In this document: piece by piece, positions 1 through 64,000 of the stretch
Position numbering within the stretch: position 1 is the stretch's first letter
Layout: every line of letters starts with the position of its first letter
NCBI GenBank assembly: GCA_002689655.1
Contig: NZHC01000015.1
Location: forward strand, 1 to 64,000
Direction: 5' to 3'
DNA: 64,000 nucleotides
Source of the DNA: Rhodopirellula sp.
GTDB taxonomy: Bacteria; Planctomycetota; Planctomycetia; Pirellulales; Pirellulaceae
Program-made: the position numbers and the translations under genes
The notes under the pieces: model-generated
What the model saw: the letters and a program-made list of their open reading frames with translations, nothing else
What the model was told of the DNA's origin: nothing
The model's database searches: none

Positions 1-112
1 CAGGTCACTAATTCGCAGGTCACTAATTCGCAGGTCACTAATTCGCAGGTCACTAGTTCGCAGGTCACTAGTTCGCAGGTCACTAATTCGCAGGTCACTA
101 GTTCGCAGGTCA
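1..112. repeat. 15-bp tandem repeat array at window edge
   Basis: Seven complete head-to-tail 15-bp units (caggtcacta[a/g]ttcg) run from base 1, and an eighth partial copy ends at 112. The only variable position is A or G at unit base 11. The array probably continues left of the window. The partial copy supplies the TGA stop of the DUF1552 gene on the minus strand, so the array lies directly downstream of that gene. Read on the minus strand, each unit contains TAG or TTAGTGA-type stops, so it is unlikely to code. There are no unique spacers, so it is not CRISPR. Confidence 0.95.
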
Positions 113-1432
113 GCTTGCTTGCAGTCCAGTCATGGTTCCCGTGCTGCTGGCAAAAATGTCTGTTTCCAGCCCGACTTGTTGCAACAGTGAGACGTAAAGA
201 TTCGGAAGTGGGTAATTATTTCGTTTGTCAAATGCCAGGTGCTGACCGTGCCGGAATCCTCCTCCTGACAGTAGTACTGGCATGTTGCGATTGTCGTGGT
301 TGGATGCATTTCCCAGATTGCTCGTGAGCAGCACGGATGTCTGGTCCAATAGGTTTGCGTCCGATTCCTCAACGTTCTGCAGGTCCTCAAGGAACGCACC
401 CCACTGATTGATGACAGCCGTTTCTACCAAGGCGAGCTGGTCTAGTTTTTCCTCGTCGCGGCCGTGATGGCTAAGCGAGTGGTGGCTGTCGTCGACTCCT
501 GCGATTGGTATTGATCCACTTGCTCCGGGGATGTGTAGCGAAATGAAACGTGTTGAATCGGTTTGTAATGCCAATTTGATGACATCACACATCGTTTTCT
601 GACGACCCACGAGGTCACCCGGATCGTTGATATCACGGGGGGCTTGCTGCGAGACCACAGGTTTGGGGCGTTTTGCCCACTGTTCGGCCTCTTTCATCCG
701 TTTTTCAAGGTCGCGAACACTCGTGAAGTAAGCGTCTAATTTGTCTCGATCACCAGCACCCAGTTCACGACTCAGTGATTTTGCATCTTCGCCCACTATG
801 TCCATGATGCTGCGACCCTGCCTAACACGCGCAGCTTGCTTTTCGCGTTCGCGTTTGGAGTCATCAATGAACAGTCGACTGAATAGGCGAGATGGGCGAT
901 CCTCGGGTGGGATCATGGAACCATTTTCGGTGTAGCAGGGACTGGTGCTGCCGCTTGTGCTGAGAACCAAAGAACGAAATCGTGTTGCATCACCGAGATG
1001 ACGTGCCATCATCTGATCGATTGAGATCGTGTTTTTCGAACTTCCAGACGATCCCATTGGTGAAGCGGTAAGAATACTCGCTTCGGCACGGTGTCCCCCT
1101 GTAACACCAGGGTGTGATGATCCAGAAACGACCGTGATTTGGTCTCGCAGATTTTGTAGTCCTTCCAGATAGCGAGAGGGTTGGTACTCGAAACCGCTGT
1201 TGGAGGGAAAAAGGTTCTCAGCCACCAAGCCAAGTCCGAGTGTCATGGCCACAAAACGCTTTGGTCTGCTCGATGGCTTTGTTTTGGCAAGTGCGGGTTC
1301 CATGGCAGACAACCACGGTAGGCTCATCGCAACTCCCGTGCCTCGAAGCATCGTCCGACGCTTCAGGTAGCGTCCCACAGCACCAAATTGGGATGAGGAT
1401 GTTCTGTTTGTGTTGGATTTCATTTCACACAC
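110..1432 (-). CDS. DUF1552 family secreted protein
   Basis: This 440-residue protein resembles the DUF1552 family, common in planctomycetes and usually encoded beside DUF1592-type cytochrome proteins, as here. The N-terminus has a Tat-like signal ([18 protein letters not shown] around residues 24-41), followed by a hydrophobic stretch and an Ala-x-Ala-like cleavage region (EPALA), so export in folded form is likely. The body is soluble. No catalytic residues are established for the family and its function is unknown; a role in handling extracellular polymers together with its partner has been supposed from context only. The stop codon lies inside the 15-bp repeat array. The start is 34 bp downstream of the stop of the upstream gene, consistent with one operon. 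Confidence 0.85.
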
Positions 1433-1466
1433 ACGAAAATACTAGCTGTTGGGTGGATTGAGGTTT

Positions 1467-3833
1467 CTACTTCGAAAGAAAAATATCGCTGGCAATGGCT
1501 GCATGTAAAAGTGAACGCATCCCATAGTTGGAATCGGCGGTTTGTTCCACGATCTTTTTTATTTCCCGCCGATCAGCGAATTGAATGTCTGATCCGGTTC
1601 CGTAGGTTATTAATTTCTCGCAAAAGTTTCTAGCGAGTGGTTCAGGATTGTCGGCGATCAACTGTCGAAATTGTTGAAAATCGCTGAATTTCTGGCCGTC
1701 CGACATGGTGAAGCTTGGATCGATTGCAATTGGTTTCCTCTTCTGCCTCGAAGTCGAATAGGTGGTTCGCCATCGGCCAGCAGCATCAAAATTTTCAAGC
1801 GCGTAGCCCGGTGGGTCGATGTGGGCATGACAAGCGGCACAGGATGCATCTGACACGTGCTTCTGAAGTTGCTCCCTGATCGTTTTTGCTCCCCGGATAT
1901 CAGGCTCGACGGCGGGCACGTTTTCTGGTGGAGGTGGAATCTGCTTCCCTAAAAGACGTTCTGAAACCCAAACCCCGCGTAGGACTGGAGAGGTATTTGT
2001 ACCGTTCGCTGTCACTTTCAAAATCGCTCCCTGAGCGAGTAAGCCACCACGATTCGAGGTGCGTTCCAGATCGATTCGTTGGATCTTCTCTCCTGCAACG
2101 CCATCAATCCCGTAGTAGCGAGCAAGGCGACTGTTTGTGAATGTATGCTCCGCGCTAATGAGGCGTGAAACGCCTGCGTTATGCTTAAGCAGGTCGTGCA
2201 GAAAGTAACGCGTCTCATCCAACATGGAATTTTGCACGATGGGATCAAAGTCGCGGTGCGTTTTGCGATCCGGTTCCGTAAAGCCAATGTCAACCAAATC
2301 TAACCACTGGTCGGCAAAGTGGGTAAGGAATTCCAGTTCACCGTACTCTCTAAGTAGACGCTCTGTTTGCTCATGCAAAACAGACTTGTCATGCAGTTTA
2401 TTCTCACGTGCCAGTTTCAATAACTTTGCGTCAGGCATGCTGTTGGTAAGCATGTAACTGAGGCGATTGGCGATTGCAAAGTCATCGAGTTTTCCAACGG
2501 GTTCAAAAAAGTACAGAAACCTGGGTGAGCACAGGATGCCGCGGTAGCACGCGATGAGTACGTCAAAGGGTTTTTCTCCAGCGTTCAAGCCTGCCCTCGC
2601 CAAATCCAGGAAGGGCTGGATTTGTGATGTCACCACTGGTCGCCGAAAGGCTCGGTTCGCGAATTCCATGATCTGCCTTTCCAGATCCTTTTGAGTGGTA
2701 TTTGGACTGAGATGGATTTCCTGTTGGGTGACTTCCGACTCGAGTTCGCCAAGCAGTTGTTGTTGAGTCGCTGCAGCGGTCCCAGCCGGATAGATTCTTT
2801 CCATTACAATGGAATGCATCGCCAAACCGGGTACATTCTGTGGCGTGCCCTCACCTGTGCCGATTTGTCCTCCCTGAAAACGGCCACGTTTGATGGTTGC
2901 ATCAGCAGGGCGGATTTCAAGCATGTGATCCTTGGGAATCCACGCTTCAAACACGCGTTCCTGTGCCGTGGAGTTCGCCTCGAATGCACCAATCCACGAC
3001 AGCAACGGAGCACCGGAGGTACAACGCCCACTTCGCACGGAGCACCAGACGCCATGGGTTTCCGGTTCGTTTAGGGAAGATGCAGTAATCCTAAAACGAT
3101 ACCAACCACTTTCATTCGCTATGGTGGATGGAAGTCGACCATGGAACGTCACCCCGCTGGACCAGACCACGGCCTTGCCATCCAACATTTCGGGCTCGCG
3201 ACAGCGGCTTCTTGGATTGACTCGGCACAACTTTTGGGCGTTCAGATTTTGAGGTCGTGGGGCAGACCGGTTTGTTATTTTTGTGATGGCATATTCCAAC
3301 GCCGTGTCGATTACCGTCAGGTGTGACTGAAGATGAAAGTGTGACATCGGTTGAGCATCAGCAAGGTTGTTGAAGCCGGATGACCGTTGTTCATCGGTGA
3401 GCTGATTTGCGAGTGGAAGGTCAATTGCCAGAAGGTCGTGTAGTGTTCGCTCCAGTTGTAGATTGGTAAGGCGTCGAGAGCGGACACGTCCAACTTTGGA
3501 AAAGGTTTCCTTTTGAAAATTGGTGACCCAGTCAGTCGTGTCTTGTACGAAATCTTGGGCGTCTGCAGGGTCTGGTTGATCGGTGTCGGCAGGGGGCATT
3601 TCCTCACTGCTAATGCGGTCGATCACTCGCGACCACTTTCCCAAAGATGCAGGACTCGTCAGGTCCTGATTTAACGAATTCAGGTCAAAACCACCTTCTC
3701 CATCAGGTCCGTCATGGCAATCGAAGCAATGATCCTGAAGAAACCTGCTTGCATTCTCGGGCAACGGTGGCGCAGCCAACGCTTGGAACGGAAGACAGAG
3801 CATGAGACAGATAGATGCAAGACGAAATGACAT
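1467..3833 (-). CDS. DUF1587/DUF1592/DUF1588/DUF1585 cytochrome-like protein
   Basis: This exported protein of about 788 residues has the planctomycete domain set DUF1587, DUF1595, DUF1592, DUF1588 and DUF1585. The frame is open from 3932, but I chose the internal ATG at 3833 because it starts a clean signal peptide ([20 protein letters not shown]). A heme-c site CFDCH lies just after the signal (residues 36-40). A second CxxCH ([12 protein letters not shown]) lies near the C-terminus in the DUF1588/DUF1585 part, as is typical of the family. Family members are predicted periplasmic or surface c-type cytochromes, but their reaction is not established. It is followed at 34 bp by the DUF1552 gene, its usual partner. 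Confidence 0.85.
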
Positions 3834-4323
3834 CGACTCGAGAAAACTCTCTTCTGGCAGTATGGGATGGCGGGACCTGACAAACAGGCAGCGAAGTAAG
3901 AGATCACTTCCATTGGCTGGATTATAGATCAAAGGCGAGATTTGGGAATCGTTGAAAACTGGTCCCTCGACGCTCGCATTCCCGCAATTGGCAGGGAATC
4001 AGGTATTTTTGACCTGAATGTTCAGGTTTTGTGCCTTTTTACCGTGCGAAGAAACGGAAATATTTCAGACAAGCAGGCAAAGTAGTTGGTTGTGTTTTCC
4101 ACCGGATTCGCTGGATACTGTGGTGCCTCTGATGTTCCCCGTTGATGGTTGGGCTTGATGGTTGGGCTTGATTGGGTAATTCAATCACCACCAGCTACAT
4201 TAAGTCAAAGTGGAGTATGGCTAATCGAGTTTTGCATCGCACCACAGGTGTCAGCCCTTCAGGTGCTTGAACCAACTCGTTTAATTTTTGACTTTTGAAC
4301 ACTTCCTTATTTCACATTTCATC
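3834..4323. other. Divergent intergenic region with a 13-bp direct repeat
   Basis: These 490 bp separate the minus-strand DUF1592 gene from the plus-strand hydrolase and must hold both promoters. The only structure I see is a perfect 13-bp direct repeat, gatggttgggctt twice at 4144-4169. No RNA gene or convincing small ORF was found. A TTG at 4288 extends the hydrolase frame upstream but is a weaker start than the ATG at 4324. Confidence 0.6.
4144..4169. repeat. 13-bp direct repeat, two copies
   Basis: Two perfect abutting copies of gatggttgggctt lie in the divergent promoter region. No third copy is visible. This could be replication slippage or a tandem binding site; the sequence does not decide. 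Confidence 0.8.
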
Positions 4324-5526
4324 ATGATTGAATTGATCATTCCGGCGACGAATGGACGAATCGGCTGGAAGCATATTTCCGCGTCTCTGGCGAAAGCTTT
4401 GCAGCTTGATCAAGCGTCCATTGCAGAAATGTTGCCTAAGGGTGAGATCAGGTTGGATTCACCAGCTGTTTCACTTTCGCTGCTGGCGATCAACTTGGCT
4501 GCTGGAGATCACCTGAGTTTTGCTGTGACGGGCAACGAGGGCCCGCGACCTGGGTTACTGATACGTTGTGATCCATCGTTGTTGCGGATTGAGAATCATG
4601 ATGCTCGAGCGACTGAAGTCATCATTCATCACGATGAAGCTTGGCTTGAGAATGCTGATGGACGACCCTTGGTGTTGTGTTTACACGGGTTGAATGGCAC
4701 GTATGAAACCTTTGATGGCCTGCGATCGAATCTTCGTTCCCACGGTTACCGGACAGCAGCGATTTCCTACGAGCCACAACGCCCGATTGCAATATTGGCG
4801 CGTGAGGTATCCAAGGAGGTCGCGGCCCATCTGGCTTCCTCACCTCGAAAGCATGAAGTGGTAGTGGTGGGACATTCGATGGGTGGTTTGATCGGCCGTG
4901 AATGGACCAATAATGCCACCTTGGAAAACGAGGCGATCACTGGCTTGATCACCATTGGAACCCCGCATCAAGGATCTGCCTGGGCAACGTTGCCTCCGTT
5001 GATGAATCTATTTGCAAAAGGTGAGTTCGGAGTTGGAGACGTGAATGACGTGATCCTGCATACCCCTTCGAGTCCGGAGCTAAGAGACATTGCACCGGGA
5101 TCAGTATTCCTCGAAGAACTCAACGCAAGAGAGCATCGACCCAACGTGCGTTACACATCAGTGATTGGTGTCAAAAGTCCCATGGAAGCGACAACAGTAG
5201 CAAAAATTCAGCAGACATTTCGTCAAATGGAAAGTCGCGACGGTTTGGTTCGTTTGATTCGTCCGCGTATCAAGCCACTGCTCAGCGGTTTTGACGAGTT
5301 GGTTGACGGACGTGGTGACGGCATCGTTGCCGCAGAAAACGCTGCAATGGGGGCAACTAGCGATTTAGTAAGGGTTGAACTTTCCCATTTTGATTTGATT
5401 CGGCCGTTAAGTGGGCAGCCCACGAGCGAAAAGGCAGGTCATCCGGTTTGGCAGATCGTGATTGATCGAGTCACCCGTTGCTGCCAAGTGCTTGATGGAC
5501 GCAACCGTTTATCTGCTGGTGAATGA
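4324..5526 (+). CDS. Lipase/PGAP1-like alpha/beta hydrolase
   Basis: This is a 400-residue cytoplasmic-looking protein from the ATG at 4324. Residues about 115-190 are the core of a serine hydrolase: an HGL oxyanion-type segment at 121-123 and the nucleophile elbow GHSMGG with Ser185. It most resembles lipases and PGAP1-like esterases. Asp and His of the triad are probably in the DGRGDGIV and SHFDL segments near residues 332 and 364. The first 90 residues do not look like hydrolase and may be a separate small domain. No signal peptide is seen. It faces the next gene convergently. Substrate unknown. Confidence 0.75.
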   Translation: MIELIIPATNGRIGWKHISASLAKALQLDQASIAEMLPKGEIRLDSPAVSLSLLAINLAAGDHLSFAVTGNEGPRPGLLIRCDPSLLRIENHDARATEVIIHHDEAWLENADGRPLVLCLHGLNGTYETFDGLRSNLRSHGYRTAAISYEPQRPIAILAREVSKEVAAHLASSPRKHEVVVVGHSMGGLIGREWTNNATLENEAITGLITIGTPHQGSAWATLPPLMNLFAKGEFGVGDVNDVILHTPSSPELRDIAPGSVFLEELNAREHRPNVRYTSVIGVKSPMEATTVAKIQQTFRQMESRDGLVRLIRPRIKPLLSGFDELVDGRGDGIVAAENAAMGATSDLVRVELSHFDLIRPLSGQPTSEKAGHPVWQIVIDRVTRCCQVLDGRNRLSAGE

Positions 5527-5599
5527 TTCATTCGGTTGAACGAGTTCCCACTGCATGAAGTATCCCTGATTGGGAGTCAGTTTCACTGCACGTCAGTTG

Positions 5600-8500
5600 T
5601 TATTCCTTGGCTGTGGGTTGCATGGGATCAACCCCCAAGGTTCCCACCAGTGCTTCCTGATACTCTGGTGACTGTGCGTTTGAGAGTTGATTCTGGACAT
5701 AAGCGAGTCGTTCTTCGATTTTTAAATCACGAACAATATCCTGTTCAGTAGGGTCATCCAGATAGTGCCGAACCTTTCGCTCCATGGTCTTCCAGTGTTC
5801 AATGTCACGCAACTGTTTTGCGACCAAGCGGCGACGATACCATTCGCTTTGGAGCAACTCGTCTCTTGAGAATAGTCGGCGGATCTCCGGGTCAGTGATT
5901 GGTTTTCCTTTGTGGTTGCCGTGGGCCATGACATCAAGCACTGCTTTCAGCGGTGGGCACGCATTTTCATAACCTCCATCCTGCATGTAGTTCATGGCAA
6001 CTCGTTTTTGCGCTTCAGCGATATGGAGAATCCCATCTGCAAACGAGGGCAGGTCCTGTAGTTCCGGGTTGAGAATATCCTCCGTAAACACCTTGGACGG
6101 GTTGTCGAAAACACGGCCGAGATATTGCCGCACAAATTTGCGTGTAATGCGGTAGCCGAGACGACTGGCGGGGATCTGTTTGCCCTCAAATTCAAAGTCC
6201 TTGATTGGCTCCAGCATTCCGTTTTTGATCAGGATCTCGGGATCCCTTTCGTCCGGCCCCATGCGGCACCAGACTTCGGGGATCAGTAGGGAAATATCGT
6301 GCCCAACCTCAAAGCGGGGTCCGATGTGACCCGCGGGTGTACTGAAACCACCCAACTCCGTCAGGATCATCGACGTGACAATGGCATTCAGATCGATTGA
6401 GGGCAGAAGAGCGTTGAAGGGGCCTTTTGTCAGTGCGCCTTCGCTGCCGGCACCTGTGGTGCTGGGGCTCTTACCTGTTAGTGAGCACACATAATCCATC
6501 ACCAACTCAGGGAGTTCCTGAAAGTGCAAGGGAGAGTAAACAGCAAGTGAACGGATTCCAGTTTTTGTGTCCGGCGGATTGTTTCGTCGGCCACTGAGAA
6601 TGGCACCCACTGGAGCGAGCACGGGCGCGTCTGCGGGGAGGCAACGACTGAGTTGCATACCACGCATCGCTACGTAGGTATCGCGGGAGTTCACCATGTC
6701 CGGCCGATCTTGCAGATATCGGGGGTTCTTTGTTCGGGCTCCGTTTACAATCCGGGGTTCAGCCGTGCTGACCACAAAGCCTTCGGCTTGTTGCGCAGCC
6801 TCTTCGAGAAGCGATTCCATGGGGCCACTGAATTTGTCAAATTCTACGGCATCATCGACGATCTCCTTCGCTTTCTGAGTGGAAAGCGGTTCGAAGTTGC
6901 TGATGAAATTTCCTGGTTGGGAAAGATCCAGTTCTGTCTGCTTGTCCAGTCCGCGGTGGACAGCATCATCGGGACGTTGGAATAAACGATATTCACAATT
7001 CTCAACAAACTTGTAGCTGAATGCCGGGGCTACAGCAGGCCCAAGCTCGGCTACATGATTGGCCGGCACGACAACGCTGCAGCTGATATCATCTTCCCGT
7101 TGAACTTTGGCAGCTGCGATGAAATCTTGACGCAGCTTGAAAGTTCGCCAACTGCGATCGTCGAGGCCAACTCGCAAATAAGTTCCAACCAGTGCTCGCG
7201 CACCGATTTTCAGTTCGTGGCCCGGGGAACCATTAACGATGTCTACGCCGAAATACTGCTTCCAGTCCTTTTCCATTCCCGGTTGAACAAATCTTTTAAT
7301 GATCAGTGCAAGGGCATAGACGTGCTCTGGAATGGTTTCCAGCCATGCCGTGTATTCACCGCTGTAATTGGGCTGTGGCGTCAGCAGTTGAATCATGCTG
7401 CCCAGGCTACGTGTTGAGTCAAGGACTCCACGGCTCGGCCGCTCGGTGTAATCGGGTTTGTCGGGCATGTCATCCCGCCAGCGGTCCTTGTAAGAACGAC
7501 TGAAAATCTCATCCAGCTTTTCAAAGTCACGATCAATATCAGCGACAAAAATTGGACCGTAGAGCATGTAATCGCGAAGACTCTTGCTGATTTCGCTCTT
7601 GCCACCACCGCTAACCGTGCATGGTTTGTGGCAAAAGATTCCTTCGGCTGCGGTACCAATCAAACGCCATGATGGAGCTGCGGGGTGCTTTTCAAGACGA
7701 ATCTTGTATCCGCTTGGTGCGATGTAAATGTTCTTGGGCGTCAAAGGAATGCGTTGTTCTTTACCGTTAAGTGTCCATTGAACGCAGCGTTCCTCTAAAG
7801 TGGCGTAGGCATCTTCTGGAATGTAAATCACGCTGGGGTCTTTGCGATCAACCCCGTAGCCTTCGGGATGAACGTCAATGAATGATTCATACTCCTTGGC
7901 AATGGTCTTGAACGCTCGTCCGTTGTAGCGTCTGCTGTTGACCAGAAAGTCATTGCCCAATGAGTAGGACGCAAAAGCCAAGGCGCCACCCGCGTGCTCT
8001 TCTTCGGTGTTACCCATCAGATTGGCTGCAAAGCTGATTTGTGTTTTGACTTCCTTTTTGCAATAGCCGTAGTAGTTGTCGGCAATCAGGGTGACCATCA
8101 CACCGGAAGTATCACGGCAAGAGAGTTTGAAAGCACTGCCATCGTTGTAGCATTCTGACTCATCTTTCCAGCACATCGAGTCCGTACGTTGACGCTCTGT
8201 TGCATCATCCCAATGGGGTAGACCCACATCTTTTTTGCGCAAGTGCACAAGATGTGGTGCCAAAATCACGCAACCCGTGTGTCCGCTCCACGATTTGACA
8301 TCGAGTGCCGCATCGTTTGCTGCAGTCAGCGGGTCACCCGCGTTTCCGAAAATCGACTCCACGAAATCCAGATTACTGACAAGGCTTCCAGGTGCGAAGA
8401 AGCGTGTCTCCATGAACTGTGCTTCGCAATAGCCTGGCACTTCCGGGCACACCGCAGGTCTCAGCAACAGTGACACCCATGACTCTGCAGGACTCGATGA

Positions 8501-9103
8501 TTCCGAGGTATACGGCAGAAGCATCATTTCCTTCGGAGGCTGCATCGCCGCATGGAACAGTTTTACGAATGCATTGCGTGGTACTGCTCGCTTGTCTCTC
8601 GGAATCGAAAGTCCATCCTCAGTGATGTGGAACGTGCCTGCAGTCGTGCGTCGGTCGGCCCGCGGGTTGTTCAGGACGCCATTCAGACAACGATACGAAT
8701 TGACCAACTCGTTCTGAAACGAATGACCATTCACAGGCAGGCTCAATTCTCTCGCCATTCCGTGGCGATCAAGGGTCAAAGAGCGGCTAGGCAGTCGGAG
8801 AGGGCTGTCCATGGTGCAGCCCCGAAAGTACTCCTGCAAAAAAGTTTCGATACGTGAGTCGATCGGTGCACGATGTTCGGAGAGCAGTCGATTCTTTTCT
8901 CGAAGACTGTTGAGAATCCCCGTTGAGAAACTTGCCATCGAGTCCGAATTGTTGGCTTCGTCAGGTGTTGAGAGACCCGCAGATGCCATCTGAAAAGCGA
9001 TGTAATTACGGAGCCGATCACGCGCTTGGGGACTTCTTGCAAGTTTTCGGTCCCACCCGGTTGCGCGTTGTAACTGGGCTGCTTCGGTGATCATGGTCGA
9101 CAC
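5600..9103 (-). CDS. Conserved 1,167-residue protein, candidate PPi-type PEP carboxykinase
   Basis: This is a very long soluble protein without signal peptide or membrane segments. It has dense conserved-looking blocks: YGYCKKEVKTQISFAANL near 345-362, a glycine-rich GGGKSEISKS at 499-508, and TGAGSEGALTKGPFNALLP near 883-901. Length and the glycine-rich, lysine-containing motifs fit my recollection of PPi-type phosphoenolpyruvate carboxykinase (about 1,100-1,200 residues, unrelated in size to ATP or GTP PEPCK), which interconverts PEP and oxaloacetate using phosphate/pyrophosphate. This is recognition from memory, not a search, so treat the function as a hypothesis. GGGKSE is not a canonical Walker A (no GxxxxGK). 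It is encoded alone, convergent with the lipase-like gene. Confidence 0.5.
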   Translation of the reverse strand: MSTMITEAAQLQRATGWDRKLARSPQARDRLRNYIAFQMASAGLSTPDEANNSDSMASFSTGILNSLREKNRLLSEHRAPIDSRIETFLQEYFRGCTMDSPLRLPSRSLTLDRHGMARELSLPVNGHSFQNELVNSYRCLNGVLNNPRADRRTTAGTFHITEDGLSIPRDKRAVPRNAFVKLFHAAMQPPKEMMLLPYTSESSSPAESWVSLLLRPAVCPEVPGYCEAQFMETRFFAPGSLVSNLDFVESIFGNAGDPLTAANDAALDVKSWSGHTGCVILAPHLVHLRKKDVGLPHWDDATERQRTDSMCWKDESECYNDGSAFKLSCRDTSGVMVTLIADNYYGYCKKEVKTQISFAANLMGNTEEEHAGGALAFASYSLGNDFLVNSRRYNGRAFKTIAKEYESFIDVHPEGYGVDRKDPSVIYIPEDAYATLEERCVQWTLNGKEQRIPLTPKNIYIAPSGYKIRLEKHPAAPSWRLIGTAAEGIFCHKPCTVSGGGKSEISKSLRDYMLYGPIFVADIDRDFEKLDEIFSRSYKDRWRDDMPDKPDYTERPSRGVLDSTRSLGSMIQLLTPQPNYSGEYTAWLETIPEHVYALALIIKRFVQPGMEKDWKQYFGVDIVNGSPGHELKIGARALVGTYLRVGLDDRSWRTFKLRQDFIAAAKVQREDDISCSVVVPANHVAELGPAVAPAFSYKFVENCEYRLFQRPDDAVHRGLDKQTELDLSQPGNFISNFEPLSTQKAKEIVDDAVEFDKFSGPMESLLEEAAQQAEGFVVSTAEPRIVNGARTKNPRYLQDRPDMVNSRDTYVAMRGMQLSRCLPADAPVLAPVGAILSGRRNNPPDTKTGIRSLAVYSPLHFQELPELVMDYVCSLTGKSPSTTGAGSEGALTKGPFNALLPSIDLNAIVTSMILTELGGFSTPAGHIGPRFEVGHDISLLIPEVWCRMGPDERDPEILIKNGMLEPIKDFEFEGKQIPASRLGYRITRKFVRQYLGRVFDNPSKVFTEDILNPELQDLPSFADGILHIAEAQKRVAMNYMQDGGYENACPPLKAVLDVMAHGNHKGKPITDPEIRRLFSRDELLQSEWYRRRLVAKQLRDIEHWKTMERKVRHYLDDPTEQDIVRDLKIEERLAYVQNQLSNAQSPEYQEALVGTLGVDPMQPTAKE

Positions 9104-9466
9104 GTGGGTGGGCTCCTGAAAAAATCGTTGCCAAGTTCATTTATCGCCCACAAGATAACAAATTGTCGCGATTTGCGATTCAGCGCAGTTAGGTTGCAAG
9201 GGAGCTAGAGCCCGCAAGGTCCTACTGCTCAGCATTCAGACACTTGGAACGTTGGAGTAAACCGCGTTGCGCGGTTATCATGTCGTCAGTAATTCTGCTG
9301 TTTATTGGCCACGCCGACCCGTAAATTGCGGAACTTGCAGACATTGATTAAGAGTCATTAGTCGACAGAGGCGTGTGGTCGGATGGTGAGATTTGCCGAA
9401 CCGCTGGCCAGTACTTTTCGTTTTGTTGTCCAGAATTCCATTCCTTTTTTTTTGAGTGAACCTCAC
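9104..9466. other. Divergent intergenic region with a short hairpin
   Basis: These 363 bp separate the 1,167-residue gene from the ThuA-like gene. A perfect 7-bp inverted repeat with a 3-nt loop (AACCGCG ttg CGCGGTT) lies at 9260-9276. It is not followed by a T tract, so it is not a standard terminator. No small gene is recognised; the frame open from 9383 is only an upstream extension of the ThuA-like gene. Confidence 0.5.
9260..9276. promoter_or_regulatory. Short perfect inverted repeat in divergent promoter region
   Basis: Seven G+C-rich base pairs close a TTG loop. It could be an operator-like palindrome or an RNA hairpin in a leader. It is about 156 bp upstream of the 1,167-residue gene and about 190 bp upstream of the ThuA-like gene. 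It may also be chance. Confidence 0.3.
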
Positions 9467-10456
9467 ATGATTCGTCTTTGCGTGCCCTTTTTGGTGTCTT
9501 TGGTCGCAACCGTGGCTATTGCTGATGAGCGTTGGTTGGAGTTTCCGGGCGGCGAGGGGCCGGGTGCCGGCAAACATATTGTGCTGGTGTCAGGTGATCA
9601 TGAGTATCGAAGTGAAGAAGCTTTCCCTCAGCTTGGAAAAATTCTCTCAAAGCATCATGGTTTTAAGTGCACCGTTCTGTTTGCGATTGATCCCGAAACT
9701 GGCGAGATCAATCCTGAGAGCGTGACCAATATTCCCGGATTGGAAGCATTGACAGATGCGGATTTGGTGATTTTCGGGCTCAGGTTCCGAAATCTAGAGG
9801 ATGACCAAATGAAGCGGATTGTTGACTACGCCGAGGCTGGACGTCCCATGATGGCGTTACGCACATCAACGCATTCTTTCAATATTCCCGGTGACCGTAA
9901 GTTCGCGAAATATAGTTGGAACTACAGTAAACCTGAGTACAAAGGTGGTTTTGGCAAGCAGATCTTTGGTGAAACATGGGTGTCGCACCACGGCCAGCAC
10001 GGTCGACAGTCGACACGCGGAATTGTTGCTGATGCAGCTCATCCCATTGCGATCGGGATTAAGGACGGTGATGTTTGGGGACCCACTGATGTATACGGAA
10101 TTCGCTTACCACTCAGTGGTGATGCTCACACAATTATTAAAGGGCAAGTGCTTGTTGGAATGAGTTCCGAAGATCAGCCTCTCGAAGGTAAGAAAAATGA
10201 TCCCATGATGCCGATCGGTTGGACCAGATCCTACAAAGATGGGCGAACCTTCACGACAACCATGGGTTCCGCAGATGATCTTCCCAGTGAAGGTGTTCGG
10301 CGAATGTTGGTCAATGCTGCCTACTGGTGTATTGGGATGGAAGACGAGATCAAACCAGATTCGAATGTCAACCTGGTTGGTGAGTATGTTCCTACCAAGT
10401 TCGGTTTTGGAAAGTATATCAAAGGCAAAAAACCGGCTGACTATGACATGAAGTAG
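9467..10456 (+). CDS. Secreted ThuA-like domain protein
   Basis: This is a 329-residue protein from the ATG at 9467, which starts a good signal peptide (MIRLCVPFLVSLVATVAIA). The frame extends to 9383 but the extra 28 residues precede the signal and are unlikely to be translated. The mature part has the ThuA/glutamine-amidotransferase-like fold pattern: HIVLVSGDHEYRSEE near the start, then DLVIFGLRFR, then MMALRTSTHSF. ThuA proteins were first linked to trehalose utilisation; planctomycetes carry many secreted copies of unclear function. It is followed within 30 bp by a kinase-like gene on the same strand. Confidence 0.8.
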   Translation: MIRLCVPFLVSLVATVAIADERWLEFPGGEGPGAGKHIVLVSGDHEYRSEEAFPQLGKILSKHHGFKCTVLFAIDPETGEINPESVTNIPGLEALTDADLVIFGLRFRNLEDDQMKRIVDYAEAGRPMMALRTSTHSFNIPGDRKFAKYSWNYSKPEYKGGFGKQIFGETWVSHHGQHGRQSTRGIVADAAHPIAIGIKDGDVWGPTDVYGIRLPLSGDAHTIIKGQVLVGMSSEDQPLEGKKNDPMMPIGWTRSYKDGRTFTTTMGSADDLPSEGVRRMLVNAAYWCIGMEDEIKPDSNVNLVGEYVPTKFGFGKYIKGKKPADYDMK

Positions 10457-10485
10457 TCGCCTGCGTGTCCTGACTTGTGAAACCC

Positions 10486-11385
10486 ATGATGCTGATGGAT
10501 GACTTGCAAAGAGCTTTTTCGGCGCTCCTGTCGATTGATTTGAATGTCGTTGATCAGCAGCGGGTGACTGGTGGATGTGTCAGTGAAGCTTGTCGGGTTG
10601 TGACAGAAGATGCCGAGGGGCAGCACCAGACGTGGTTTGCAAAATCGAACCGCGAGTCCTTTCTGAGTAATTTTCAGGCAGAGGCTGATGGCTTGACACG
10701 TTTGGCCGCGGTGGGGGTCATCAAAACGCCCCACCCCGAGACTGTCGGTGTCTCGAGTGATCAAGCTTGGTTGATTATGAAGTGGATCGATCAAAAGCCG
10801 ACAGGACAAAACTTTTTTCGTGATTTTGGAGCCTGCCTGGCGGAAATGCATCGATGCACTTCCGGGACTCGTATTGGCTTGGATCGTGATAACTTTCTGG
10901 GCGCAGCCAAGCAGATCAATTGTTCTGAGGATCGGTGGATTGATTTTGTGGCTGAGAATAGGCTTCGTTTTCAGCTTCGACGGGGAGTCGACCAGGAACT
11001 GATTGACGGTTCACTGCGTCGAGCCTGCGAGAGGGTCATCACTGGTTTGGATCAATGGTTGGATGGACGCGTCGACATTACATCGCTGTTGCACGGAGAC
11101 TTGTGGAGTGGAAACTATCTTTGCGATTTCCAAGGTCGGCCTGTGCTGATCGATCCTGCTGTTTATTACGGCTGCCGAGAGGCGGAATTTGGCATGCTGA
11201 TGCTGTTTGGGGCATGCCCTGCCTCGTTTTACGACAGTTATCAGCAAGTCTTTCCCATGACGGCCGGTTGGCAGCGTCGTGTCAATGTTTATGTTTTCTA
11301 CCATCTACTGAACCATCTGAATCTGTTTGGCAGTAGCTATCATGGGCAATGTCAGCAGATGGCTGAACAGATTCTTCGCGCCTGA
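10486..11385 (+). CDS. Fructosamine/ketosamine-3-kinase family protein
   Basis: This is a protein of about 299 residues of the fructosamine kinase family (aminoglycoside-phosphotransferase-like fold). Family members phosphorylate ketosamine adducts on proteins so that they fall off, a form of deglycation; bacterial members often act on ribulosamines. The catalytic loop HGDLWSGN and the metal-binding DPAVYYG segment (DFG equivalent) are both present, as is the N-terminal GGCVSEA loop. GTG at 10477 is an alternative start three codons upstream. It is close behind the ThuA-like gene and probably co-transcribed. Substrate is inferred from family only. Confidence 0.8.
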   Translation: MMLMDDLQRAFSALLSIDLNVVDQQRVTGGCVSEACRVVTEDAEGQHQTWFAKSNRESFLSNFQAEADGLTRLAAVGVIKTPHPETVGVSSDQAWLIMKWIDQKPTGQNFFRDFGACLAEMHRCTSGTRIGLDRDNFLGAAKQINCSEDRWIDFVAENRLRFQLRRGVDQELIDGSLRRACERVITGLDQWLDGRVDITSLLHGDLWSGNYLCDFQGRPVLIDPAVYYGCREAEFGMLMLFGACPASFYDSYQQVFPMTAGWQRRVNVYVFYHLLNHLNLFGSSYHGQCQQMAEQILRA

Positions 11386-11479
11386 GGCGAATGTTGCGTT
11401 TGAACACGAACGCACCAAGTCAAGTCTATAGTAACCATGCATTTGCTAACCGAATTCACCCCACAGCCAGATCAGAATC

Positions 11480-12265
11480 ATGCTTGCTGCACGTGTCATT
11501 CCCTGTCTTGATGTTCATGATGGCCGAGTTGTCAAAGGTACAAATTTTGTCAATTTGAGAGATGCGGGGGACCCTGTTCAGGTTGCTCGCAGATACGAGG
11601 ATGAGGGTGCCGATGAGCTTGTTTTTCTGGATATCACTGCGAGTCATGAAAAACGTGACATCATTCTTGACGTTGTGAGACGGACTGCCGAACAGGTTTT
11701 CATGCCCCTGACGGTGGGTGGCGGTGTTCGCACCATCGATGATGTTCGCTCATTATTGTCTGCGGGATGTGACAAAGTTTCGATCAACTCTGCGGCATGT
11801 AAAGATCCCGATTTTGTTCGCAAAGCGGCGGACCGATTCGGAAGCCAATGCATCGTGGTCAACATTGACCCCAAGCGAGTTGTCAAAGACGGTCAAGAAG
11901 TCTGGGAGGTCCACATCAATGGGGGGCGGAAGCCCACTGGGTTGATGGCCGTGGACTGGGCACGTGAGGTCGAGGCTCTAGGTGCAGGTGAAATTGTGCT
12001 GACGAGCATGGATGCGGACGGAACCTGTGATGGCTATGATCTGCCGGTTACCGCCGCGGTTAGTGAGGCTGTTTCCATTCCAGTGGTGGCTAGTGGTGGG
12101 GCAGGTAGTCCCGCCCATTTGGTTGACGCGATTCAAAAAGGAAAAGCTGACGCAGCTTTGGCAGCCAGTATCTTTCACTTTGGTCAGTTTACGATCTCAG
12201 AAACAAAACAGATCATGAGAGATGCAGGCATACCCGTGCGTCTGGAATCTGGAAACGTCAGGTAA
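11480..12265 (+). CDS. hisF: Imidazole glycerol phosphate synthase subunit HisF
   Basis: This 261-residue TIM barrel is the cyclase subunit of the HisFH complex in histidine biosynthesis. It takes ammonia from HisH and converts PRFAR to imidazole glycerol phosphate and AICAR, which feeds purine synthesis (PurH is encoded 1.1 kb downstream). Catalytic Asp11 is seen in [15 protein letters not shown], and the second catalytic Asp in [13 protein letters not shown]. The phosphate-binding loops TVGGGVRT and ASGGAG are intact. Length is normal. No other his genes are adjacent, so it is a dispersed pathway gene. Confidence 0.97.
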
Positions 12266-12291
12266 GGGGCCTGCGAGCGTGCAGTCAGTGG

Positions 12292-13025
12292 TCAGCGTGA
12301 GGCAACCGCCCGGGTGATTTTGAGATCATCGATTTCAATACCTTGGTCTCCGCCCTTTTGCATCCACAGCAGCTTGCGCTCTTTTGTGTTGAGGCAGGAG
12401 TGTCGCAACGTTTTGCTCCATATTTGGCGATCGACTGAAATCGTCACCTCGTGATTTCGGAAGGTCACGCTCACGTCATGCCATTGATTAATTTTGAGGT
12501 TGACCACGTCTTTTTGCAACTTTTGGCTGAGACGAAACGCACCACTCACTTTGTCTGCTGGGCGATCTATGTTTGACGTTTTGGGTGATTGGGATCCAAT
12601 GAGTGGTCGTCGATCTGAAGCTGAACGCCGGTGGGAAGTTGTTTGACACGCAACAAATGATCAACACTACCAAACCCATCATCGCCATCAATGAAAAACC
12701 AAATCAAACTGTCTTGCTGCAAGAAGCGGAAGCGAAAAGAGATTGCGAGGTCTTTGGCTTCAACCTGAAGAGGGGTGAGGCCCAGATGGATCATGGGTGG
12801 ATATTTGCCACCACCTTCACCCCGGGTCCACAGAACTCCGTTCCGGATACAGCTGTTTCCGTTCGGGATTTTTGTCAGAAAACGGCTCGGATCGTAATTG
12901 TCAAAGTTCTCAGAGAAGTCCAACGGAGCTTGAACAGTTGAATCTTCCAAGCGATAGATCGCTAGGTGTTGGACGAGTATTCCCAACAATGTGATCGTGT
13001 TGATGGAGCTCGTGAGGTGTTTCAT
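12292..13025 (-). pseudogene. Concanavalin-like (LamG/DUF1080-type) secreted protein, frameshifted
   Basis: Two reading frames together make one protein of about 245 residues. The 5' part (13025 down to a TAG near 12567) begins with a hydrophobic leader and has beta-rich text such as DFSENFDNYDPSRF and LAISFRFRFLQQDSLIWFF. The 3' part continues in another frame with WHDVSVTFRNHEVTISVDRQ and IEIDDLKI. These match the pattern of concanavalin-like/3-keto-disaccharide hydrolase (DUF1080-like) domains. One extra A in the A4 run at 12579-12582 (TTTT on plus) would join the frames as PKTSNIDRPADKVSGAF. It is therefore a recent one-base deletion or a sequencing error. Function unknown. Confidence 0.7.
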
Positions 13026-13415
13026 GGTGATATCTGAGATGTGCGGTCGACTTTTTGCTTCGCATCTTAAGTTTTTAAGATCGGAGTTTGGGCGAAACCA
13101 ACGCTTTCAAGTTCGTTAATTTTTGGCGTTGTACCGTCAGATGCCGTAAAGTCAGGTAGTCTCACCTTGGCGATTATCGGGCTGGCGACATGTGAAAAAG
13201 GTTCGAGCCATCGGTTCCGGGCTTGTCCCCGCTTGACCATTATCCATCACCTCATAAAACAGTGCCTGCACGGATGCCGAGGTAGCTCTTCAGGGAGAAA
13301 CGCTGATACAACCTGAGTCGTATTGAGAAGTGGATGCAGGGAAGCGTGAGTGGTGTTTAGTGGTGTTTGCTGACCGGTTTTAGCTAATCTTTCCTTTCAA
13401 CCCCAGATTACGAAC
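13026..13415. other. Intergenic region upstream of purH
   Basis: These 390 bp between the frameshifted gene and purH must hold the purH promoter. A 10-bp near-direct repeat (tggtgttta, then g, then tggtgtttg) occurs at 13351-13370, close upstream of purH. I see no recognised purine riboswitch core, tRNA or small gene. Confidence 0.4.
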
Positions 13416-14987
13416 GTGTCCGACGTCGTCCCAATTCGAACTGCTCTGATTAGCGTCAGCGACAAAATGGGGCTTGCCGACCTGGCGGCAGGCTTGCAGC
13501 GAGCAGGAGTCCGTATCTACAGTACGGGCGGAACTCGCAAACACTTGGAACAGTCTGGCATTGATGTGCTGGACGTCGCTGAGTACACCGGATTTCCGGA
13601 AATGCTTGATGGTCGGGTCAAAACGCTCCATCCAAAAATTTTCGGTGGTATCCTTGCGATTCGCGATCGTGATGATCACATGGATGCAATCAGCGATCAT
13701 GACATTGAGCCGTTTGATCTTGTGGTGGTGAACCTGTATCCCTTTGCTGCAACCGCCTCACGGGCTGGTTCGACTCGCGCAGAGTGTGTGGAACAAATTG
13801 ATATCGGGGGCCCAAGCCTCGTTCGAGCTGCAGCCAAGAATCATAACGACGTTGCTGTGGCCACCAGTCCCGAGCAATACGGAGAATTACTGGAGCAATT
13901 GGATTCGACTGGTGGGTCCAGTTTTGCGTTTCGTGAGAAACTTGCGGCTGATGCCTTCGATCACACAGCCGGTTACGATCGTGCGATTGCTGATTTCATG
14001 CGTGGTGAAAATATTGGTGGTGAGTTCCCCGCCAGTTTGCACGTTTCTTTGAAGCGCAAGATGCAACTGCGTTATGGTGAGAATCCACATCAACGTGCTG
14101 CCGTGTACAGCGATCCAAACGCCAGATCGGCTAATGTCGTTTCTGCTCGGCAGCTTAGCGGTAAGGACTTGTCCTACAACAATCTGCTGGATCTTGATTC
14201 AGCTTTGGACATTGTCCGCGGTTTTGGGGGCCCCGCTGTTTCTGTCATGAAACACAATAACCCATGTGGAGCTGCTACCGACGAGAAGCTTGTGGAGGCT
14301 TGTCGGAAAGCTCTGGCCGGTGATCCACTGAGTGCGTTTGGTTCGGTTCTTGGGTTCAACCGAACCGTGGACACGGCAACCGCGGAATTACTGTGCGAAC
14401 CCGGTTTGTTCATCGAGGCGATTGTTGCACCGGACTTCGAAGCACAGGCTGTCGGGTTGCTCACCACACGACCTCGGTGGCGAGATAATGTTCGCCTGAT
14501 GCAGGCGGGAAGATTGGACGAGCCAGCACCGCAGATTCAAAGGCGATTCATCAGCGGCGGAATGTTGCTGCAGGACGCCGATCGGATGACAAGTTCGTCA
14601 CTGCAATGGAAAACGGTCACAGAAGAGCAGATCGAAGATGAACTCTGGGACGATGTTTCCTTCGCATGGGAAATGGTCCGGCACGTCAAGAGTAATGCCA
14701 TCGTGCTCGGGAAAGATACTTCCCTGATTGGTGTGGGTGCCGGCCAAATGAGTCGCGTCGATAGTGTTGAAATCGCAATCGAAAAAGCAGGAGAACAGGC
14801 ACCCGGATCCGTGCTCGCTTCAGATGCGTTTTTCCCCTTCCCCGATTCCATTGAGGCGGCCGCCGATGCTGGAATCGTCGCCATCATTCAACCGGGAGGC
14901 TCAAGGCGTGATGATGAAGTCATCGACGCCTGCAACCAGCATGGCATGCCAATGGTGTTCACTGGAAGACGACACTTTAAGCACTAA
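13416..14987 (+). CDS. purH: Bifunctional AICAR transformylase/IMP cyclohydrolase PurH
   Basis: This is a 523-residue protein with a GTG start. It catalyses the last two steps of IMP synthesis: formylation of AICAR with 10-formyl-THF, then ring closure. The N-terminal MGS-like cyclohydrolase domain (about 1-200) has [15 protein letters not shown] and NLYPFA. The C-terminal transformylase domain has the KHNNPCGAA motif and GDPLSAFGS. Length is normal. The TAA stop shares its last A with the ATG of trpC (TAATG), so the two genes are translationally coupled even though they belong to different pathways. Confidence 0.97.
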
Positions 14988-15772
14988 TGACGATTCTCGA
15001 CCAGATTATCGTAGAAACTCGTAAGACGATTGAGGCAGATCGTGGACGGCAGTCCACGGATGAGCTTGAGTCGCTGGTTCGCGATATGTCCCCATGCCGT
15101 GACTTCTACGCTGCTTTAAAAGCAGGGTCTGAAGTTCAGTTGATCGCTGAAGTCAAGCGTGCCAGTCCCTCTGCAGGATTGATTCGTGAAGACTTCGATC
15201 CGGTTCACATTGCCCGTAGCTACGCTGAAGCCGGCGCAGCATGTATCAGCGTTTTGACCGATGCACCATTCTTCAAGGGATCGCTCGATTATCTGGTCGA
15301 GATCCGCAAGGCGCTCGAACTGCCACTGCTTCGCAAAGATTTTATTGTCGATCGATACCAATTGCTGCAGGCGCGTGCAGCGGGGGCGGATTGTGTTCTG
15401 CTGATCGCTGAATGTTTGTCGCCCGAACAGCTTCTCAGCCTGCATGACCAGACCGTTGAGCTTGGAATGCAGACGTTGATCGAGTTGTTTGATCCAGCGA
15501 ATCTGCCAGCTGTGCTTGCAACGGGAACAAGGCTCGTTGGGGTTAATAATCGGAATCTGCATACGTTTGAAACATCTATCGATCACACTCTGACACTTCG
15601 TCCCAAAATCCCAGAGGACCGACTGTTAGTGGGTGAAAGCGGAATTCGCACGCACCAAGATGTTCAAGTCTTGGGTGCAGGCGGCGTGAAGGGGATTCTT
15701 GTGGGTGAGTCGCTGATGAGACAGCCCGACATTGGTCTGGCGACTCGGAAGCTGCTGGGTACTGCGGAGTAG
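14987..15772 (+). CDS. trpC: Indole-3-glycerol phosphate synthase TrpC
   Basis: This 261-residue TIM barrel of tryptophan biosynthesis converts CdRP to indole-3-glycerol phosphate. Key segments are AEVKRASPSAG with the catalytic lysine, LLRKDFIVD with the second lysine, GVNNRNLHTF and LVGESGI for phosphate binding. It is monofunctional, with no TrpF fusion. It overlaps purH by one base. No other trp genes are in the window. Confidence 0.97.
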   Translation: MTILDQIIVETRKTIEADRGRQSTDELESLVRDMSPCRDFYAALKAGSEVQLIAEVKRASPSAGLIREDFDPVHIARSYAEAGAACISVLTDAPFFKGSLDYLVEIRKALELPLLRKDFIVDRYQLLQARAAGADCVLLIAECLSPEQLLSLHDQTVELGMQTLIELFDPANLPAVLATGTRLVGVNNRNLHTFETSIDHTLTLRPKIPEDRLLVGESGIRTHQDVQVLGAGGVKGILVGESLMRQPDIGLATRKLLGTAE

Positions 15773-15784
15773 GTGAATTGCAGA

Positions 15785-15940
15785 TCAGGTTTCGGGGGCT
15801 TTGGAGAAGGTGCCATCCGGGGTCCAGATTGCGGCTTCTTGCGGGAAGCAGTTTTCTCGTGTTGTGCCGCCAGCGGATAGCAACCGCTTTGCAGCAGTGA
15901 TGAAGGAGCGGACGTTGGCAGCAGTGACCTGACTTGTGTA
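15785..15940 (-). other. Startless 51-codon open stretch, possible gene remnant
   Basis: Between two in-frame TGA codons on the minus strand lies an open stretch whose translation looks protein-like rather than random, ending in PQEAAIWTPDGTFSKAPET. There is no ATG or GTG in it and only an unsuitable internal TTG. It sits between the convergent trpC and diadenylate-cyclase-like genes. It could be the C-terminal remnant of a lost gene. I do not recognise the family. Confidence 0.3.
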
Positions 15941-15965
15941 TCAGTCGTCAGGCTTGGAATCCCGC

Positions 15966-16910
15966 TTAGGCTTCTGGCGGAGTGGGAGGCGGTTCGAACG
16001 CGAACTCCTGCCACTTCACTGCTTTGTCCATCGGTTCGATTCGCATCACCAGATTTCCGTCTTGATAAAGTCTTACGGTACCGGTGGATTGGCTGACAAC
16101 GACAGAAATCGCTTTGGTTTTTCGCGTGATCGCCGCGGCTGCCCAGTGTCGTGCGCCCAGGCCTTTCGTCATGGTCAGGTCTTCATGTGAGACCTCCAGC
16201 ATTTGCCGACTGCGTTCGATGATTCCATCGCTGCCAATCAGAAACGCACCGTCGAGTTGTGCGATTTCCTTGGCATCTTCTTGAACACGGGCATCCAGCA
16301 GGTTCCGGTGCTTCTTGTTGTAGCCACGAAAGGGATCGACACCACTGTCATTGGAATGTTCGAGAACCTTGCGGGTATCACCAACGACGAATAAGGTGCC
16401 CACGGCTTTACCCTCGCGACCCTCACGTCCAATTTGGGCTGCCAAATCAACGACCACCTTGATCGTCTGCAATGGAACGCGGCTCTCGAGCATCTGCAGG
16501 TCACGGCTGGTCAGTCGCCGCATGCGCTCATCAAGCTGCAAGTGGCTGATGGAATCGAGTCGATTCTGTTGGAAACCGCGATAGACCGCTACCACTTCTC
16601 CGTTGGTGCGGATCAACTCGTCCGCAGCAGCTTCCAGCAATGCATGCTGTAGGCGTTCAAGAAGTGGAGCTTTTTCTTTGTTGAGGACTACCGTTTTCAG
16701 GCCAGCTTCCGAGGCACCCTCAAGATCTTCCTGAGAATCCAAGGCGACAATGACTGGCTTGCTCATCTCGCTGGTCAGCTCGACAATTCGCTTCCAATCA
16801 GTTGATCCATCCAGAAGAATGAGCAATGCATCCGCGTTCCGCGCCTGAAGCAACGCTATGGCTGAAGAAACCATCGCGGAGTTGTGTTTGGTCAGTCGTT
16901 GCGTTGCCAT
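15966..16910 (-). CDS. Diadenylate-cyclase (DAC) domain protein
   Basis: This is a 314-residue soluble protein. Residues about 205-295 match the DisA_N/DAC domain, which makes c-di-AMP from two ATP. The DGA motif is intact at 220-222 (LDGAFLIGSDG). The nucleotide-binding RHR motif reads RHW (GARHWAAAA, 252-260), so one normally conserved Arg is Trp. Residues 1-100 form a separate alpha/beta-looking domain (possibly sensory), and 105-200 a linker containing GREGREGKAVGTLFVVGD. There are no membrane segments, unlike CdaA, and no helix-hairpin-helix DNA-binding region, unlike DisA. It ends in a proline-rich tail. It is a stand-alone gene on the minus strand. Confidence 0.75.
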   Translation of the reverse strand: MATQRLTKHNSAMVSSAIALLQARNADALLILLDGSTDWKRIVELTSEMSKPVIVALDSQEDLEGASEAGLKTVVLNKEKAPLLERLQHALLEAAADELIRTNGEVVAVYRGFQQNRLDSISHLQLDERMRRLTSRDLQMLESRVPLQTIKVVVDLAAQIGREGREGKAVGTLFVVGDTRKVLEHSNDSGVDPFRGYNKKHRNLLDARVQEDAKEIAQLDGAFLIGSDGIIERSRQMLEVSHEDLTMTKGLGARHWAAAAITRKTKAISVVVSQSTGTVRLYQDGNLVMRIEPMDKAVKWQEFAFEPPPTPPEA

Positions 16911-17001
16911 CGACAGCCGAGCCCTAAGAAGAAATGGGACAGGATGTCAATACTTTAGTCGATGGTGCGCGTCACGGACAGGCAAACAAGTCAAAAGATG
17001 A

Positions 17002-19284
17002 TCAACGGCGAGATTGACTGCCCGATTTTGCCACTGAACTTGATTGCCATGCCTTGTCACCCCCGTAGGCTCGCTCGTAGTACATTGCGAGAGATCGCAA
17101 TGCATGCCCCTTGGGGCCTATTTTCCATTTGTGCCCACGTTCGGTGTAGATCGCATTGGCTAAGAAACGCACCGCATTGACGAGACCGGGTTCCTGAAGT
17201 TCGGCGTCAGGAGTGATTGTCAGTAACCACTCCACCATGTGGCCTGTGGTCTGAATCTTGCGATCCATATCACCGTTGTCCTCACGACCCTCAAACCAGT
17301 CAGTGCTCATTGAGCCGTCACGATTCTGCAGGCGATAGGCGTATTTCTCGAAATCGTTCATGAAGATTTCGGCTCGCTTCCACTGACCGGTGATCGGCTT
17401 GCCGGCAGCACGTCGCTTTCGCAGAGCATGGGCAAAACCCATCAGACGGTGTGTTCCGCCACAGGCCGCCCCCACAATGGGTTGTGAAAGCTCTTCCCGG
17501 ATCAAGCGTTCAAAGCTCCACGTTTCACCATCTGCGTTGAGCCAGATGGTGTCTGTGTCGAGGTAATGGGACAAACCAATCAGTGAGAAGGTAAGCTCTT
17601 CTCCAGAGCGGCAAGCCAGCATCTCGGACTCAACCACGTCGCGTATTGAGAACTTTTGAGCTGAGGCGTAGACCGGGTAATCCAAGGGTACGTCACAAAG
17701 TGCTAAGACAGCTAGGAACTGAGCTTGGTGACCCTGCAGACCTACACCGCTGCGTGCGGCGATGGCATCATTCTCGGTTGTCAGCAAACGCTGCCCCCGA
17801 CATGCGTTGTTCCCAGCAATCCAGGCGATTGCACTGTGTTTGCGATTGCCGACACGAATCTTGGTATCCGCACCAAATACCATGATCGAGTGCAACATTC
17901 CCCAGTTGCTTCGCTCGTTGGCTGCGTCCGGCCTGGCGTAGTGATACAGCAGTCCCTGTTTGAGCGTGTTCTGCATGCGAGAAACAGAACGTGTCAGCTT
18001 AATTGGCTCGGCAGGACGACCTGTGTAGTCCAGTTTCGTGGCTCGCGGGTTATCGCTGCTCACGAACTGTGATGTCGGCTTTTTCTTTGCTTCTTCCTCC
18101 GCCTTCAGTGATTCTGTCTCGCTTTCCGCTAAGCCGGATTTGTCTGAAACAGTCCCATCTGCCTGCAGCCGCAGTTTGCGAACCTTAACAACATCTTCTT
18201 TCTTCGGTACGGCATCGCCGGTCGGCTCGGTCGCTTCGTTCCCTGCCTCTGACGGACCAGCCAAACTCTCCTGTTCCAGCTTGCTATCCGAACCTTCGTC
18301 TGTCCCCCACTCAGCCGTTTGGTCTTCATCAGAAACTGTCGGGTCGGCTTCGCTAGTTGCAGTTTCATTGACGGCAACCATTTCGCCATCCGATTGCGAA
18401 TCATCAACCGTTTGTTCCGAGCTCTCCGCTGTTGCACTACTTTTCTCAGGTGGGGCAAGCTGCTGCCGGGGAGCTGAATTCGAATCTTCCGGGCGAACCA
18501 CAGCACTGTCTTCTGATAATGGACTTTCCTCACCCACGATCACTGGGCCGCCTTTGAGTATTGCAGTCGACTTCTCACCGATCTGCGACTGGCTATTGCT
18601 GGAGTCGCTGCCCTTGAGCTCCAGCTTGGACTTCCTGTCAGTCGTTGGTTGTTGAGTTGTCTCACTCACCTTCGCCGAAATGCCAGTCACCGCACTCTCT
18701 GTTGATACTTTTCCAGACGCTGTGGTCGGCATCGCGGGTGCAGTTGCTTGGACTCCGCCAGGTTGAGCACTGTTCCCTGTCGAAGCAGGTGACTCGCCTT
18801 TGACAGTCTGCAGTTTGGTTTGCGGTGTCAGTTGACTGGCATCCAACTGTCCATTCGAAACCGTTTTTGGGTCGGCCTGCTCGGGATTGCTCTTCAGGTC
18901 AGCGTAGTTCGGCACCTGAGTCTTGACACGACCGCGAGTCACCCAGCCGCTTCCAATCTCGGGAACGACTAATGACATCGATGGCGGGTCGGGTATCGCT
19001 GCCGGCGGTCTCGGTGGAGTCATCTTGATCGATGGCTTTGCGCTTGGTGTCGTAAGCTTCTCTAGCAACCAAGGACGTCGCGCGATCCTGATCTTCAATG
19101 TTGAGTTCAGAGGAGCATTTTCTTGAACATTTGTGCCCGAACGCTCCGCAGGCATCCGCAGCATCGGTGGAACTTGTGGCTCAGCAGCAGAAACCCGCGC
19201 GTTGCCAGCAAAGGTAGACATTGAAGCAATGGAAATCGCCAAGCACCAGCGACGATAGATAGGCGAGGATCGACGTTGCTGCAC
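17002..19284 (-). CDS. Secreted 760-residue protein with long disordered linker
   Basis: The N-terminus has a signal sequence with a basic start (RRWCLAISIASMSTFAGNARVSA). Residues about 60-430 are low complexity, rich in Ser, Thr, Glu, Asp, Pro and Gln, and likely disordered. Residues about 445-740 form a folded domain with helical, repeat-like text such as HSAIAWIAGNNACRGQRLL, GLSHYLDTDTIWLNADG and KIQTTGHMVEWLL. The pattern reminds me of alpha-alpha toroid (prenyltransferase/squalene-cyclase-like) folds, but I cannot name a family. Probably periplasmic or surface-located. Function unknown. Confidence 0.7.
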   Translation of the reverse strand: MQQRRSSPIYRRWCLAISIASMSTFAGNARVSAAEPQVPPMLRMPAERSGTNVQENAPLNSTLKIRIARRPWLLEKLTTPSAKPSIKMTPPRPPAAIPDPPSMSLVVPEIGSGWVTRGRVKTQVPNYADLKSNPEQADPKTVSNGQLDASQLTPQTKLQTVKGESPASTGNSAQPGGVQATAPAMPTTASGKVSTESAVTGISAKVSETTQQPTTDRKSKLELKGSDSSNSQSQIGEKSTAILKGGPVIVGEESPLSEDSAVVRPEDSNSAPRQQLAPPEKSSATAESSEQTVDDSQSDGEMVAVNETATSEADPTVSDEDQTAEWGTDEGSDSKLEQESLAGPSEAGNEATEPTGDAVPKKEDVVKVRKLRLQADGTVSDKSGLAESETESLKAEEEAKKKPTSQFVSSDNPRATKLDYTGRPAEPIKLTRSVSRMQNTLKQGLLYHYARPDAANERSNWGMLHSIMVFGADTKIRVGNRKHSAIAWIAGNNACRGQRLLTTENDAIAARSGVGLQGHQAQFLAVLALCDVPLDYPVYASAQKFSIRDVVESEMLACRSGEELTFSLIGLSHYLDTDTIWLNADGETWSFERLIREELSQPIVGAACGGTHRLMGFAHALRKRRAAGKPITGQWKRAEIFMNDFEKYAYRLQNRDGSMSTDWFEGREDNGDMDRKIQTTGHMVEWLLTITPDAELQEPGLVNAVRFLANAIYTERGHKWKIGPKGHALRSLAMYYERAYGGDKAWQSSSVAKSGSQSRR

Positions 19285-19397
19285 AGCTAGCTCCCATGTA
19301 GTTAAACCTACATGTGCTATCGGACATCAGCGGCTTGGAGTTTACATCGAAAAAACATACGGCACGGATTGCTGGGGCTGGAAAATTGAGTAATTGA

Positions 19398-20426
19398 TTA
19401 AAGATCAAATTCATCAAGGGAATCAATCAGCCGATCGAGCCGATCCTTTGGAGAAGAACTAAGATCTGCCTGTCTTTTCTTCAGCTGTTCATCGATTCCA
19501 ATTGAGTCACGGCCCGCCAGCAGTAGCTGCTCATCACGCTCACGCGCGGCTGTTTCGATTGGATCTTCGGTTTTGTTTGGTGCACCAAATAATTGCGATA
19601 AATCGATCTTGAATCCTTCATCACCCTCTGTTTCCGCACCAGCAATCGCAGGGGCTTTGTGCTGCGGGAAAATGATAGCATTCGCCGGGCAGACACGACT
19701 GCATGCGGGACAACCTTTTCGACAGTTGTCTGGTTGCTCGACGAGGATGTTCTCGGAGCCATCGACTCCGTAGACGCCAAACAGACAAAAGTCGACACAC
19801 TCCATGCAGTTGGTGCAGCGACTGAAGTCGATTACTGGATACCAGCGTCGGGAGGTTTGTTCCTCAACTTGGACAAGTTGACCGCCGACAATTGGCAGGG
19901 AGGTATTGGCGGAGCTGACGTCCATGCCAAGGATGCGTTTGATTTCTAGGATGAACGCTTGGGGGTCATTTTCAACTTTCAGGTCGATGCAATGTATTTT
20001 ACGATCAGGTCTGGGATACAGGTCGGTGACACGGTCGATCACGGGTTCAGTAGATTCGGGATCAGGATCGTTGTCACCCAAGTTGGATGGTTCTACTCCA
20101 AGCTCCTCCGACTCATCGTCGTCGAGATTTCCAATTTCGACGAGCCCGACTTGCCCTTGGATTCCGTTACGATCCAGAACCCAGTGAGCGGCCCGCGAGA
20201 AGATCCAGGAAACGACGATCAAATCGCCTTCGATCTGCGACAATTCTTGGTAAGAATCGCTTGTCTTTGGCAAGTCGTAGAGGTGGGGAATCGTTAGTAC
20301 ACTCACTCCTTTGAGTTTACCAATTTCGTCCGCGATTCCCTGTTCAAGTCCACGCTTCTGAGGGTTGCGTGATTGGCCTCGCGAGATCACGACCGTACAG
20401 GTCGCGTCTTGGACTGCTGAAATCAT
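19398..20426 (-). CDS. 2x[4Fe-4S] ferredoxin-type protein with extra N-terminal domain
   Basis: This is a 342-residue soluble protein. Two four-cysteine motifs bind [4Fe-4S] clusters: CTNCMECVDFC near residue 203 and CRKGCPACSRVCP near 235. Residues 1-190 start with VVISRGQSRNP and look like an alpha/beta domain (IEGDLIVVSWIFSRAAHWV); residues 275-342 form a charged, probably helical tail. I do not recognise the N-terminal domain. It lies 60 bp upstream of nothing and about 60 bp downstream of purL on the same strand, but a functional link is not obvious. Likely an electron-transfer or redox-maturation protein. Confidence 0.7.
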   Translation of the reverse strand: MISAVQDATCTVVISRGQSRNPQKRGLEQGIADEIGKLKGVSVLTIPHLYDLPKTSDSYQELSQIEGDLIVVSWIFSRAAHWVLDRNGIQGQVGLVEIGNLDDDESEELGVEPSNLGDNDPDPESTEPVIDRVTDLYPRPDRKIHCIDLKVENDPQAFILEIKRILGMDVSSANTSLPIVGGQLVQVEEQTSRRWYPVIDFSRCTNCMECVDFCLFGVYGVDGSENILVEQPDNCRKGCPACSRVCPANAIIFPQHKAPAIAGAETEGDEGFKIDLSQLFGAPNKTEDPIETAARERDEQLLLAGRDSIGIDEQLKKRQADLSSSPKDRLDRLIDSLDEFDL

Positions 20427-20486
20427 GGCTAGTTTTCAGGGGGCGGGTAGGGACTTGCAAATTTGATACGTGACTGTTGAAAGGGT

Positions 20487-23429
20487 CTAGGACCAATCAA
20501 GTGGCTTTTTCCAGGCAGCCTTTGCGTCTTCCAGGTTGACTTGCAGCACGACACGCTCGTTGCTGGTAACGACGAGTTGTTCGTCGTTGATCATTGTACC
20601 CAGACGACGAACAGGGACATCGGCCGATCGCAACAATTGCTGGAATTCATCAGCGTTTGCCGGAGTGGTCTCAACAATGAATCGAGTGTTCGATTCGCTG
20701 AACAACAGTTGCGTGGTATTGAGATCGGTTGCCATTTCAGCAATGTCAATCTGCATTCCAAGGCCCCCTGCCATAGCCATTTCAGTTGCGGCAACTGCAA
20801 GACCGCCTTCACTCAGGTCGTGGCATGAACGGATCAATCGGCTCTGAATTGCCTGATGAATTTGCAGGAAGGTCTGTTTTGCCATCAGCGAGTTCACTTG
20901 AGGCACATTCCCACCTTTAAGCTCGCGAACCAATGACAGGTGTGAACCACCGAGTTCATTGTGGGTTGACCCAACAAGAAATACCACATTGTCAGCCGCT
21001 TTCGCGTCCATGGTGATGGATTTGGAAACATCGTCGATTTGCCCCATTGCACTGATCAGCAGGCTAGGGGGAATCGAAATGGTTTCACGTTGGCCATCTG
21101 AATTGTCAAAACTGAATTCGTTATTCAGGCTATCTTTGCCACTCACAAACGGCGTGCCCAACGTGATTGCCATGTCCTGGCAAGCGATTGCTGCTCTCAC
21201 AAGTGAGCCAAGGGTTTCAGCTCGATCGGTGTATCCCCAGCAGAAGTTGTCAAGAATTGCGATCTGGGTTGGGTCGGCTCCTACTGCCACAGCATTCCGC
21301 ATTGCTTCATCGATAGCCGAGGCTGCCATGTGGTACGTATCAAAATCGCCGTAGTGCGGATTCATGCCACAGGAAATTACTAGTCCACGTTTACTTTCCA
21401 GCAGAGGCCGGATCACCGCGGCGTCACCCGGGCCGTCGCATTCAGGACCAACCAGTGGTTTCACAACACTACCACCCTGTACCTCGTGATCATATTGCCG
21501 AATGACCCATTCTTTGCTGGCCACGTTCAGGCTGCCCATGACCGCCAGCAAAGATTCGCGGTTTTCTTCTGCCGAAAGTTCGGGGATTTCAAGTGGTTCC
21601 ACAGGTGAGGGCGAATAAATTGCATCGCGCACCACAGGGGGACGCCCATCATGCAAGAAGCTCATGGAGATGTCACCGACAACCTGACCGTGATAGGTAA
21701 GTTGCAATCTTCCTGTCGGCGCGAAGCGTCCCAGGATTGCCGCCTCGACTCCTTCGCTCTCGCAAAGCTGTTTGAGTTCATCCCAGCTTTCAGGTGGTAC
21801 TGAAAGTACCATGCGTTCTTGTGCTTCGGAGATCCAAATCTCGGTGTAGTTCAGACCCTCATACTTCAGAGGTGCTTTTTCCAGCCAAACTTCTGCACCA
21901 ACCTCTTCACCCATTTCGCCGACGGCGCTCGAGAAGCCTCCTGCACCACAGTCGGTCACTGCATTGAACAAGCCACGATCACGGGCCTGCAGCAACACGT
22001 CCAAAACCATTTTTTCGGTGATCGCATTGCCGATTTGTACCGCTCCTCCCGAAAGGGATTCGGACTCGCTGGTCAGTTCGGCTGATGAAAAAGTTGCACC
22101 ATGAATTCCATCACGACCGGTTCGGCCCCCAAGTGCCACAATCAGGTCATCCGGCTTGACCTCTTTTTCCTCCATTCCAACGGGAATCATTCCAACGTTA
22201 CCGCAGTATACGAGGGGATTTCCTAAATAGCGACGGTCAAAGTAAACTGCGCCGTTGACGGTTGGGATGCCCATTCGGTTTCCGTAGTCACGCACACCGG
22301 AAACCACACCTTTCATGACGGTTCGGGGGTGCAGCACTCCGGGGGGCAGCGAATCAACATCGGTTTCTGGTGGAGCGAAGCAGAATACGTCCGTATTGCA
22401 GACAGGCTTGGCGCCCATTCCCGTGCCCATGGGGTCACGGATCACACCACCAATCCCGGTGTTGGCGCCACCGTAAGGCTCAAGAGCAGACGGATGGTTA
22501 TGCGTTTCAACTTTGAAACAGGCATGATACTGCTCATCAAACGTCACAACACCCGCGTTATCTTTAAACACACTTACACACCAATCGTCATCACCTAGTG
22601 AGTGTCGAATCGATTGTGTCGCAGCAAAGATTGTTTCTTTGAGCATGTTGTCATATTGTCGTTCATCCAGCGGGCTACCTTCATCAAGACCTGGGCCGCG
22701 GTAGTGGATGCGTCCTGCCAAGGTCTTGTGACTGCAGTGCTCTGACCAAGTCTGGGCCACCGATTCCAACTCAATGTCGGTGGGGTCTCGCCCCAGTGAA
22801 ACAAAGTGGGAGCGGATCGTCTGCATCTCGACCAGGGTCAGATAAAGTTGCCCCTCCTTTGAGAGACGCTTCAGCCCTTCATCGTCGAGTTCACGAATCG
22901 GGATTGTGACTAGTTCAAAGTCGTATGGAGAACCAATATCAAGCTGATCCATTTCCAGCGGTCCGACGATAATCTGCTCGATGGCATCATTGGACAATGC
23001 TCGACGGCAGATTGGATCGAGTGACGAAACTGCAACATCCCCAAGCCAATATTTTCGCATGGTTCGAACAGCCTTCACGTCGAAGCCTGCATCCTGCGCG
23101 GCACCAATCGTGCTGGCTGCAACAGGATCCATGACACCGGGTTTGGGCAGCACGTTGACGAGCGTGGTCTGTGTTCCAGGAGGCTCGTTGAGCGTGTCCT
23201 GTCCAGCGATTGCGACCACCGCCCTTTCTGTGACCGCATCACAAAGCAGACGATCAGCGAGACGATTCGCTTCTGCGATCGCGAAGTCGCCTTGAACGAG
23301 GAAACTCCGAGCGAAGGCGACCGACACCTGGTCACCTAGACCGAGTTCGGAAATTTCTTCAGTTGTTCGTGTAGCTTCACGATCGACTTGATCGTCTGCC
23401 GGATAGATATCGATTTGCCAGAGAGGCAT
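20487..23429 (-). CDS. purL: Phosphoribosylformylglycinamidine synthase PurL with fused PurS-like N-terminus
   Basis: This 980-residue enzyme converts FGAR to FGAM using ATP and glutamine-derived ammonia. PurL core motifs are present: [44 protein letters not shown] and [16 protein letters not shown]. The first 150-200 residues resemble a PurS-like region, so this is longer than a standard small PurL (about 740) and shorter than the fused large type (about 1,300). The C-terminal glutaminase (PurQ) domain is absent, so PurQ must be encoded elsewhere. It is followed on the minus strand by the ferredoxin-type gene and preceded by tyrA at 38 bp. Confidence 0.92.
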
Positions 23430-23467
23430 GTTCTCAGACCCTGTGAGTGATTCAATGCAAGTGCGTC

Positions 23468-24328
23468 TCAGGAAGACTGTTCTTTGATCTTTTTGGCTTC
23501 AGTGAGCCATTGGTGCAACGCAGCGTCATCTGCATGGTGCAGAATTTGCCGCAACCGTTCCAATTCTTCTGCGAATTGTTTCAATTCGCTTCCGATGGCT
23601 GCTCGATTCTCTCTGCAGATGGCCGCCCACAGTGTGGGGTCGCCCGCTGCCACTCGAGTGATATCCCGCCATCCGCTGCCTGCCAGCGGCAGAGCCTCGG
23701 GGGACGCGATTTTTGCAACCAGTGCGGACACCAAGTGTGGCATGTGGCTGATCGCTGCCAAGTGGGTATCATGCTCAGTGGGCGTCATTTCATACGTTTG
23801 TCCACCAGTCAGCCGCCAAAACTGGTGGGCTTTTTGCAGCAGTTGGGGGCACGTCGTTTCTGTGGGTGTCACGACGACAAGTTTTTCGTCAAATAATGAG
23901 CCGCTTGCATTTTCAGGGCCCGACTTCTCAGATCCAGCGATGGGATGCGCGGCGATAAATTTTCTGCTGGCCGTTGGGTCCTCGCCTACGCTCGCCACAA
24001 TCTGGCGTTTGGTACTGCCCACATCCGTGATCAAGCAATCTGCGGGTGAGCTTGCCGCTGCCGAAATGACCATTTCCGCAATTCGATCCACCGGTGAGGC
24101 GACGACCACTGCATCGCTCTGCTCGCAGGCCTCGGAGATCGTTCCAGCTGTTACATCGACCATACCGCTGGATGCTAAAAAATGTTGCTTTTCCGGGTTT
24201 CGGGCCAAACCGACCAGCCGTGTCTGAGGCAAAGCACGCCTTAAGGACAACGCAACGCTGCCGCCCAATAGGCCCACGCCCAAGACGGTTACCTGTCGAA
24301 GCCATTCATTTTCAGTGGTTGTGGACAT
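23468..24328 (-). CDS. tyrA: Prephenate/arogenate dehydrogenase TyrA
   Basis: This is a 286-residue NAD(P)-binding protein that oxidatively decarboxylates prephenate (or arogenate) in tyrosine synthesis. The Rossmann motif [14 protein letters not shown] is near the start; [24 protein letters not shown] and [12 protein letters not shown] fit the family. The frame is open to 24532, but the 68 extra residues are basic and unlike the family, so I chose the ATG at 24328, where the Rossmann strand starts about 14 residues in. No ACT domain or chorismate mutase fusion is seen. Confidence 0.9.
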
Positions 24329-24551
24329 GAATGAGCGGTACCGAATGCTTCGTGGGCGAAAGGAGGCACCCGCATTGATCGGCTGCGACCTCCATATTCT
24401 ATCCCGCCTTCGCCGCTCTACCCAGTCACCGTTCCGGATTGATTTGCCGGCTTGCTGACAAGATTGCACCTCCATCGGCAGGCGGTGCTGTCCTGGCACG
24501 GCAGCATTTGCCTTGGTGCAGACCTTTTCCACTCAAGTCGTCGATCTGCGT

Positions 24552-25763
24552 TTACATGTCGGGCAGTTGATGACCCATTTTGGACCGCTTGGTTTCCAGA
24601 TACCGCTGATTGTGCTCGTTCACCGGAGGCACAATCGGCACTTGATCGACGACCTGAAGGTCGAAACCGCGAAGATTGAATGCCTCGGTCTTTTTAGGAT
24701 TATTGGTCAGCAGCCGGACTTCGCTGAGCCCCAGATCTTTCAGGATTTGCAGCCCAATCCCATAGTCACGCATGTCAGCTTTGAAACCCAGAGCATGATT
24801 TGCTTCGACAGTATCCAGTCCGTTATCCTGCAGCCCGTACGCTCGGATCTTTTGCGCCAGACCAATTCCGCGACCTTCCTGGGGAAGGTAAACCAATGCG
24901 CCGCGTCCTTCCTCGCTGATCATTTTCAACGCCATGTGAAGTTGATCACCACAGTCACAACGCAATGAAGCCACCAAGTCGCCCGTGAAGCAACTGCTGT
25001 GCATTCGTACCAAAGGTGGTGCTCCCGGAGCGGCGAGGTCGCCAAATACAAGTGCGATGGGCTCCTGAGCCTCATATTGAACGCCGAACACGATGATTTG
25101 GAAGCTGCCGTATTTTGTTGGCAACTGTGCTTCCGCATCGCGACTGATTAACTTCTCACTCACGCGGCGATGGGCAATCAATTGCTCGATGCTGATGATT
25201 TTGAGATTCTTTTTTGTTGCGATTTCACCAAGCCGATCACGGGTCGCCCGTCCGCCCTCGTCGTCTAAAACTTCGCAAAGAGCAGCAGCAGGTGCCAGAC
25301 CCGCCATTCGAGCCAAGTCCACAGCCGCTTCAGTGTGACCGGCGCGACGAAGCACACCACCCTGTTTCGCCAGCAGAGGGTAGACGTGTCCTGGGCGGAC
25401 AAAGTCATCAGTGGAACATTCTGGCGACGCTAGGCGACGAATCGTTTCGCTACGCTCTGTGGCTGTGATTCCGGTCTTTGCCTCCCGGATATCGATCGGT
25501 GTCAGAAAGGCAGTTTTTAAAGGTGCGTCGTTTTGAACCACGACCGGATTCAGATCGAGACGCTTTGCGACCTCTGGGAGAATCGACACACACAGTTGAC
25601 CCCGCCCGTCGAGCATGAAGTTGACGGCCTCGGGACTGGCCTTCTCCGCTGCGCAGATGTAGTCGCCTTCGTTTTCGCGATCCTCCGCATCCACAACGAT
25701 CACCACTTCACCGCGGCGGATCGCCTCCACTGCCTCAGGTACGGTGTTTAGTTCGACTGACAT
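24552..25763 (-). CDS. ribBA: Bifunctional DHBP synthase/GTP cyclohydrolase II (RibBA)
   Basis: This 403-residue riboflavin enzyme has two domains. The N-terminal DHBP synthase (about 1-200) makes dihydroxybutanone phosphate from ribulose 5-phosphate and has the acidic metal site DAEDRENEGD and GHTEAAVDLARMAG. The C-terminal GTP cyclohydrolase II (about 205-400) has the zinc cysteines in SSCFTGDLVASLRCDCGD and the PQEGRGIGL motif. The ATG at 25763 fits the family; the upstream extension to 25862 does not. I see no FMN riboswitch in the short leader. It is divergent from the esterase gene, with about 110 bp between starts. Confidence 0.96.
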   Translation of the reverse strand: MSVELNTVPEAVEAIRRGEVVIVVDAEDRENEGDYICAAEKASPEAVNFMLDGRGQLCVSILPEVAKRLDLNPVVVQNDAPLKTAFLTPIDIREAKTGITATERSETIRRLASPECSTDDFVRPGHVYPLLAKQGGVLRRAGHTEAAVDLARMAGLAPAAALCEVLDDEGGRATRDRLGEIATKKNLKIISIEQLIAHRRVSEKLISRDAEAQLPTKYGSFQIIVFGVQYEAQEPIALVFGDLAAPGAPPLVRMHSSCFTGDLVASLRCDCGDQLHMALKMISEEGRGALVYLPQEGRGIGLAQKIRAYGLQDNGLDTVEANHALGFKADMRDYGIGLQILKDLGLSEVRLLTNNPKKTEAFNLRGFDLQVVDQVPIVPPVNEHNQRYLETKRSKMGHQLPDM

Positions 25764-25874
25764 TGATAGAAGGGTCCGATGGATGGAGATTCGACTGGCT
25801 TGGGCGTCCGCCCAACTCTCTGGACGATCCTCTATTATACGTGGTGGATAGATTTGTCCCACCTCCCGCCTATC

Positions 25875-27077
25875 ATGAAAACCCGCTCCATGCCCTACAG
25901 ACCCAACCTTTTAGCTGGAAGTTTCACTCTCGGGACTCTGGTAGTGATTCTCACTTTCGCCACGTCAGGCAGCACTTTGGCATCCAATGGGGCAGATGCT
26001 CAAGTTCAGGAAGACACAGCGACGCAGGACACAGCGACGCAGGACACAGCGACGAAAAATACAACCAACGACACTTCAGCCCAACCGCAGCTAGCACTCA
26101 AGGCTACCGAAGATTCCAGCGAGGCTGCTGCCGGCAGCCGAAACTCAATGTCCGTCAAACGAATACGAGTGGAGCAAGATCAGCGATTCAGTGAACAGAA
26201 AGGCAAGGCCGGGCTTTGTGATATCTATTTCCCTGCCTCAGATCCACCGGAGAATGGTTACCCAGTCGTAATTGTGGTTCACGGAGGCGGCTGGGCCGCT
26301 GGCGATAAGTGGACAATCGCTACTTACTCCAGACTATTGGCTCAAGAAGGCGTCATGGCTGTAACGATCAACTACCGTTTGGCGCCAACTCATAAGTTTC
26401 CGGCACAGGTGGATGACGTACGCTCGGCAATGGTTTGGGTACACCAGAATGCTCAAAGACTCAAATTGAACTTAAAGCAGGTCGGCTTATTTGGTTATTC
26501 CGCTGGTGGTCACCTGTCGGCATTAGTGGCTTCTCTGGCAGATGAAACCATGGTGGTCAGGGCGGCAGCCAGTAACTGGCCAATTGCAGATGTAAGGTGG
26601 AAGCAGCTACCAAAAATTTGCGCTGTTTGTGCGGGAGGGCCTCCCTGTGACTTTCGATCGCTTCCGATCGATAATACTGCCATGGCGTATTTTCTGGGTG
26701 GCTCCCGGAGGAAAAAACCAGAAGCCTACATTGCGGCGTCGCCTGCTGCCCATGTGTCGGCCGATGATCCGGTAACCCAATTGTTTCATGGAGAGGGCGA
26801 TGCTCTGGTGCCTCTGGCGGGTACGAGAGATTTTCACGAGGCACAAGTCAAGGCTGGAATCGATAGCCGTCTTGCAGTGATTCCCAAACAGGGGCACATG
26901 CTGACTTTTATAAGCCCCACTACCTATCAAACCGTGGCGAGCTTTTTTCGTGACGTGTTCCCACAGCCCAGTGTCCCACAGCCCAGTGTCCCACAGCCCA
27001 GTGTCCCACAGCCCAGTGTCCCACAACAGCCCAGTGTCCCACAGCCCAGTGTCCCACAGCCCGTGCCCGGACCGTAA
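25875..27077 (+). CDS. Secreted alpha/beta-hydrolase (BD-FAE/carboxylesterase-like) with repeat tail
   Basis: This is a 400-residue exported esterase. The ATG at 25875 begins a signal region (LLAGSFTLGTLVVILTFATSG). The catalytic domain has the oxyanion motif HGGGWAAGDK, nucleophile elbow GYSAGGH, a GEGDALVP acidic loop and a KQGHML histidine, so the triad is complete. It resembles acetyl-xylan or feruloyl-type esterases, often used on polysaccharide side groups. Two tandem repeats lie inside the frame: DTATQ/DTATK near the N-terminus and VPQPS repeated at the C-terminus, ending VPGP. The proline-rich tail could be a wall or matrix anchor. Substrate inferred only. Confidence 0.85.
   Translation: MKTRSMPYRPNLLAGSFTLGTLVVILTFATSGSTLASNGADAQVQEDTATQDTATQDTATKNTTNDTSAQPQLALKATEDSSEAAAGSRNSMSVKRIRVEQDQRFSEQKGKAGLCDIYFPASDPPENGYPVVIVVHGGGWAAGDKWTIATYSRLLAQEGVMAVTINYRLAPTHKFPAQVDDVRSAMVWVHQNAQRLKLNLKQVGLFGYSAGGHLSALVASLADETMVVRAAASNWPIADVRWKQLPKICAVCAGGPPCDFRSLPIDNTAMAYFLGGSRRKKPEAYIAASPAAHVSADDPVTQLFHGEGDALVPLAGTRDFHEAQVKAGIDSRLAVIPKQGHMLTFISPTTYQTVASFFRDVFPQPSVPQPSVPQPSVPQPSVPQQPSVPQPSVPQPVPGP
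26013..26057 (+). repeat. 15-bp coding repeat (DTATQ), three copies
   Basis: Three units of gacacagcgacgcag (the last ends in aaa) lie in frame in the linker after the signal peptide of the esterase, giving DTATQ DTATQ DTATK. Copy number can change without frameshift because the period is 15 bp. Confidence 0.9.
26960..27067 (+). repeat. 15-bp coding repeat (VPQPS), about six copies
   Basis: Units of cccacagcccagtgt repeat from 26960. The fifth unit carries a 3-bp insertion (cccacaacagcccagtgt), and the array decays into cccacagcccgtg at the stop end. It encodes a proline/glutamine-rich C-terminal tail on the secreted esterase. The in-frame period and the in-frame 3-bp insertion suggest selection to stay open. 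Confidence 0.95.
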
Positions 27078-27155
27078 AGAAGATGATTCATTGGCTCAAA
27101 GGTCTGTGTCTCCTCGCTTGTGTCTCATGCACTGGACACAGTGGTTAGAAGTGAG

Positions 27156-27884
27156 TCAGAGATGATCTATCTCACGAGTCATGTCGGTGCCAGCAGGCGG
27201 CAGCAGGTGATTCAGAAAAGAAATCATGTGCTTTCGCTGGTCAGGCAGATACCGATCGATTTTCGCCATGATTTCTGCTTCTGTTTGAATGCCTTTGCCT
27301 GCCAGTTTTCGGTACTTTGAAACTGTAAGAAATGTTTGAATGGTCCGCAGGTCAGCCTCCAAGTGAAACTGAAAACCGTAGACGCGATCCTCTAGACTGA
27401 AGGCCTGGTTGCGGCAACCGTCAGATTCGTAGAGGTGTTGCGCTCCATTAGGCATGTCAAAAGTGTCTCTATGCCACTGGAAGACGGTCATTCGCGCCGG
27501 AAGGCTCTCATCTACCAATGAGGATGGAACCGAAGTGCGTCGGATCGTATGCCAACCGAGTTCCGCCTGTGCATTGCGCCGAACTGGTGCCCCAAGCGCT
27601 GACGCGATAATTTGCGCTCCGAGGCAAATGCCCAAAATACGTTGGCCGCCGTCCATGTACCGCCGTACTAACTCTTGTTCGTCAGCGATCCAATCGGGTC
27701 GATTTTTCATCGTCAGTGGATACGGACCACCGAGCATGATCATCGCATCACAGTCAACGGATTTCGGAATGGGATGCTGATAATCGATTCGTATCGTGAT
27801 GACCTCATGCCCTAATTCTGCAATCACCGCTTCGGCTGCAGCCAACGAGTCAGCGGCACTGTGTTGAATCACAAGGACTCTCAT
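27156..27884 (-). CDS. Class I glutamine amidotransferase-like protein
   Basis: This is a 242-residue GATase1 protein like the stand-alone GMP-synthase-type glutaminases. The catalytic Cys is in GICLGAQ, and the partner His/Glu in FQFHLEA. MIMLGGPYPL forms the oxyanion region. The ATG at 27884 (MRVLVIQHS) fits the family; the longer frame to 27899 adds five residues. No synthetase partner is adjacent, so its acceptor is unknown; relatives are annotated as gamma-glutamyl hydrolases or amidotransferases. Convergent with the esterase gene. Confidence 0.85.
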   Translation of the reverse strand: MRVLVIQHSAADSLAAAEAVIAELGHEVITIRIDYQHPIPKSVDCDAMIMLGGPYPLTMKNRPDWIADEQELVRRYMDGGQRILGICLGAQIIASALGAPVRRNAQAELGWHTIRRTSVPSSLVDESLPARMTVFQWHRDTFDMPNGAQHLYESDGCRNQAFSLEDRVYGFQFHLEADLRTIQTFLTVSKYRKLAGKGIQTEAEIMAKIDRYLPDQRKHMISFLNHLLPPAGTDMTREIDHL

Positions 27885-27969
27885 GAAAACCAAGCTCAAT
27901 GAGGAATGTTAAGTGCAAATCCGTTTTCGACACTGTAATGTCGAGAAATGGTTCATCGCCATTCAGGCA

Positions 27970-28221
27970 CTAGGTGATTACTGATTGCATCTGGTGTTGC
28001 GATGTAATCATGAACAACAAAGTTACAATCAACGTGATCGTTGTAACCAGCGACGAATGAGGAGGGCGTCCGTACTCGTGAGCCGGCGGTAGTTGCAGGA
28101 TTTCTTGTCGCATTTTTTGTACCAGCTCTTTCTTTACAGTTGGGCGTATCAGAGTTTGTGGTTCGTCTGTTGCATCTCTATCCGGCAAGCCGAAAGGCCA
28201 AGAAACTGTGAATAAGCCCAC
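27970..28221 (-). CDS. Small tail-anchored protein of the redox module
   Basis: This is an 83-residue protein with a GTG start that overlaps the end of the cytochrome-b-like gene by 44 bp. A charged N-terminal part is followed by one C-terminal membrane segment (TTITLIVTLLFMITSQ). There is no heme or cluster motif. An ATG at 28113 would give a 47-residue form that still contains the membrane segment, and neither start has a strong ribosome-binding site. Its tight position suggests it belongs with the two upstream genes, perhaps as an assembly or anchoring subunit. Family not recognised. Confidence 0.5.
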   Translation of the reverse strand: MGLFTVSWPFGLPDRDATDEPQTLIRPTVKKELVQKMRQEILQLPPAHEYGRPPHSSLVTTITLIVTLLFMITSQHQMQSVIT

Positions 28222-28999
28222 CTGTGACCAGTGCCAGTGTCAAAATGCTATGAAAAGTGACCCACAACCGCAGTCGCAGTTGTAAAGCGAATTGGTAATC
28301 CAGATCATCTCTTTGCTGTATCAGCTCAGCGAATCTTTCAGCCATTCCTCGACCCTCGCTTTCGAGATGCCGCTCCAAGTCCTTCAGGTCACTTAGCAAT
28401 TTTCGTCGTCGTCCGCCGGTGGGTACTAGCACATAAGTCAGGGAGGGGCGTGAGTTGAAAAAGGGGTTCAAGTGTTGTGTGTAGAAACTGTCGAGAACCG
28501 GTATGCCGACATGCACACTGAGTTCTTCAAGTAGCTTTCTTGCGTGATCTGCAATTTGTTCACGATCCCACTTGACTCGGTCAAAGTGGTGTTGTCCCTC
28601 GACAGCAGTTAGCAGCTTTGGCACGGTGCGCGAGGCATGCAGTCCATAGAAACCGCTACCGGTAACCAGCAAGAAAACGAGCGACAGTGGCAGCTCGAAA
28701 ATACCACTTCCGAGCAGGTGCGGCACATGCATCCAATAGACACCGGTCGTGAAGAATCCCATGTAGATATGCACTTGAGTCCATGTGCTCATGCTACCCA
28801 AGGGCAGAATCGGTATGCGACGACGCATGCCGAATAATGCCAGCAGAATAATGCAGCAAAGAAGCGTTGCACCCGTCAACATGGCGACGTTCGCCAACCG
28901 AACCGTTTGGATCAAGACAATGCCAAGCATCACCAACATCGCAACCAACGTCAGTGCGATGGCGATAAAGCGACGTTGACGAAACGAAAAAAGGGGCAT
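28178..28999 (-). CDS. Membrane b-type cytochrome-like subunit with two H-x13-H pairs
   Basis: This is a 273-residue protein with about five membrane segments (near 12-30, 38-57, 75-92, 102-120 and 245-268) and a cytoplasmic-looking charged loop at 125-240. Two helices carry histidine pairs 14 residues apart: His77/His91 (VHIYMGFFTTGVYWMH) and His250/His264 (FHSILTLALVTGGLIH). That spacing is the classic arrangement for two stacked b hemes in ferric reductase/NOX and related cytochromes, so it is probably a diheme transmembrane electron conduit. The start lies 4 bp after the stop of the CNB/Fe-S gene, and the end overlaps the small tail-anchored gene. Confidence 0.75.
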   Translation of the reverse strand: MPLFSFRQRRFIAIALTLVAMLVMLGIVLIQTVRLANVAMLTGATLLCCIILLALFGMRRRIPILPLGSMSTWTQVHIYMGFFTTGVYWMHVPHLLGSGIFELPLSLVFLLVTGSGFYGLHASRTVPKLLTAVEGQHHFDRVKWDREQIADHARKLLEELSVHVGIPVLDSFYTQHLNPFFNSRPSLTYVLVPTGGRRRKLLSDLKDLERHLESEGRGMAERFAELIQQRDDLDYQFALQLRLRLWVTFHSILTLALVTGGLIHSFLAFRLAG

Positions 29000-29003
29000 G
29001 CAT

Positions 29004-30893
29004 CTAGCTCCGTAGGTCGAGCCACTCTTTCAGTGATTTAGACTCACTTAGATCAATTCGGACAAGAGCGTCATGAGAGCAGGCTGCAACGCATGCCGGT
29101 CCGGATGGAAGTTTGCTGCACATGTCGCATTTGGTCGCTTTTGCGATTGGCAAATCCGTAGTCGCGTCCCTGTAGGGACGGCCGTGGTGATCAGATACCT
29201 CCGTCATTCGGATGTTTTGATAAGGGCAGGCAGCGGCGCATGTACCACAACCGACACAAATGGCTTCATGAATCTGGATAAGTCCAGCTTCGTCTCGAGT
29301 GATGGATCCCGTGGGGCACCCTATCATGCAAACAGGGTCACTACACTGCATGCAAGCTTCCACAACCTGCAAGCGGTCATGGGCTAACCCCTGCCGGACA
29401 AAGCGCGGATTGCCATCATGCGCATTGCTACAGGCTTTGACGCAATCATCGCAGCGAGTGCAGCGATGAAGATCGATTACCATGGCTTGGCGTCCATTGT
29501 TCAGGCGATTTTGAACAATGAAGTCCAATAATGCGGTTTGCTGGATTTGTTGACCTTTCTCACTCGCGGTTTTTGCATTGTCTGCATCTGCCGTATTTTG
29601 CTTCCGCGTATTCGGCAGTCGATCCGCGACCATTTCTGTTCGCTGTTGTGCTGACTGCAACAATAGCCTTGCTGCCTTTGGGGGCAACTCTGTTCTACGC
29701 ACATGGGGCAAAATTTCAGCTGCAAAAGTTTCCACTGGTATGAATAAGGTATCCAGAAATCCGACAGCTCGTAGTGTGTTCTGCAAGCTCATGATGGGAG
29801 TGTTGGACGGTCGTAAACTGTTGTAGGACAATTCTTCCAATCCGAAGACATGCCCCTTCCCGAGATAAGCTGTAGTGCGGTGTCTGCCCCCATCCTGTTG
29901 GGACAGTCTGCCGAATCCGCTTCGTACAAGCACCAGTTCGGTAGGAACACGACCCGCTTCACATACTACTGGTTCAGACTCCATTTGCTGGGCAACGGGG
30001 AGGGTACGTGTGTGGTGGTAATCCGCGTTCCATTCCAGACGACCAAAGGAATGCATTTGGGTTGCCTGTGCGACTCGCTGTAAACTTGCCTCCGGTAGGT
30101 CACGTAGCAACGGAACTTCACTGAGATGAATATTGAGCCAATGTGTTCGGTAATGTTGTTCCAGGCTGGTTGCGAAACGCTTATCTCGTCTCAGGACGTG
30201 AAGCCCCTGCCAGCGGATTTCAAGCAGGGTTGCTTCGGTGGCAGCGATGACGGTGGCCGTCCGTGGGGATCGGTACATAGCTGCCACTTCACCAAACAGT
30301 TCACCGGGCCCCAGTTCCGCACTCGAGCAATCTCTTAAAACGGCATTGAAGTCCTGCAGGAAAATCGCGGGACGATCGTCAATCTGACGGATCGAACTGC
30401 TGGAAGCTTCTGAATCGGTCGTGGTCGTCACTTCCTCGAGCGAGCGTGCTTCGGTCACTCCAGAGCGACGGAGATATGAGCGAATTGCCTGAAGCCATGA
30501 AAGTTTCTTGGAGCTGGATCGTCCCAGTTGTCTGGGTGTCAGCGAGTCAATCATCGCATTAATACTGCCAGCGATGACCAAAAAAGCACTGTTGCCGTAA
30601 TCACCCTCTCGAGCAATGATCTCACCGGGCTCGCAGCGTTTAATTCGACAGTCGTTTCGAAGGATACCTTCCAGCGGTATCGAGCGAGGAAAAGCTTTGG
30701 CGTCCATGGTGGCAAATGGCTCACGAGAGCGCAGCCACAAAACGTCTGCATCGTCCATCGATGCGTCCATTGGTTTGCTCCATCTCTGAGGACGGCGCAC
30801 GGTGCTCGATCCTTTTACCTCCATGATGGTGTTTCGTACCGCGATTGTGCGACGAAGGTCAAGGTGAAACAGGGTTTTCGATCCAGCTGACAA
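29004..30893 (-). CDS. Cyclic-nucleotide-binding-like domains fused to four [4Fe-4S] motifs
   Basis: This is a 629-residue soluble protein. Residues about 73-235 form a CNB/CRP-like domain with the phosphate-binding cassette pattern GELFGEVAAMYRSPRTATV (197-215), including the phosphate Arg211, and a long insert at 120-190. Residues about 260-395 form a second, weaker CNB-like domain (GHVFGLEEL near 347-355). Residues 470-610 hold four cluster motifs: Cys478/481/484/488, Cys514/517/522/526, Cys546/549/552/556 and Cys589/592/601/605, as in DmsB/HycB-type electron-transfer subunits. The start is uncertain (ATG codons 24 and 42 are alternatives). First gene of a three-gene operon; a ligand-sensing electron carrier feeding the membrane cytochrome is the likely role. 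Confidence 0.8.
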   Translation of the reverse strand: MSAGSKTLFHLDLRRTIAVRNTIMEVKGSSTVRRPQRWSKPMDASMDDADVLWLRSREPFATMDAKAFPRSIPLEGILRNDCRIKRCEPGEIIAREGDYGNSAFLVIAGSINAMIDSLTPRQLGRSSSKKLSWLQAIRSYLRRSGVTEARSLEEVTTTTDSEASSSSIRQIDDRPAIFLQDFNAVLRDCSSAELGPGELFGEVAAMYRSPRTATVIAATEATLLEIRWQGLHVLRRDKRFATSLEQHYRTHWLNIHLSEVPLLRDLPEASLQRVAQATQMHSFGRLEWNADYHHTRTLPVAQQMESEPVVCEAGRVPTELVLVRSGFGRLSQQDGGRHRTTAYLGKGHVFGLEELSYNSLRPSNTPIMSLQNTLRAVGFLDTLFIPVETFAAEILPHVRRTELPPKAARLLLQSAQQRTEMVADRLPNTRKQNTADADNAKTASEKGQQIQQTALLDFIVQNRLNNGRQAMVIDLHRCTRCDDCVKACSNAHDGNPRFVRQGLAHDRLQVVEACMQCSDPVCMIGCPTGSITRDEAGLIQIHEAICVGCGTCAAACPYQNIRMTEVSDHHGRPYRDATTDLPIAKATKCDMCSKLPSGPACVAACSHDALVRIDLSESKSLKEWLDLRS

Positions 30894-31246
30894 ACTGGCT
30901 CGCGTGGGGGTTTTGATGGCTTTTTGCCTGCTCTGCTCGCTTCTTCGAGGGTTTCGCTCCGCCGTTTTACTGACTCGCTAGCTTACCTTGCCTGAATCAT
31001 TTGCTCCCCCTCCTGTCCATCGATGAAAAACTCAATCAAACTGGGATGCCATGACGTGTCAGTCAGTGGAGTCCGTGACGTAACTCATCGAGTTTCCTGG
31101 ATCAGGTAACGAATGGAATCCGCTGACTTGTTCGTTTGTCACTCCAAGCATGAACGTCGTTGCGGGTGACAAAGGTTGAGTTGTGTTTCACAGATTTTTT
31201 TCTCACGTGAAGCTTTACAAAGTTTCGGTACCAAGTCAGGGATTCA
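30894..31246. other. Divergent intergenic region between redox module and phosphofructokinase
   Basis: These 353 bp must hold promoters for both directions. I see no clear CRP-like palindrome, RNA gene or small ORF. The T-rich stretch near 31190-31202 is close upstream of the phosphofructokinase start. Confidence 0.4.
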
Positions 31247-32395
31247 ATGGGCAACGATTTGAAAGCAAGTGCGATTGCTGCTGAACTTGACGAACGGCCT
31301 CGAATTGGAATTTTGACTTCGGGTGGCGATTGTCCAGGATTGAATGCGGTCATTCGCGGGGTGACTAAATCTGCCTATTGGCTTGGTTACCAAGTAATCG
31401 GATTCAATAATGGGTTTGAAGGGTTGATTGATCCCATTCAGTGCCAGAAGCTGACCCCGGAGACTACTTCCGGGATTCTGGTTGAAGGTGGAACAATTCT
31501 GGGTTCGACCAACAAAGGGCGTTTTGGAGCGCGAGTTGGAAAAGATGGCAGAGCAGAACTTGCTGATGGTATTTTAGATCAGGTAGGTGAGACGTTCAAA
31601 AATTTCTCGCTTGAGGGATTGATCGTTGTGGGTGGCGATGGATCCTTGTCTACCGCTCTGCAGTTTCACGAAGCAGGGCTGCCTGTCGTTGGAGTGCCCA
31701 AAACGATTGATAACGATTTATCATGCACGGCCTACACTTTTGGTTTTAATAGTGCTGTGCTGTGCTGCGCAGATGCCCTCGATCGGCTTCATACAACAGC
31801 GGCTAGTCATGGCAGGGTCATGGTGTTGGAGGTGATGGGTAGACATACGGGATGGATTGCCTTGCACGGCGGTATCGCGGGTGGGGGTGATGTGATTCTG
31901 ATCCCTGAGGTTGCTTGGACCTACGAGAATATATTGGCGAAAATTGATGAGCGAACCCAAATGGGAAAGAATTTTACGCTCGTGGTTGTTGCAGAGGGCG
32001 CTGCGTTACCGAGTGGAGCGGTTGTTGGGCAAGACTCAGAGAACATGCAAACAAAGTTGGGTGGAATCGGGCAGATCGTGACTGAGGAACTGGAGAATCG
32101 AATTGATCAAGACGTCCGATGTGTCGTGCTGGGGCACTTACAGCGTGGAGGGGGACCGACGACGTTTGATCGTATTCTTTCAAGTCAGTACGGCGCTCAT
32201 GCAATACGTTTAATTGTCGAAAAGAAATTTGGTCAGATGGTCTGCTATGACCCACCCGATATTCTTGACGTCTCAATTGAAGCTGCTGTGGGGGATTTAC
32301 GCACGGTTGATCCCAATGGCTCTGCTGTTAAAACGGCGCGAGCGATGGGTATTTGCTTTGGTGATACCCCCGGTTACATGAACCCATTCAACTAG
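31247..32395 (+). CDS. 6-phosphofructokinase, Gly/Lys active-site type
   Basis: This 382-residue PFKA-family enzyme phosphorylates fructose 6-phosphate. The active site has TSGGDCPGLN at the start, GGDGS at 129-133 and PKTIDNDL at 151-158. The glycine in GGDGS (equivalent to E. coli Gly104) favours ATP as donor, while the lysine in PKTIDND (equivalent to Gly124) is the residue seen in PPi enzymes and in some ATP enzymes such as those of trypanosomes. I therefore expect ATP use but would not exclude others. MGRHTGW is intact. Single gene, divergent from the redox module. Confidence 0.9.
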   Translation: MGNDLKASAIAAELDERPRIGILTSGGDCPGLNAVIRGVTKSAYWLGYQVIGFNNGFEGLIDPIQCQKLTPETTSGILVEGGTILGSTNKGRFGARVGKDGRAELADGILDQVGETFKNFSLEGLIVVGGDGSLSTALQFHEAGLPVVGVPKTIDNDLSCTAYTFGFNSAVLCCADALDRLHTTAASHGRVMVLEVMGRHTGWIALHGGIAGGGDVILIPEVAWTYENILAKIDERTQMGKNFTLVVVAEGAALPSGAVVGQDSENMQTKLGGIGQIVTEELENRIDQDVRCVVLGHLQRGGGPTTFDRILSSQYGAHAIRLIVEKKFGQMVCYDPPDILDVSIEAAVGDLRTVDPNGSAVKTARAMGICFGDTPGYMNPFN

Positions 32396-32480
32396 CTGGA
32401 GGGTCATTTTTCATCAGTTAACCGACTTGGTCTTGTTGCGGTTCACACAGGGGTGTGGGTACTGAGCGTATGGGTGACAG

Positions 32481-33098
32481 ATGATTTCTTCCATGACTTT
32501 GCGACTTCGAAGATCGAAGGCGATTTTGCCAAGCGACAAGCAGCACCATCTCGGCGGGACGCTGTTTCTCGTCTCTTTGCTCATTTTCTTTTTAAGCAGT
32601 ATTTTGCTTTATGGGATCTACGCTTATTCCCGACGTGCTGATCCCGAGTCGACAGCTCCCTTGCCAGCGATGTTTCTGGTCAGCACTGCTTGTTTGCTCG
32701 TGATCAGCGTGCTCGTCCACGCTGCGACGCGAGCCATCCGCCGGGAGAAACGTTTGACCACCAGTGTATTGCTTCTCGTGAGCGGGCTGACTGCCGTTGT
32801 TTTCATGGGGCTGCAGTTCGACGCGATGGGTGAAATGCTGGCCGGTCCCGCTTTGGATGGGGGGACTGGGAAAGGGGTTGTAGGAATGGTGGTTGTTTTG
32901 GCGTTGCTACATGCTGCTCATGTCGCGGGAGGAGTGGTTGCGTTGATCCTGGTATCGATCCGCTCTTGGTTGGGTCGATATGATCACGAGCGTCATTGGC
33001 CAGTTGATTTCGCCGCCCAGTACTGGCATTTCCTTGATGTCGTTTGGTTATGCATGCTGCTGGCTTTCTGCCTGACGACCGGCGGATTTATACTCTGA
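32481..33098 (+). CDS. Cytochrome c oxidase subunit III-like membrane protein
   Basis: This is a 205-residue protein with five membrane segments. The C-terminal AAQYWHFLDVVW motif and LLHAAHVAGG segment match the heme-copper oxidase subunit III family (short five-helix form, also like NorE). Subunit III has no redox cofactor and stabilises the core oxidase. No subunit I or II gene is adjacent, so it is either an orphan copy or part of a dispersed oxidase. The ATG at 32481 overlaps another frame starting at 32453 that I reject. Confidence 0.75.
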   Translation: MISSMTLRLRRSKAILPSDKQHHLGGTLFLVSLLIFFLSSILLYGIYAYSRRADPESTAPLPAMFLVSTACLLVISVLVHAATRAIRREKRLTTSVLLLVSGLTAVVFMGLQFDAMGEMLAGPALDGGTGKGVVGMVVVLALLHAAHVAGGVVALILVSIRSWLGRYDHERHWPVDFAAQYWHFLDVVWLCMLLAFCLTTGGFIL

Positions 33099-33224
33099 AT
33101 ACCGGCAACTTCAAGTTGAAAGCCTCTTCTTCCTGACGACCTGATTCGCAGTTCTCAGCCTGTCTTGCATTGACAGGTCCTCGCATGTGGACCAGACTTT
33201 TTATGCCAGTCAACAGATTGCCCT

Positions 33225-33295
33225 GCGGGTGTAGTTCAATGGTAGAACATCAGCTTCCCAAGCTGAATACGAGGGTTCGATTCCCTTCACCCGCT
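33225..33295 (+). tRNA. tRNA-Gly(CCC)
   Basis: This 71-nt cloverleaf has acceptor arms GCGGGTG and CACCCGC pairing over 7 bp with discriminator T. The anticodon stem-loop TCAGC-TTCCCAA-GCTGA places CCC at positions 34-36, decoding GGG. The T arm GAGGG-TTCGATT-CCCTT contains the standard TTCGA. The 3' CCA is not encoded. It lies between the subunit-III-like gene and the DgcA-type gene. Confidence 0.96.
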
Positions 33296-33399
33296 TCAAA
33301 GTCTTTCCATCAGGACTTGGTTTGCTCTGGCTTTTTTAAGTGATTCGCTTGATGAATTCCGGGTACAGCAGACTTGGCTGTTGCTTCTGGATCTGATTA

Positions 33400-34440
33400 T
33401 CACTTTGGTGGCAGCAGTGCGACGCCTGAACCAGGCAGTTGCGAATAGTGGCAGACTCCCCGTTCAACTCGTACACCGCTGGCGATGTCTGCAGCTAATA
33501 GCTCGGCACCGTCCATGTCGACAAAGTCCAGTAGAGGCAGCAGTTGTGCGATTGCTGAAATACCAACGGTTGACTCGGTCATGCAGCCCACCATGACCTT
33601 CAAGTCAAGTTGACGTGCCTGTTGAATCATTCGTCTTGCTGGAGTCAGCCCGCCACACTTGACTAATTTGATGTTGATCCCGTGAAATCGGTTTTTGCAG
33701 CTTGTTACATCACTTTCGGTGATACAGCTTTCATCAGCCATGATGGGTAAGACCGAATGCTGGTAAACGCTCGCTGAACCTTCGATATCCTCTGCTGGCA
33801 GAGGCTGTTCGATGAATTCTACGTCGAGTTCGCGGAGTTGTCGTGCATTGGCGAGCGTTTCATCGACGGTCCAACCGCAATTGGCGTCGACGCGAAATGT
33901 TGAGGTTGTATGCTGTCGCAGTTCCGTAATGATTTTCAAGTCATCTGATGTTCCCAGTTTAATTTTGTATACGGGCCAATCAGGAACCTCTTGAATTTTG
34001 TGGATCATGTTCTCGATCGTGTCGATCCCGATCGTGAAATTCGATACAGGTATATGATTGATGTCGAGTTTCCACAGTTGATGAATGGGTGCGTTTACTT
34101 GTTTGCCCCACAGGTCGTAGGCCGCCTGGTCAATGGCACACAATGCAAATGGGTCATCTGGCAATTTGTCATGCAACTGTGCCCATAGTTCGACCGGATC
34201 AAGTCGGTTTATCGTTTCGATTTCGCTACGCACAGATTCGATGGCAGCGACGATCCGCTGGCTGGTCATACCGTAGTAATCATTGGTGGTTGCTTCACCA
34301 AAGCCGGAATGTGTGCCATCACTTAATTCAACAATTACAGTGGGTTGTTTAGTGATGGTGGATCGGGAGATCGTGAACGGGTGCTTCAGCGGCAATTCTC
34401 TTAGATGAATCGATAGTTCCAATTCCGCACTCGATGTCAC
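33400..34440 (-). CDS. dgcA: Enolase-superfamily epimerase, DgcA/dipeptide-epimerase type
   Basis: This is a 346-residue muconate-lactonizing-type barrel. The KxK catalytic lysines are Lys159/Lys161 (YKIKLG), metal ligands Asp185 (VDAN), Glu211 (EQPLP) and Asp236 (MADES), and the opposing base Lys258 (NIKLVKCGG). All required residues are present. Such proteins are usually annotated as L-Ala-D/L-Glu epimerases (cell-wall peptide recycling). Its neighbour is DUF1611/DgcN, and this pair defines a D-glutamate pathway in which DgcA racemises N-acetyl-D-glutamate, so that assignment is preferred on context. The two genes are 4 bp apart on the minus strand. Confidence 0.8.
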   Translation of the reverse strand: MTSSAELELSIHLRELPLKHPFTISRSTITKQPTVIVELSDGTHSGFGEATTNDYYGMTSQRIVAAIESVRSEIETINRLDPVELWAQLHDKLPDDPFALCAIDQAAYDLWGKQVNAPIHQLWKLDINHIPVSNFTIGIDTIENMIHKIQEVPDWPVYKIKLGTSDDLKIITELRQHTTSTFRVDANCGWTVDETLANARQLRELDVEFIEQPLPAEDIEGSASVYQHSVLPIMADESCITESDVTSCKNRFHGINIKLVKCGGLTPARRMIQQARQLDLKVMVGCMTESTVGISAIAQLLPLLDFVDMDGAELLAADIASGVRVERGVCHYSQLPGSGVALLPPK

Positions 34441-34444
34441 TGGT

Positions 34445-35542
34445 CTACCTGCTTTGGATCTTCTGTTTGAGTTGCAAAACGGCTTCGCTTAGTTCAGCGG
34501 GGCCGTGACGAAAAACATCGCAAACGGGTAATTGAAATTCTTCCCGGACTCGATTGCGTTCATCTTCAGCTGCTCGGGTGGAGAGCAGGCGACTATTCAT
34601 GGCGATACCGATGACTTGGCTTGGCATCATCAGGTTGGCGGCCGATTCATAAGCATCTTTTAAAACGGCAAGACTGGTCAGGCCTATGTCCGGCATGCCG
34701 TGCACCGCCTTGCGACCTGCTTCGTAGCAAAGGACCATGCCGTGAGGCATCGAACCGTGCAGTAGGCCCAGCGTCACAGCGGAGTAGCGCGGGTGGGCCA
34801 GGCTACCCTGACCTTCGATGCAAAGAACTTCGTGATCCTGCCCCGCCAGAATCTGTTTTTCAACGGCGCCGCTGATAAAGTCCGAGACCACACAATCAAT
34901 GGGACAACCCTCACCGGCAATCATGATTCCGGTTTGTCCCGTGGCAATGAACTTGGCACGATTTTGTCTTGCAATCAGAGCTCGCGTCAATTCGATGGAA
35001 ACCACCATCTTGCCAACACAGCAGTCCTGACCGATGGTGAGGATCCGCAGGCAATCTGGACGCAGGCCAATTCGATTGGCGACGTCGTGTTCGTCGTTGT
35101 TTCTGACGTCGGTTAATTCGATCCCGGAGGTCGCCGCTGCGCCAGCAAATTCAGGATCTTCTGCCAGGAATTCGTGCAGGCCGGATAACACATTCATGCC
35201 GCGCGAAATCGCATCCATGATAATGGGACGCCAATGTACTGGAATTTTGCCACCAGGAGGAGCGATGCCAATCAGTAAGGTTTTTGCAGCGGGGGCAGAG
35301 TCCAAATCAGCAATGACAGGTGTTTTGCCGCCTGTTCCCAGTAACTGTTCTGCTGTTTGTCCGGCAGCCGTTGTATCCAGAACGGCGATCACCTCATGCT
35401 CGCAGTAACGGAGCACGCTGCAAGCGGTTTTGGCGGTCAGTGGATTGGAGTGTCCGTCCGTTAAAATGACCATCCTTCTGTTGGCATCTGTTGAAACTAG
35501 GTCTGCTGAATTCAATGGACTATCCTGGCGAATGGTTTTCAT
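34445..35542 (-). CDS. dgcN: DUF1611 family protein, DgcN-type
   Basis: This is a P-loop-like protein of about 365 residues (DUF1611). DgcN homologues acetylate D-glutamate as the first step of its catabolism. Recognisable segments are PPGGKIPVHWR, the P-loop-like GQDCCVGK, and a conserved IEGQGSLAHPRYSAVT. The ATG at 35542 lies 23 bp inside the end of the MutS-like gene; a second ATG at 35473 would give 342 residues and is nearly as plausible, while the frame further to 35626 is unlikely. It is followed by dgcA at 4 bp, the known partner. Confidence 0.8.
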   Translation of the reverse strand: MKTIRQDSPLNSADLVSTDANRRMVILTDGHSNPLTAKTACSVLRYCEHEVIAVLDTTAAGQTAEQLLGTGGKTPVIADLDSAPAAKTLLIGIAPPGGKIPVHWRPIIMDAISRGMNVLSGLHEFLAEDPEFAGAAATSGIELTDVRNNDEHDVANRIGLRPDCLRILTIGQDCCVGKMVVSIELTRALIARQNRAKFIATGQTGIMIAGEGCPIDCVVSDFISGAVEKQILAGQDHEVLCIEGQGSLAHPRYSAVTLGLLHGSMPHGMVLCYEAGRKAVHGMPDIGLTSLAVLKDAYESAANLMMPSQVIGIAMNSRLLSTRAAEDERNRVREEFQLPVCDVFRHGPAELSEAVLQLKQKIQSR

Positions 35543-37490
35543 CAGCCCCTTCGCCCAGCCCGACCATTTCGAGTAGACGCAGTGCATTAGTGGTTGGCGA
35601 TACTCCCTCACGCATCTTGTAGTCAAACGTCATTTGTTCATTGCCCGATGCATCAGGTCGGATAGTTTCGCGGAAGTGAACAGCGTGCCCCACGGCTTGC
35701 AATTCAGGTTCATCAGCCAATTCAAGGTCATGGGTGCTGATCGCGCCAATTGATTGGTAGTCCATCAGATGACGCAGGACTTGCACCACTGCAATTTGGC
35801 GTTCGCGACTATTGGTTCCTTGAAGAATTTCATCCAGCAGAAAGAGACAAACGCGATCCTTGGTGCGACCCATCTCTCTGGCATGATCAACCACGCTCTT
35901 CAAGCGTTTGAGTTCTGCCATGTAGAATGAAACACCTTCAGCGACGTTGTCACTGACGCGGATACTTGTAGCCAACTCGGTTGAGGGTAAATTGAACTTC
36001 TTGGCGCAGACAGGAGCTCCTACAGCTGCCAGTGCTACATTCAAGCCGACACTGCGTAGCATTGTGCTCTTTCCGGACATGTTGCTTCCAGTAACAAGCA
36101 GGATGGTTCCCGGGGGCCCCACCTGAACATCGTTGCAAACACGCGATCCATCAGCCAGCAGTGGATGCCCAATGGCAGTCGCTGCAATGGCGGGAGACGC
36201 GGAAGCAGAAACCCATTGGGGTTGTGACCATGCTGGATACTCATCACGTACTGCAGCGACGGAGATCAGCGATTCAAGTTCGCCCAAAGCTTCAAACCAG
36301 CCTGGGACTTCGCTTGCGTATTCCGCTTGCCAGTTTTCAAGTCGTTTTAAAACACGGACATCCCAAAGTGTCAGACCCTGCAGTGGTAGATAGATCAAAA
36401 ACGTGCCTGCTGATTGCCGCAGGCCGCCTGCAGTAGCAACCTTTTGCAATGCCCGCATCCCGGCTTGAGCTGATCGATCATTCTTTAGCATCCGGTCACG
36501 AATCTGATGCAGGAACTTCTGGGATGAATCCTGTTCCGAATTGGGAAGCCACTCCGCGGAGGAAAAAATTTCTTCGTAATCACTGACGGCACGACGATTT
36601 GCCATCGCGATAGCGAAAATTGCGTGTGCGGGACCCAGCATCAGAGTAGTCAACGCCATGTTGATCGCGATCAAGCAACCCATGGCGATCAGGCTTCCGA
36701 TGAAAACCTGAGCAGTCAAAAGTCCAAAACCGCTGATTACGGCAAACAGCAGGAAAATACCCGCCAACACCACAGAAATATGGGACCACACCACCAGCCA
36801 ATTCCGCTTAGCGAGCCATGCGGGACCCGTCGCCCATTTGATGAAGTTTTCCGGATCACCACTGCTATCGGCAACCTGTCTGGCAAGTGTGTAAAAACGT
36901 AGCCGCTCATCTCGCATGGGTGCTAATGCGTTGACAGCAGTCCAGCGTTGTTTAGCGTCATTTTCTTCTGCTGGACCAGCCAGCCAATTTGCGAGTGTAC
37001 GAATCCCCGGCGTAGTTGCGGCCATGGAGACAAGATGAAATAGGGACGCATGGCCCAGTAAATCGAGATCACTGGCAACATCACGACGGTGTCCCGGCAG
37101 TTCAACCTCAGCAAGACTTTTCGCGAGTGCTTTGGTGGAGAGACGATCCCAGTCACGTTCCAGTCGTGCCACCAGTCGGCGAACAACACTACGATGTCGA
37201 CCCAGTTCTTCGAGTTTTTCTCGAATCGGTTCATTCGCCGTCACCGCAATGAGGAACAGCACCATGCCACCCCAGCCAAACCAGCCGACATAGGGTAGCC
37301 CGTCAAATCCATAGCCAACGACTAGGAAGGCTATGGATGCAAGAAACAGGATCGCACGAATTTTGCTGAATTGCCGATCCTTGATTCGTAAAGCTTCCCG
37401 TGCAGTATCAATCGACTTCAGCTGTGTCTGATAGCGTTCCAGGGCTGCGGATGCACCCTCCACGGGCTGATCCGATGCAGATTCATTCAA
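35520..37490 (-). CDS. Membrane-embedded MutS-family ATPase
   Basis: This is a 656-residue protein ending in a MutS-type ABC ATPase domain: Walker A GSNMSGKST (468-476), Walker B LFLLDEI (549-555), STHD switch and a C-terminal dimerisation-like segment. Upstream it differs from repair MutS: residues 43-84 hold two membrane segments and 232-285 two more, and the mismatch-recognition domain (the FxE motif) is missing. It is therefore not a mismatch repair enzyme but a membrane-tethered DNA- or clamp-type ATPase of unknown function. The start overlaps the preceding gene by ATGA, and the end overlaps dgcN. Confidence 0.75.
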   Translation of the reverse strand: MNESASDQPVEGASAALERYQTQLKSIDTAREALRIKDRQFSKIRAILFLASIAFLVVGYGFDGLPYVGWFGWGGMVLFLIAVTANEPIREKLEELGRHRSVVRRLVARLERDWDRLSTKALAKSLAEVELPGHRRDVASDLDLLGHASLFHLVSMAATTPGIRTLANWLAGPAEENDAKQRWTAVNALAPMRDERLRFYTLARQVADSSGDPENFIKWATGPAWLAKRNWLVVWSHISVVLAGIFLLFAVISGFGLLTAQVFIGSLIAMGCLIAINMALTTLMLGPAHAIFAIAMANRRAVSDYEEIFSSAEWLPNSEQDSSQKFLHQIRDRMLKNDRSAQAGMRALQKVATAGGLRQSAGTFLIYLPLQGLTLWDVRVLKRLENWQAEYASEVPGWFEALGELESLISVAAVRDEYPAWSQPQWVSASASPAIAATAIGHPLLADGSRVCNDVQVGPPGTILLVTGSNMSGKSTMLRSVGLNVALAAVGAPVCAKKFNLPSTELATSIRVSDNVAEGVSFYMAELKRLKSVVDHAREMGRTKDRVCLFLLDEILQGTNSRERQIAVVQVLRHLMDYQSIGAISTHDLELADEPELQAVGHAVHFRETIRPDASGNEQMTFDYKMREGVSPTTNALRLLEMVGLGEGADENHSPG

Positions 37491-39109
37491 ACTGTTTCAA
37501 GCTCCGTTTTTGATCCTCGAATCACTTTGGGTCCTGCAACCACTTTGGTTGCAATGCGATCCTGCAAGTTGGGTCGAAAGATGGTCAGCAGTAATAACGG
37601 CAGGAACCAGGCAATATAGAGACCACCACTTTCACCATGCCAAAACTGAGCCGCAACCATCAAGGCAGCTGAACCACTCAATATGGTTCCCAGATTTTTC
37701 TGAGCAGGCCAGATTGCAAAAAATGCGCTCAGAATTACGTAGGCAACAATGACCGGAAGACGCCAGAAAGGATTCCAGCCAAGAGCCCACAGTCCCTCAA
37801 GTGTCTCAGCGTCCCGCAAGGGACTTAGAACACCGTACATGTGCTGTAGATGGTCTGCCAAACTGGAGGATTCGTCAAACCATAACGCCAGCATTAAGAG
37901 CGCCAGCATGCAGGCGGTTCCGATGAGAAATTTTCTGACCCCACGCTTCCAATAAAAACTGATCCAAAGCGGTAGCAGGAAAAGCGGGTAGTAAACGAGA
38001 CCACCAGCGAGGCCGACGAACATCCCAGCAATCAGTGGCCGACGGTAGGTGAGTATGGCCCAAAGCAGAAATGCAGCAGGTAAAGCATGATCAACACGTC
38101 CTGTCATTTGTGCTGTGTAGGGAAGTATCAAGTAAAGCGTCGCGCAGCCAACTCCCGCACGGGTATTTCCAAAGTGTCGATTGCTGATGAGAATGATGGC
38201 GGAGACAATTCCCAAGTGTGCCAAAATTGCCAGTACCTTGGCAACGACTGCCAGCTGCTTTTCGCCTGCGGTTGGCTCTGGGCGAATGTCTGTTGGGAAT
38301 CCATCCAGCGGGTTGTTAATGGGCAGTGTTGGAATCGAGGGCAGCATTCGCATCATGGCGTACCCTGGTCCCAGTTCAGGGCCTTGTGTGTATTGTGTTT
38401 GCGGGTCACTGCGGACAACGTTTGCCATCATAAATACAAACAGGGAGATCCCAAGGAACATCAAACCACCCGCCGTCAGATTGGGGTCCAGCAGCGGGCG
38501 GCGACTCATGATCGGATCAAGCATCAGTCGCACTAGAATGAAGGCCTGAATGGTCAGCAGGTATAAAAAACCGATGCGTTGTAGTTCACTTGAGGTGAAG
38601 TCTTCGCTCGCGGCTGAATCAAGCTCAACGGGTCCACCCTCTATGGTTTCGGGATTGATGCCGGAACTCGCTTCCACCAACTTAGTCGTTGGATCTGACA
38701 CCTCTTCTTGGATGACGAAGGTTTCATCTTCTGAGACGACAGATGGTGTGTTTTTGAGAGCGGTCAGGCTATTCGCGATGGATTCACCCTGGACCGGGCC
38801 ACGGGGCGAAAGTGCGTACATCGGCAAGGGTTGGACTAGGGTCAGGAATTTTTCAACCAGTGACTTGGTCTGGACGCCGGACTGCAGAGCAATCTGTTGG
38901 CTTCGGTTGGCCCGCTCTTCCTGCTCCAATTGTCTTCCCTCGTAGACTACTAACAGTCCTGGTGCCAGCAGGATCAGAAGAACCAGGTCCAGATTGCGAA
39001 TACTCCAGAAGCGATGGAATACGAAGTACAGTCCAATCGTCAAGAACGACGAAAGGTAGACCCAAGTCGCAGGTTGAGGACGCTCGTAATTTAGAAGAAT
39101 CTCGCCCAT
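37487..39109 (-). CDS. Polytopic membrane protein, GT87/DUF2029-like
   Basis: This is a protein of about 540 residues with roughly ten membrane segments and a long soluble loop near 90-180. The text GMFVGLAGGLVYYPLFLLPL, LPYTAQMTGRVDHALPAAFL and DVRIV-like spacing resemble polyprenyl-phosphate-mannose-dependent glycosyltransferases (GT87/DUF2029), which build glycans on the outer face of the membrane. The frame is open to 39451, but the extra 114 residues are basic, contain Cys and look untranslated, so I chose the ATG at 39109. It overlaps the MutS-like gene by 4 bp (ATGA), so the two are translationally coupled. The family call is tentative. Confidence 0.6.
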   Translation of the reverse strand: MGEILLNYERPQPATWVYLSSFLTIGLYFVFHRFWSIRNLDLVLLILLAPGLLVVYEGRQLEQEERANRSQQIALQSGVQTKSLVEKFLTLVQPLPMYALSPRGPVQGESIANSLTALKNTPSVVSEDETFVIQEEVSDPTTKLVEASSGINPETIEGGPVELDSAASEDFTSSELQRIGFLYLLTIQAFILVRLMLDPIMSRRPLLDPNLTAGGLMFLGISLFVFMMANVVRSDPQTQYTQGPELGPGYAMMRMLPSIPTLPINNPLDGFPTDIRPEPTAGEKQLAVVAKVLAILAHLGIVSAIILISNRHFGNTRAGVGCATLYLILPYTAQMTGRVDHALPAAFLLWAILTYRRPLIAGMFVGLAGGLVYYPLFLLPLWISFYWKRGVRKFLIGTACMLALLMLALWFDESSSLADHLQHMYGVLSPLRDAETLEGLWALGWNPFWRLPVIVAYVILSAFFAIWPAQKNLGTILSGSAALMVAAQFWHGESGGLYIAWFLPLLLLTIFRPNLQDRIATKVVAGPKVIRGSKTELETV

Positions 39110-39716
39110 GAGAATCAAAGCAGAGCCTGAGTCGGCAGATACTAAAGTGCTTTTACTAGCTTGTTGCGGAAAAGAAAATCTCCTACAGCATATCGAATCG
39201 ATTGGGGCTGAGAAGCGTGTCAAACGGGTCTTGTACTGCTGAAAAGGTGATATAGAGGCCCAAATGGCATGATTCGTTCCCCTTTGCAGGGCAGTTGGGT
39301 TTATGAAACAGGCTTGCGCCCTCTCACACGCTGTGGCCAGGTTCTGACATGCTGGCCTTTTGGGAACAGTCGATTTTGCGGCTTCGCGTGCTTGGTGAGC
39401 AGTCTTTGGAGTCGAGTTGAAGTCACCATGAGGATCAATTTCGGTGCTCAATTTCCATCCTGACTGGGGCTGATGGGGGTGCTACCCGGAGCGGGAATGA
39501 TCTTGCTGCCAAGAAAAAGATCCGTCTTCCAGTGACTTCTCAGGGTACCGAGTTCGTGGCCGGGACGAGGTTTGAAATTGGGCTTCTGGTTGGCGAGCCA
39601 CGTGTCATTTTTGTTCGATGATTTCTCGGGGATCGGACTCAGACTGAACCTTTTGGGGAGGAAGCGTTACTATAGGGGCGTGCAGAGCAAATTTTTTTAC
39701 ATAGGAGTCGTATCTC
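39110..39716. other. Intergenic region, ~600 bp, no recognised gene
   Basis: It lies between the minus-strand membrane protein and the plus-strand aminotransferase. Minus-strand bases 39110-39451 are open in the frame of the membrane protein but read as a low-quality extension. On the plus strand, AGGAG at 39703-39707 is a strong ribosome-binding site 9 bp before the GTG start of the aminotransferase. I see no RNA gene or repeat. Confidence 0.4.
39703..39707 (+). promoter_or_regulatory. Shine-Dalgarno site deciding a GTG start
   Basis: AGGAG lies 9 bases upstream of GTG at 39717. It supports that unusual start over the alternatives in frame. Confidence 0.65.
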
Positions 39717-41147
39717 GTGGGACAGCCTTCGGAGTCATCTGGTTCATCACATCCAACCTCGGTTGCAGCAGATTTGCGCGCCGATTCAAGAATCGTAGAG
39801 GCACGCCGTTTGATCACTGAGGCTGTGGCCGACCACAGTCGCGGGATTCAGGATGTTCGAGCTGCGAATCCGGATTTGTCAGGAGCTTATGAGCAATTAT
39901 TGTCTCGCTTAACTGATACCCGAGGCGGACCACCGTTCTGGCCCTACCTTTCCTCGGGTCTCGGTCACGGACCCTATGTTGAGTTGGCCGATGGCAGCGT
40001 CAAACTTGATTTTATTGGCGGGATCGGTGTTCATGGTGCTGGTCATAGCCATGAAGCGATGATCGATGCAGCGATTGATGCGGCGTTGGAAGACACGGTC
40101 ATGCAAGGCAACCTGCAACAACATCCACCCAGTATCAAAATGTCAGAGCGTTTGCTCCAAATGGCGAGGGCCGGGGGAGCCAAAATCGACCATTGCCTGT
40201 TGTCGACCAGCGGTGCGATGGCAAATGAAAATGCATTGAAGATAGCACTGCACCACAAGTCTCCAGCTGACCGCATCATTGCGTTTGACAATGCTTTCGC
40301 TGGGCGGTCATTGGCGATGGCGGCATTGACTGATCGCCCCAATTATCGAATGGGATTACCTTTGGCGCTTAATGTCGACTACCTGCCTTTTAGGGACGCT
40401 TCCAATCCTGAACGCAGCTTGCGCTGGGCAGTTGATGAGCTGCATCGACTGCTGAATCGTCATCCCGGTAGGTATGCAGCATTCTGGGCAGAGCCCATTG
40501 CTGGTGAGGGTGGGTACTATCCTGGCAGCCATGATTTTTTCAAGGCGCTCTGCGAACCACTCCGTGAGGCGGGTGTACCAATCATCTTTGATGAAGTGCA
40601 GTCATTTTCACGCACATCCAAACCGTACGCCTTTCAGCATTATGGTCTGGATGAATTTGCTGATATTGTCACCGTCGGAAAGGTCACACAGGTCTGCGCT
40701 ACGCTGTATGGCGAAGCGTTCAAACCCATGGGACCCATTCTGAGTCAGACATTCACTGGTTCTTCATCCTCAATCGCTACCGGGTTGAAAATGTTGGATC
40801 TGTTGGACTCTGGTGAGTGCTTTGGCAGTCGAGGCCAGAATGAAGTCAGGCATCAGTACTTTGCCGAAAAACTCTCTTCGCTTGCCGAAAAGTATCCAGC
40901 ATTGATCCGCGGTCCCTTTGGCGAAGGAATGATGATTGCATTTACCCCCGGTGATGGCAGTGCAGAGCAAGCGAAACAGCTGATGACGACGATGTACGAA
41001 CTGGGCTTGCTGGGATTTGTGTGTGGCTCCGATCCGACACGTATCCGTTTTCTACCTCCTCCGGCAACGACAACGGTGGAGCACATTGATGCAGCGGTCG
41101 TGCTGTTGGAAAAGTCTTTGATCAAATTTTCAGAGCAGGTCGGGTAA
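39717..41147 (+). CDS. Class III PLP-dependent aminotransferase
   Basis: This is a 476-residue fold-type I aminotransferase with a GTG start. The PLP lysine is Lys322 (TVGKVTQ), the ring-stacking Asp292 is in IIFDEVQS, and TSGAMANENALKIA binds the phosphate. The wording around the lysine (GKVTQVCA) and IFDEVQSFSRTSKPYAFQHYG is closer to lysine 6-aminotransferases than to AstC. The gene lies 11 bp upstream of astA, the first enzyme of the AST arginine pathway, so a succinylornithine transaminase role is possible; the sequence leans the other way. The pair is co-transcribed. Confidence 0.8.
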   Translation: MGQPSESSGSSHPTSVAADLRADSRIVEARRLITEAVADHSRGIQDVRAANPDLSGAYEQLLSRLTDTRGGPPFWPYLSSGLGHGPYVELADGSVKLDFIGGIGVHGAGHSHEAMIDAAIDAALEDTVMQGNLQQHPPSIKMSERLLQMARAGGAKIDHCLLSTSGAMANENALKIALHHKSPADRIIAFDNAFAGRSLAMAALTDRPNYRMGLPLALNVDYLPFRDASNPERSLRWAVDELHRLLNRHPGRYAAFWAEPIAGEGGYYPGSHDFFKALCEPLREAGVPIIFDEVQSFSRTSKPYAFQHYGLDEFADIVTVGKVTQVCATLYGEAFKPMGPILSQTFTGSSSSIATGLKMLDLLDSGECFGSRGQNEVRHQYFAEKLSSLAEKYPALIRGPFGEGMMIAFTPGDGSAEQAKQLMTTMYELGLLGFVCGSDPTRIRFLPPPATTTVEHIDAAVVLLEKSLIKFSEQVG

Positions 41148-41158
41148 GGATTCAAATC

Positions 41159-42190
41159 ATGTGGACTGTTCGCTCGGTGCGCATCGACGACATTGACGCA
41201 CTTTTTCAACTTGCTCAGTCTGCAACCAAGGGACTGACATCGTTGCAATTGGATCGAGCGAGACTACTCGATCGCGTCGAGCAATCGACCTTTGCTTTCA
41301 GTCGCACAGGGATTTCTCCTCGAGGAGAACCCTATGTGCTGGTGTTGGTGAATACTGAGTCCGGTGAACTGGTTGGTACTTCGACGGTTTATGCCAAGAC
41401 AGGTGGGTATCAGCCACTTTATGCTTATCGTCGCGTTGAGTCGGAGCACGAAAGTGAGTTGCTTGGTGTTCGCCAGCACCGAGTGCGTTTGGACTTGGAG
41501 CGGATTCACGATGGCCCCACTGAGATCGGCAGCCTGTTTCTTCGCGGAATTTATCGCGGCGAGGGACGCGGACGCTGGTTGTCAATTGCCCGTTTTGCTT
41601 TGATTTCCATGTTGCCTCACCGATTCGCGGATCGGGTAATCGCGGAGATGAGAGGGAGAGCCAATCCGGACGGAAGTGTTCCCTTTTGGGATGCTGTTGC
41701 GGGAAGATTCATTCCGGTGGACTTTGCAACGGCAGATGCCATGTCAACAGTCTCAAAGCAGTTTATCGAAGAGATGATGCCTCAACATCCGATCTATGTT
41801 GAGCTTCTCGAACAGGATGTTCGTGACGGTATCGGGAAGGTTCACAAGGAAACAGAGCCGGCAGTGGCTATGCTCAAGGCTGAAGGGTTCACCGGCACCG
41901 ATCTGTTTGACATCTTCGATGCTGGCCCCGTAATCAGTGCCGAAACACGATCGATTCATGCCGTGAAAAGGACGCGGTCTGTCATCGTTGGCGGTGTGGT
42001 CAATCAACACATCGGCCACACGACACGAGCGATGGTTGCAAGCACAAAAGAGGGTTTTACGAGTGTCTTGACAGAAATACAGGTCAAGGGCGATACCATT
42101 CATCTGGCTTCCAGCGATGCCAAGCAGTTGCGGGTTGAGACCGGTTCATCCTGTGTTGTGATGACGCTGAGGCCTGAGCAGGAAAACTGA
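41159..42190 (+). CDS. astA: Arginine N-succinyltransferase AstA
   Basis: This is a 343-residue AstA-type acyltransferase, which transfers succinyl from succinyl-CoA to arginine in the AST catabolic pathway. Family features are RSVRIDDIDALFQLA at the start, EIGSLFLRGIYRGEGRGRWLSIARF, FWDAVAGRFIPVDFATAD and the EGF(T)-rich tail. Length matches the family. astB, astD and astE are not adjacent, and the upstream aminotransferase is not clearly AstC, so the full pathway is not shown here. Confidence 0.85.
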   Translation: MWTVRSVRIDDIDALFQLAQSATKGLTSLQLDRARLLDRVEQSTFAFSRTGISPRGEPYVLVLVNTESGELVGTSTVYAKTGGYQPLYAYRRVESEHESELLGVRQHRVRLDLERIHDGPTEIGSLFLRGIYRGEGRGRWLSIARFALISMLPHRFADRVIAEMRGRANPDGSVPFWDAVAGRFIPVDFATADAMSTVSKQFIEEMMPQHPIYVELLEQDVRDGIGKVHKETEPAVAMLKAEGFTGTDLFDIFDAGPVISAETRSIHAVKRTRSVIVGGVVNQHIGHTTRAMVASTKEGFTSVLTEIQVKGDTIHLASSDAKQLRVETGSSCVVMTLRPEQEN

Positions 42191-42240
42191 GCAAGCAGTT
42201 GGACAGAGCTGTGTAGGGAGCAAGGCATGACGCAAGGAAC

Positions 42241-43088
42241 ATGGTGGTCGCGTCCTCTGAATCAATGAGTCAGGTGCCTAAGGATTCGGATAGCCATGGG
42301 GAAACCGATGAGCAGAAGGAGGAAGACACCTCCTTTTGTGTTGTAACAGCGGTGGTCAGTGCACTCGCATATCGTGCTTGCACGACAGTCGAACATTGAC
42401 GAGGAGTGGCGACTCTCTGTATGCAGTTTGTTGATGGGCTATTTGGCGTCAGGGATATCGATCTTCTGGAAATTGCCATTTTATTACCTGACGGCGGGGA
42501 AATCGGGTTTGCAGATGACTTGCTGCTGAAACCCGATCGATTGTCGAGCGAAGAATGGGCTTCGATTTAGCAAGATGAGCGAATTGGTCTCGAAATCATT
42601 GCATCCACATTCAACCGAAGCGAATTTTTCGAAATCATACGAACGGATCGAGCAGACTAACGGAGTGAATCCACTGATTCTCCTTTACCGAAGTGGAATG
42701 ATCTTCCACTGAATGCTCGGTTGCTAAGATTGTCAGGTGCTGATGATGCGATGATTACCAAGCCAAGGTACCGTTCAGGCCGGTCAAAGAGTGAAGTACT
42801 TGCGGAATTGGAGAATTTGTGCCGCGGCCCAGTTGGATCCGGTACCGGTTGAGCATCTTCTTCACTCTATGAAAATGAAAATATGGATCGTAATAATTTC
42901 CGATGCGATTCTCCACCCGACCATCCTGCGATCGCCTTGGTATCCAAGCGGAGAAGATTACCGACGCAAGGGAAGTCCCGGAAATTCCAGAGCTTGCGGG
43001 GAATTTCGTCAGCACTGCCAGACAACAAGAAAGTGAAGGAATTGCTACTGCCACCGAAAGGACTCAAGCAGATCCCAATCGAAGGTAA
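42241..43088 (+). pseudogene. Decayed HD-GYP (and Hpt-like) response-regulator gene
   Basis: One plus-strand frame reads through a recognisable HD-GYP domain with three internal stops (TGA 42397-42399, TAG 42568-42570, TAA 42658-42660). The text RACTTVEH, EIAILLPDGGEIGFADDLL, LKPDRLSSEEW, ERIGLEIIASTF, DLPLNARLLRLSGADDAM and SKSEVLAELENLC matches HD-GYP phosphodiesterases, normally LLHDIGKIG. The metal histidine is now Pro. A one-base frameshift near 42815 shifts the Cys-to-QLDPVPVEH segment into another frame, and a third frame ending at 43088 looks like a helical Hpt-like tail. The receiver domain is not visible. It is not functional. Confidence 0.75.
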
Positions 43089-43251
43089 CTTGCATCAATA
43101 GCCTTGCTCAGAAATGTTGAATCACTTCTGGAATTTTGTTGAGCGACGCACATTACAACGTTGTTGCAATCAAGGAAATTCCTACGTGAAGACAATTTCG
43201 CCTTGTAGGTTGCTTGAAAAATAAACTATGCCTTCCCAAAATTAAGGCGTG

Positions 43252-44709
43252 CTATCCATTGCCTTGAGTTGGGGATGTCACCGCTTGGTGTCGCTGATGT
43301 TGGCGTCGGATGTAGGGAAATGTCAGAACGAAACATGCAATAGCAAGGCCAAGGGTACCGGGGGGAGTGAGGCTCATGGATTGCTGTTTGGTATCTGCGT
43401 TTGGTGCTTGCTTGTCATCACTCGTTGTCCGAGTTCCACTCGGATTGCTGTCCACAGAAATACTGTCAGTGGAAGTGCGGTTCCCGTTTGTTGCTTGGAA
43501 ATCAGTTCCTGATAAAATGGTAGAGGCGATAGCTCGGTGTCGTGCCAATGGAATTCCCCATTGAGCACTGCTCTGCGCAAATGCAGTGCTGGTTTCCGTG
43601 TTTGTAGGGTGGTCATGCTCAGAATGAACCAGCGAAACCAATATTGCCGTCGGCTTTGCAATAGATGTGGGGTTGTCGTTGTGCTTTTCGGATTTAGTTT
43701 TGACACTACCGTCACTTACTGCTTGCCCTGGGACGCTGCTGCTTGGCTCTGGTGCCTCTCGGGAAATTGCCAGTGTATGTAGTAATCCATCGAGATTATC
43801 GAGTTGTTGTTGAATGCTCTCTGTTGGTAACTCAGGTGTCATGTGATCGTTCGGAACCAACTGGTTTTGTGATGCTTCCTGTAACGTACTTATAGCCGGG
43901 CGTGTACGTACTAAATCCGTTTGAGTGTCTGCTGTTGTTGAGGTTCGGTGCAGTTGGTCAGATGTGGTGAGTCCGATCAGTGACGAACCGTCCGTAGTTT
44001 CAATTTCTGCACTAATTGTTTTCGCTGTGTTTGCCACCGTTGGACTTGTATTGAGTGATTGCGGGACGGATGTTGGGAATTGCTCACTTGCGTTTTGGGT
44101 CAGCACCGAATTAGTCAGAGATGCGATGGAGAATACAGGATCACGCAAGGATTTTGGTTCGCCAATGGAGATCCCGGTGGGCGTTTTGAGAGGTTGTGGA
44201 TTGGCATCTGAAATTGAGTTCACGTTGAATGCCGATGCTTCCACTAGCAGTCCGTTTTCAGGAAAATCACGGTAAAGCAGCGTTTCGTTCAGCAAACTTT
44301 GCCCCTCCAATGCAGGCCATGTGATGGATAGGCTGGAAGCCAATTCACCATGTTGGATACCCGTTTCGGTACGCCAGGTTTGAGAACGTGTGGGCCGAGC
44401 ATGTGAGAAATGATGAGAATGCGTTGATGGTTGATCTGAGCGACCGCTTGGGTGTTTCGGTTGGTTGTCTGGGTGATTCACTGGTGCAGGATCATTTGTT
44501 CCGTTGTGATGAGTGAAACGCTCTGGAAATCGATTGCCGAGATACGCAGATTCTCGACTGTGTTGATGTGACTGCTCTGCCATATCAGGAGGTATGCTAC
44601 TGTTGTTTGTCGCCATGAGGTTCATTCCGCTCATGGCTAGACGTTGTTCCAGTATTTCAATGCGGAAAATTCGATTCCGCTGTACACGGCGAGGGCGGTG
44701 GTGAATCAT
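43252..44709 (-). CDS. LEPR-XLL-like membrane protein of sigma/kinase operon
   Basis: This is a 485-residue protein. The N-terminus has IEILEQRLAMSG at about residues 17-28, which matches the planctomycete LEPR-XLL-type N-terminal motif. The middle (about 40-440) is rich in Ser, Thr, Asn and Gln and likely disordered and surface-exposed. A membrane segment (TLGLAIACFVLTFPYI) and a short basic tail end the protein. It overlaps the kinase gene by ATGA, so it is the third gene of a translationally coupled operon with the ECF sigma factor and Ser/Thr kinase. It may be an effector or substrate of that system; function unknown. Confidence 0.7.
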   Translation of the reverse strand: MIHHRPRRVQRNRIFRIEILEQRLAMSGMNLMATNNSSIPPDMAEQSHQHSRESAYLGNRFPERFTHHNGTNDPAPVNHPDNQPKHPSGRSDQPSTHSHHFSHARPTRSQTWRTETGIQHGELASSLSITWPALEGQSLLNETLLYRDFPENGLLVEASAFNVNSISDANPQPLKTPTGISIGEPKSLRDPVFSIASLTNSVLTQNASEQFPTSVPQSLNTSPTVANTAKTISAEIETTDGSSLIGLTTSDQLHRTSTTADTQTDLVRTRPAISTLQEASQNQLVPNDHMTPELPTESIQQQLDNLDGLLHTLAISREAPEPSSSVPGQAVSDGSVKTKSEKHNDNPTSIAKPTAILVSLVHSEHDHPTNTETSTAFAQSSAQWGIPLARHRAIASTILSGTDFQATNGNRTSTDSISVDSNPSGTRTTSDDKQAPNADTKQQSMSLTPPGTLGLAIACFVLTFPYIRRQHQRHQAVTSPTQGNG

Positions 44710-47498
44710 TGCTGTACCATCCTGCGAATCTTTGTGTCGTGTCTGAAGTTGCGAAATAACTCATCCTCCAGAATGGCAGGGTCGATTGCCACTCCGTGTT
44801 GTTTGGCCGAAGCGAACAACGAAGCAATATTGGTGGCAAATAATTCCTGCTGTTTACTTGCGGGTAACGCCTTCGCAATCTCTGCAATACTTTTGACTAC
44901 TGGGATCAGGTGTTCTGGTCTGGTTTTTGCCGCATGGCGGTATGAAGTCATCGTGTGCTTCGCTTCACTCCATTGCTTTTGTTCAATCTGATATCTGAGA
45001 AGTGCGGCATAAAGCTGCATCAAGTTGATTCCACTAGTTGCGTCACCTGGGTTGGTTTCAAGCAATTGGTGTTGAAACGCGATTGCATCGCGGTAGGCAT
45101 TCACAGCTTCTACACTTGAGTCGAGCGCAGCCAGCGGTGCCGCAAGATTGCTATACATGACAGCAAGGCGTTTTGAGGATGCAGGATCCTTTGGACTTCG
45201 TTTCAAGCAGGTCAGTTGCAGCTGAATTGCCTCTCGAGCAGCACGAATTGCTGAAGTGTATTGACCTTGTCGAAAGCGGGCACTCGCGATGTTGTTGAGG
45301 CTCGTCGCCAGATCGATTTGATAGCTGCTCACTGAAGGAGCAATTTCATGCACCTTTCGGTGGAGGTCGATCGCATGTGCGAATGCGTCGATTGCTTCGG
45401 ATATGCTGTTTTCAGTAAGTTTTGTTGCACCCAATGTGTTGTAGGTATTGGCAATTTCGCTGGATGCTTTGAGCTGGCTTGGTGCTGATTTATGGATGCG
45501 CAATTGGCAGTCAATCGCTTCTTCAAGAAGAGCGGTGGCGTGATCTGGTGCAGTATTGACTGTGATGGAACTCAAGCTTGTCAAAGCTGCTGCAAGTCCT
45601 CGGTTGGCTAGCACGTGGTCTTGATGCTCTTGAACGACCTTGGATAGACTGGCGATGGATTGGCGTAGTACCGTTTCTGCTTCCTTCGTGTCTCCCGAAT
45701 GAAGCATAAGCAAACCAAGGTTGTTTTGACTTAAAGCGAGATCGATGCGGTGCTTGACATCAGATGCTTCGACGATCAGGTTTTTCTGGAGCGTAATGGC
45801 ATGGTCGTAGCATCGCTTCGCAGCGTAGTTGTCACCGTTTGCAGCGTGCGCAAGGCCCATTTGATTCAGGTTGCGAGCGCGTCCTTTCAGTGCTGCGATT
45901 GAACCGGGCTGTTGACTCAGTAGCTCGCGGTATGATTGCTCAGAGTCGTTGAAGTGTGGAATTGCTGCTTGTGGAGATTCCAAATCGATAATGAGTGTTC
46001 CAATCCGACTTTGGGTCAGAGCAAGCTCGGAAAGCAATTGCCCATTTCCTTGTGACTCTTGTACAAAATCTCTGTAATGCTTGAGGGTGTTTCTGAGTAC
46101 AGCTTGTCTGACATGCTCTGTCCCCGGAATCGACGCAAGATCAGCGGACACTGCAAGTCCGAGTGTACCAACGGCTTCCTGCGCCTTTCGAAAGTTTCTG
46201 TCTGCTGTTTGCTTGCTGGATCGCAATTCATCGTTTTTATTTGCGATGATCACGAGAGCAGTCAGCATGCCCGCAATGCCAAATAGGAACGTAATCGACG
46301 TGGCCAGAACGATTTTCTGGTGCCGATTAGCCCATTGTTTCACCCGCCACGTTTTCGAAGGCAGTTTTGCCATGATGGAACGTTGCTCAAGAATGGCCTC
46401 AAGGTCATTCGCAAATTCCAATGCAGTTGAATACCGATCATCTTTGTTTTTTGCCATTGCTTTGTTCAGGACAACATCAATGGCTGCCGGTAACTCGGGT
46501 TTCAAACGTCGCGATCTGGGAATGGGAGAATTCGCGATTTCGCTCAGGACAGATGGACTATCCTCTCCGACAATAGCAGCGACACCCGTGAGCATCTCGT
46601 ACAGTGTTGCTCCCAAGGAATAGATATCGGTGCGGTGATCCACACACGCCATGTCACCTGCCGCTTGCTCGGGACTCATGTACCGCATCGTGCCAATTAC
46701 GTCGCCACTGACTGTCAGTGAGTGATGGTTTTGGCAGCGGGCAAGCCCGAAGTCAGTGACCCAGATTTTGCCGGCTTTATCCAAAATCAAATTCGAAGGT
46801 TTTATGTCGCGGTGAATGATGCCGCATTCGTGTGCGCAATGAAGCGCATCCGCGACCCGAGCAGCATGCGACAGAATATGGCGATAATCAAAATCTTGGT
46901 TCGGGTTCTCCGGATTTGCGATGACCGATTCGATGGTTTGACCATCGATGAATTGCATTGCGTAGTAGTGTATTCCTTTCTCTACACCAACGTTGAATAT
47001 TGAAACAATGTGGGCGTGTTGTAGCTGGGCAGCTGCATTGGATTCATTTTTGAATCGGGCAATTTGCCGTGAATCGAGCATCGATGCGATTGGTAGAATT
47101 TTCAGGGCCACGCGGCGATTTAATGCATTGTTTTTGGCCTCATAAACGATCCCCATCCCACCTCGGCCTACTTCGCCGATGATGGTGTACTCACCTAGTT
47201 GCAGTGAATGTACTTGCGCATCTAACTCGCCAGATACCAATGGCTCGAGTTCGCCGTGGTTTTGAAGACCGGGGGCAATGCCTCTCAGACTGTTGAGTTT
47301 CGTCAGGTAATTTCTTAGCGTAGTAGCAATGTCGGTGTTTTGTCGCAAGACAACACTGACATCGATTGGATCTCCTTCTTCAAGACCTCGAAGGTATTCG
47401 TCAAGGATGTCAGTTAATCGTTGCTGTTGAGTTGGGGACAGTTCTTCGAGTTGGTTGGAATCAGTCGATTCGTTAAAAGGTATTTGTTTAGCGATCAT
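44706..47498 (-). CDS. Transmembrane Ser/Thr protein kinase with TPR repeats
   Basis: This is a 930-residue Hanks-type kinase. Residues 103-370 are the kinase domain: GRGGMG loop at 111-116, VALKIL with Lys133, HRDIKPSN at 229-236 and DFGLARC at 249-255, all intact. One membrane segment follows near 393-416 (IVLATSITFLFGIAGMLTALVI). Residues about 450-900 are TPR-like helical repeats, presumably outside the membrane, sensing or binding a partner. It follows the ECF sigma gene with 11 bp of overlap and overlaps the LEPR-type gene by 4 bp. Probable sensor-signalling partner of the sigma factor. Confidence 0.93.
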   Translation of the reverse strand: MIAKQIPFNESTDSNQLEELSPTQQQRLTDILDEYLRGLEEGDPIDVSVVLRQNTDIATTLRNYLTKLNSLRGIAPGLQNHGELEPLVSGELDAQVHSLQLGEYTIIGEVGRGGMGIVYEAKNNALNRRVALKILPIASMLDSRQIARFKNESNAAAQLQHAHIVSIFNVGVEKGIHYYAMQFIDGQTIESVIANPENPNQDFDYRHILSHAARVADALHCAHECGIIHRDIKPSNLILDKAGKIWVTDFGLARCQNHHSLTVSGDVIGTMRYMSPEQAAGDMACVDHRTDIYSLGATLYEMLTGVAAIVGEDSPSVLSEIANSPIPRSRRLKPELPAAIDVVLNKAMAKNKDDRYSTALEFANDLEAILEQRSIMAKLPSKTWRVKQWANRHQKIVLATSITFLFGIAGMLTALVIIANKNDELRSSKQTADRNFRKAQEAVGTLGLAVSADLASIPGTEHVRQAVLRNTLKHYRDFVQESQGNGQLLSELALTQSRIGTLIIDLESPQAAIPHFNDSEQSYRELLSQQPGSIAALKGRARNLNQMGLAHAANGDNYAAKRCYDHAITLQKNLIVEASDVKHRIDLALSQNNLGLLMLHSGDTKEAETVLRQSIASLSKVVQEHQDHVLANRGLAAALTSLSSITVNTAPDHATALLEEAIDCQLRIHKSAPSQLKASSEIANTYNTLGATKLTENSISEAIDAFAHAIDLHRKVHEIAPSVSSYQIDLATSLNNIASARFRQGQYTSAIRAAREAIQLQLTCLKRSPKDPASSKRLAVMYSNLAAPLAALDSSVEAVNAYRDAIAFQHQLLETNPGDATSGINLMQLYAALLRYQIEQKQWSEAKHTMTSYRHAAKTRPEHLIPVVKSIAEIAKALPASKQQELFATNIASLFASAKQHGVAIDPAILEDELFRNFRHDTKIRRMVQQ

Positions 47499-48141
47499 TG
47501 GAATCCTCGTAAGTCAATTTGAATTGGTCCAATGCTCGCAACCAAAGCATGCGCACGGCTCCATTGGAGCGATTCATTCGTTCTGCAATTTCTTCGAAAG
47601 CCAGACCCTGCAAGACGCGATAAACGATCACGTCGCGGTATTGGGTCGGTAGTTGTTCCAGCTGTTTGGAAAAGTCCATGGCTTGTTCTCTGGATCGCAT
47701 CGGCTCGCTTGGTGAAGTCGTGCGTCCAGGCAGAATTGCCGCCAAATTGCAGGCTGATTCATCCGTCCTCTGTGATGTTCGTTCGATGGACACTTCGCGT
47801 CTCACATCACGTTTTCCAGCACGCACATGAGTCGTGAATGTGCGATGCAGCGTGTTGATCATGATCTTGCGCAGCCAGCCCAGCATTTCTGGTTGACTGC
47901 TTCCACGGAACGCGTTGAAGTCACGATGGGCGGCCAGCATCGTCTCTTGGACGACATCGGATGGATTGATCCGTTGACGGAGTTGGCGATCCAGCGAGCT
48001 GGACGCCAGAATATTCAAATAGTTTGTGTACCACTGAAGCAACTTGCCCAACGATTCGGTGTCCCCATTTTTGGCACCAGTTAAGAGGGTTTTGAATTCT
48101 GCGGGCGCGCATGCAGAACCTGTTGCTGTAACGTTGACCAT
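47488..48141 (-). CDS. ECF-type RNA polymerase sigma factor
   Basis: This is a 217-residue sigma-70-family protein from the ATG at 48141; a longer frame to 48201 adds 20 residues that do not look native. Sigma2 has LRQRINPSDVVQETMLAAHRDF, with the DVVQET segment typical of planctomycete ECF factors; sigma4 has LEQLPTQYRDVIVYRVLQGLAFEEIAERM. It lies upstream of and overlaps the Ser/Thr kinase gene, an arrangement common in planctomycetes, so the kinase rather than a membrane anti-sigma factor may control it. No anti-sigma gene is seen. Confidence 0.9.
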   Translation of the reverse strand: MVNVTATGSACAPAEFKTLLTGAKNGDTESLGKLLQWYTNYLNILASSSLDRQLRQRINPSDVVQETMLAAHRDFNAFRGSSQPEMLGWLRKIMINTLHRTFTTHVRAGKRDVRREVSIERTSQRTDESACNLAAILPGRTTSPSEPMRSREQAMDFSKQLEQLPTQYRDVIVYRVLQGLAFEEIAERMNRSNGAVRMLWLRALDQFKLTYEDSNDR

Positions 48142-48622
48142 GGCACGGTCTCGGGAAAGAAAAGAAAAGAAAAGATGAGGCTTGTAGTTTACGCTTCTCA
48201 CTACACAACGGCAAATAATTCAAGTCATCCACCACGTCAGATCAGTAGAGCGGTCCATTCGATCATTTTTTTCCAGTCGAGTGGTAGAGGTGAGAGTTGG
48301 CGAAGCGTTGCCTAAAAGACCCGACCTTCCCCAAAATCATGGATTTCTGTCGCCATAATGGATGAAAAGTCGAGAGATAGACCGCAAACTCCTCCTTCTG
48401 ATAGGGAAGATTACCTACCTGAATGTCACACACTTTTTTTCTTTTTTGAAATTTTGTTTTTTCACAGATTTTCGTGGAGACTCATCCGCCCTTCTCGCTG
48501 TCTTGATCAAAATAAATGCTGGTATTAGCCTTCGCATGATAGCCAGGCAACACAAGTTGCGATGGGTTGATCTGGACAAAGATCAAGAAGTGGATGTCAA
48601 TTTTTTTTCGTGAAACTTGTAT
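48142..48622. other. AT-rich upstream region of the sigma/kinase operon
   Basis: It holds the promoter side of the operon at 48141. A run of repeated gaaaa units lies just before the start (48154-48174, plus-strand view). Long T tracts occur near 48428-48462. A frame at 48362-48613 (83 codons) has no recognisable family and I do not call it. No RNA gene is seen. Confidence 0.4.
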
Positions 48623-48944
48623 TCATGCGAGTTGTTGGTAGATATCGGAAGCTGCCAACATTTTGGAGTGTTGGACGCCAACGAGGTATTGGATGGGTTT
48701 AGCAGTGTGTCTGAATTGCTGGAATGCTTCCTTGAAATTTCGATGACTGAGTCCGTGGGGTAAGGTGCACACAACAGACACCGAGTAAACTAAGCTCGGC
48801 AGGTTTACGGATTTTATCATCAAAGAACAGCATCTTTTTAAATGCACACCAGCTCGATTTGCGAAGTGCAAAAAAGTGTGCCAGCATGTTTGAAGGATAG
48901 ATTTCTGAGTAGCGGAAGTCATGCGGGATTTTCAGGGTTCGGTC
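48623..48944 (-). pseudogene. Fragment of magnesium-dependent phosphatase-1 (MDP-1/HAD)
   Basis: Two minus-strand frames hold the C-terminal half of an MDP-1-like HAD phosphatase: first RYSEIYPSN, HFFALRKSSWCAFKKMLFF, DDKIRKPAELSLLGVCCVH, then a one-base frameshift, then PHGLSHRNFKEAFQQF. In MDP-1 the FFDDERRN.. and LGVTC(I)H segments have the same order. The extra base lies near 48760 (CTTACCCC read against CTTCCCC). The N-terminal half with the nucleophile DLDYT motif is absent, so the gene is truncated and dead. An eight-base tandem repeat sits 60 bp upstream. Confidence 0.7.
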
Positions 48945-49004
48945 AATTCTTTGCCCGGGGTGGGTTGCCCCATCCGTGAGGCGAAAGCAATTTTTCAGTG
49001 TTGC

Positions 49005-49036
49005 TGGTCCAGTGGTCCAGTGGTCCAGTGATCCAG
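49005..49036. repeat. 8-bp tandem repeat, four copies
   Basis: Four units of tggtccag occur in a row, the last being tgatccag. They lie in the 450-bp interval between the MDP-1 fragment and the peptidase gene. Confidence 0.9.
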
Positions 49037-49402
49037 TTTTTCTTGTGCGTCGGAATCGATTTGGCCTGACCTTCCGTGGGCGTCCAAGACTTGTCTTGAG
49101 CCGACGCTGAAGGGAGGCTACCGGCATTCACACCCAGTTCCAAAGTGTGAAGTCAAAGTAGAACATCATCAATTAAGGTGGCCCGCGCAACTTTGAAAGC
49201 TATCGACGGCGGGGAGTTAGGATGGCGCCCGGCGGATTAGTATAGAAGAGACTGTCTGAAGCTTCCGGCAGCGTTATGCACCATTCATTGTCATGATGAT
49301 GCTGGATACCTGTTTTGCCTTTGCAGTACTACAATCAAATATGGTCTGTATAAGAGTCCTTTCCCACGGTTCACAATTGTCTCGATTCGAAGTACATCGG
49401 TA
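49037..49402. other. Intergenic region before the peptidase gene
   Basis: These 366 bp hold the promoter side of the 49403 gene. I see no repeat or RNA gene in it. Weak frames on the minus strand (to 49143) include the 5' side of the MDP-1 fragment but have no family match. Confidence 0.35.
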
Positions 49403-50833
49403 ATGAATAAAAACATTCTCGCGACATGCATCGCATGCCTGTTTTCTGTGGTCGTTGCAGAGGCGTCAGAATATTCCGTGGTTGTTTCCCGCCAAACGAA
49501 AGCACAACTGGGTTGGCAGTCCGTTATTGATGTTCTACTGGAACGGCACTCAAAAGCTGTCGTGTTGGTGTGGGAAGAAGATGTGTCGGAAGTTCTGCCA
49601 GTTTTGCAGAAACAGCATCCTCGTTATACCTGCTTTGTCGCGAGTCGAGAGGAGGCTGGAAGGAACTTTGTAGCTGCAGTACATCAGTTGACGCGGCAAT
49701 ACGATAGCGACCCCTACACAGACACGCTTTGGGGAATTCTCACTGGATACGATGCTGAGAACGCACTGGCCATTGCCAAAACAGATAAACCGTTGGCTGT
49801 GAAAAGGGTTGCGTCAGGAACAGAATTAGCTCTGGAGCTTTGCGAGCAGGGTGTTTGGTACGACGAGTTGGTTAAAAATAAAAAAGTGAGCAAGGACATT
49901 GGTGGCAGGCCCACTGAGCAAAGAGGTCCCTCCGATACAACTCGAGCGCTTGCCGACACATTGACGAAGGGGGCGGCCGATTTGTTTGTGACCTCTGGCC
50001 ACGCCACAGAACGCAACTGGCAAATTGGCTTCCGATACAGGAATGGAACGTTTCGATCGAAGCAGGGACAGATGTTTGGTTTCCCGCTGGAGGGTGAGTC
50101 GTTTGAAATTTCTTCCTCAGAGCCGCGGGTTTACATGGCAGTCGGAAATTGTCTCATGGGACACATTGATGGGCCGGACGCGATGGCGTTGGCTTGGATG
50201 AATGCTCTGGGAGTGCGGCAAATGGTGGGTTATACCGTGGTCACTTGGTACGGCTATGGCGGTTGGGGTGTTTTGGATTATTTCACCGAACAGCCCGGAC
50301 GTTACACATTGACAGAAGCATTTCATGCCAACCAGCATGCATTGATTCACCGGCTGGATCATTATTTCGATGGAGTCACTGGCGTGTCACTCGAGCCCGG
50401 TTCGCAACGCCTGCCAGTTGTACAACCTAACTTGCTCGGCAAGCAATTGGGTTTGTCGGCGGCAGATTGTCGAGGGTTGTTGTGGGATCGCGATACGGTT
50501 GCTTTTTATGGTGATCCTGCGTGGGAAGCTCGGTTACCGTCCGGCCCCAAGGCGTATGGACAGAAACTGGAAATTGAGGGCGATACCTACAAGCTTACTA
50601 TCACACCCCGTTTGGCCTCCAGGTCCTTCGAGCCTGTCAATACAAATGGGGCGCAGCGAGGGTGGCGACCAATTGTACAACTGCTTGATCATCGAATTCA
50701 GCAGGCTTCGCTGTTGTCTGGCGATGATCTTGGGGTTGTGATTGCCGACGATTTTATTTTAGTACCAAATCCGCGTGTTGTTGATCTTGATCGTGACTAC
50801 GTGATCAAATTCAAAGCGCAACGAGTGGACTGA
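49403..50833 (+). CDS. Secreted clan-CD-like cysteine peptidase
   Basis: This is a 476-residue exported protein with signal MNKNILATCIACLFSVVVAEA. Residues near 200 (VTSGHATERNW, His200) and 250 (MAVGNCLMGHID, Cys250) give the H-x(n)-NC order of a His/Cys dyad like clan CD (gingipain/caspase-type) peptidases. The preceding strand LFVTSGHA and the strand YMAVGNC fit that fold. The C-terminal 120 residues look beta-rich (YKLTITPRLASRSF), possibly an attachment domain. This is inferred from motif order only, so a non-peptidase homologue remains possible. Confidence 0.6.
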   Translation: MNKNILATCIACLFSVVVAEASEYSVVVSRQTKAQLGWQSVIDVLLERHSKAVVLVWEEDVSEVLPVLQKQHPRYTCFVASREEAGRNFVAAVHQLTRQYDSDPYTDTLWGILTGYDAENALAIAKTDKPLAVKRVASGTELALELCEQGVWYDELVKNKKVSKDIGGRPTEQRGPSDTTRALADTLTKGAADLFVTSGHATERNWQIGFRYRNGTFRSKQGQMFGFPLEGESFEISSSEPRVYMAVGNCLMGHIDGPDAMALAWMNALGVRQMVGYTVVTWYGYGGWGVLDYFTEQPGRYTLTEAFHANQHALIHRLDHYFDGVTGVSLEPGSQRLPVVQPNLLGKQLGLSAADCRGLLWDRDTVAFYGDPAWEARLPSGPKAYGQKLEIEGDTYKLTITPRLASRSFEPVNTNGAQRGWRPIVQLLDHRIQQASLLSGDDLGVVIADDFILVPNPRVVDLDRDYVIKFKAQRVD

Positions 50834-50921
50834 TGTCTGTCGGATGCGGGGGCTGCAACTTGGGGATCAACTGCAGGCCGTCTTCTATAGCAGAGATGGT
50901 CGGAGGCTTTTGAATTGAAAA

Positions 50922-53900
50922 TCACGCTTCCCATGTCGAAAGTTTTTTCGCATGTGCTTGTAATTGTGGTTTGAATTTTTCCAGCATCATCAAGCCGGCT
51001 AGAAGGATAAGTCCCATGCTGATTCCAAATACCCACCAAGGCCATGTCGACTCAAATGCTCGATTTGCGTGCCAAACCATGCTGGTGACACCTAAAAATA
51101 CAAACATTGCACCGAGGTAGAGAAAAGGACGTATTCGAAGAATCACTCCTAGCAACATACCGGTTAGTGCAAGCAGAACCAAAATGATGGGCCCTGAGAG
51201 TGTGGTGCCAATCTGCTGGAGCAGCATATCAGCGGAACTGCTGATATAGATGAGCAAGGTCGCTCCATAGCGAATTCCAGATGCCACTTGCGGTTCAATA
51301 CGTTCGCGATAGAGGTGGGTCATGATAAGAATGCACGCTGCTGGTGGAATCAACCAAAGTTGGGGATGCAACAGAAATCCCCATCCTGGCATCTGAATCA
51401 ACACAAACCACCATGCAGCGTTTCCGAGGATCACGCCTGTGACACGTGGTAGGGTGGCTTTCCACATGGTACCTACTGCAAAGTAATATATGGCTGCAAT
51501 GATTAGCAGGAACTCGTAATGCGAGTTGATCATGTTTGTCAGGAGCGAGTTTCCCTGATTAGAAGCACTTAGCCATAGCCCCAAGATGGGAATCAATGGT
51601 AGGTACAGTGATGTTTTGCGAATAGCCGCAGCCATCACCGCATCACCTCGGCGGCGTGCAAGTTCTGTGATCCCAACACTTAAGAAAGACAGGCCCATGA
51701 CCATGTAGGGCCAGTATGCTCGGAGGCCTGCGAAGGCCCATCCTGGCTTGCACAGGAAAATGTGGAGCCAAGTCAGGAATCCAAACGCTTGTGTCACTAA
51801 AATAAGGTAAGTACGCTGTTGATTAGACAGGGAAATCGTCGAGCGTAGGGATCCGTTAGGGCCAGTGACCAGTGCAGTCGCTCCACCCATCAGGCTCAAC
51901 GAGCCTAAAGTCAATGCTGCTCCAATGACGGCTACCAACGATAAATTTGAAATTCCATTGCTGTCACGCAACAGGAATTCCAAGGTGATCATGGCAAATG
52001 TGGAACAAAGGGCTGCGATCGCCGTGGTAACTGCACCCTTCTGAAATGCATCCATCCAGCGGTTTCTCATGTTCTCGCCGATTAACTTGGGCAGGACGAA
52101 GAGAAGCGTGGGAATGATCAGAGCTGATGCAACCAACCAGCGCATGCAGCCTGTAAGCAATAAATGCTCATTGTCTAACTTGCTTGCAGTAGCCCACAGT
52201 GCGATGGCAACCAAGCCTAGCGAAACTGCAACGTATCTCAGCTTCGCAACGGATGCTTGCTCTGAAATCTCAGTGAAGGCCCACGCAGTCATCGCAATAC
52301 TCGCTATGACAATCTGAACCTCTATCAAAGGCAATCGAGCAATTATCATCAAGATTGGACTAGCAACACTTACACATGCAAAAATGGTGAGCATTGATGT
52401 TGCTGTTGAAGCCAAACGTGTGAAATGCGTTACAGAACTACTTGAAGTTAGCCAGCCAGTCAGCTTGGCAAGATTCCCCAGAGAAGATGTGATCACAACA
52501 AGCAGGAATGCATAACTAATGATTGCCGCTGTGTACTTGTGAGAGGGGGACCCATCCAGCATGTTTGTGACTGCAATAGTCAGAAGCGAAAATGCAGTAC
52601 AGAGCATCGTTAAGGAGATGAACCAATCAAGAACTGTTCGAGGACGGAGGACGGTGGAGACTGCTACCAAGCCGTAGCAGGTCACCCGAAGCCACAGAAA
52701 TGGGCTCAGGATTGAATGGAACTTTTCAATAAAACCAAGGCTATGGGTCAGATCTATAAAGGAAACAGCGAAGATGACTAGCGAAAAATCCAATAGTGGG
52801 ATTTGATTAATCAGACGCAACTTGTGATCCATGTCCGCTCGGTCTCTGCCCAAGTAGCGCCAGAGTAGGACCCACATTGAGATCCAAAGGATTGTGTAGC
52901 TAGGGCTGAATTCTTTGAACAAGTAAGGAAGCACAATTCCGGCAAGTCCCACCTGCCAACCTAATAAACGAGTCGCGAGCGCTGGGACCTTAAGTTTCTT
53001 GATGCCCACCGCCATGAGGGTGATTTGGGCACCGCTTGTGACCGTCGCGATGACACTCAGCCAAGGCAACACCTCAGACTTGTCTTGGTAAATACTTGTT
53101 AAAACCAGTGTCGTGAATGTTGCTGTGGCCATGTGGTAGAAGTCAAACGCCTGTTGACGGCGTCCAGGCATCAGCATTGAGACGAGTGCTGCTAGAATCC
53201 ATATTCCACTGATGATTTCAACCGATTGTGTGCTTCCGAGTGAACCACTCGTTAGGTTGAACTGATGAACAAGCCATGCGACTTGGCCAGCAAGCAGCGA
53301 TGACGCAAAAGTAATCGAAGTCGTCCACTTAGGAGACGATTTGCCACAGAAAAAGCGTTGGATACGGCTTGATGCAAGATTAGCGATCGCAATCAGAGTG
53401 AGCGCGCATCCGGCGGGGCTGAGTTGGTCATAGAAGCCGCGGGCCCGAAAAAGGATCACGGCTGTGGTCAGGAATGCCGTAGTGATGCCCGAAGCTACCA
53501 TCAGTCGCTGCATTTCGCGAAGGTAGTTGCTGCCATGCTGATTATCAGCTGCCTTCGGCGTCCGACCGATGATGCGGCTTGCCAGAACTAGCCAGGCAAA
53601 GATCAGTAGACAAGCCGTCTGGATCTGCGCAGGAATGGACTGAATGATAAAAGGCGTTGCAAGCACGGTACCGGATGCCGCGAAAAATACGGACGACAAG
53701 GTGAGGCCCCATGTCCGGCCTGTACGCCTCGTCTGCCATAGTGCCAGAATGGATACGATCAACCACCAGGCAGAGATGCTGCCCGCAGAAGCCAAGTCAG
53801 CAAGTTGCCCGTTTTGTAGAGGGGCAAGCACGCCCGAGTACAGAAGCGAAATGGATCCGGTGAAAAGTATGAGGGATTGCGTTGCATGGCAGCCGTTCAC

Positions 53901-56888
53901 AAAGTGAGTTGTCAGTAGCGATGGTTTCAGATGACGCAGAATTGTGTTCGCCGTGAACACCAAGGTGGTGGCAAGACTAACTGCGACAATCAACATCGTT
54001 TTCACATCGGATAGACTCGACACCGTTATCTGGCATGAGAACCAGAGGATGACAAGGATTAGAGTCAGTCCAGCGAGGGTCGACGTGACTTCTTTTTGCT
54101 GCTTTTGGCGTATTAGTAGGCCAATGAATGCTCCCACCGACAACCAACCCAACGCTGGCAGCATCCATGACGTGTTGTAGTTAAATGGTGCCTGCGCAAT
54201 GATGGAGCGATTGAGGCAGGCGTACAGGTAGATTGTGGCAACAGCTGTAATGCCGGTCGCTGCTAACCCAAACCAACTGTCTGGCATTACTAGCGGCGGT
54301 ATGGGCCGACCAAAAAGACAAATCAATCGATCTCGCAGAGAGACAGGGGAGATGGTGTCAGTCCGTTTTTCGGATGCTGCTGCCGACTCCATGATGCGAT
54401 TCACGCACAAAGTTGTCGCTTCGCGGATCAGGTACCAGAGTACAGCCAGAGTCCCGAGGACAGCAGTCCATCCCCACATAGCATTACCAGTTAGCCAGCC
54501 AGACTGAGTCCACAATTCGGCTTCACAGTAACGAAAACTTAGAGCAAGTGTTAACAAAAGGCTTGTCAGCTGCGCAACTTTTAAAATATTCAGATTGCTC
54601 AACAGCAGGGCAATCCAGATCAAAGTGACCACTGAGATCACTTGTGTTGTGCAGCAAAGTTGAAAATGTGCTCTACCTCCGATGACTGCCAGTAGCGTTG
54701 CGGTGCCAATCGTCGCAAGACCTAGAGTCGCCAGTGTCTTACGCACCAAAAGAGCAGCTTCCGATCGGTCCTTGCTCGTCAGCTTTGTAAGCGAGCAGGA
54801 GATTTCACTAAAAAGCGTAAGAAGCCCCGCAACACTCAGTGTCAGATAAATCGCATTGGGTAAGTGGTCGAGGCTAAGTGATAGTGGAACCTCGTAGATT
54901 GAATTGAAGGCTAGGCCAATTGCAATCGCCGTCAGATAACAAACTCGATAATCTCGGAGTGAAATGAGGACTGAGGCAATCGATGCTACGAACAACATGG
55001 CCGTGACAAACCATGAAGGAATGATTCCCATTCTGGCTTCAGGTGCAAGTGACAGCACGGCAGCCAACAGTAGCGTTGAACCAAACCAGCTAATGTTGGC
55101 ATATTGCAACCATTTTTTTGCGGGATTTTTTCGTGACAATGCCCACCATAAACACCCGCTGAGAACCGACATCAGCATTGAGGCAGCCATCGCCTCTCCA
55201 TTGATAAACCTCGTCCATAAGGGACTGGTCTGCCAAGTCTGGCCACCAAGCCAGATTTGCGCTGTACAAGTTGCGACCAAACCTACCGGAAGAGTTGCAA
55301 TCGCGTACCACGCTGGTTGCTGAAATAGGTGCCGGCCGGCAGCGAGACTTGCGGACAATAGTATTGCCCACGTCCATAGCCAAGCGGGGGATAGCATTGC
55401 CGGAGCGAAAATAATCATTGTGATGGCGAACAGTAAGATGCCGCAGATAGCACCAACCATGGAAATGGTGCTGTTGCGAGCTCTCTCTCTTAATGAATTT
55501 GCCACACCAGTCAGTGCGACGCAGGCCGGTATGGATGCCATCGCCAGGGGCAGCCAAGCCTGCCTGTCGAATGCACGAAGGTGATAACCCAGAGAAAGAG
55601 TTGCAATCGCCAGAGAGTAACCGCTTAATCCCATCACTAGCAGACGAATTCTCGCGCCTGCCGGGCCAATGGTCGTGGTTGTTCGATGGTTCCATTTTCG
55701 AATTATCACACAGGCAAATACGACGGCGGAAGTGGCAACCGTTATCAGCCAACCAGCTTGACTTTCAAAGGCCCGGATGGCAGCGGGAGCAAACACGAGC
55801 GCAATGATTGAACCTGCCACCGATGTAAAGATGGACCACACATGCGCGCGGTTTGTAAGTGCTTTTCCACCTAGATAGAGGAATACGGAGTAGACAACTC
55901 CAGCCAGTCCAATGGTGACCAAGGTGATGGGATCACTCAGGTCGATTGACTGACTGGCATCAATTCCTGATGCAGCGATACCAGCAAGTACACTCAGAGG
56001 AATGAGCAAGGTGGCAATCACGAGAACCGCGCGGCTGGTATGACGCAAACGCCAGCGAGAAAGTGTGTATAGCCCTACACTATAGATAGCGGCATTTGCG
56101 GCAAGGAAGATCAGTGTCGGTATTGCACGGTGAGTTTGAACCAAAGGTCCCCACAAGCTGATAACAAGGCCAATGGAGCAGACGACAATCAACGTTCCTG
56201 CGATCAGTTCACCCCAGCGAATGTTGTGTGCTGCCAGGAATGATTGAATGATCTCTCCGGTGGACAAAGTCGGGTGGGGTTTGGGAGGTGCGGTTTTAGT
56301 ACTCGCCAACGATGTGATCGCCGGTTTTCGCTCTGTGTTGGTCCGCACGGGTTGCTGATCGTTACTCTTTGTTTTGGGACGCTCGGGAGTTCCTGCTTGT
56401 TTTTGCCGCACTTCTGAAGATTCGAATGCCGTGGTTTCTGTTAATTGTTTGTTTGATGTTGTTGGAACGCGTTCGTCGATTAGCGATGCCGTCAGAATAT
56501 CCGGTTCTTGAGATTCACTCCCCTGATTCTTGTTTGGCTGTTGGCTGATTTTTGAGCCATGATCAGTGGCCTGAGTCAAGTTGGCTTGACGCTCCGCGCT
56601 CTGTGCTGAGGCACCTTGTTGCTTCCCAGGTTTCAGGTCTGTCCCAAGCTCTTGCCCATTGATGGCAGAAAGCAGTTGATTCATCGTGCTGGTGTCGATG
56701 CGACCCTGTGCACAAAGCTCTCGTATGACCGATTTGGCGATTGTGTCTCGCTTTTGAGGGGTGCTATTTTCAGATTCAGTGGTGTCTGCGAAGAAACTGA
56801 CCATGTGTGCAATGATGAGCCAAGTTGCATGTCCAGCAAGCGTGATTGCTACCCAGCCGATTGACACTGCTAAAAAGAACTCGAACAT
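50922..56888 (-). CDS. Giant polytopic membrane protein, 1,988 residues
   Basis: This is a very large protein dominated by hydrophobic segments; I count roughly fifty likely membrane spans from about residue 215 to 1,960. The first 215 residues have one membrane segment (MFEFFLAVSIGWVAITLAGH), then a soluble region with a Gln/Lys/Ser-rich linker (about 40-200). No repeats of clear identity were found and no catalytic motif is recognised. DUF2157/DUF2339-type families are possible but not supported by a motif I can point to. It is a single gene on the minus strand. Function unknown. Confidence 0.75.
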   Translation of the reverse strand: MFEFFLAVSIGWVAITLAGHATWLIIAHMVSFFADTTESENSTPQKRDTIAKSVIRELCAQGRIDTSTMNQLLSAINGQELGTDLKPGKQQGASAQSAERQANLTQATDHGSKISQQPNKNQGSESQEPDILTASLIDERVPTTSNKQLTETTAFESSEVRQKQAGTPERPKTKSNDQQPVRTNTERKPAITSLASTKTAPPKPHPTLSTGEIIQSFLAAHNIRWGELIAGTLIVVCSIGLVISLWGPLVQTHRAIPTLIFLAANAAIYSVGLYTLSRWRLRHTSRAVLVIATLLIPLSVLAGIAASGIDASQSIDLSDPITLVTIGLAGVVYSVFLYLGGKALTNRAHVWSIFTSVAGSIIALVFAPAAIRAFESQAGWLITVATSAVVFACVIIRKWNHRTTTTIGPAGARIRLLVMGLSGYSLAIATLSLGYHLRAFDRQAWLPLAMASIPACVALTGVANSLRERARNSTISMVGAICGILLFAITMIIFAPAMLSPAWLWTWAILLSASLAAGRHLFQQPAWYAIATLPVGLVATCTAQIWLGGQTWQTSPLWTRFINGEAMAASMLMSVLSGCLWWALSRKNPAKKWLQYANISWFGSTLLLAAVLSLAPEARMGIIPSWFVTAMLFVASIASVLISLRDYRVCYLTAIAIGLAFNSIYEVPLSLSLDHLPNAIYLTLSVAGLLTLFSEISCSLTKLTSKDRSEAALLVRKTLATLGLATIGTATLLAVIGGRAHFQLCCTTQVISVVTLIWIALLLSNLNILKVAQLTSLLLTLALSFRYCEAELWTQSGWLTGNAMWGWTAVLGTLAVLWYLIREATTLCVNRIMESAAASEKRTDTISPVSLRDRLICLFGRPIPPLVMPDSWFGLAATGITAVATIYLYACLNRSIIAQAPFNYNTSWMLPALGWLSVGAFIGLLIRQKQQKEVTSTLAGLTLILVILWFSCQITVSSLSDVKTMLIVAVSLATTLVFTANTILRHLKPSLLTTHFVNGCHATQSLILFTGSISLLYSGVLAPLQNGQLADLASAGSISAWWLIVSILALWQTRRTGRTWGLTLSSVFFAASGTVLATPFIIQSIPAQIQTACLLIFAWLVLASRIIGRTPKAADNQHGSNYLREMQRLMVASGITTAFLTTAVILFRARGFYDQLSPAGCALTLIAIANLASSRIQRFFCGKSSPKWTTSITFASSLLAGQVAWLVHQFNLTSGSLGSTQSVEIISGIWILAALVSMLMPGRRQQAFDFYHMATATFTTLVLTSIYQDKSEVLPWLSVIATVTSGAQITLMAVGIKKLKVPALATRLLGWQVGLAGIVLPYLFKEFSPSYTILWISMWVLLWRYLGRDRADMDHKLRLINQIPLLDFSLVIFAVSFIDLTHSLGFIEKFHSILSPFLWLRVTCYGLVAVSTVLRPRTVLDWFISLTMLCTAFSLLTIAVTNMLDGSPSHKYTAAIISYAFLLVVITSSLGNLAKLTGWLTSSSSVTHFTRLASTATSMLTIFACVSVASPILMIIARLPLIEVQIVIASIAMTAWAFTEISEQASVAKLRYVAVSLGLVAIALWATASKLDNEHLLLTGCMRWLVASALIIPTLLFVLPKLIGENMRNRWMDAFQKGAVTTAIAALCSTFAMITLEFLLRDSNGISNLSLVAVIGAALTLGSLSLMGGATALVTGPNGSLRSTISLSNQQRTYLILVTQAFGFLTWLHIFLCKPGWAFAGLRAYWPYMVMGLSFLSVGITELARRRGDAVMAAAIRKTSLYLPLIPILGLWLSASNQGNSLLTNMINSHYEFLLIIAAIYYFAVGTMWKATLPRVTGVILGNAAWWFVLIQMPGWGFLLHPQLWLIPPAACILIMTHLYRERIEPQVASGIRYGATLLIYISSSADMLLQQIGTTLSGPIILVLLALTGMLLGVILRIRPFLYLGAMFVFLGVTSMVWHANRAFESTWPWWVFGISMGLILLAGLMMLEKFKPQLQAHAKKLSTWEA

Positions 56889-57104
56889 TTCACTGACTTA
56901 CTTGTGTGCAATGGGAACGACACCTCTTGCCCTACTGGAATGCGGTGATTCCTTCAAGGAGCCCAAATTCGGTTGTCCGCAGCGCGACTGAACTTAGGCA
57001 AATGGATTTTCGGCCGGGCAGATCGCGAAGAAGATGGTTGCTTTTGCACAGGCACCGAGTCAGGCACCGAGCGGATTCTACTTCATCAGCCAGCGCCGGG
57101 GGCA

Positions 57105-58832
57105 TTAACCCCTCAATTCGCCGATCGAATCGGGACTTGTGTTCGCCGTGTCGCTGGCGGCAAGAGTTGCCATCAGCAAGGGGCGGGGGCGTTGTCTGGG
57201 ACCATTCAATAAGTTGCCCAACCACGTGTATCGAACGCAAAGATGGTAAGTAATGAGCAAACTGATGGTGGTTACGCCAAACACGAGAGTGAACTTGACG
57301 AGTGCGGGAAGTGGCCAGTCGCATACGATAAACTGCAAAATTAGTACTAATGGCATGTGTGCCACGTACAGCCAGTATGATGAATCCGAGATGTATCGCA
57401 GTGACTTCCTTTCTTGGTGAAGCATGCTGCGGACCATCCCCATTGAGCCACAAGTCACTGTCCACGCGAACAGTACCTGAACAAGGAGAAAGACAAAGCG
57501 GTGGTATTCTTCTGGGAGTGTTTTTAGGATCTCCGACTCAGCACTTATGAATACCATTCCCAAGGGAAACAGGATGAAGGCTGCGAACGGAAGAGTGAGG
57601 TACCAACGCTTTCCCAGTCGGCCTGTTTCGTCCTTGCAGTCGTAATACAAAGCACCAAAGCCAAAGAAAATTGCATAGTAAAAGAACACTTGCGGTAGCG
57701 GCAGAAGACCGACTGACGTGTCTGGTCCGAAACTTGGACTTTCAAGGCCCATGAAGGTCTGCGGTAGCATGGTGAGGGGCACCAGCCAGAGGTACCTGAG
57801 AGGTGAAGCGGTAAACCACTGTGGGATGTTGTGTATCTTGAGGGTGTCCAGCGCGACGGCATAAATGGAGAAGCCAAGAACTAACCAACATAGGAACCAC
57901 AAGAACCAAAGATGGTGAAATACAGGGAAAAGAAAAAACAGACCAAACAGAGCCGTGGCAGTGTTTTCGGCCTCAGTTCTCAGATTCGTGGCAATCTTTT
58001 GCCGTCCTTTTTTAATTTCGTTCTGATCGAATTCAGTATCCATCAGGTTCGCAACCACCTGAGTAGTAGGCCAGTCAACTTTTAGGTTGTCTGCTGGCGT
58101 AGCCTGATAGTTGTTTTGAGCTGAAAGGTCAGCCTCAGCATCTATCAATTGCGCAGCGATTTCGGCCCGCCCCAGAACGCAGGCCCAGTGAAGAGGTGTG
58201 GAATTATCAAGCGATCTCTGGTTGGGGTCAGCACCGTTCTTCAGTAGCCAAGTCACGACAGCAGTTTGGTTTCCGATAACGGCTTCACCAAGCGGTGTTG
58301 TCCCAGAGTCTGGTTGTCGAGCGTTGAGGTCTGCACCGGCATCGGTCAGCATTTCGAGTTCAGCAATGTCCCCACTTCTGGATGCTTCCCAAATTCCATC
58401 TCTAACGGTGGCTTGGGCTCTATTCTCCACCACATTTTCCAAGTCAGATTGACTCTGGACAATGCTGATGAAAATACTCACGACCCAAAGCAGTGGAATG
58501 ATCGTCCACATGCCGAGTATCAGTGGCAGTAGGATTCTTTTGCAACGTTGTTTGAAAAGACCTGTAAGACCAGCCTTGCGCCATAGCATGGCTGTGAAAA
58601 AACCACTGATTAGAAAAAACAGTGGCATACGAAAACCGTGAATGAAACTAAACAGGTAGTAGAAGAATTCACTTTGTTGAGAGTCTCTAACGATCCATGG
58701 AATGGGAGCAAAAGACAGGGCACTGTGCAGCACGATTCCCAGCAACATGGCGATCGCCCGTAACGCGTCGAGATCGTGTCGGCGTCGCAGCGTAGGGACA
58801 TTGGGTCTGGTTTGGGGCAGTGGCTGATTCAT
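57105..58832 (-). CDS. Acyltransferase-3 family protein with inserted ankyrin repeats
   Basis: This is a 575-residue membrane protein of the acyltransferase-3 (OafA/YrhL-like) type, which acetylate or acylate surface glycans. Helix 1 contains RAIAMLLGIVLHSAL with His36. Further helices lie at 57-84, 100-126 and then 292 onward. Between them, residues about 144-255 form a soluble block of three ankyrin-like repeats (GTTPLGEAVIGNQTAVVTWL, NGADPN, NSTPLHWACVLGRAEIAAQL), so the insertion sits in a loop of the membrane domain. The domain mixture is unusual; the partner bound by the repeats is unknown. Confidence 0.85.
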   Translation of the reverse strand: MNQPLPQTRPNVPTLRRRHDLDALRAIAMLLGIVLHSALSFAPIPWIVRDSQQSEFFYYLFSFIHGFRMPLFFLISGFFTAMLWRKAGLTGLFKQRCKRILLPLILGMWTIIPLLWVVSIFISIVQSQSDLENVVENRAQATVRDGIWEASRSGDIAELEMLTDAGADLNARQPDSGTTPLGEAVIGNQTAVVTWLLKNGADPNQRSLDNSTPLHWACVLGRAEIAAQLIDAEADLSAQNNYQATPADNLKVDWPTTQVVANLMDTEFDQNEIKKGRQKIATNLRTEAENTATALFGLFFLFPVFHHLWFLWFLCWLVLGFSIYAVALDTLKIHNIPQWFTASPLRYLWLVPLTMLPQTFMGLESPSFGPDTSVGLLPLPQVFFYYAIFFGFGALYYDCKDETGRLGKRWYLTLPFAAFILFPLGMVFISAESEILKTLPEEYHRFVFLLVQVLFAWTVTCGSMGMVRSMLHQERKSLRYISDSSYWLYVAHMPLVLILQFIVCDWPLPALVKFTLVFGVTTISLLITYHLCVRYTWLGNLLNGPRQRPRPLLMATLAASDTANTSPDSIGELRG

Positions 58833-58959
58833 CAGATTTTTGACTCCTAAACGCTTGAATGAAGTTTAGAAAATCGCTTTAAAATGATTGTCAGAGCAGG
58901 CTGTTGTGAAATCAAAAGAAGATTGCACTTTCGAAACTGGGTGTTCATAGTGCTGCGGG

Positions 58960-60273
58960 CTATTCGTGTCTTAGAGCATCAATTGGGTTCATGTATGCCG
59001 CGCGGCGAGCTGGGTAAACGCCAAAAATCAAACCGACTCCCAATGAGATCAAGAGTGAAAGACCAACGGACCAAAATGCGATTCTTGGCTCGAGGGTCAA
59101 AACAGTCGGCGGCAATAAGTCGGGGTCGATCAGAAGCACGACATAACGCAAGAAGTGGAATAATGGCTTGCACAGCAAACCAAATAGAACACCCAGTAGG
59201 CCTCCGCTGCCAGTCAACACCAGAGTTTCGGTCAAGAATTGCGAAACGATGTCACTTCGTTGTGCACCCAACGCGCGTCGAATCCCGATTTCTCGCGTTC
59301 GTTCGGTAACCGTGGCCAGCATGATGTTCATGATGCCGATACCACCCACAAAAAGTGAGATGCCAGCGATCACCACCAATAGCACGTTAAACATTGCTCT
59401 TGTGCGTGCTGCCTGTGCCAGGAGTTCCTTGGGTACTACGACAGCATAATCTTCCTGTTTGTGAGTTTCCTTTAACAGCAGCTCAACAATCGCTGCCGTT
59501 GCATCGACAGTTTCGATGTCGTCGACCGTTAAAGTAATTTGAGTCAGCTCGACTATTTCTCCGCGAAAATTAAAGCCTTCCCCCTGACGAGTCATGATTT
59601 GGTCGCCAACACGCTGCTCAAATGTCTTCAGCGGGATGTAGGCATCAAAGGCATAATCGCGTGCTTCGAGGCTGCCACCAATCGCGGCCGCGGCTGCTCT
59701 GGGTTTCGTTTGACCGATGACAGTGTATACATCACTCTGAACGCCTACTTTTTTTCCAATCGGATTGCCGAGAGGAAATAGTCTTTTTGCTGTTTGGTCC
59801 GCTAGTATAATGACGTTGACACCATCGTCTTGTGGAGCCATCCATCTGCCGCGTGCAATCTGAAGATGATTCAGATCAAGGTACTCACGTGTGCATCCCA
59901 CTAGATTGACATCCGCAGTTCTGCCATCAACAAGAAACTGTCGCTTCAGCTCCCGCATGGGAACTGCGCTACTGATGGTTGGAACGTTGGCAAGGATTCG
60001 TCGATAGTCCTTCCTCAGCAACCCATACGTCTTGACTCTCTCTGCGGCATTATCTGCTGACTGCGGTTCGACGCTCCGAATGATGATGTTCTTGGCACCC
60101 AGTTCCATGATCTGCTGTTGTGCGTCGTAGCTGACACCTTCGCCCATTGCTACCAACCAGATGACGGTCGTTGTTCCAATGAAGATACCGAGTGCAGCCA
60201 GAGAGGATCGCATCTTTTGCAGCAGTAGACTTTTAACACCCAGTCCCAGGGTTTGTACCAGTAGCTTGCTCAT
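58960..60273 (-). CDS. MacB/FtsX-type ABC transporter permease
   Basis: This is a 437-residue permease with one N-terminal membrane segment, a large external MacB-PCD-like domain (about 50-290) and three C-terminal segments (near 310, 360 and 400), the layout of MacB/FtsX permeases. The conserved RTREIGIRRALGAQRSDI is present near 335-352. It overlaps the membrane-fusion gene by 4 bp (ATGA). No ATP-binding subunit is adjacent in the window, so the ATPase must be encoded elsewhere. Likely exports lipoproteins or peptides or acts in efflux; specificity unknown. Confidence 0.9.
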   Translation of the reverse strand: MSKLLVQTLGLGVKSLLLQKMRSSLAALGIFIGTTTVIWLVAMGEGVSYDAQQQIMELGAKNIIIRSVEPQSADNAAERVKTYGLLRKDYRRILANVPTISSAVPMRELKRQFLVDGRTADVNLVGCTREYLDLNHLQIARGRWMAPQDDGVNVIILADQTAKRLFPLGNPIGKKVGVQSDVYTVIGQTKPRAAAAAIGGSLEARDYAFDAYIPLKTFEQRVGDQIMTRQGEGFNFRGEIVELTQITLTVDDIETVDATAAIVELLLKETHKQEDYAVVVPKELLAQAARTRAMFNVLLVVIAGISLFVGGIGIMNIMLATVTERTREIGIRRALGAQRSDIVSQFLTETLVLTGSGGLLGVLFGLLCKPLFHFLRYVVLLIDPDLLPPTVLTLEPRIAFWSVGLSLLISLGVGLIFGVYPARRAAYMNPIDALRHE

Positions 60274-61904
60274 TTTCCTTTGGCCGCTTTCAGGGCAGCG
60301 CTCAGTTCAGAGCTGCTGATTTTATTGTCCTTGTTGGCATCAATTTTGGAAAAGTTTGCTTGATCTTTTGCGGGTAGTTCCGTCTTTTGTAAAAATCCAT
60401 CGCCATTCTTATCCGCGGCTTTCAGTATTTTTTGGCTGTCGGTCTCCACTTTCTTTGTAGTGTCGGCTGAACCACTTGTCTTGGTTGCTGCTTTGGCTCC
60501 TTGCTCTTTTTTCTCCGGCGATGTGCCAACGGACCGGCTGCTTCCCTCACTGGAGCTCCCTGGTTTCAAAGCCTCCTGTTCTGCTTGTTCCAGATGAGAA
60601 AGTGGATTGAGCACAACCTCATCTCCCTCTGATAATCCGGACTCAACCACGGTGTACTCATCGTTGGTATCACCCAAGGTCACACGTCTTCTTTCGATCT
60701 GGCCGTCCTTGCGAATCCAGCATAAGAAGCCATCGGATGATTCGACGACCGCAGCCACAGGCACTTTGAGAACGTCGGTGTAACTGGCGAGGACAATATC
60801 CACGACCGCGCTCATGCCCGGTTTGAGTCCGGGTTGGGGATCCAAGCGAATCAAGGTGTCGTACTTCACCATGTTGCCCGTCCACCAGCCTGCTGGACGG
60901 GTGACTTCGGCAATCTCGTTCACTTTGCCTGTCAATTCCAGATCCTGCAATGCAACTTTGGCGATCATTCCAATCTGAAGACGGCCCACTTTCGATTCGT
61001 GAACTCCAACCTTCACCTGCATCTTGCTTGTGTCTGGAATCATGAGAAGTGTTTGTTGCTCTCGCACACGAGCACCTTCTTCGATGTCGGGGGTCTCTTT
61101 CCACTCTGCAGCAGATGGGAAAATGACCATGCCCTCTGCTGGGGCAGTAATGATGCAATTTGTCAGCTGCTCCTTGTCACGGTCAAGCCTGTCTTTCGCA
61201 AGTTTCAGTGATGCTTTCTCTGCTGCCAGTCTTGCGTCTGCAGCGTTGAGTGCGCTTTGTAATTGTTGAAGCGTCTTTTTCTTCTTGTAGCGGTCAAGGG
61301 TCTCAAGCTTACTCTTTTGCAATTCAAGGTCTTTGCGTGCTGAGTCGACTGCATATTGCTCACTCTCCATTTGAAGTGATCCGAACATGCCCTTGGATGC
61401 GAGACGCAAGGAAGACTCAAATGCCAGTTGCCGCTTCTTGACCATTTCCTCAGAGTCGAAAATGGACTTTTCAATTGTATTGCGCTCTTCGAGATAGGTG
61501 CCGTTGAGATACTCTTCAATGTTGGTTTTTGCAACGTCGACTTCGCTTTGTGCAATGATCTCATTGGCCACTGCACGTTCAAAAGTAATCTGTTGCTGGG
61601 TGATGTTGTCTTCGATCAAAGACGTGTCCATGCGAATCAGTTCTTCTCCAGTCTCGACAATCGTGCCCGTCTCAATCACCCAAAGCACAGTGCTGCCACC
61701 CTTGACCATGCATTTGATCTCCTCATTGTTGGAACTCTCCAGCATTCCGTTTTCGGTGACAGTAACACTGAGGTCACCGCGGCTGACTTTGTAGGTCATG
61801 AGCGATTTGTCAGCGGCGCTGCCATCCTGTTCTTGCAAAAATGGAACTGCTCCAGCCGCAATTGCCGCAATTGCTGTGATGCCGATTACTGTTTTGATCC
61901 ACAT
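60270..61904 (-). CDS. HlyD/MacA-type membrane fusion protein with C-terminal EF-hands
   Basis: This is a 544-residue adaptor from the ATG at 61904, with an N-terminal membrane anchor (TVIGITAIAAIAAGAVPFL). It has a lipoyl half-motif near 45-80, a coiled coil at about 90-230, a beta-barrel region and a C-terminal barrel (GDTNDEYTVVESGLSEGDEVVL). Two EF-hand-like loops follow: DKNGDGFLQKTELP and DANKDNKISSSELS, with good Ca2+ ligand positions. EF-hands on a fusion protein are unusual and suggest calcium control of pump assembly. The linker before them is Ser/Lys-rich. Confidence 0.85.
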   Translation of the reverse strand: MWIKTVIGITAIAAIAAGAVPFLQEQDGSAADKSLMTYKVSRGDLSVTVTENGMLESSNNEEIKCMVKGGSTVLWVIETGTIVETGEELIRMDTSLIEDNITQQQITFERAVANEIIAQSEVDVAKTNIEEYLNGTYLEERNTIEKSIFDSEEMVKKRQLAFESSLRLASKGMFGSLQMESEQYAVDSARKDLELQKSKLETLDRYKKKKTLQQLQSALNAADARLAAEKASLKLAKDRLDRDKEQLTNCIITAPAEGMVIFPSAAEWKETPDIEEGARVREQQTLLMIPDTSKMQVKVGVHESKVGRLQIGMIAKVALQDLELTGKVNEIAEVTRPAGWWTGNMVKYDTLIRLDPQPGLKPGMSAVVDIVLASYTDVLKVPVAAVVESSDGFLCWIRKDGQIERRRVTLGDTNDEYTVVESGLSEGDEVVLNPLSHLEQAEQEALKPGSSSEGSSRSVGTSPEKKEQGAKAATKTSGSADTTKKVETDSQKILKAADKNGDGFLQKTELPAKDQANFSKIDANKDNKISSSELSAALKAAKGK

Positions 61905-62517
61905 GGTCTTTTGCCTTCTTCGGAAGGTTGATATGAGTGAATTTGTCTGTCGCAGAGGATGGTGCACAGGCAATTGTAATTACCATGTGCAATTCCTCAG
62001 TCTAACTACCAGCATGAATCCGCATCGATGGAACTCATGTTTCCCTAAGCACTGCTGTCGTCGCCGCTAGTGGGTTTCTTGTAAGCGAAAACGGATTTTG
62101 CGGCGTCGCCCAGCACGCTCAGGGGCCCAGCACGCTCAGGGGCCCAGCATGCTCAGGGTAGAATTTCCTGACCTAGCAATACTATCGCAGCCAAGGGCCG
62201 TTGGAAAAACGGCTTTCCGGTATCGTTTTGTAACTGGGCGTTGGGCGACCCATCATGGCTTACCTAATCGTTGGGAAGCTCATCTTGCATTGGGAATCGG
62301 ACGCTCATTGGGGCTGGTTCTGCCTGTGTCGACTGATGTTCACTAGGTGGCAGACGCCGTGGCAACGTCCTACTCAGGCTGAAATACCGTGATCAGCTAA
62401 TCTGTCTGACCTGCCGTTTTGGAAGTTAATTCGTGCAGACAGATTAGCTTCACGTGGGGATCTGCTACCAAATTACACGTCACTCTGGCAGTCCAATGAT
62501 CAAGGAATGGTCCCAAC
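61905..62517. other. Intergenic region with a 17-bp tandem repeat
   Basis: These 613 bp lie between the fusion-protein gene and a decayed gene. The only clear structure is the 17-bp repeat at 62109-62158. No RNA gene or real ORF is seen; the open frame over the repeat has no family match. Confidence 0.4.
62109..62158. repeat. 17-bp tandem repeat, nearly three copies
   Basis: Units of cccagcacgctcagggg repeat twice at 62109-62142, followed by a third copy with one mismatch (cccagcatgctcaggg, 62143-62158). GC-rich and not coding. Confidence 0.9.
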
Positions 62518-63275
62518 GTGATGCCTAAATTTCAGTGTTCATGCTCGTTCGGATTCGGTGTTCGGGCTGCGTGTTGCAACTATTTAACCTTTCTTTTATC
62601 TCAGGGCAGCAAGATGTTTTTGTCTCTGCCAAAATGTGAGAGCTCACGCGGCCCCATCTTGCCTGAATTGCTGGAAAGAATTCCTAACGCCCCATTTTCT
62701 TTTTTTATACTTCTCCCGCCATTTGCTGTCGTGTTCTTAGAGTACGCACCGCCTGTTCAGGCTCAGGAGGTTGAGGAGAAAGTCACTGATTCCGTGTTCA
62801 CTGGCTCGCAGTTGGGAGAAGCATTGCCTGGATTTAAAGTCACTTCGCTTACAGGTGAATTCGAGGGAAAGATTTTGATCCCGTTAGTGATGCCACGGGT
62901 CAGCCCATTGTTGTTGTCTTCTGTTCAGGAGTTGACTCGGTCGGGGTTTGGATTGATGAGAGTCGTGACTCAATTTTCAGCGGAACGGAAAGAGAAGGAA
63001 ATGAATGTCGCTGTCGTGTTTTTGACAGATGATGCAACAGCAACAGCGAAGTGGTCAAAAAATGTCCAACGCACGTTCAGTGACAACGTGCAATACGGGA
63101 TGTTCACGGAAGGCAAGGAAATGCTGTTGTGTATGGTCTCAGCCGGAAGGTGATTGTCACGGTTCTGGTTGGTAACCAGGGAATGGTGACCGGGGATTTT
63201 GCACTCGTCCAGCCACAGTTGCAGGTGGATAGGCCCGCGATTCTTGAGTCCGCAGGTTGCCAACCATGGCATCGA
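62518..63275 (+). pseudogene. Decayed thioredoxin-like secreted protein
   Basis: The plus strand holds a broken version of a planctomycete thioredoxin-like secreted protein. Pieces in three frames line up: GEALPGFKVTSLTGEFEGK in the first frame, DFDPVSDATGQPIVVVF in a second, ELTRSGFGLMRVV back in the first with NVAVVFLTDDATATAKWSK and NVQRTFSDNVQYGMFTEG, then GNAVVYGLSRKVIVTVLVG and FALVQPQLQ in a third. That needs a one-base loss near 62870, a one-base gain near 62925 and another loss near 63116. The nearest continuous frame (62518-63153) is therefore not a real gene end to end. Not functional. Confidence 0.75.
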
Positions 63276-63319
63276 TCAGCAAAGAGAGCACGGTCAGGCT
63301 GTGGTAGTCGACCATTGGT

Positions 63320-63590
63320 CGGTTGGTTCGATTTTTTCGAATCGATGCCGTTCCACTTGTAATGACGTGGGGCCAGCAGGGTGCATGGTTGGCAGTTGCC
63401 TGTGATGATGGAACCGTGCGTGTTATCAATCCTGATACAATGAAAGCAACAGCAAAAGTCAGTGCGAATGATTTATGGTGGTACGGAATTAGGGTGGTAC
63501 GTCATTCAAGCTCATCCCGGGGATGGAAGCTTGGCTGTTGGTAGTCGACAGCAACGTTTGGCTGAAGACGATTTTGTTGACAACGAATGA
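63320..63590 (+). pseudogene. Decayed WD40-repeat fragment
   Basis: A plus-strand frame reads GAWLAVACDDGTVRVINPDTM and KATAKVSANDLWW, which is one clear WD40 blade. Near 63495 the frame shifts, and the next blade continues as VIQAHPGDGSLAVGSRQQRL. A stop at 63588-63590 ends the second frame. Only about one and a half blades remain, so it is a fragment of a WD40 protein, many of which are secreted in planctomycetes. It lies directly between the thioredoxin-like fragment and the next gene. Confidence 0.7.
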
Positions 63591-63640
63591 TTTTTAAATT
63601 TGGTTCATCGTCTGCATGGAACGATGAGCCAATACTCAGT

Positions 63641-63646
63641 AAGGAG
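63641..63646 (+). promoter_or_regulatory. Shine-Dalgarno site of the right-edge gene
   Basis: AAGGAG lies 9 bases before the ATG at 63656. It supports that start for the gene that runs off the window. Confidence 0.7.
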
Positions 63647-63655
63647 ATTACCTAG

Positions 63656-64000
63656 ATGCGACCTGATGCGAAGAAAATGTTCATTCTGGCTTGCTCGCAC
63701 TTCGTAAGTGCAACCTGCAAACGACGAGTCCGAAATGGAATCGGCTTTGGTTTTAGTGTTGTGGTACTCAACGCCTGCGTTGGTTTTTCTGGTTTCAATT
63801 ATTCTGTTGCCCATGCAGAAAATGACAATGAAGATGGAGGATTGAATCTTTTTATTCTCTCAGGTCAATCGAACATGGCGGGGATGAAGCCGGAGGAGTC
63901 CTTCACACCCGCGGTTGAAAAGGCATTCGGGAAAGACCGAGTGCTGGTGGTTAAAGATGCTCATGGTGGTCAGCCTATTCGGAGATGGTACAAGGGCTGG
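63656..64000 (+). CDS. Sialate-O-acetylesterase/SGNH-type protein, 5' part only
   Basis: The frame is open for 115 codons to the window edge. The N-terminus has a basic stretch and a hydrophobic segment (GIGFGFSVVVLNACVGFSGF) before an AHA cleavage site, so export is likely. Residues about 71-81 read NLFILSGQSNM, the block-I motif of the sialate O-acetylesterase (SASA) domain with the catalytic serine in GQSNM, followed by FGKDRVLVVKDAHGGQPIRRW, a typical continuation. Members deacetylate sugars on polysaccharides. The 3' end is outside the window, so completeness is unknown. Confidence 0.85.
   Translation, partial: MRPDAKKMFILACSHFVSATCKRRVRNGIGFGFSVVVLNACVGFSGFNYSVAHAENDNEDGGLNLFILSGQSNMAGMKPEESFTPAVEKAFGKDRVLVVKDAHGGQPIRRWYKGW

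Follow-up and report, generated by a model that had tools for sequence, protein, structure and literature searches.

Described electron conduits and the locus studied here

In the Hmc, Tmc and Nhc complexes, a cytoplasmic Fe-S protein is joined to a membrane part and a periplasmic multiheme cytochrome c. These assemblies are found in sulfate reducers and have been described as transmembrane redox complexes (PMC4215793). The module that we describe below resembles them in its combination of an Fe-S protein, a membrane part and a multiheme c, and they too are thought to move electrons across the membrane. It differs in that the Fe-S protein is a four-cluster protein bearing CNB domains (gene A), the membrane part is a probable diheme cytochrome b with four invariant histidines (gene B) and the cytochrome c has ten hemes (gene C).

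CbcL/MtrH/MtoC, ImcH and CymA form another group, the quinol oxidases of extracellular electron transfer, which are described as multiheme c proteins linked to quinol (PMC6295460). Like the module, they belong to the inner membrane, contain multiheme c and link the membrane to periplasmic cytochromes. Unlike them as so described, the module has b and c on separate genes and receives its electrons from a cytoplasmic Fe-S or flavin protein.

In the transmembrane domain of NOX and ferric reductases (PF01794), H-x13-H pairs on two helices hold two b hemes. B has two such pairs, and in one relative (L142) it is fused to an FAD/NAD reductase. In contrast to these proteins, the B studied here has neither a Pfam match nor a fold match, and the module has a decaheme partner. 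Finally, the four-cluster ferredoxins of the HycB/DmsB type resemble the ferredoxin part of A (best PDB match HycB3, 7qv7_A, E 5.6e-14), which is set apart by the CNB domains that precede it and by the cytochrome b gene beside it. The Hmc/Tmc, CbcL and NOX types each have a part of the module's plan, and our locus is a damaged example of that plan. No title or abstract opening covered by our search, which was mostly confined to the open literature, describes a module of A, B and a decaheme gene.

The locus and gene A

The window, that is, the whole stretch of DNA analyzed, comprises 64,000 nucleotides of a planctomycete genome (G000) of 7.1 Mb in 156 contigs, which is 99.95% complete with 3.7% contamination. 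In an open genome collection, the nearest matches of this genome are labelled Rhodopirellula, Rubripirellula and Planctomycetaceae. An earlier note on the window had described three tightly spaced genes. Their coordinates, the minus strand that all three share, the 4-bp gap between A and B and the 44-bp overlap between B and the third open reading frame (ORF) were all reproduced. As genes, A and B stand; the third ORF does not, and represents a decaheme cytochrome c gene eroded down to its start and its membrane helix. The three-gene order, which the note wanted surveyed in relatives, is kept for A and B and lost for the third ORF only. There is no donor gene beside A within the window, and no gene for a molybdenum enzyme or a hydrogenase was found among the neighbors scanned.

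Gene A (29004–30893, minus strand) encodes 629 amino acids from a TTG codon; many of its homologs start at the equivalent of residue 24 (position 30824). The first CNB domain covers residues 76–232 (30198–30668, minus strand) and is split by an insert, with phmmer recovering two pieces (76–125 and 182–232). Against Pfam cNMP_binding (PF00027), A scores 69.2 bits, above the curated cut-off of 27.5, and the best stretch is 192–232. This domain contains FGE at residues 200–202 and Arg211, which sits in FGEVAAMYRSPRTAT. A second CNB-like domain at about residues 307–390 (29724–29975, minus strand, limits approximate) is seen in an alignment of 44 A homologs; it has no canonical cassette and is degenerate across the aligned rows. 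Both domains of the earlier note, the first with its Arg211 cassette, are present by these measures. The alignment was reduced from 57 matches with enough coverage to 44 rows by a 92% identity filter and leaves out divergent A proteins (L068–L074 and others), so that all cysteine and Arg211 counts given here exclude those.

The ferredoxin part of A (residues 478–605; 29079–29462, minus strand) contains 16 cluster cysteines, each of which is kept in 44 of 44 rows; the four Cys4 sites proposed earlier are borne out. Several 4Fe-4S Pfam families score above their cut-offs. In sequence this part is HycB-like, and a fold search with its relative in L063 also returned a HycB-like match (E 1.5e-6). 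A stays well below the NCBIfam equivalog cut-offs for HmcB (33.4 of 420 bits), which again sets it apart from Hmc, as well as for QrcC (25.1 of 400) and DsrO (61.6 of 200).

A probable diheme cytochrome b

Gene B (28178–28999, minus strand) encodes 273 amino acids with helices at residues 6–33, 38–61, 70–91, 102–131 and 214–272. Its predicted heme ligands are His77 (codon at 28769–28771), His91 (28727–28729), His250 (28250–28252) and His264 (28208–28210), all on the minus strand and spaced as H77-x13-H91 and H250-x13-H264. The identity of B homologs goes down to 18%, yet all 79 aligned homologs have both His77 and His91, and all 77 that reach far enough have both His250 and His264, exactly where the note had placed them. 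These rows remain from 96 matches with enough coverage after filtering at 92% identity. From the topology we infer that His77 and His250 lie on the cytoplasmic side and His91 and His264 on the outer side.

An AlphaFold model of B, made with 78 sequences, has a mean pLDDT of 94.5 and places the first histidine pair on helix 70–91 and the second on helix 214–272; the alignment behind it (A1) holds 78 of the 79 rows, the broken L038 being excluded. For the Fe-S–B part of L063, the predicted model has a pLDDT of 84.1.

Neither Pfam nor NCBIfam gave a notable match for the B protein of the window, which matched no heme b family; there was no match to Ferric_reduct (PF01794), DUF4405 or Ni_hydr_CYTB. 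Weak matches to these three occur among 78 B relatives (DUF4405 in 27, Ferric_reduct in 12 and Ni_hydr_CYTB in 8), with best E values from 1.4e-4 to 2.9e-4, the latter for Ferric_reduct, and unrelated families match the relatives about as weakly (EPS_sugtrans in 7 of 78). Foldseek returned no solved structure at E ≤ 0.001, and a profile search none below E 0.3. Judged by its sequence, B is very probably a diheme cytochrome b. That it is one of the ferric reductase kind, as had been suggested, is plausible: the spaced, invariant histidine pairs on two helices speak for it, and the missing PF01794 match of the window protein speaks against it.

The third ORF is a remnant of a decaheme gene

The GTG start of the third ORF falls within B, and the upstream part of this ORF is spurious. 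From codon 37 (position 28113) onward it reads MRQEILQLPP and then passes straight into the membrane helix of a decaheme cytochrome. Alignment of DNA and protein to relatives identifies 27970–28113 (minus strand) as what is left of gene C, namely start codons and a membrane helix without any heme motif. When the 722-residue decaheme protein of L032 is searched against the window's own genome, its residues 54–87 match positions 27976–28077 (E 0.005, 50% identity), and a local tblastn gives 59% identity over 29 residues. The DNA alignment shows that the stretch between the MRQEILQLPP start and the helix has been deleted, together with everything past the helix. The ORF contains neither a cysteine nor a CxxCH motif. 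No second decaheme copy, the remnant apart, was found in the whole genome with the L032 query at E ≤ 1.

In relatives whose A proteins are 82% (L032) and 80% (L033) identical to that of the window, C is intact; it is membrane anchored, carries ten CxxCH motifs and is 722 residues long in L032 and 712 in L033. The genome G298 has the same deletion as G000, with 282 bp from B to the next gene in both. Its copy of the remnant has lost the start codon and has a frame shift inside the helix; hence, the short peptide of the third ORF is not conserved. We considered the ORF as a conserved small subunit and rejected this, and the tail-anchored third protein proposed in the note is the pseudogene remnant of C. 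The case calls for caution with a short ORF next to conserved genes, since such an ORF may be what is left of a far larger partner.

The module in other bacteria

We sampled loci in two ways, neither of which used C as a query. In the first sample, B served as the query against 294 genomes of the phylum and was present in 47; its 50 matches are the window, 40 loci that we examined and 9 others. We counted as multiheme an ORF with at least four CxxCH motifs just downstream of B. Such an ORF directly follows B in 39 of the 40 loci, with exactly ten motifs in 35, and the exception, L146, has a 13-motif ORF elsewhere in the locus. A lies just upstream of B in 30 of these 40 loci, which had been found with B alone. 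In the second sample, A was searched on genome contigs, so that A upstream of B is true by construction. This yielded 45 loci, 34 of them outside the genus. B is present in 32 of the 34 and is followed by a multiheme ORF in 31 of 32 (ten motifs in 28); in the exception, L062, B runs off the contig end.

A and B are fused into one ORF in Oceanospirillum (L063 and L067). The C protein of L063 scores 48.5 bits against Cytochrome_C7 (cut-off 24.8). Other fusions join different partners: an FHA-flavin-2Fe-2S reductase to B (L142), an FAD/BFD reductase to a part weakly like B (L145), a TrxR-like FAD domain to A (L069, L072 and L074) and an FHA domain to the decaheme protein (L070). Relatives of a tetraheme C554-type cytochrome occur in 18 of the 40 sampled loci and relatives of an NAD/FAD/2Fe-2S reductase in 10, both mostly upstream of A. 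Since 10 of the 40 loci have no A directly upstream of B, A is not the sole input. Judged from gene content, what the loci have in common as their core is B with the decaheme cytochrome, and the cytoplasmic input varies.

One could go further and regard these loci as an undescribed, widespread superfamily, in which a diheme b and a decaheme c would be combined with interchangeable cytoplasmic inputs, and CNB or FHA signaling domains would set electron export. We offer this tentatively, leaning slightly against it. Suppose it is true. In that case, the lineage of the window amounts to an experiment of nature, with the outer wire severed and the inner half surviving. If the conduit itself is real, planctomycetes and several other bacteria possess an unnamed route by which electrons of the cytoplasm reach multiheme cytochromes beyond the membrane; this would bear on electron export in organisms other than the model genera.

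The inputs that would fall within such a superfamily are CNB with four Fe-S clusters, FHA with flavin and 2Fe-2S, TrxR-like FAD with CNB and Fe-S, and FAD/BFD.

Loss of the decaheme gene within the genus

A and B are present in 16 of 22 genomes of the genus; the other six have no match to A or B, some of these being incomplete assemblies. C retains its ten motifs in 8 of the 16. In G308, C is open up to the contig edge and A has an in-frame stop. All three genes are broken in G306, and C is riddled with stops in G307. In the remaining five genomes (G000, G298, G300, G310 and G311) C consists of scraps or is not detectable at all. These five form one clade in our tree, with moderate support (96.1/87 for DNA and 84.6/77 for protein), into which G310 and G311 enter with just a part of A. 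Hence, the simplest history is a single ancestral loss of C followed by erosion, with separate damage in G306 and G307. Separate losses in G300, G310 and G311 were considered because their remnants differ, but are the less simple reading, as the tree places these genomes with the window.

Several of the genus genomes are metagenome assemblies, and single stops in them may be errors. An identical deletion in two assemblies (G000 and G298) is hard to explain by assembly error. Within the clade of the window, closely related species that have or lack the outer wire can also readily be compared, the inner parts being kept.

A probable transmembrane conduit that has lost its outer end

We consider it likely that A forms the cytoplasmic part and B the membrane part of an electron conduit across the membrane, which ancestrally ended in the decaheme protein C and from which C has been deleted here. 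The earlier note had also proposed an electron conduit, and this part of it is supported by the invariant ligands, by the order and the fusion of A and B, and by the fusion or linkage of flavoprotein reductases and decaheme cytochromes in relatives. In such a conduit, electrons would come from a donor in the cytoplasm, either a ferredoxin or an NAD(P)H-flavoprotein, and pass to the four Fe-S clusters of A and from these to the inner b heme of B, presumably held by His77 and His250. From there, electrons would move to the outer b heme (His91 and His264), then to the membrane-anchored decaheme c on the outer side and on to further periplasmic cytochromes. In A, the CNB domains probably serve as an accessory, either regulatory or structural.

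In the genome of the window and its close kin, where a deletion has destroyed C, the outer b heme would be the terminus of the wire. Without C, A and B most likely either deliver electrons to a different acceptor, for which iron, oxygen and a soluble cytochrome are candidates, or are being lost. We considered a replacement of C by the partners known from relatives. The matches in the window's own genome to the reductase and tetraheme partners are just partial (26% identity, E 1e-13 and 29% identity, E 1e-4) and lie on other contigs.

Selection on A and B after the loss

If the wire is useless without C, then A and B in this lineage may be a decaying relic, genes that have just not been broken yet. 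We think this somewhat improbable, and the evidence has two sides. In favor of decay are the genomes in which A itself is damaged (G306, where B and C are broken too, and G308 with its in-frame stop) and the 6 of 22 genomes without a match to A or B. The rate of evolution points the same way. When dN is scaled to that of five neighboring genes, A and B reach 1.56 to 2.01 in three genome pairs without C, and 0.63 and 0.53 for G299–G301, the intact pair. A and B evolve 2.5–3.8-fold faster without C than with it (two pairs tested; no value of 1 or less in 500 bootstraps), in a comparison that has one intact pair and dS near saturation. The five controls exclude ribBA and a fast esterase, both of which belong to the set of seven neighbors used for dN/dS.

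Against decay, A and B have stayed open in the window genome past the loss of C. For the pair G000 and G298, in which the deletion is shared, A has a dN/dS of 0.168 and B one of 0.177 (dS about 0.5), and the seven neighbors range from 0.044 to 0.307. All 20 predicted ligands are retained. In simulations of neutral drift with 0.2 substitutions per site, A and B together acquire about 15 stops, and at least seven in each of 300 runs. Selection on A and B is relaxed but purifying: from dN/dS, relative dN and the simulation, it seems that the two genes lost part of their constraint together with C yet are still selected. Changed sites in B give a mixed picture as to whether they cluster toward the outer face (a fraction of 0.50 and 0.55 of sites in two outer stretches, 0.21 in the third and 0.38 in the cytoplasmic domain).

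Direction of flow and nucleotide gating

One could also argue that the conduit runs inward, so that periplasmic or extracellular electrons would reduce cytoplasmic carriers by way of the decaheme protein and B. Chains of this kind are reversible in principle, and a pentaheme cytochrome together with a possible barrel of the outer membrane is additionally encoded in four of the loci (L063, L064, L067 and L074). The barrel, a protein of cluster c16 without a Pfam match, is suspected from its C-terminus. The flavoproteins fused or linked to the module resemble, by family, reductases that oxidize NAD(P)H, which argues against an inward direction, and we regard it as unlikely.

The earlier note went beyond an electron conduit and proposed that cyclic nucleotides, or perhaps c-di-AMP, gate it. 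A DAC gene is indeed present at 16053–16430, about 12 kb from A and B; we found no tie between them beyond this distance and rejected gating by c-di-AMP. The complete model of that note, in which cyclic nucleotides gate the conduit and the tail-anchored third subunit is functional, is highly improbable in spite of the CNB domain with FGE and Arg211 and of a cyclase in the genome, given that the third ORF is what remains of C and is not conserved in G298, that Arg211 is substituted in 7 of 44 homologs and that the second cassette is degenerate.

Taken by itself, cyclic-nucleotide gating is weakly indicated. FGE and Arg211 in the A protein of the window speak for it, and the replacements of Arg211 and the state of the second cassette against it. 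Going by these motifs, the window protein could be gated by a ligand, and such gating is unlikely as a rule of the A family. In the first cassette, FGE is found in 44 of 44 homologs, and the position of Arg211 is arginine in 37, histidine in five, glutamine in one and methionine in one. The genome of the window contains one class III cyclase.

Probable reductase inputs and neighboring genes

In some relatives, a reductase is part of the same polypeptide as other components. An FAD/NAD/2Fe-2S reductase is fused with an FHA domain at L142:4058-6691 (-) and L109:399-2015 (+), and in the former it is additionally fused to the cytochrome b (B). At a third locus, a gene encodes an FAD/BFD reductase together with a segment weakly resembling B, and a ten-CxxCH cytochrome comes next (L145:2478-5791 (+)). 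This FAD/BFD reductase would be an alternative input to a similar transmembrane electron wire.

An additional relative of A, the CNB-like and four-cluster ferredoxin protein, is found in five genomes of the genus (G295, G296, G305, G307 and G308; 33-36% identical); the window genome has no second A relative at E <= 1e-40. In Nitrospinota, one contig has, immediately 5' of A, a gene (L068:166-1557 (+)) for a protein that combines a glutamate synthase domain with 4Fe-4S clusters; B and a nine-heme cytochrome come after A.

The only diadenylate cyclase domain (DAC, PF02457) detected in the window genome is at 16053-16430 (-) of the window. Among the genes neighboring A and B, 25779-27077 (+) encodes a BD-FAE/alpha-beta hydrolase esterase with a run of QPSVP repeats at its C-terminus; its dN/dS is high (0.31 vs G298, a close genus genome). 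Immediately 3' of the FHA-decaheme gene in another relative, a lipoprotein-like ORF (L070:9907-11865 (+)) resembles HbpS, of a heme-degrading family, and its cluster (c25) is also present in L069 and L071.
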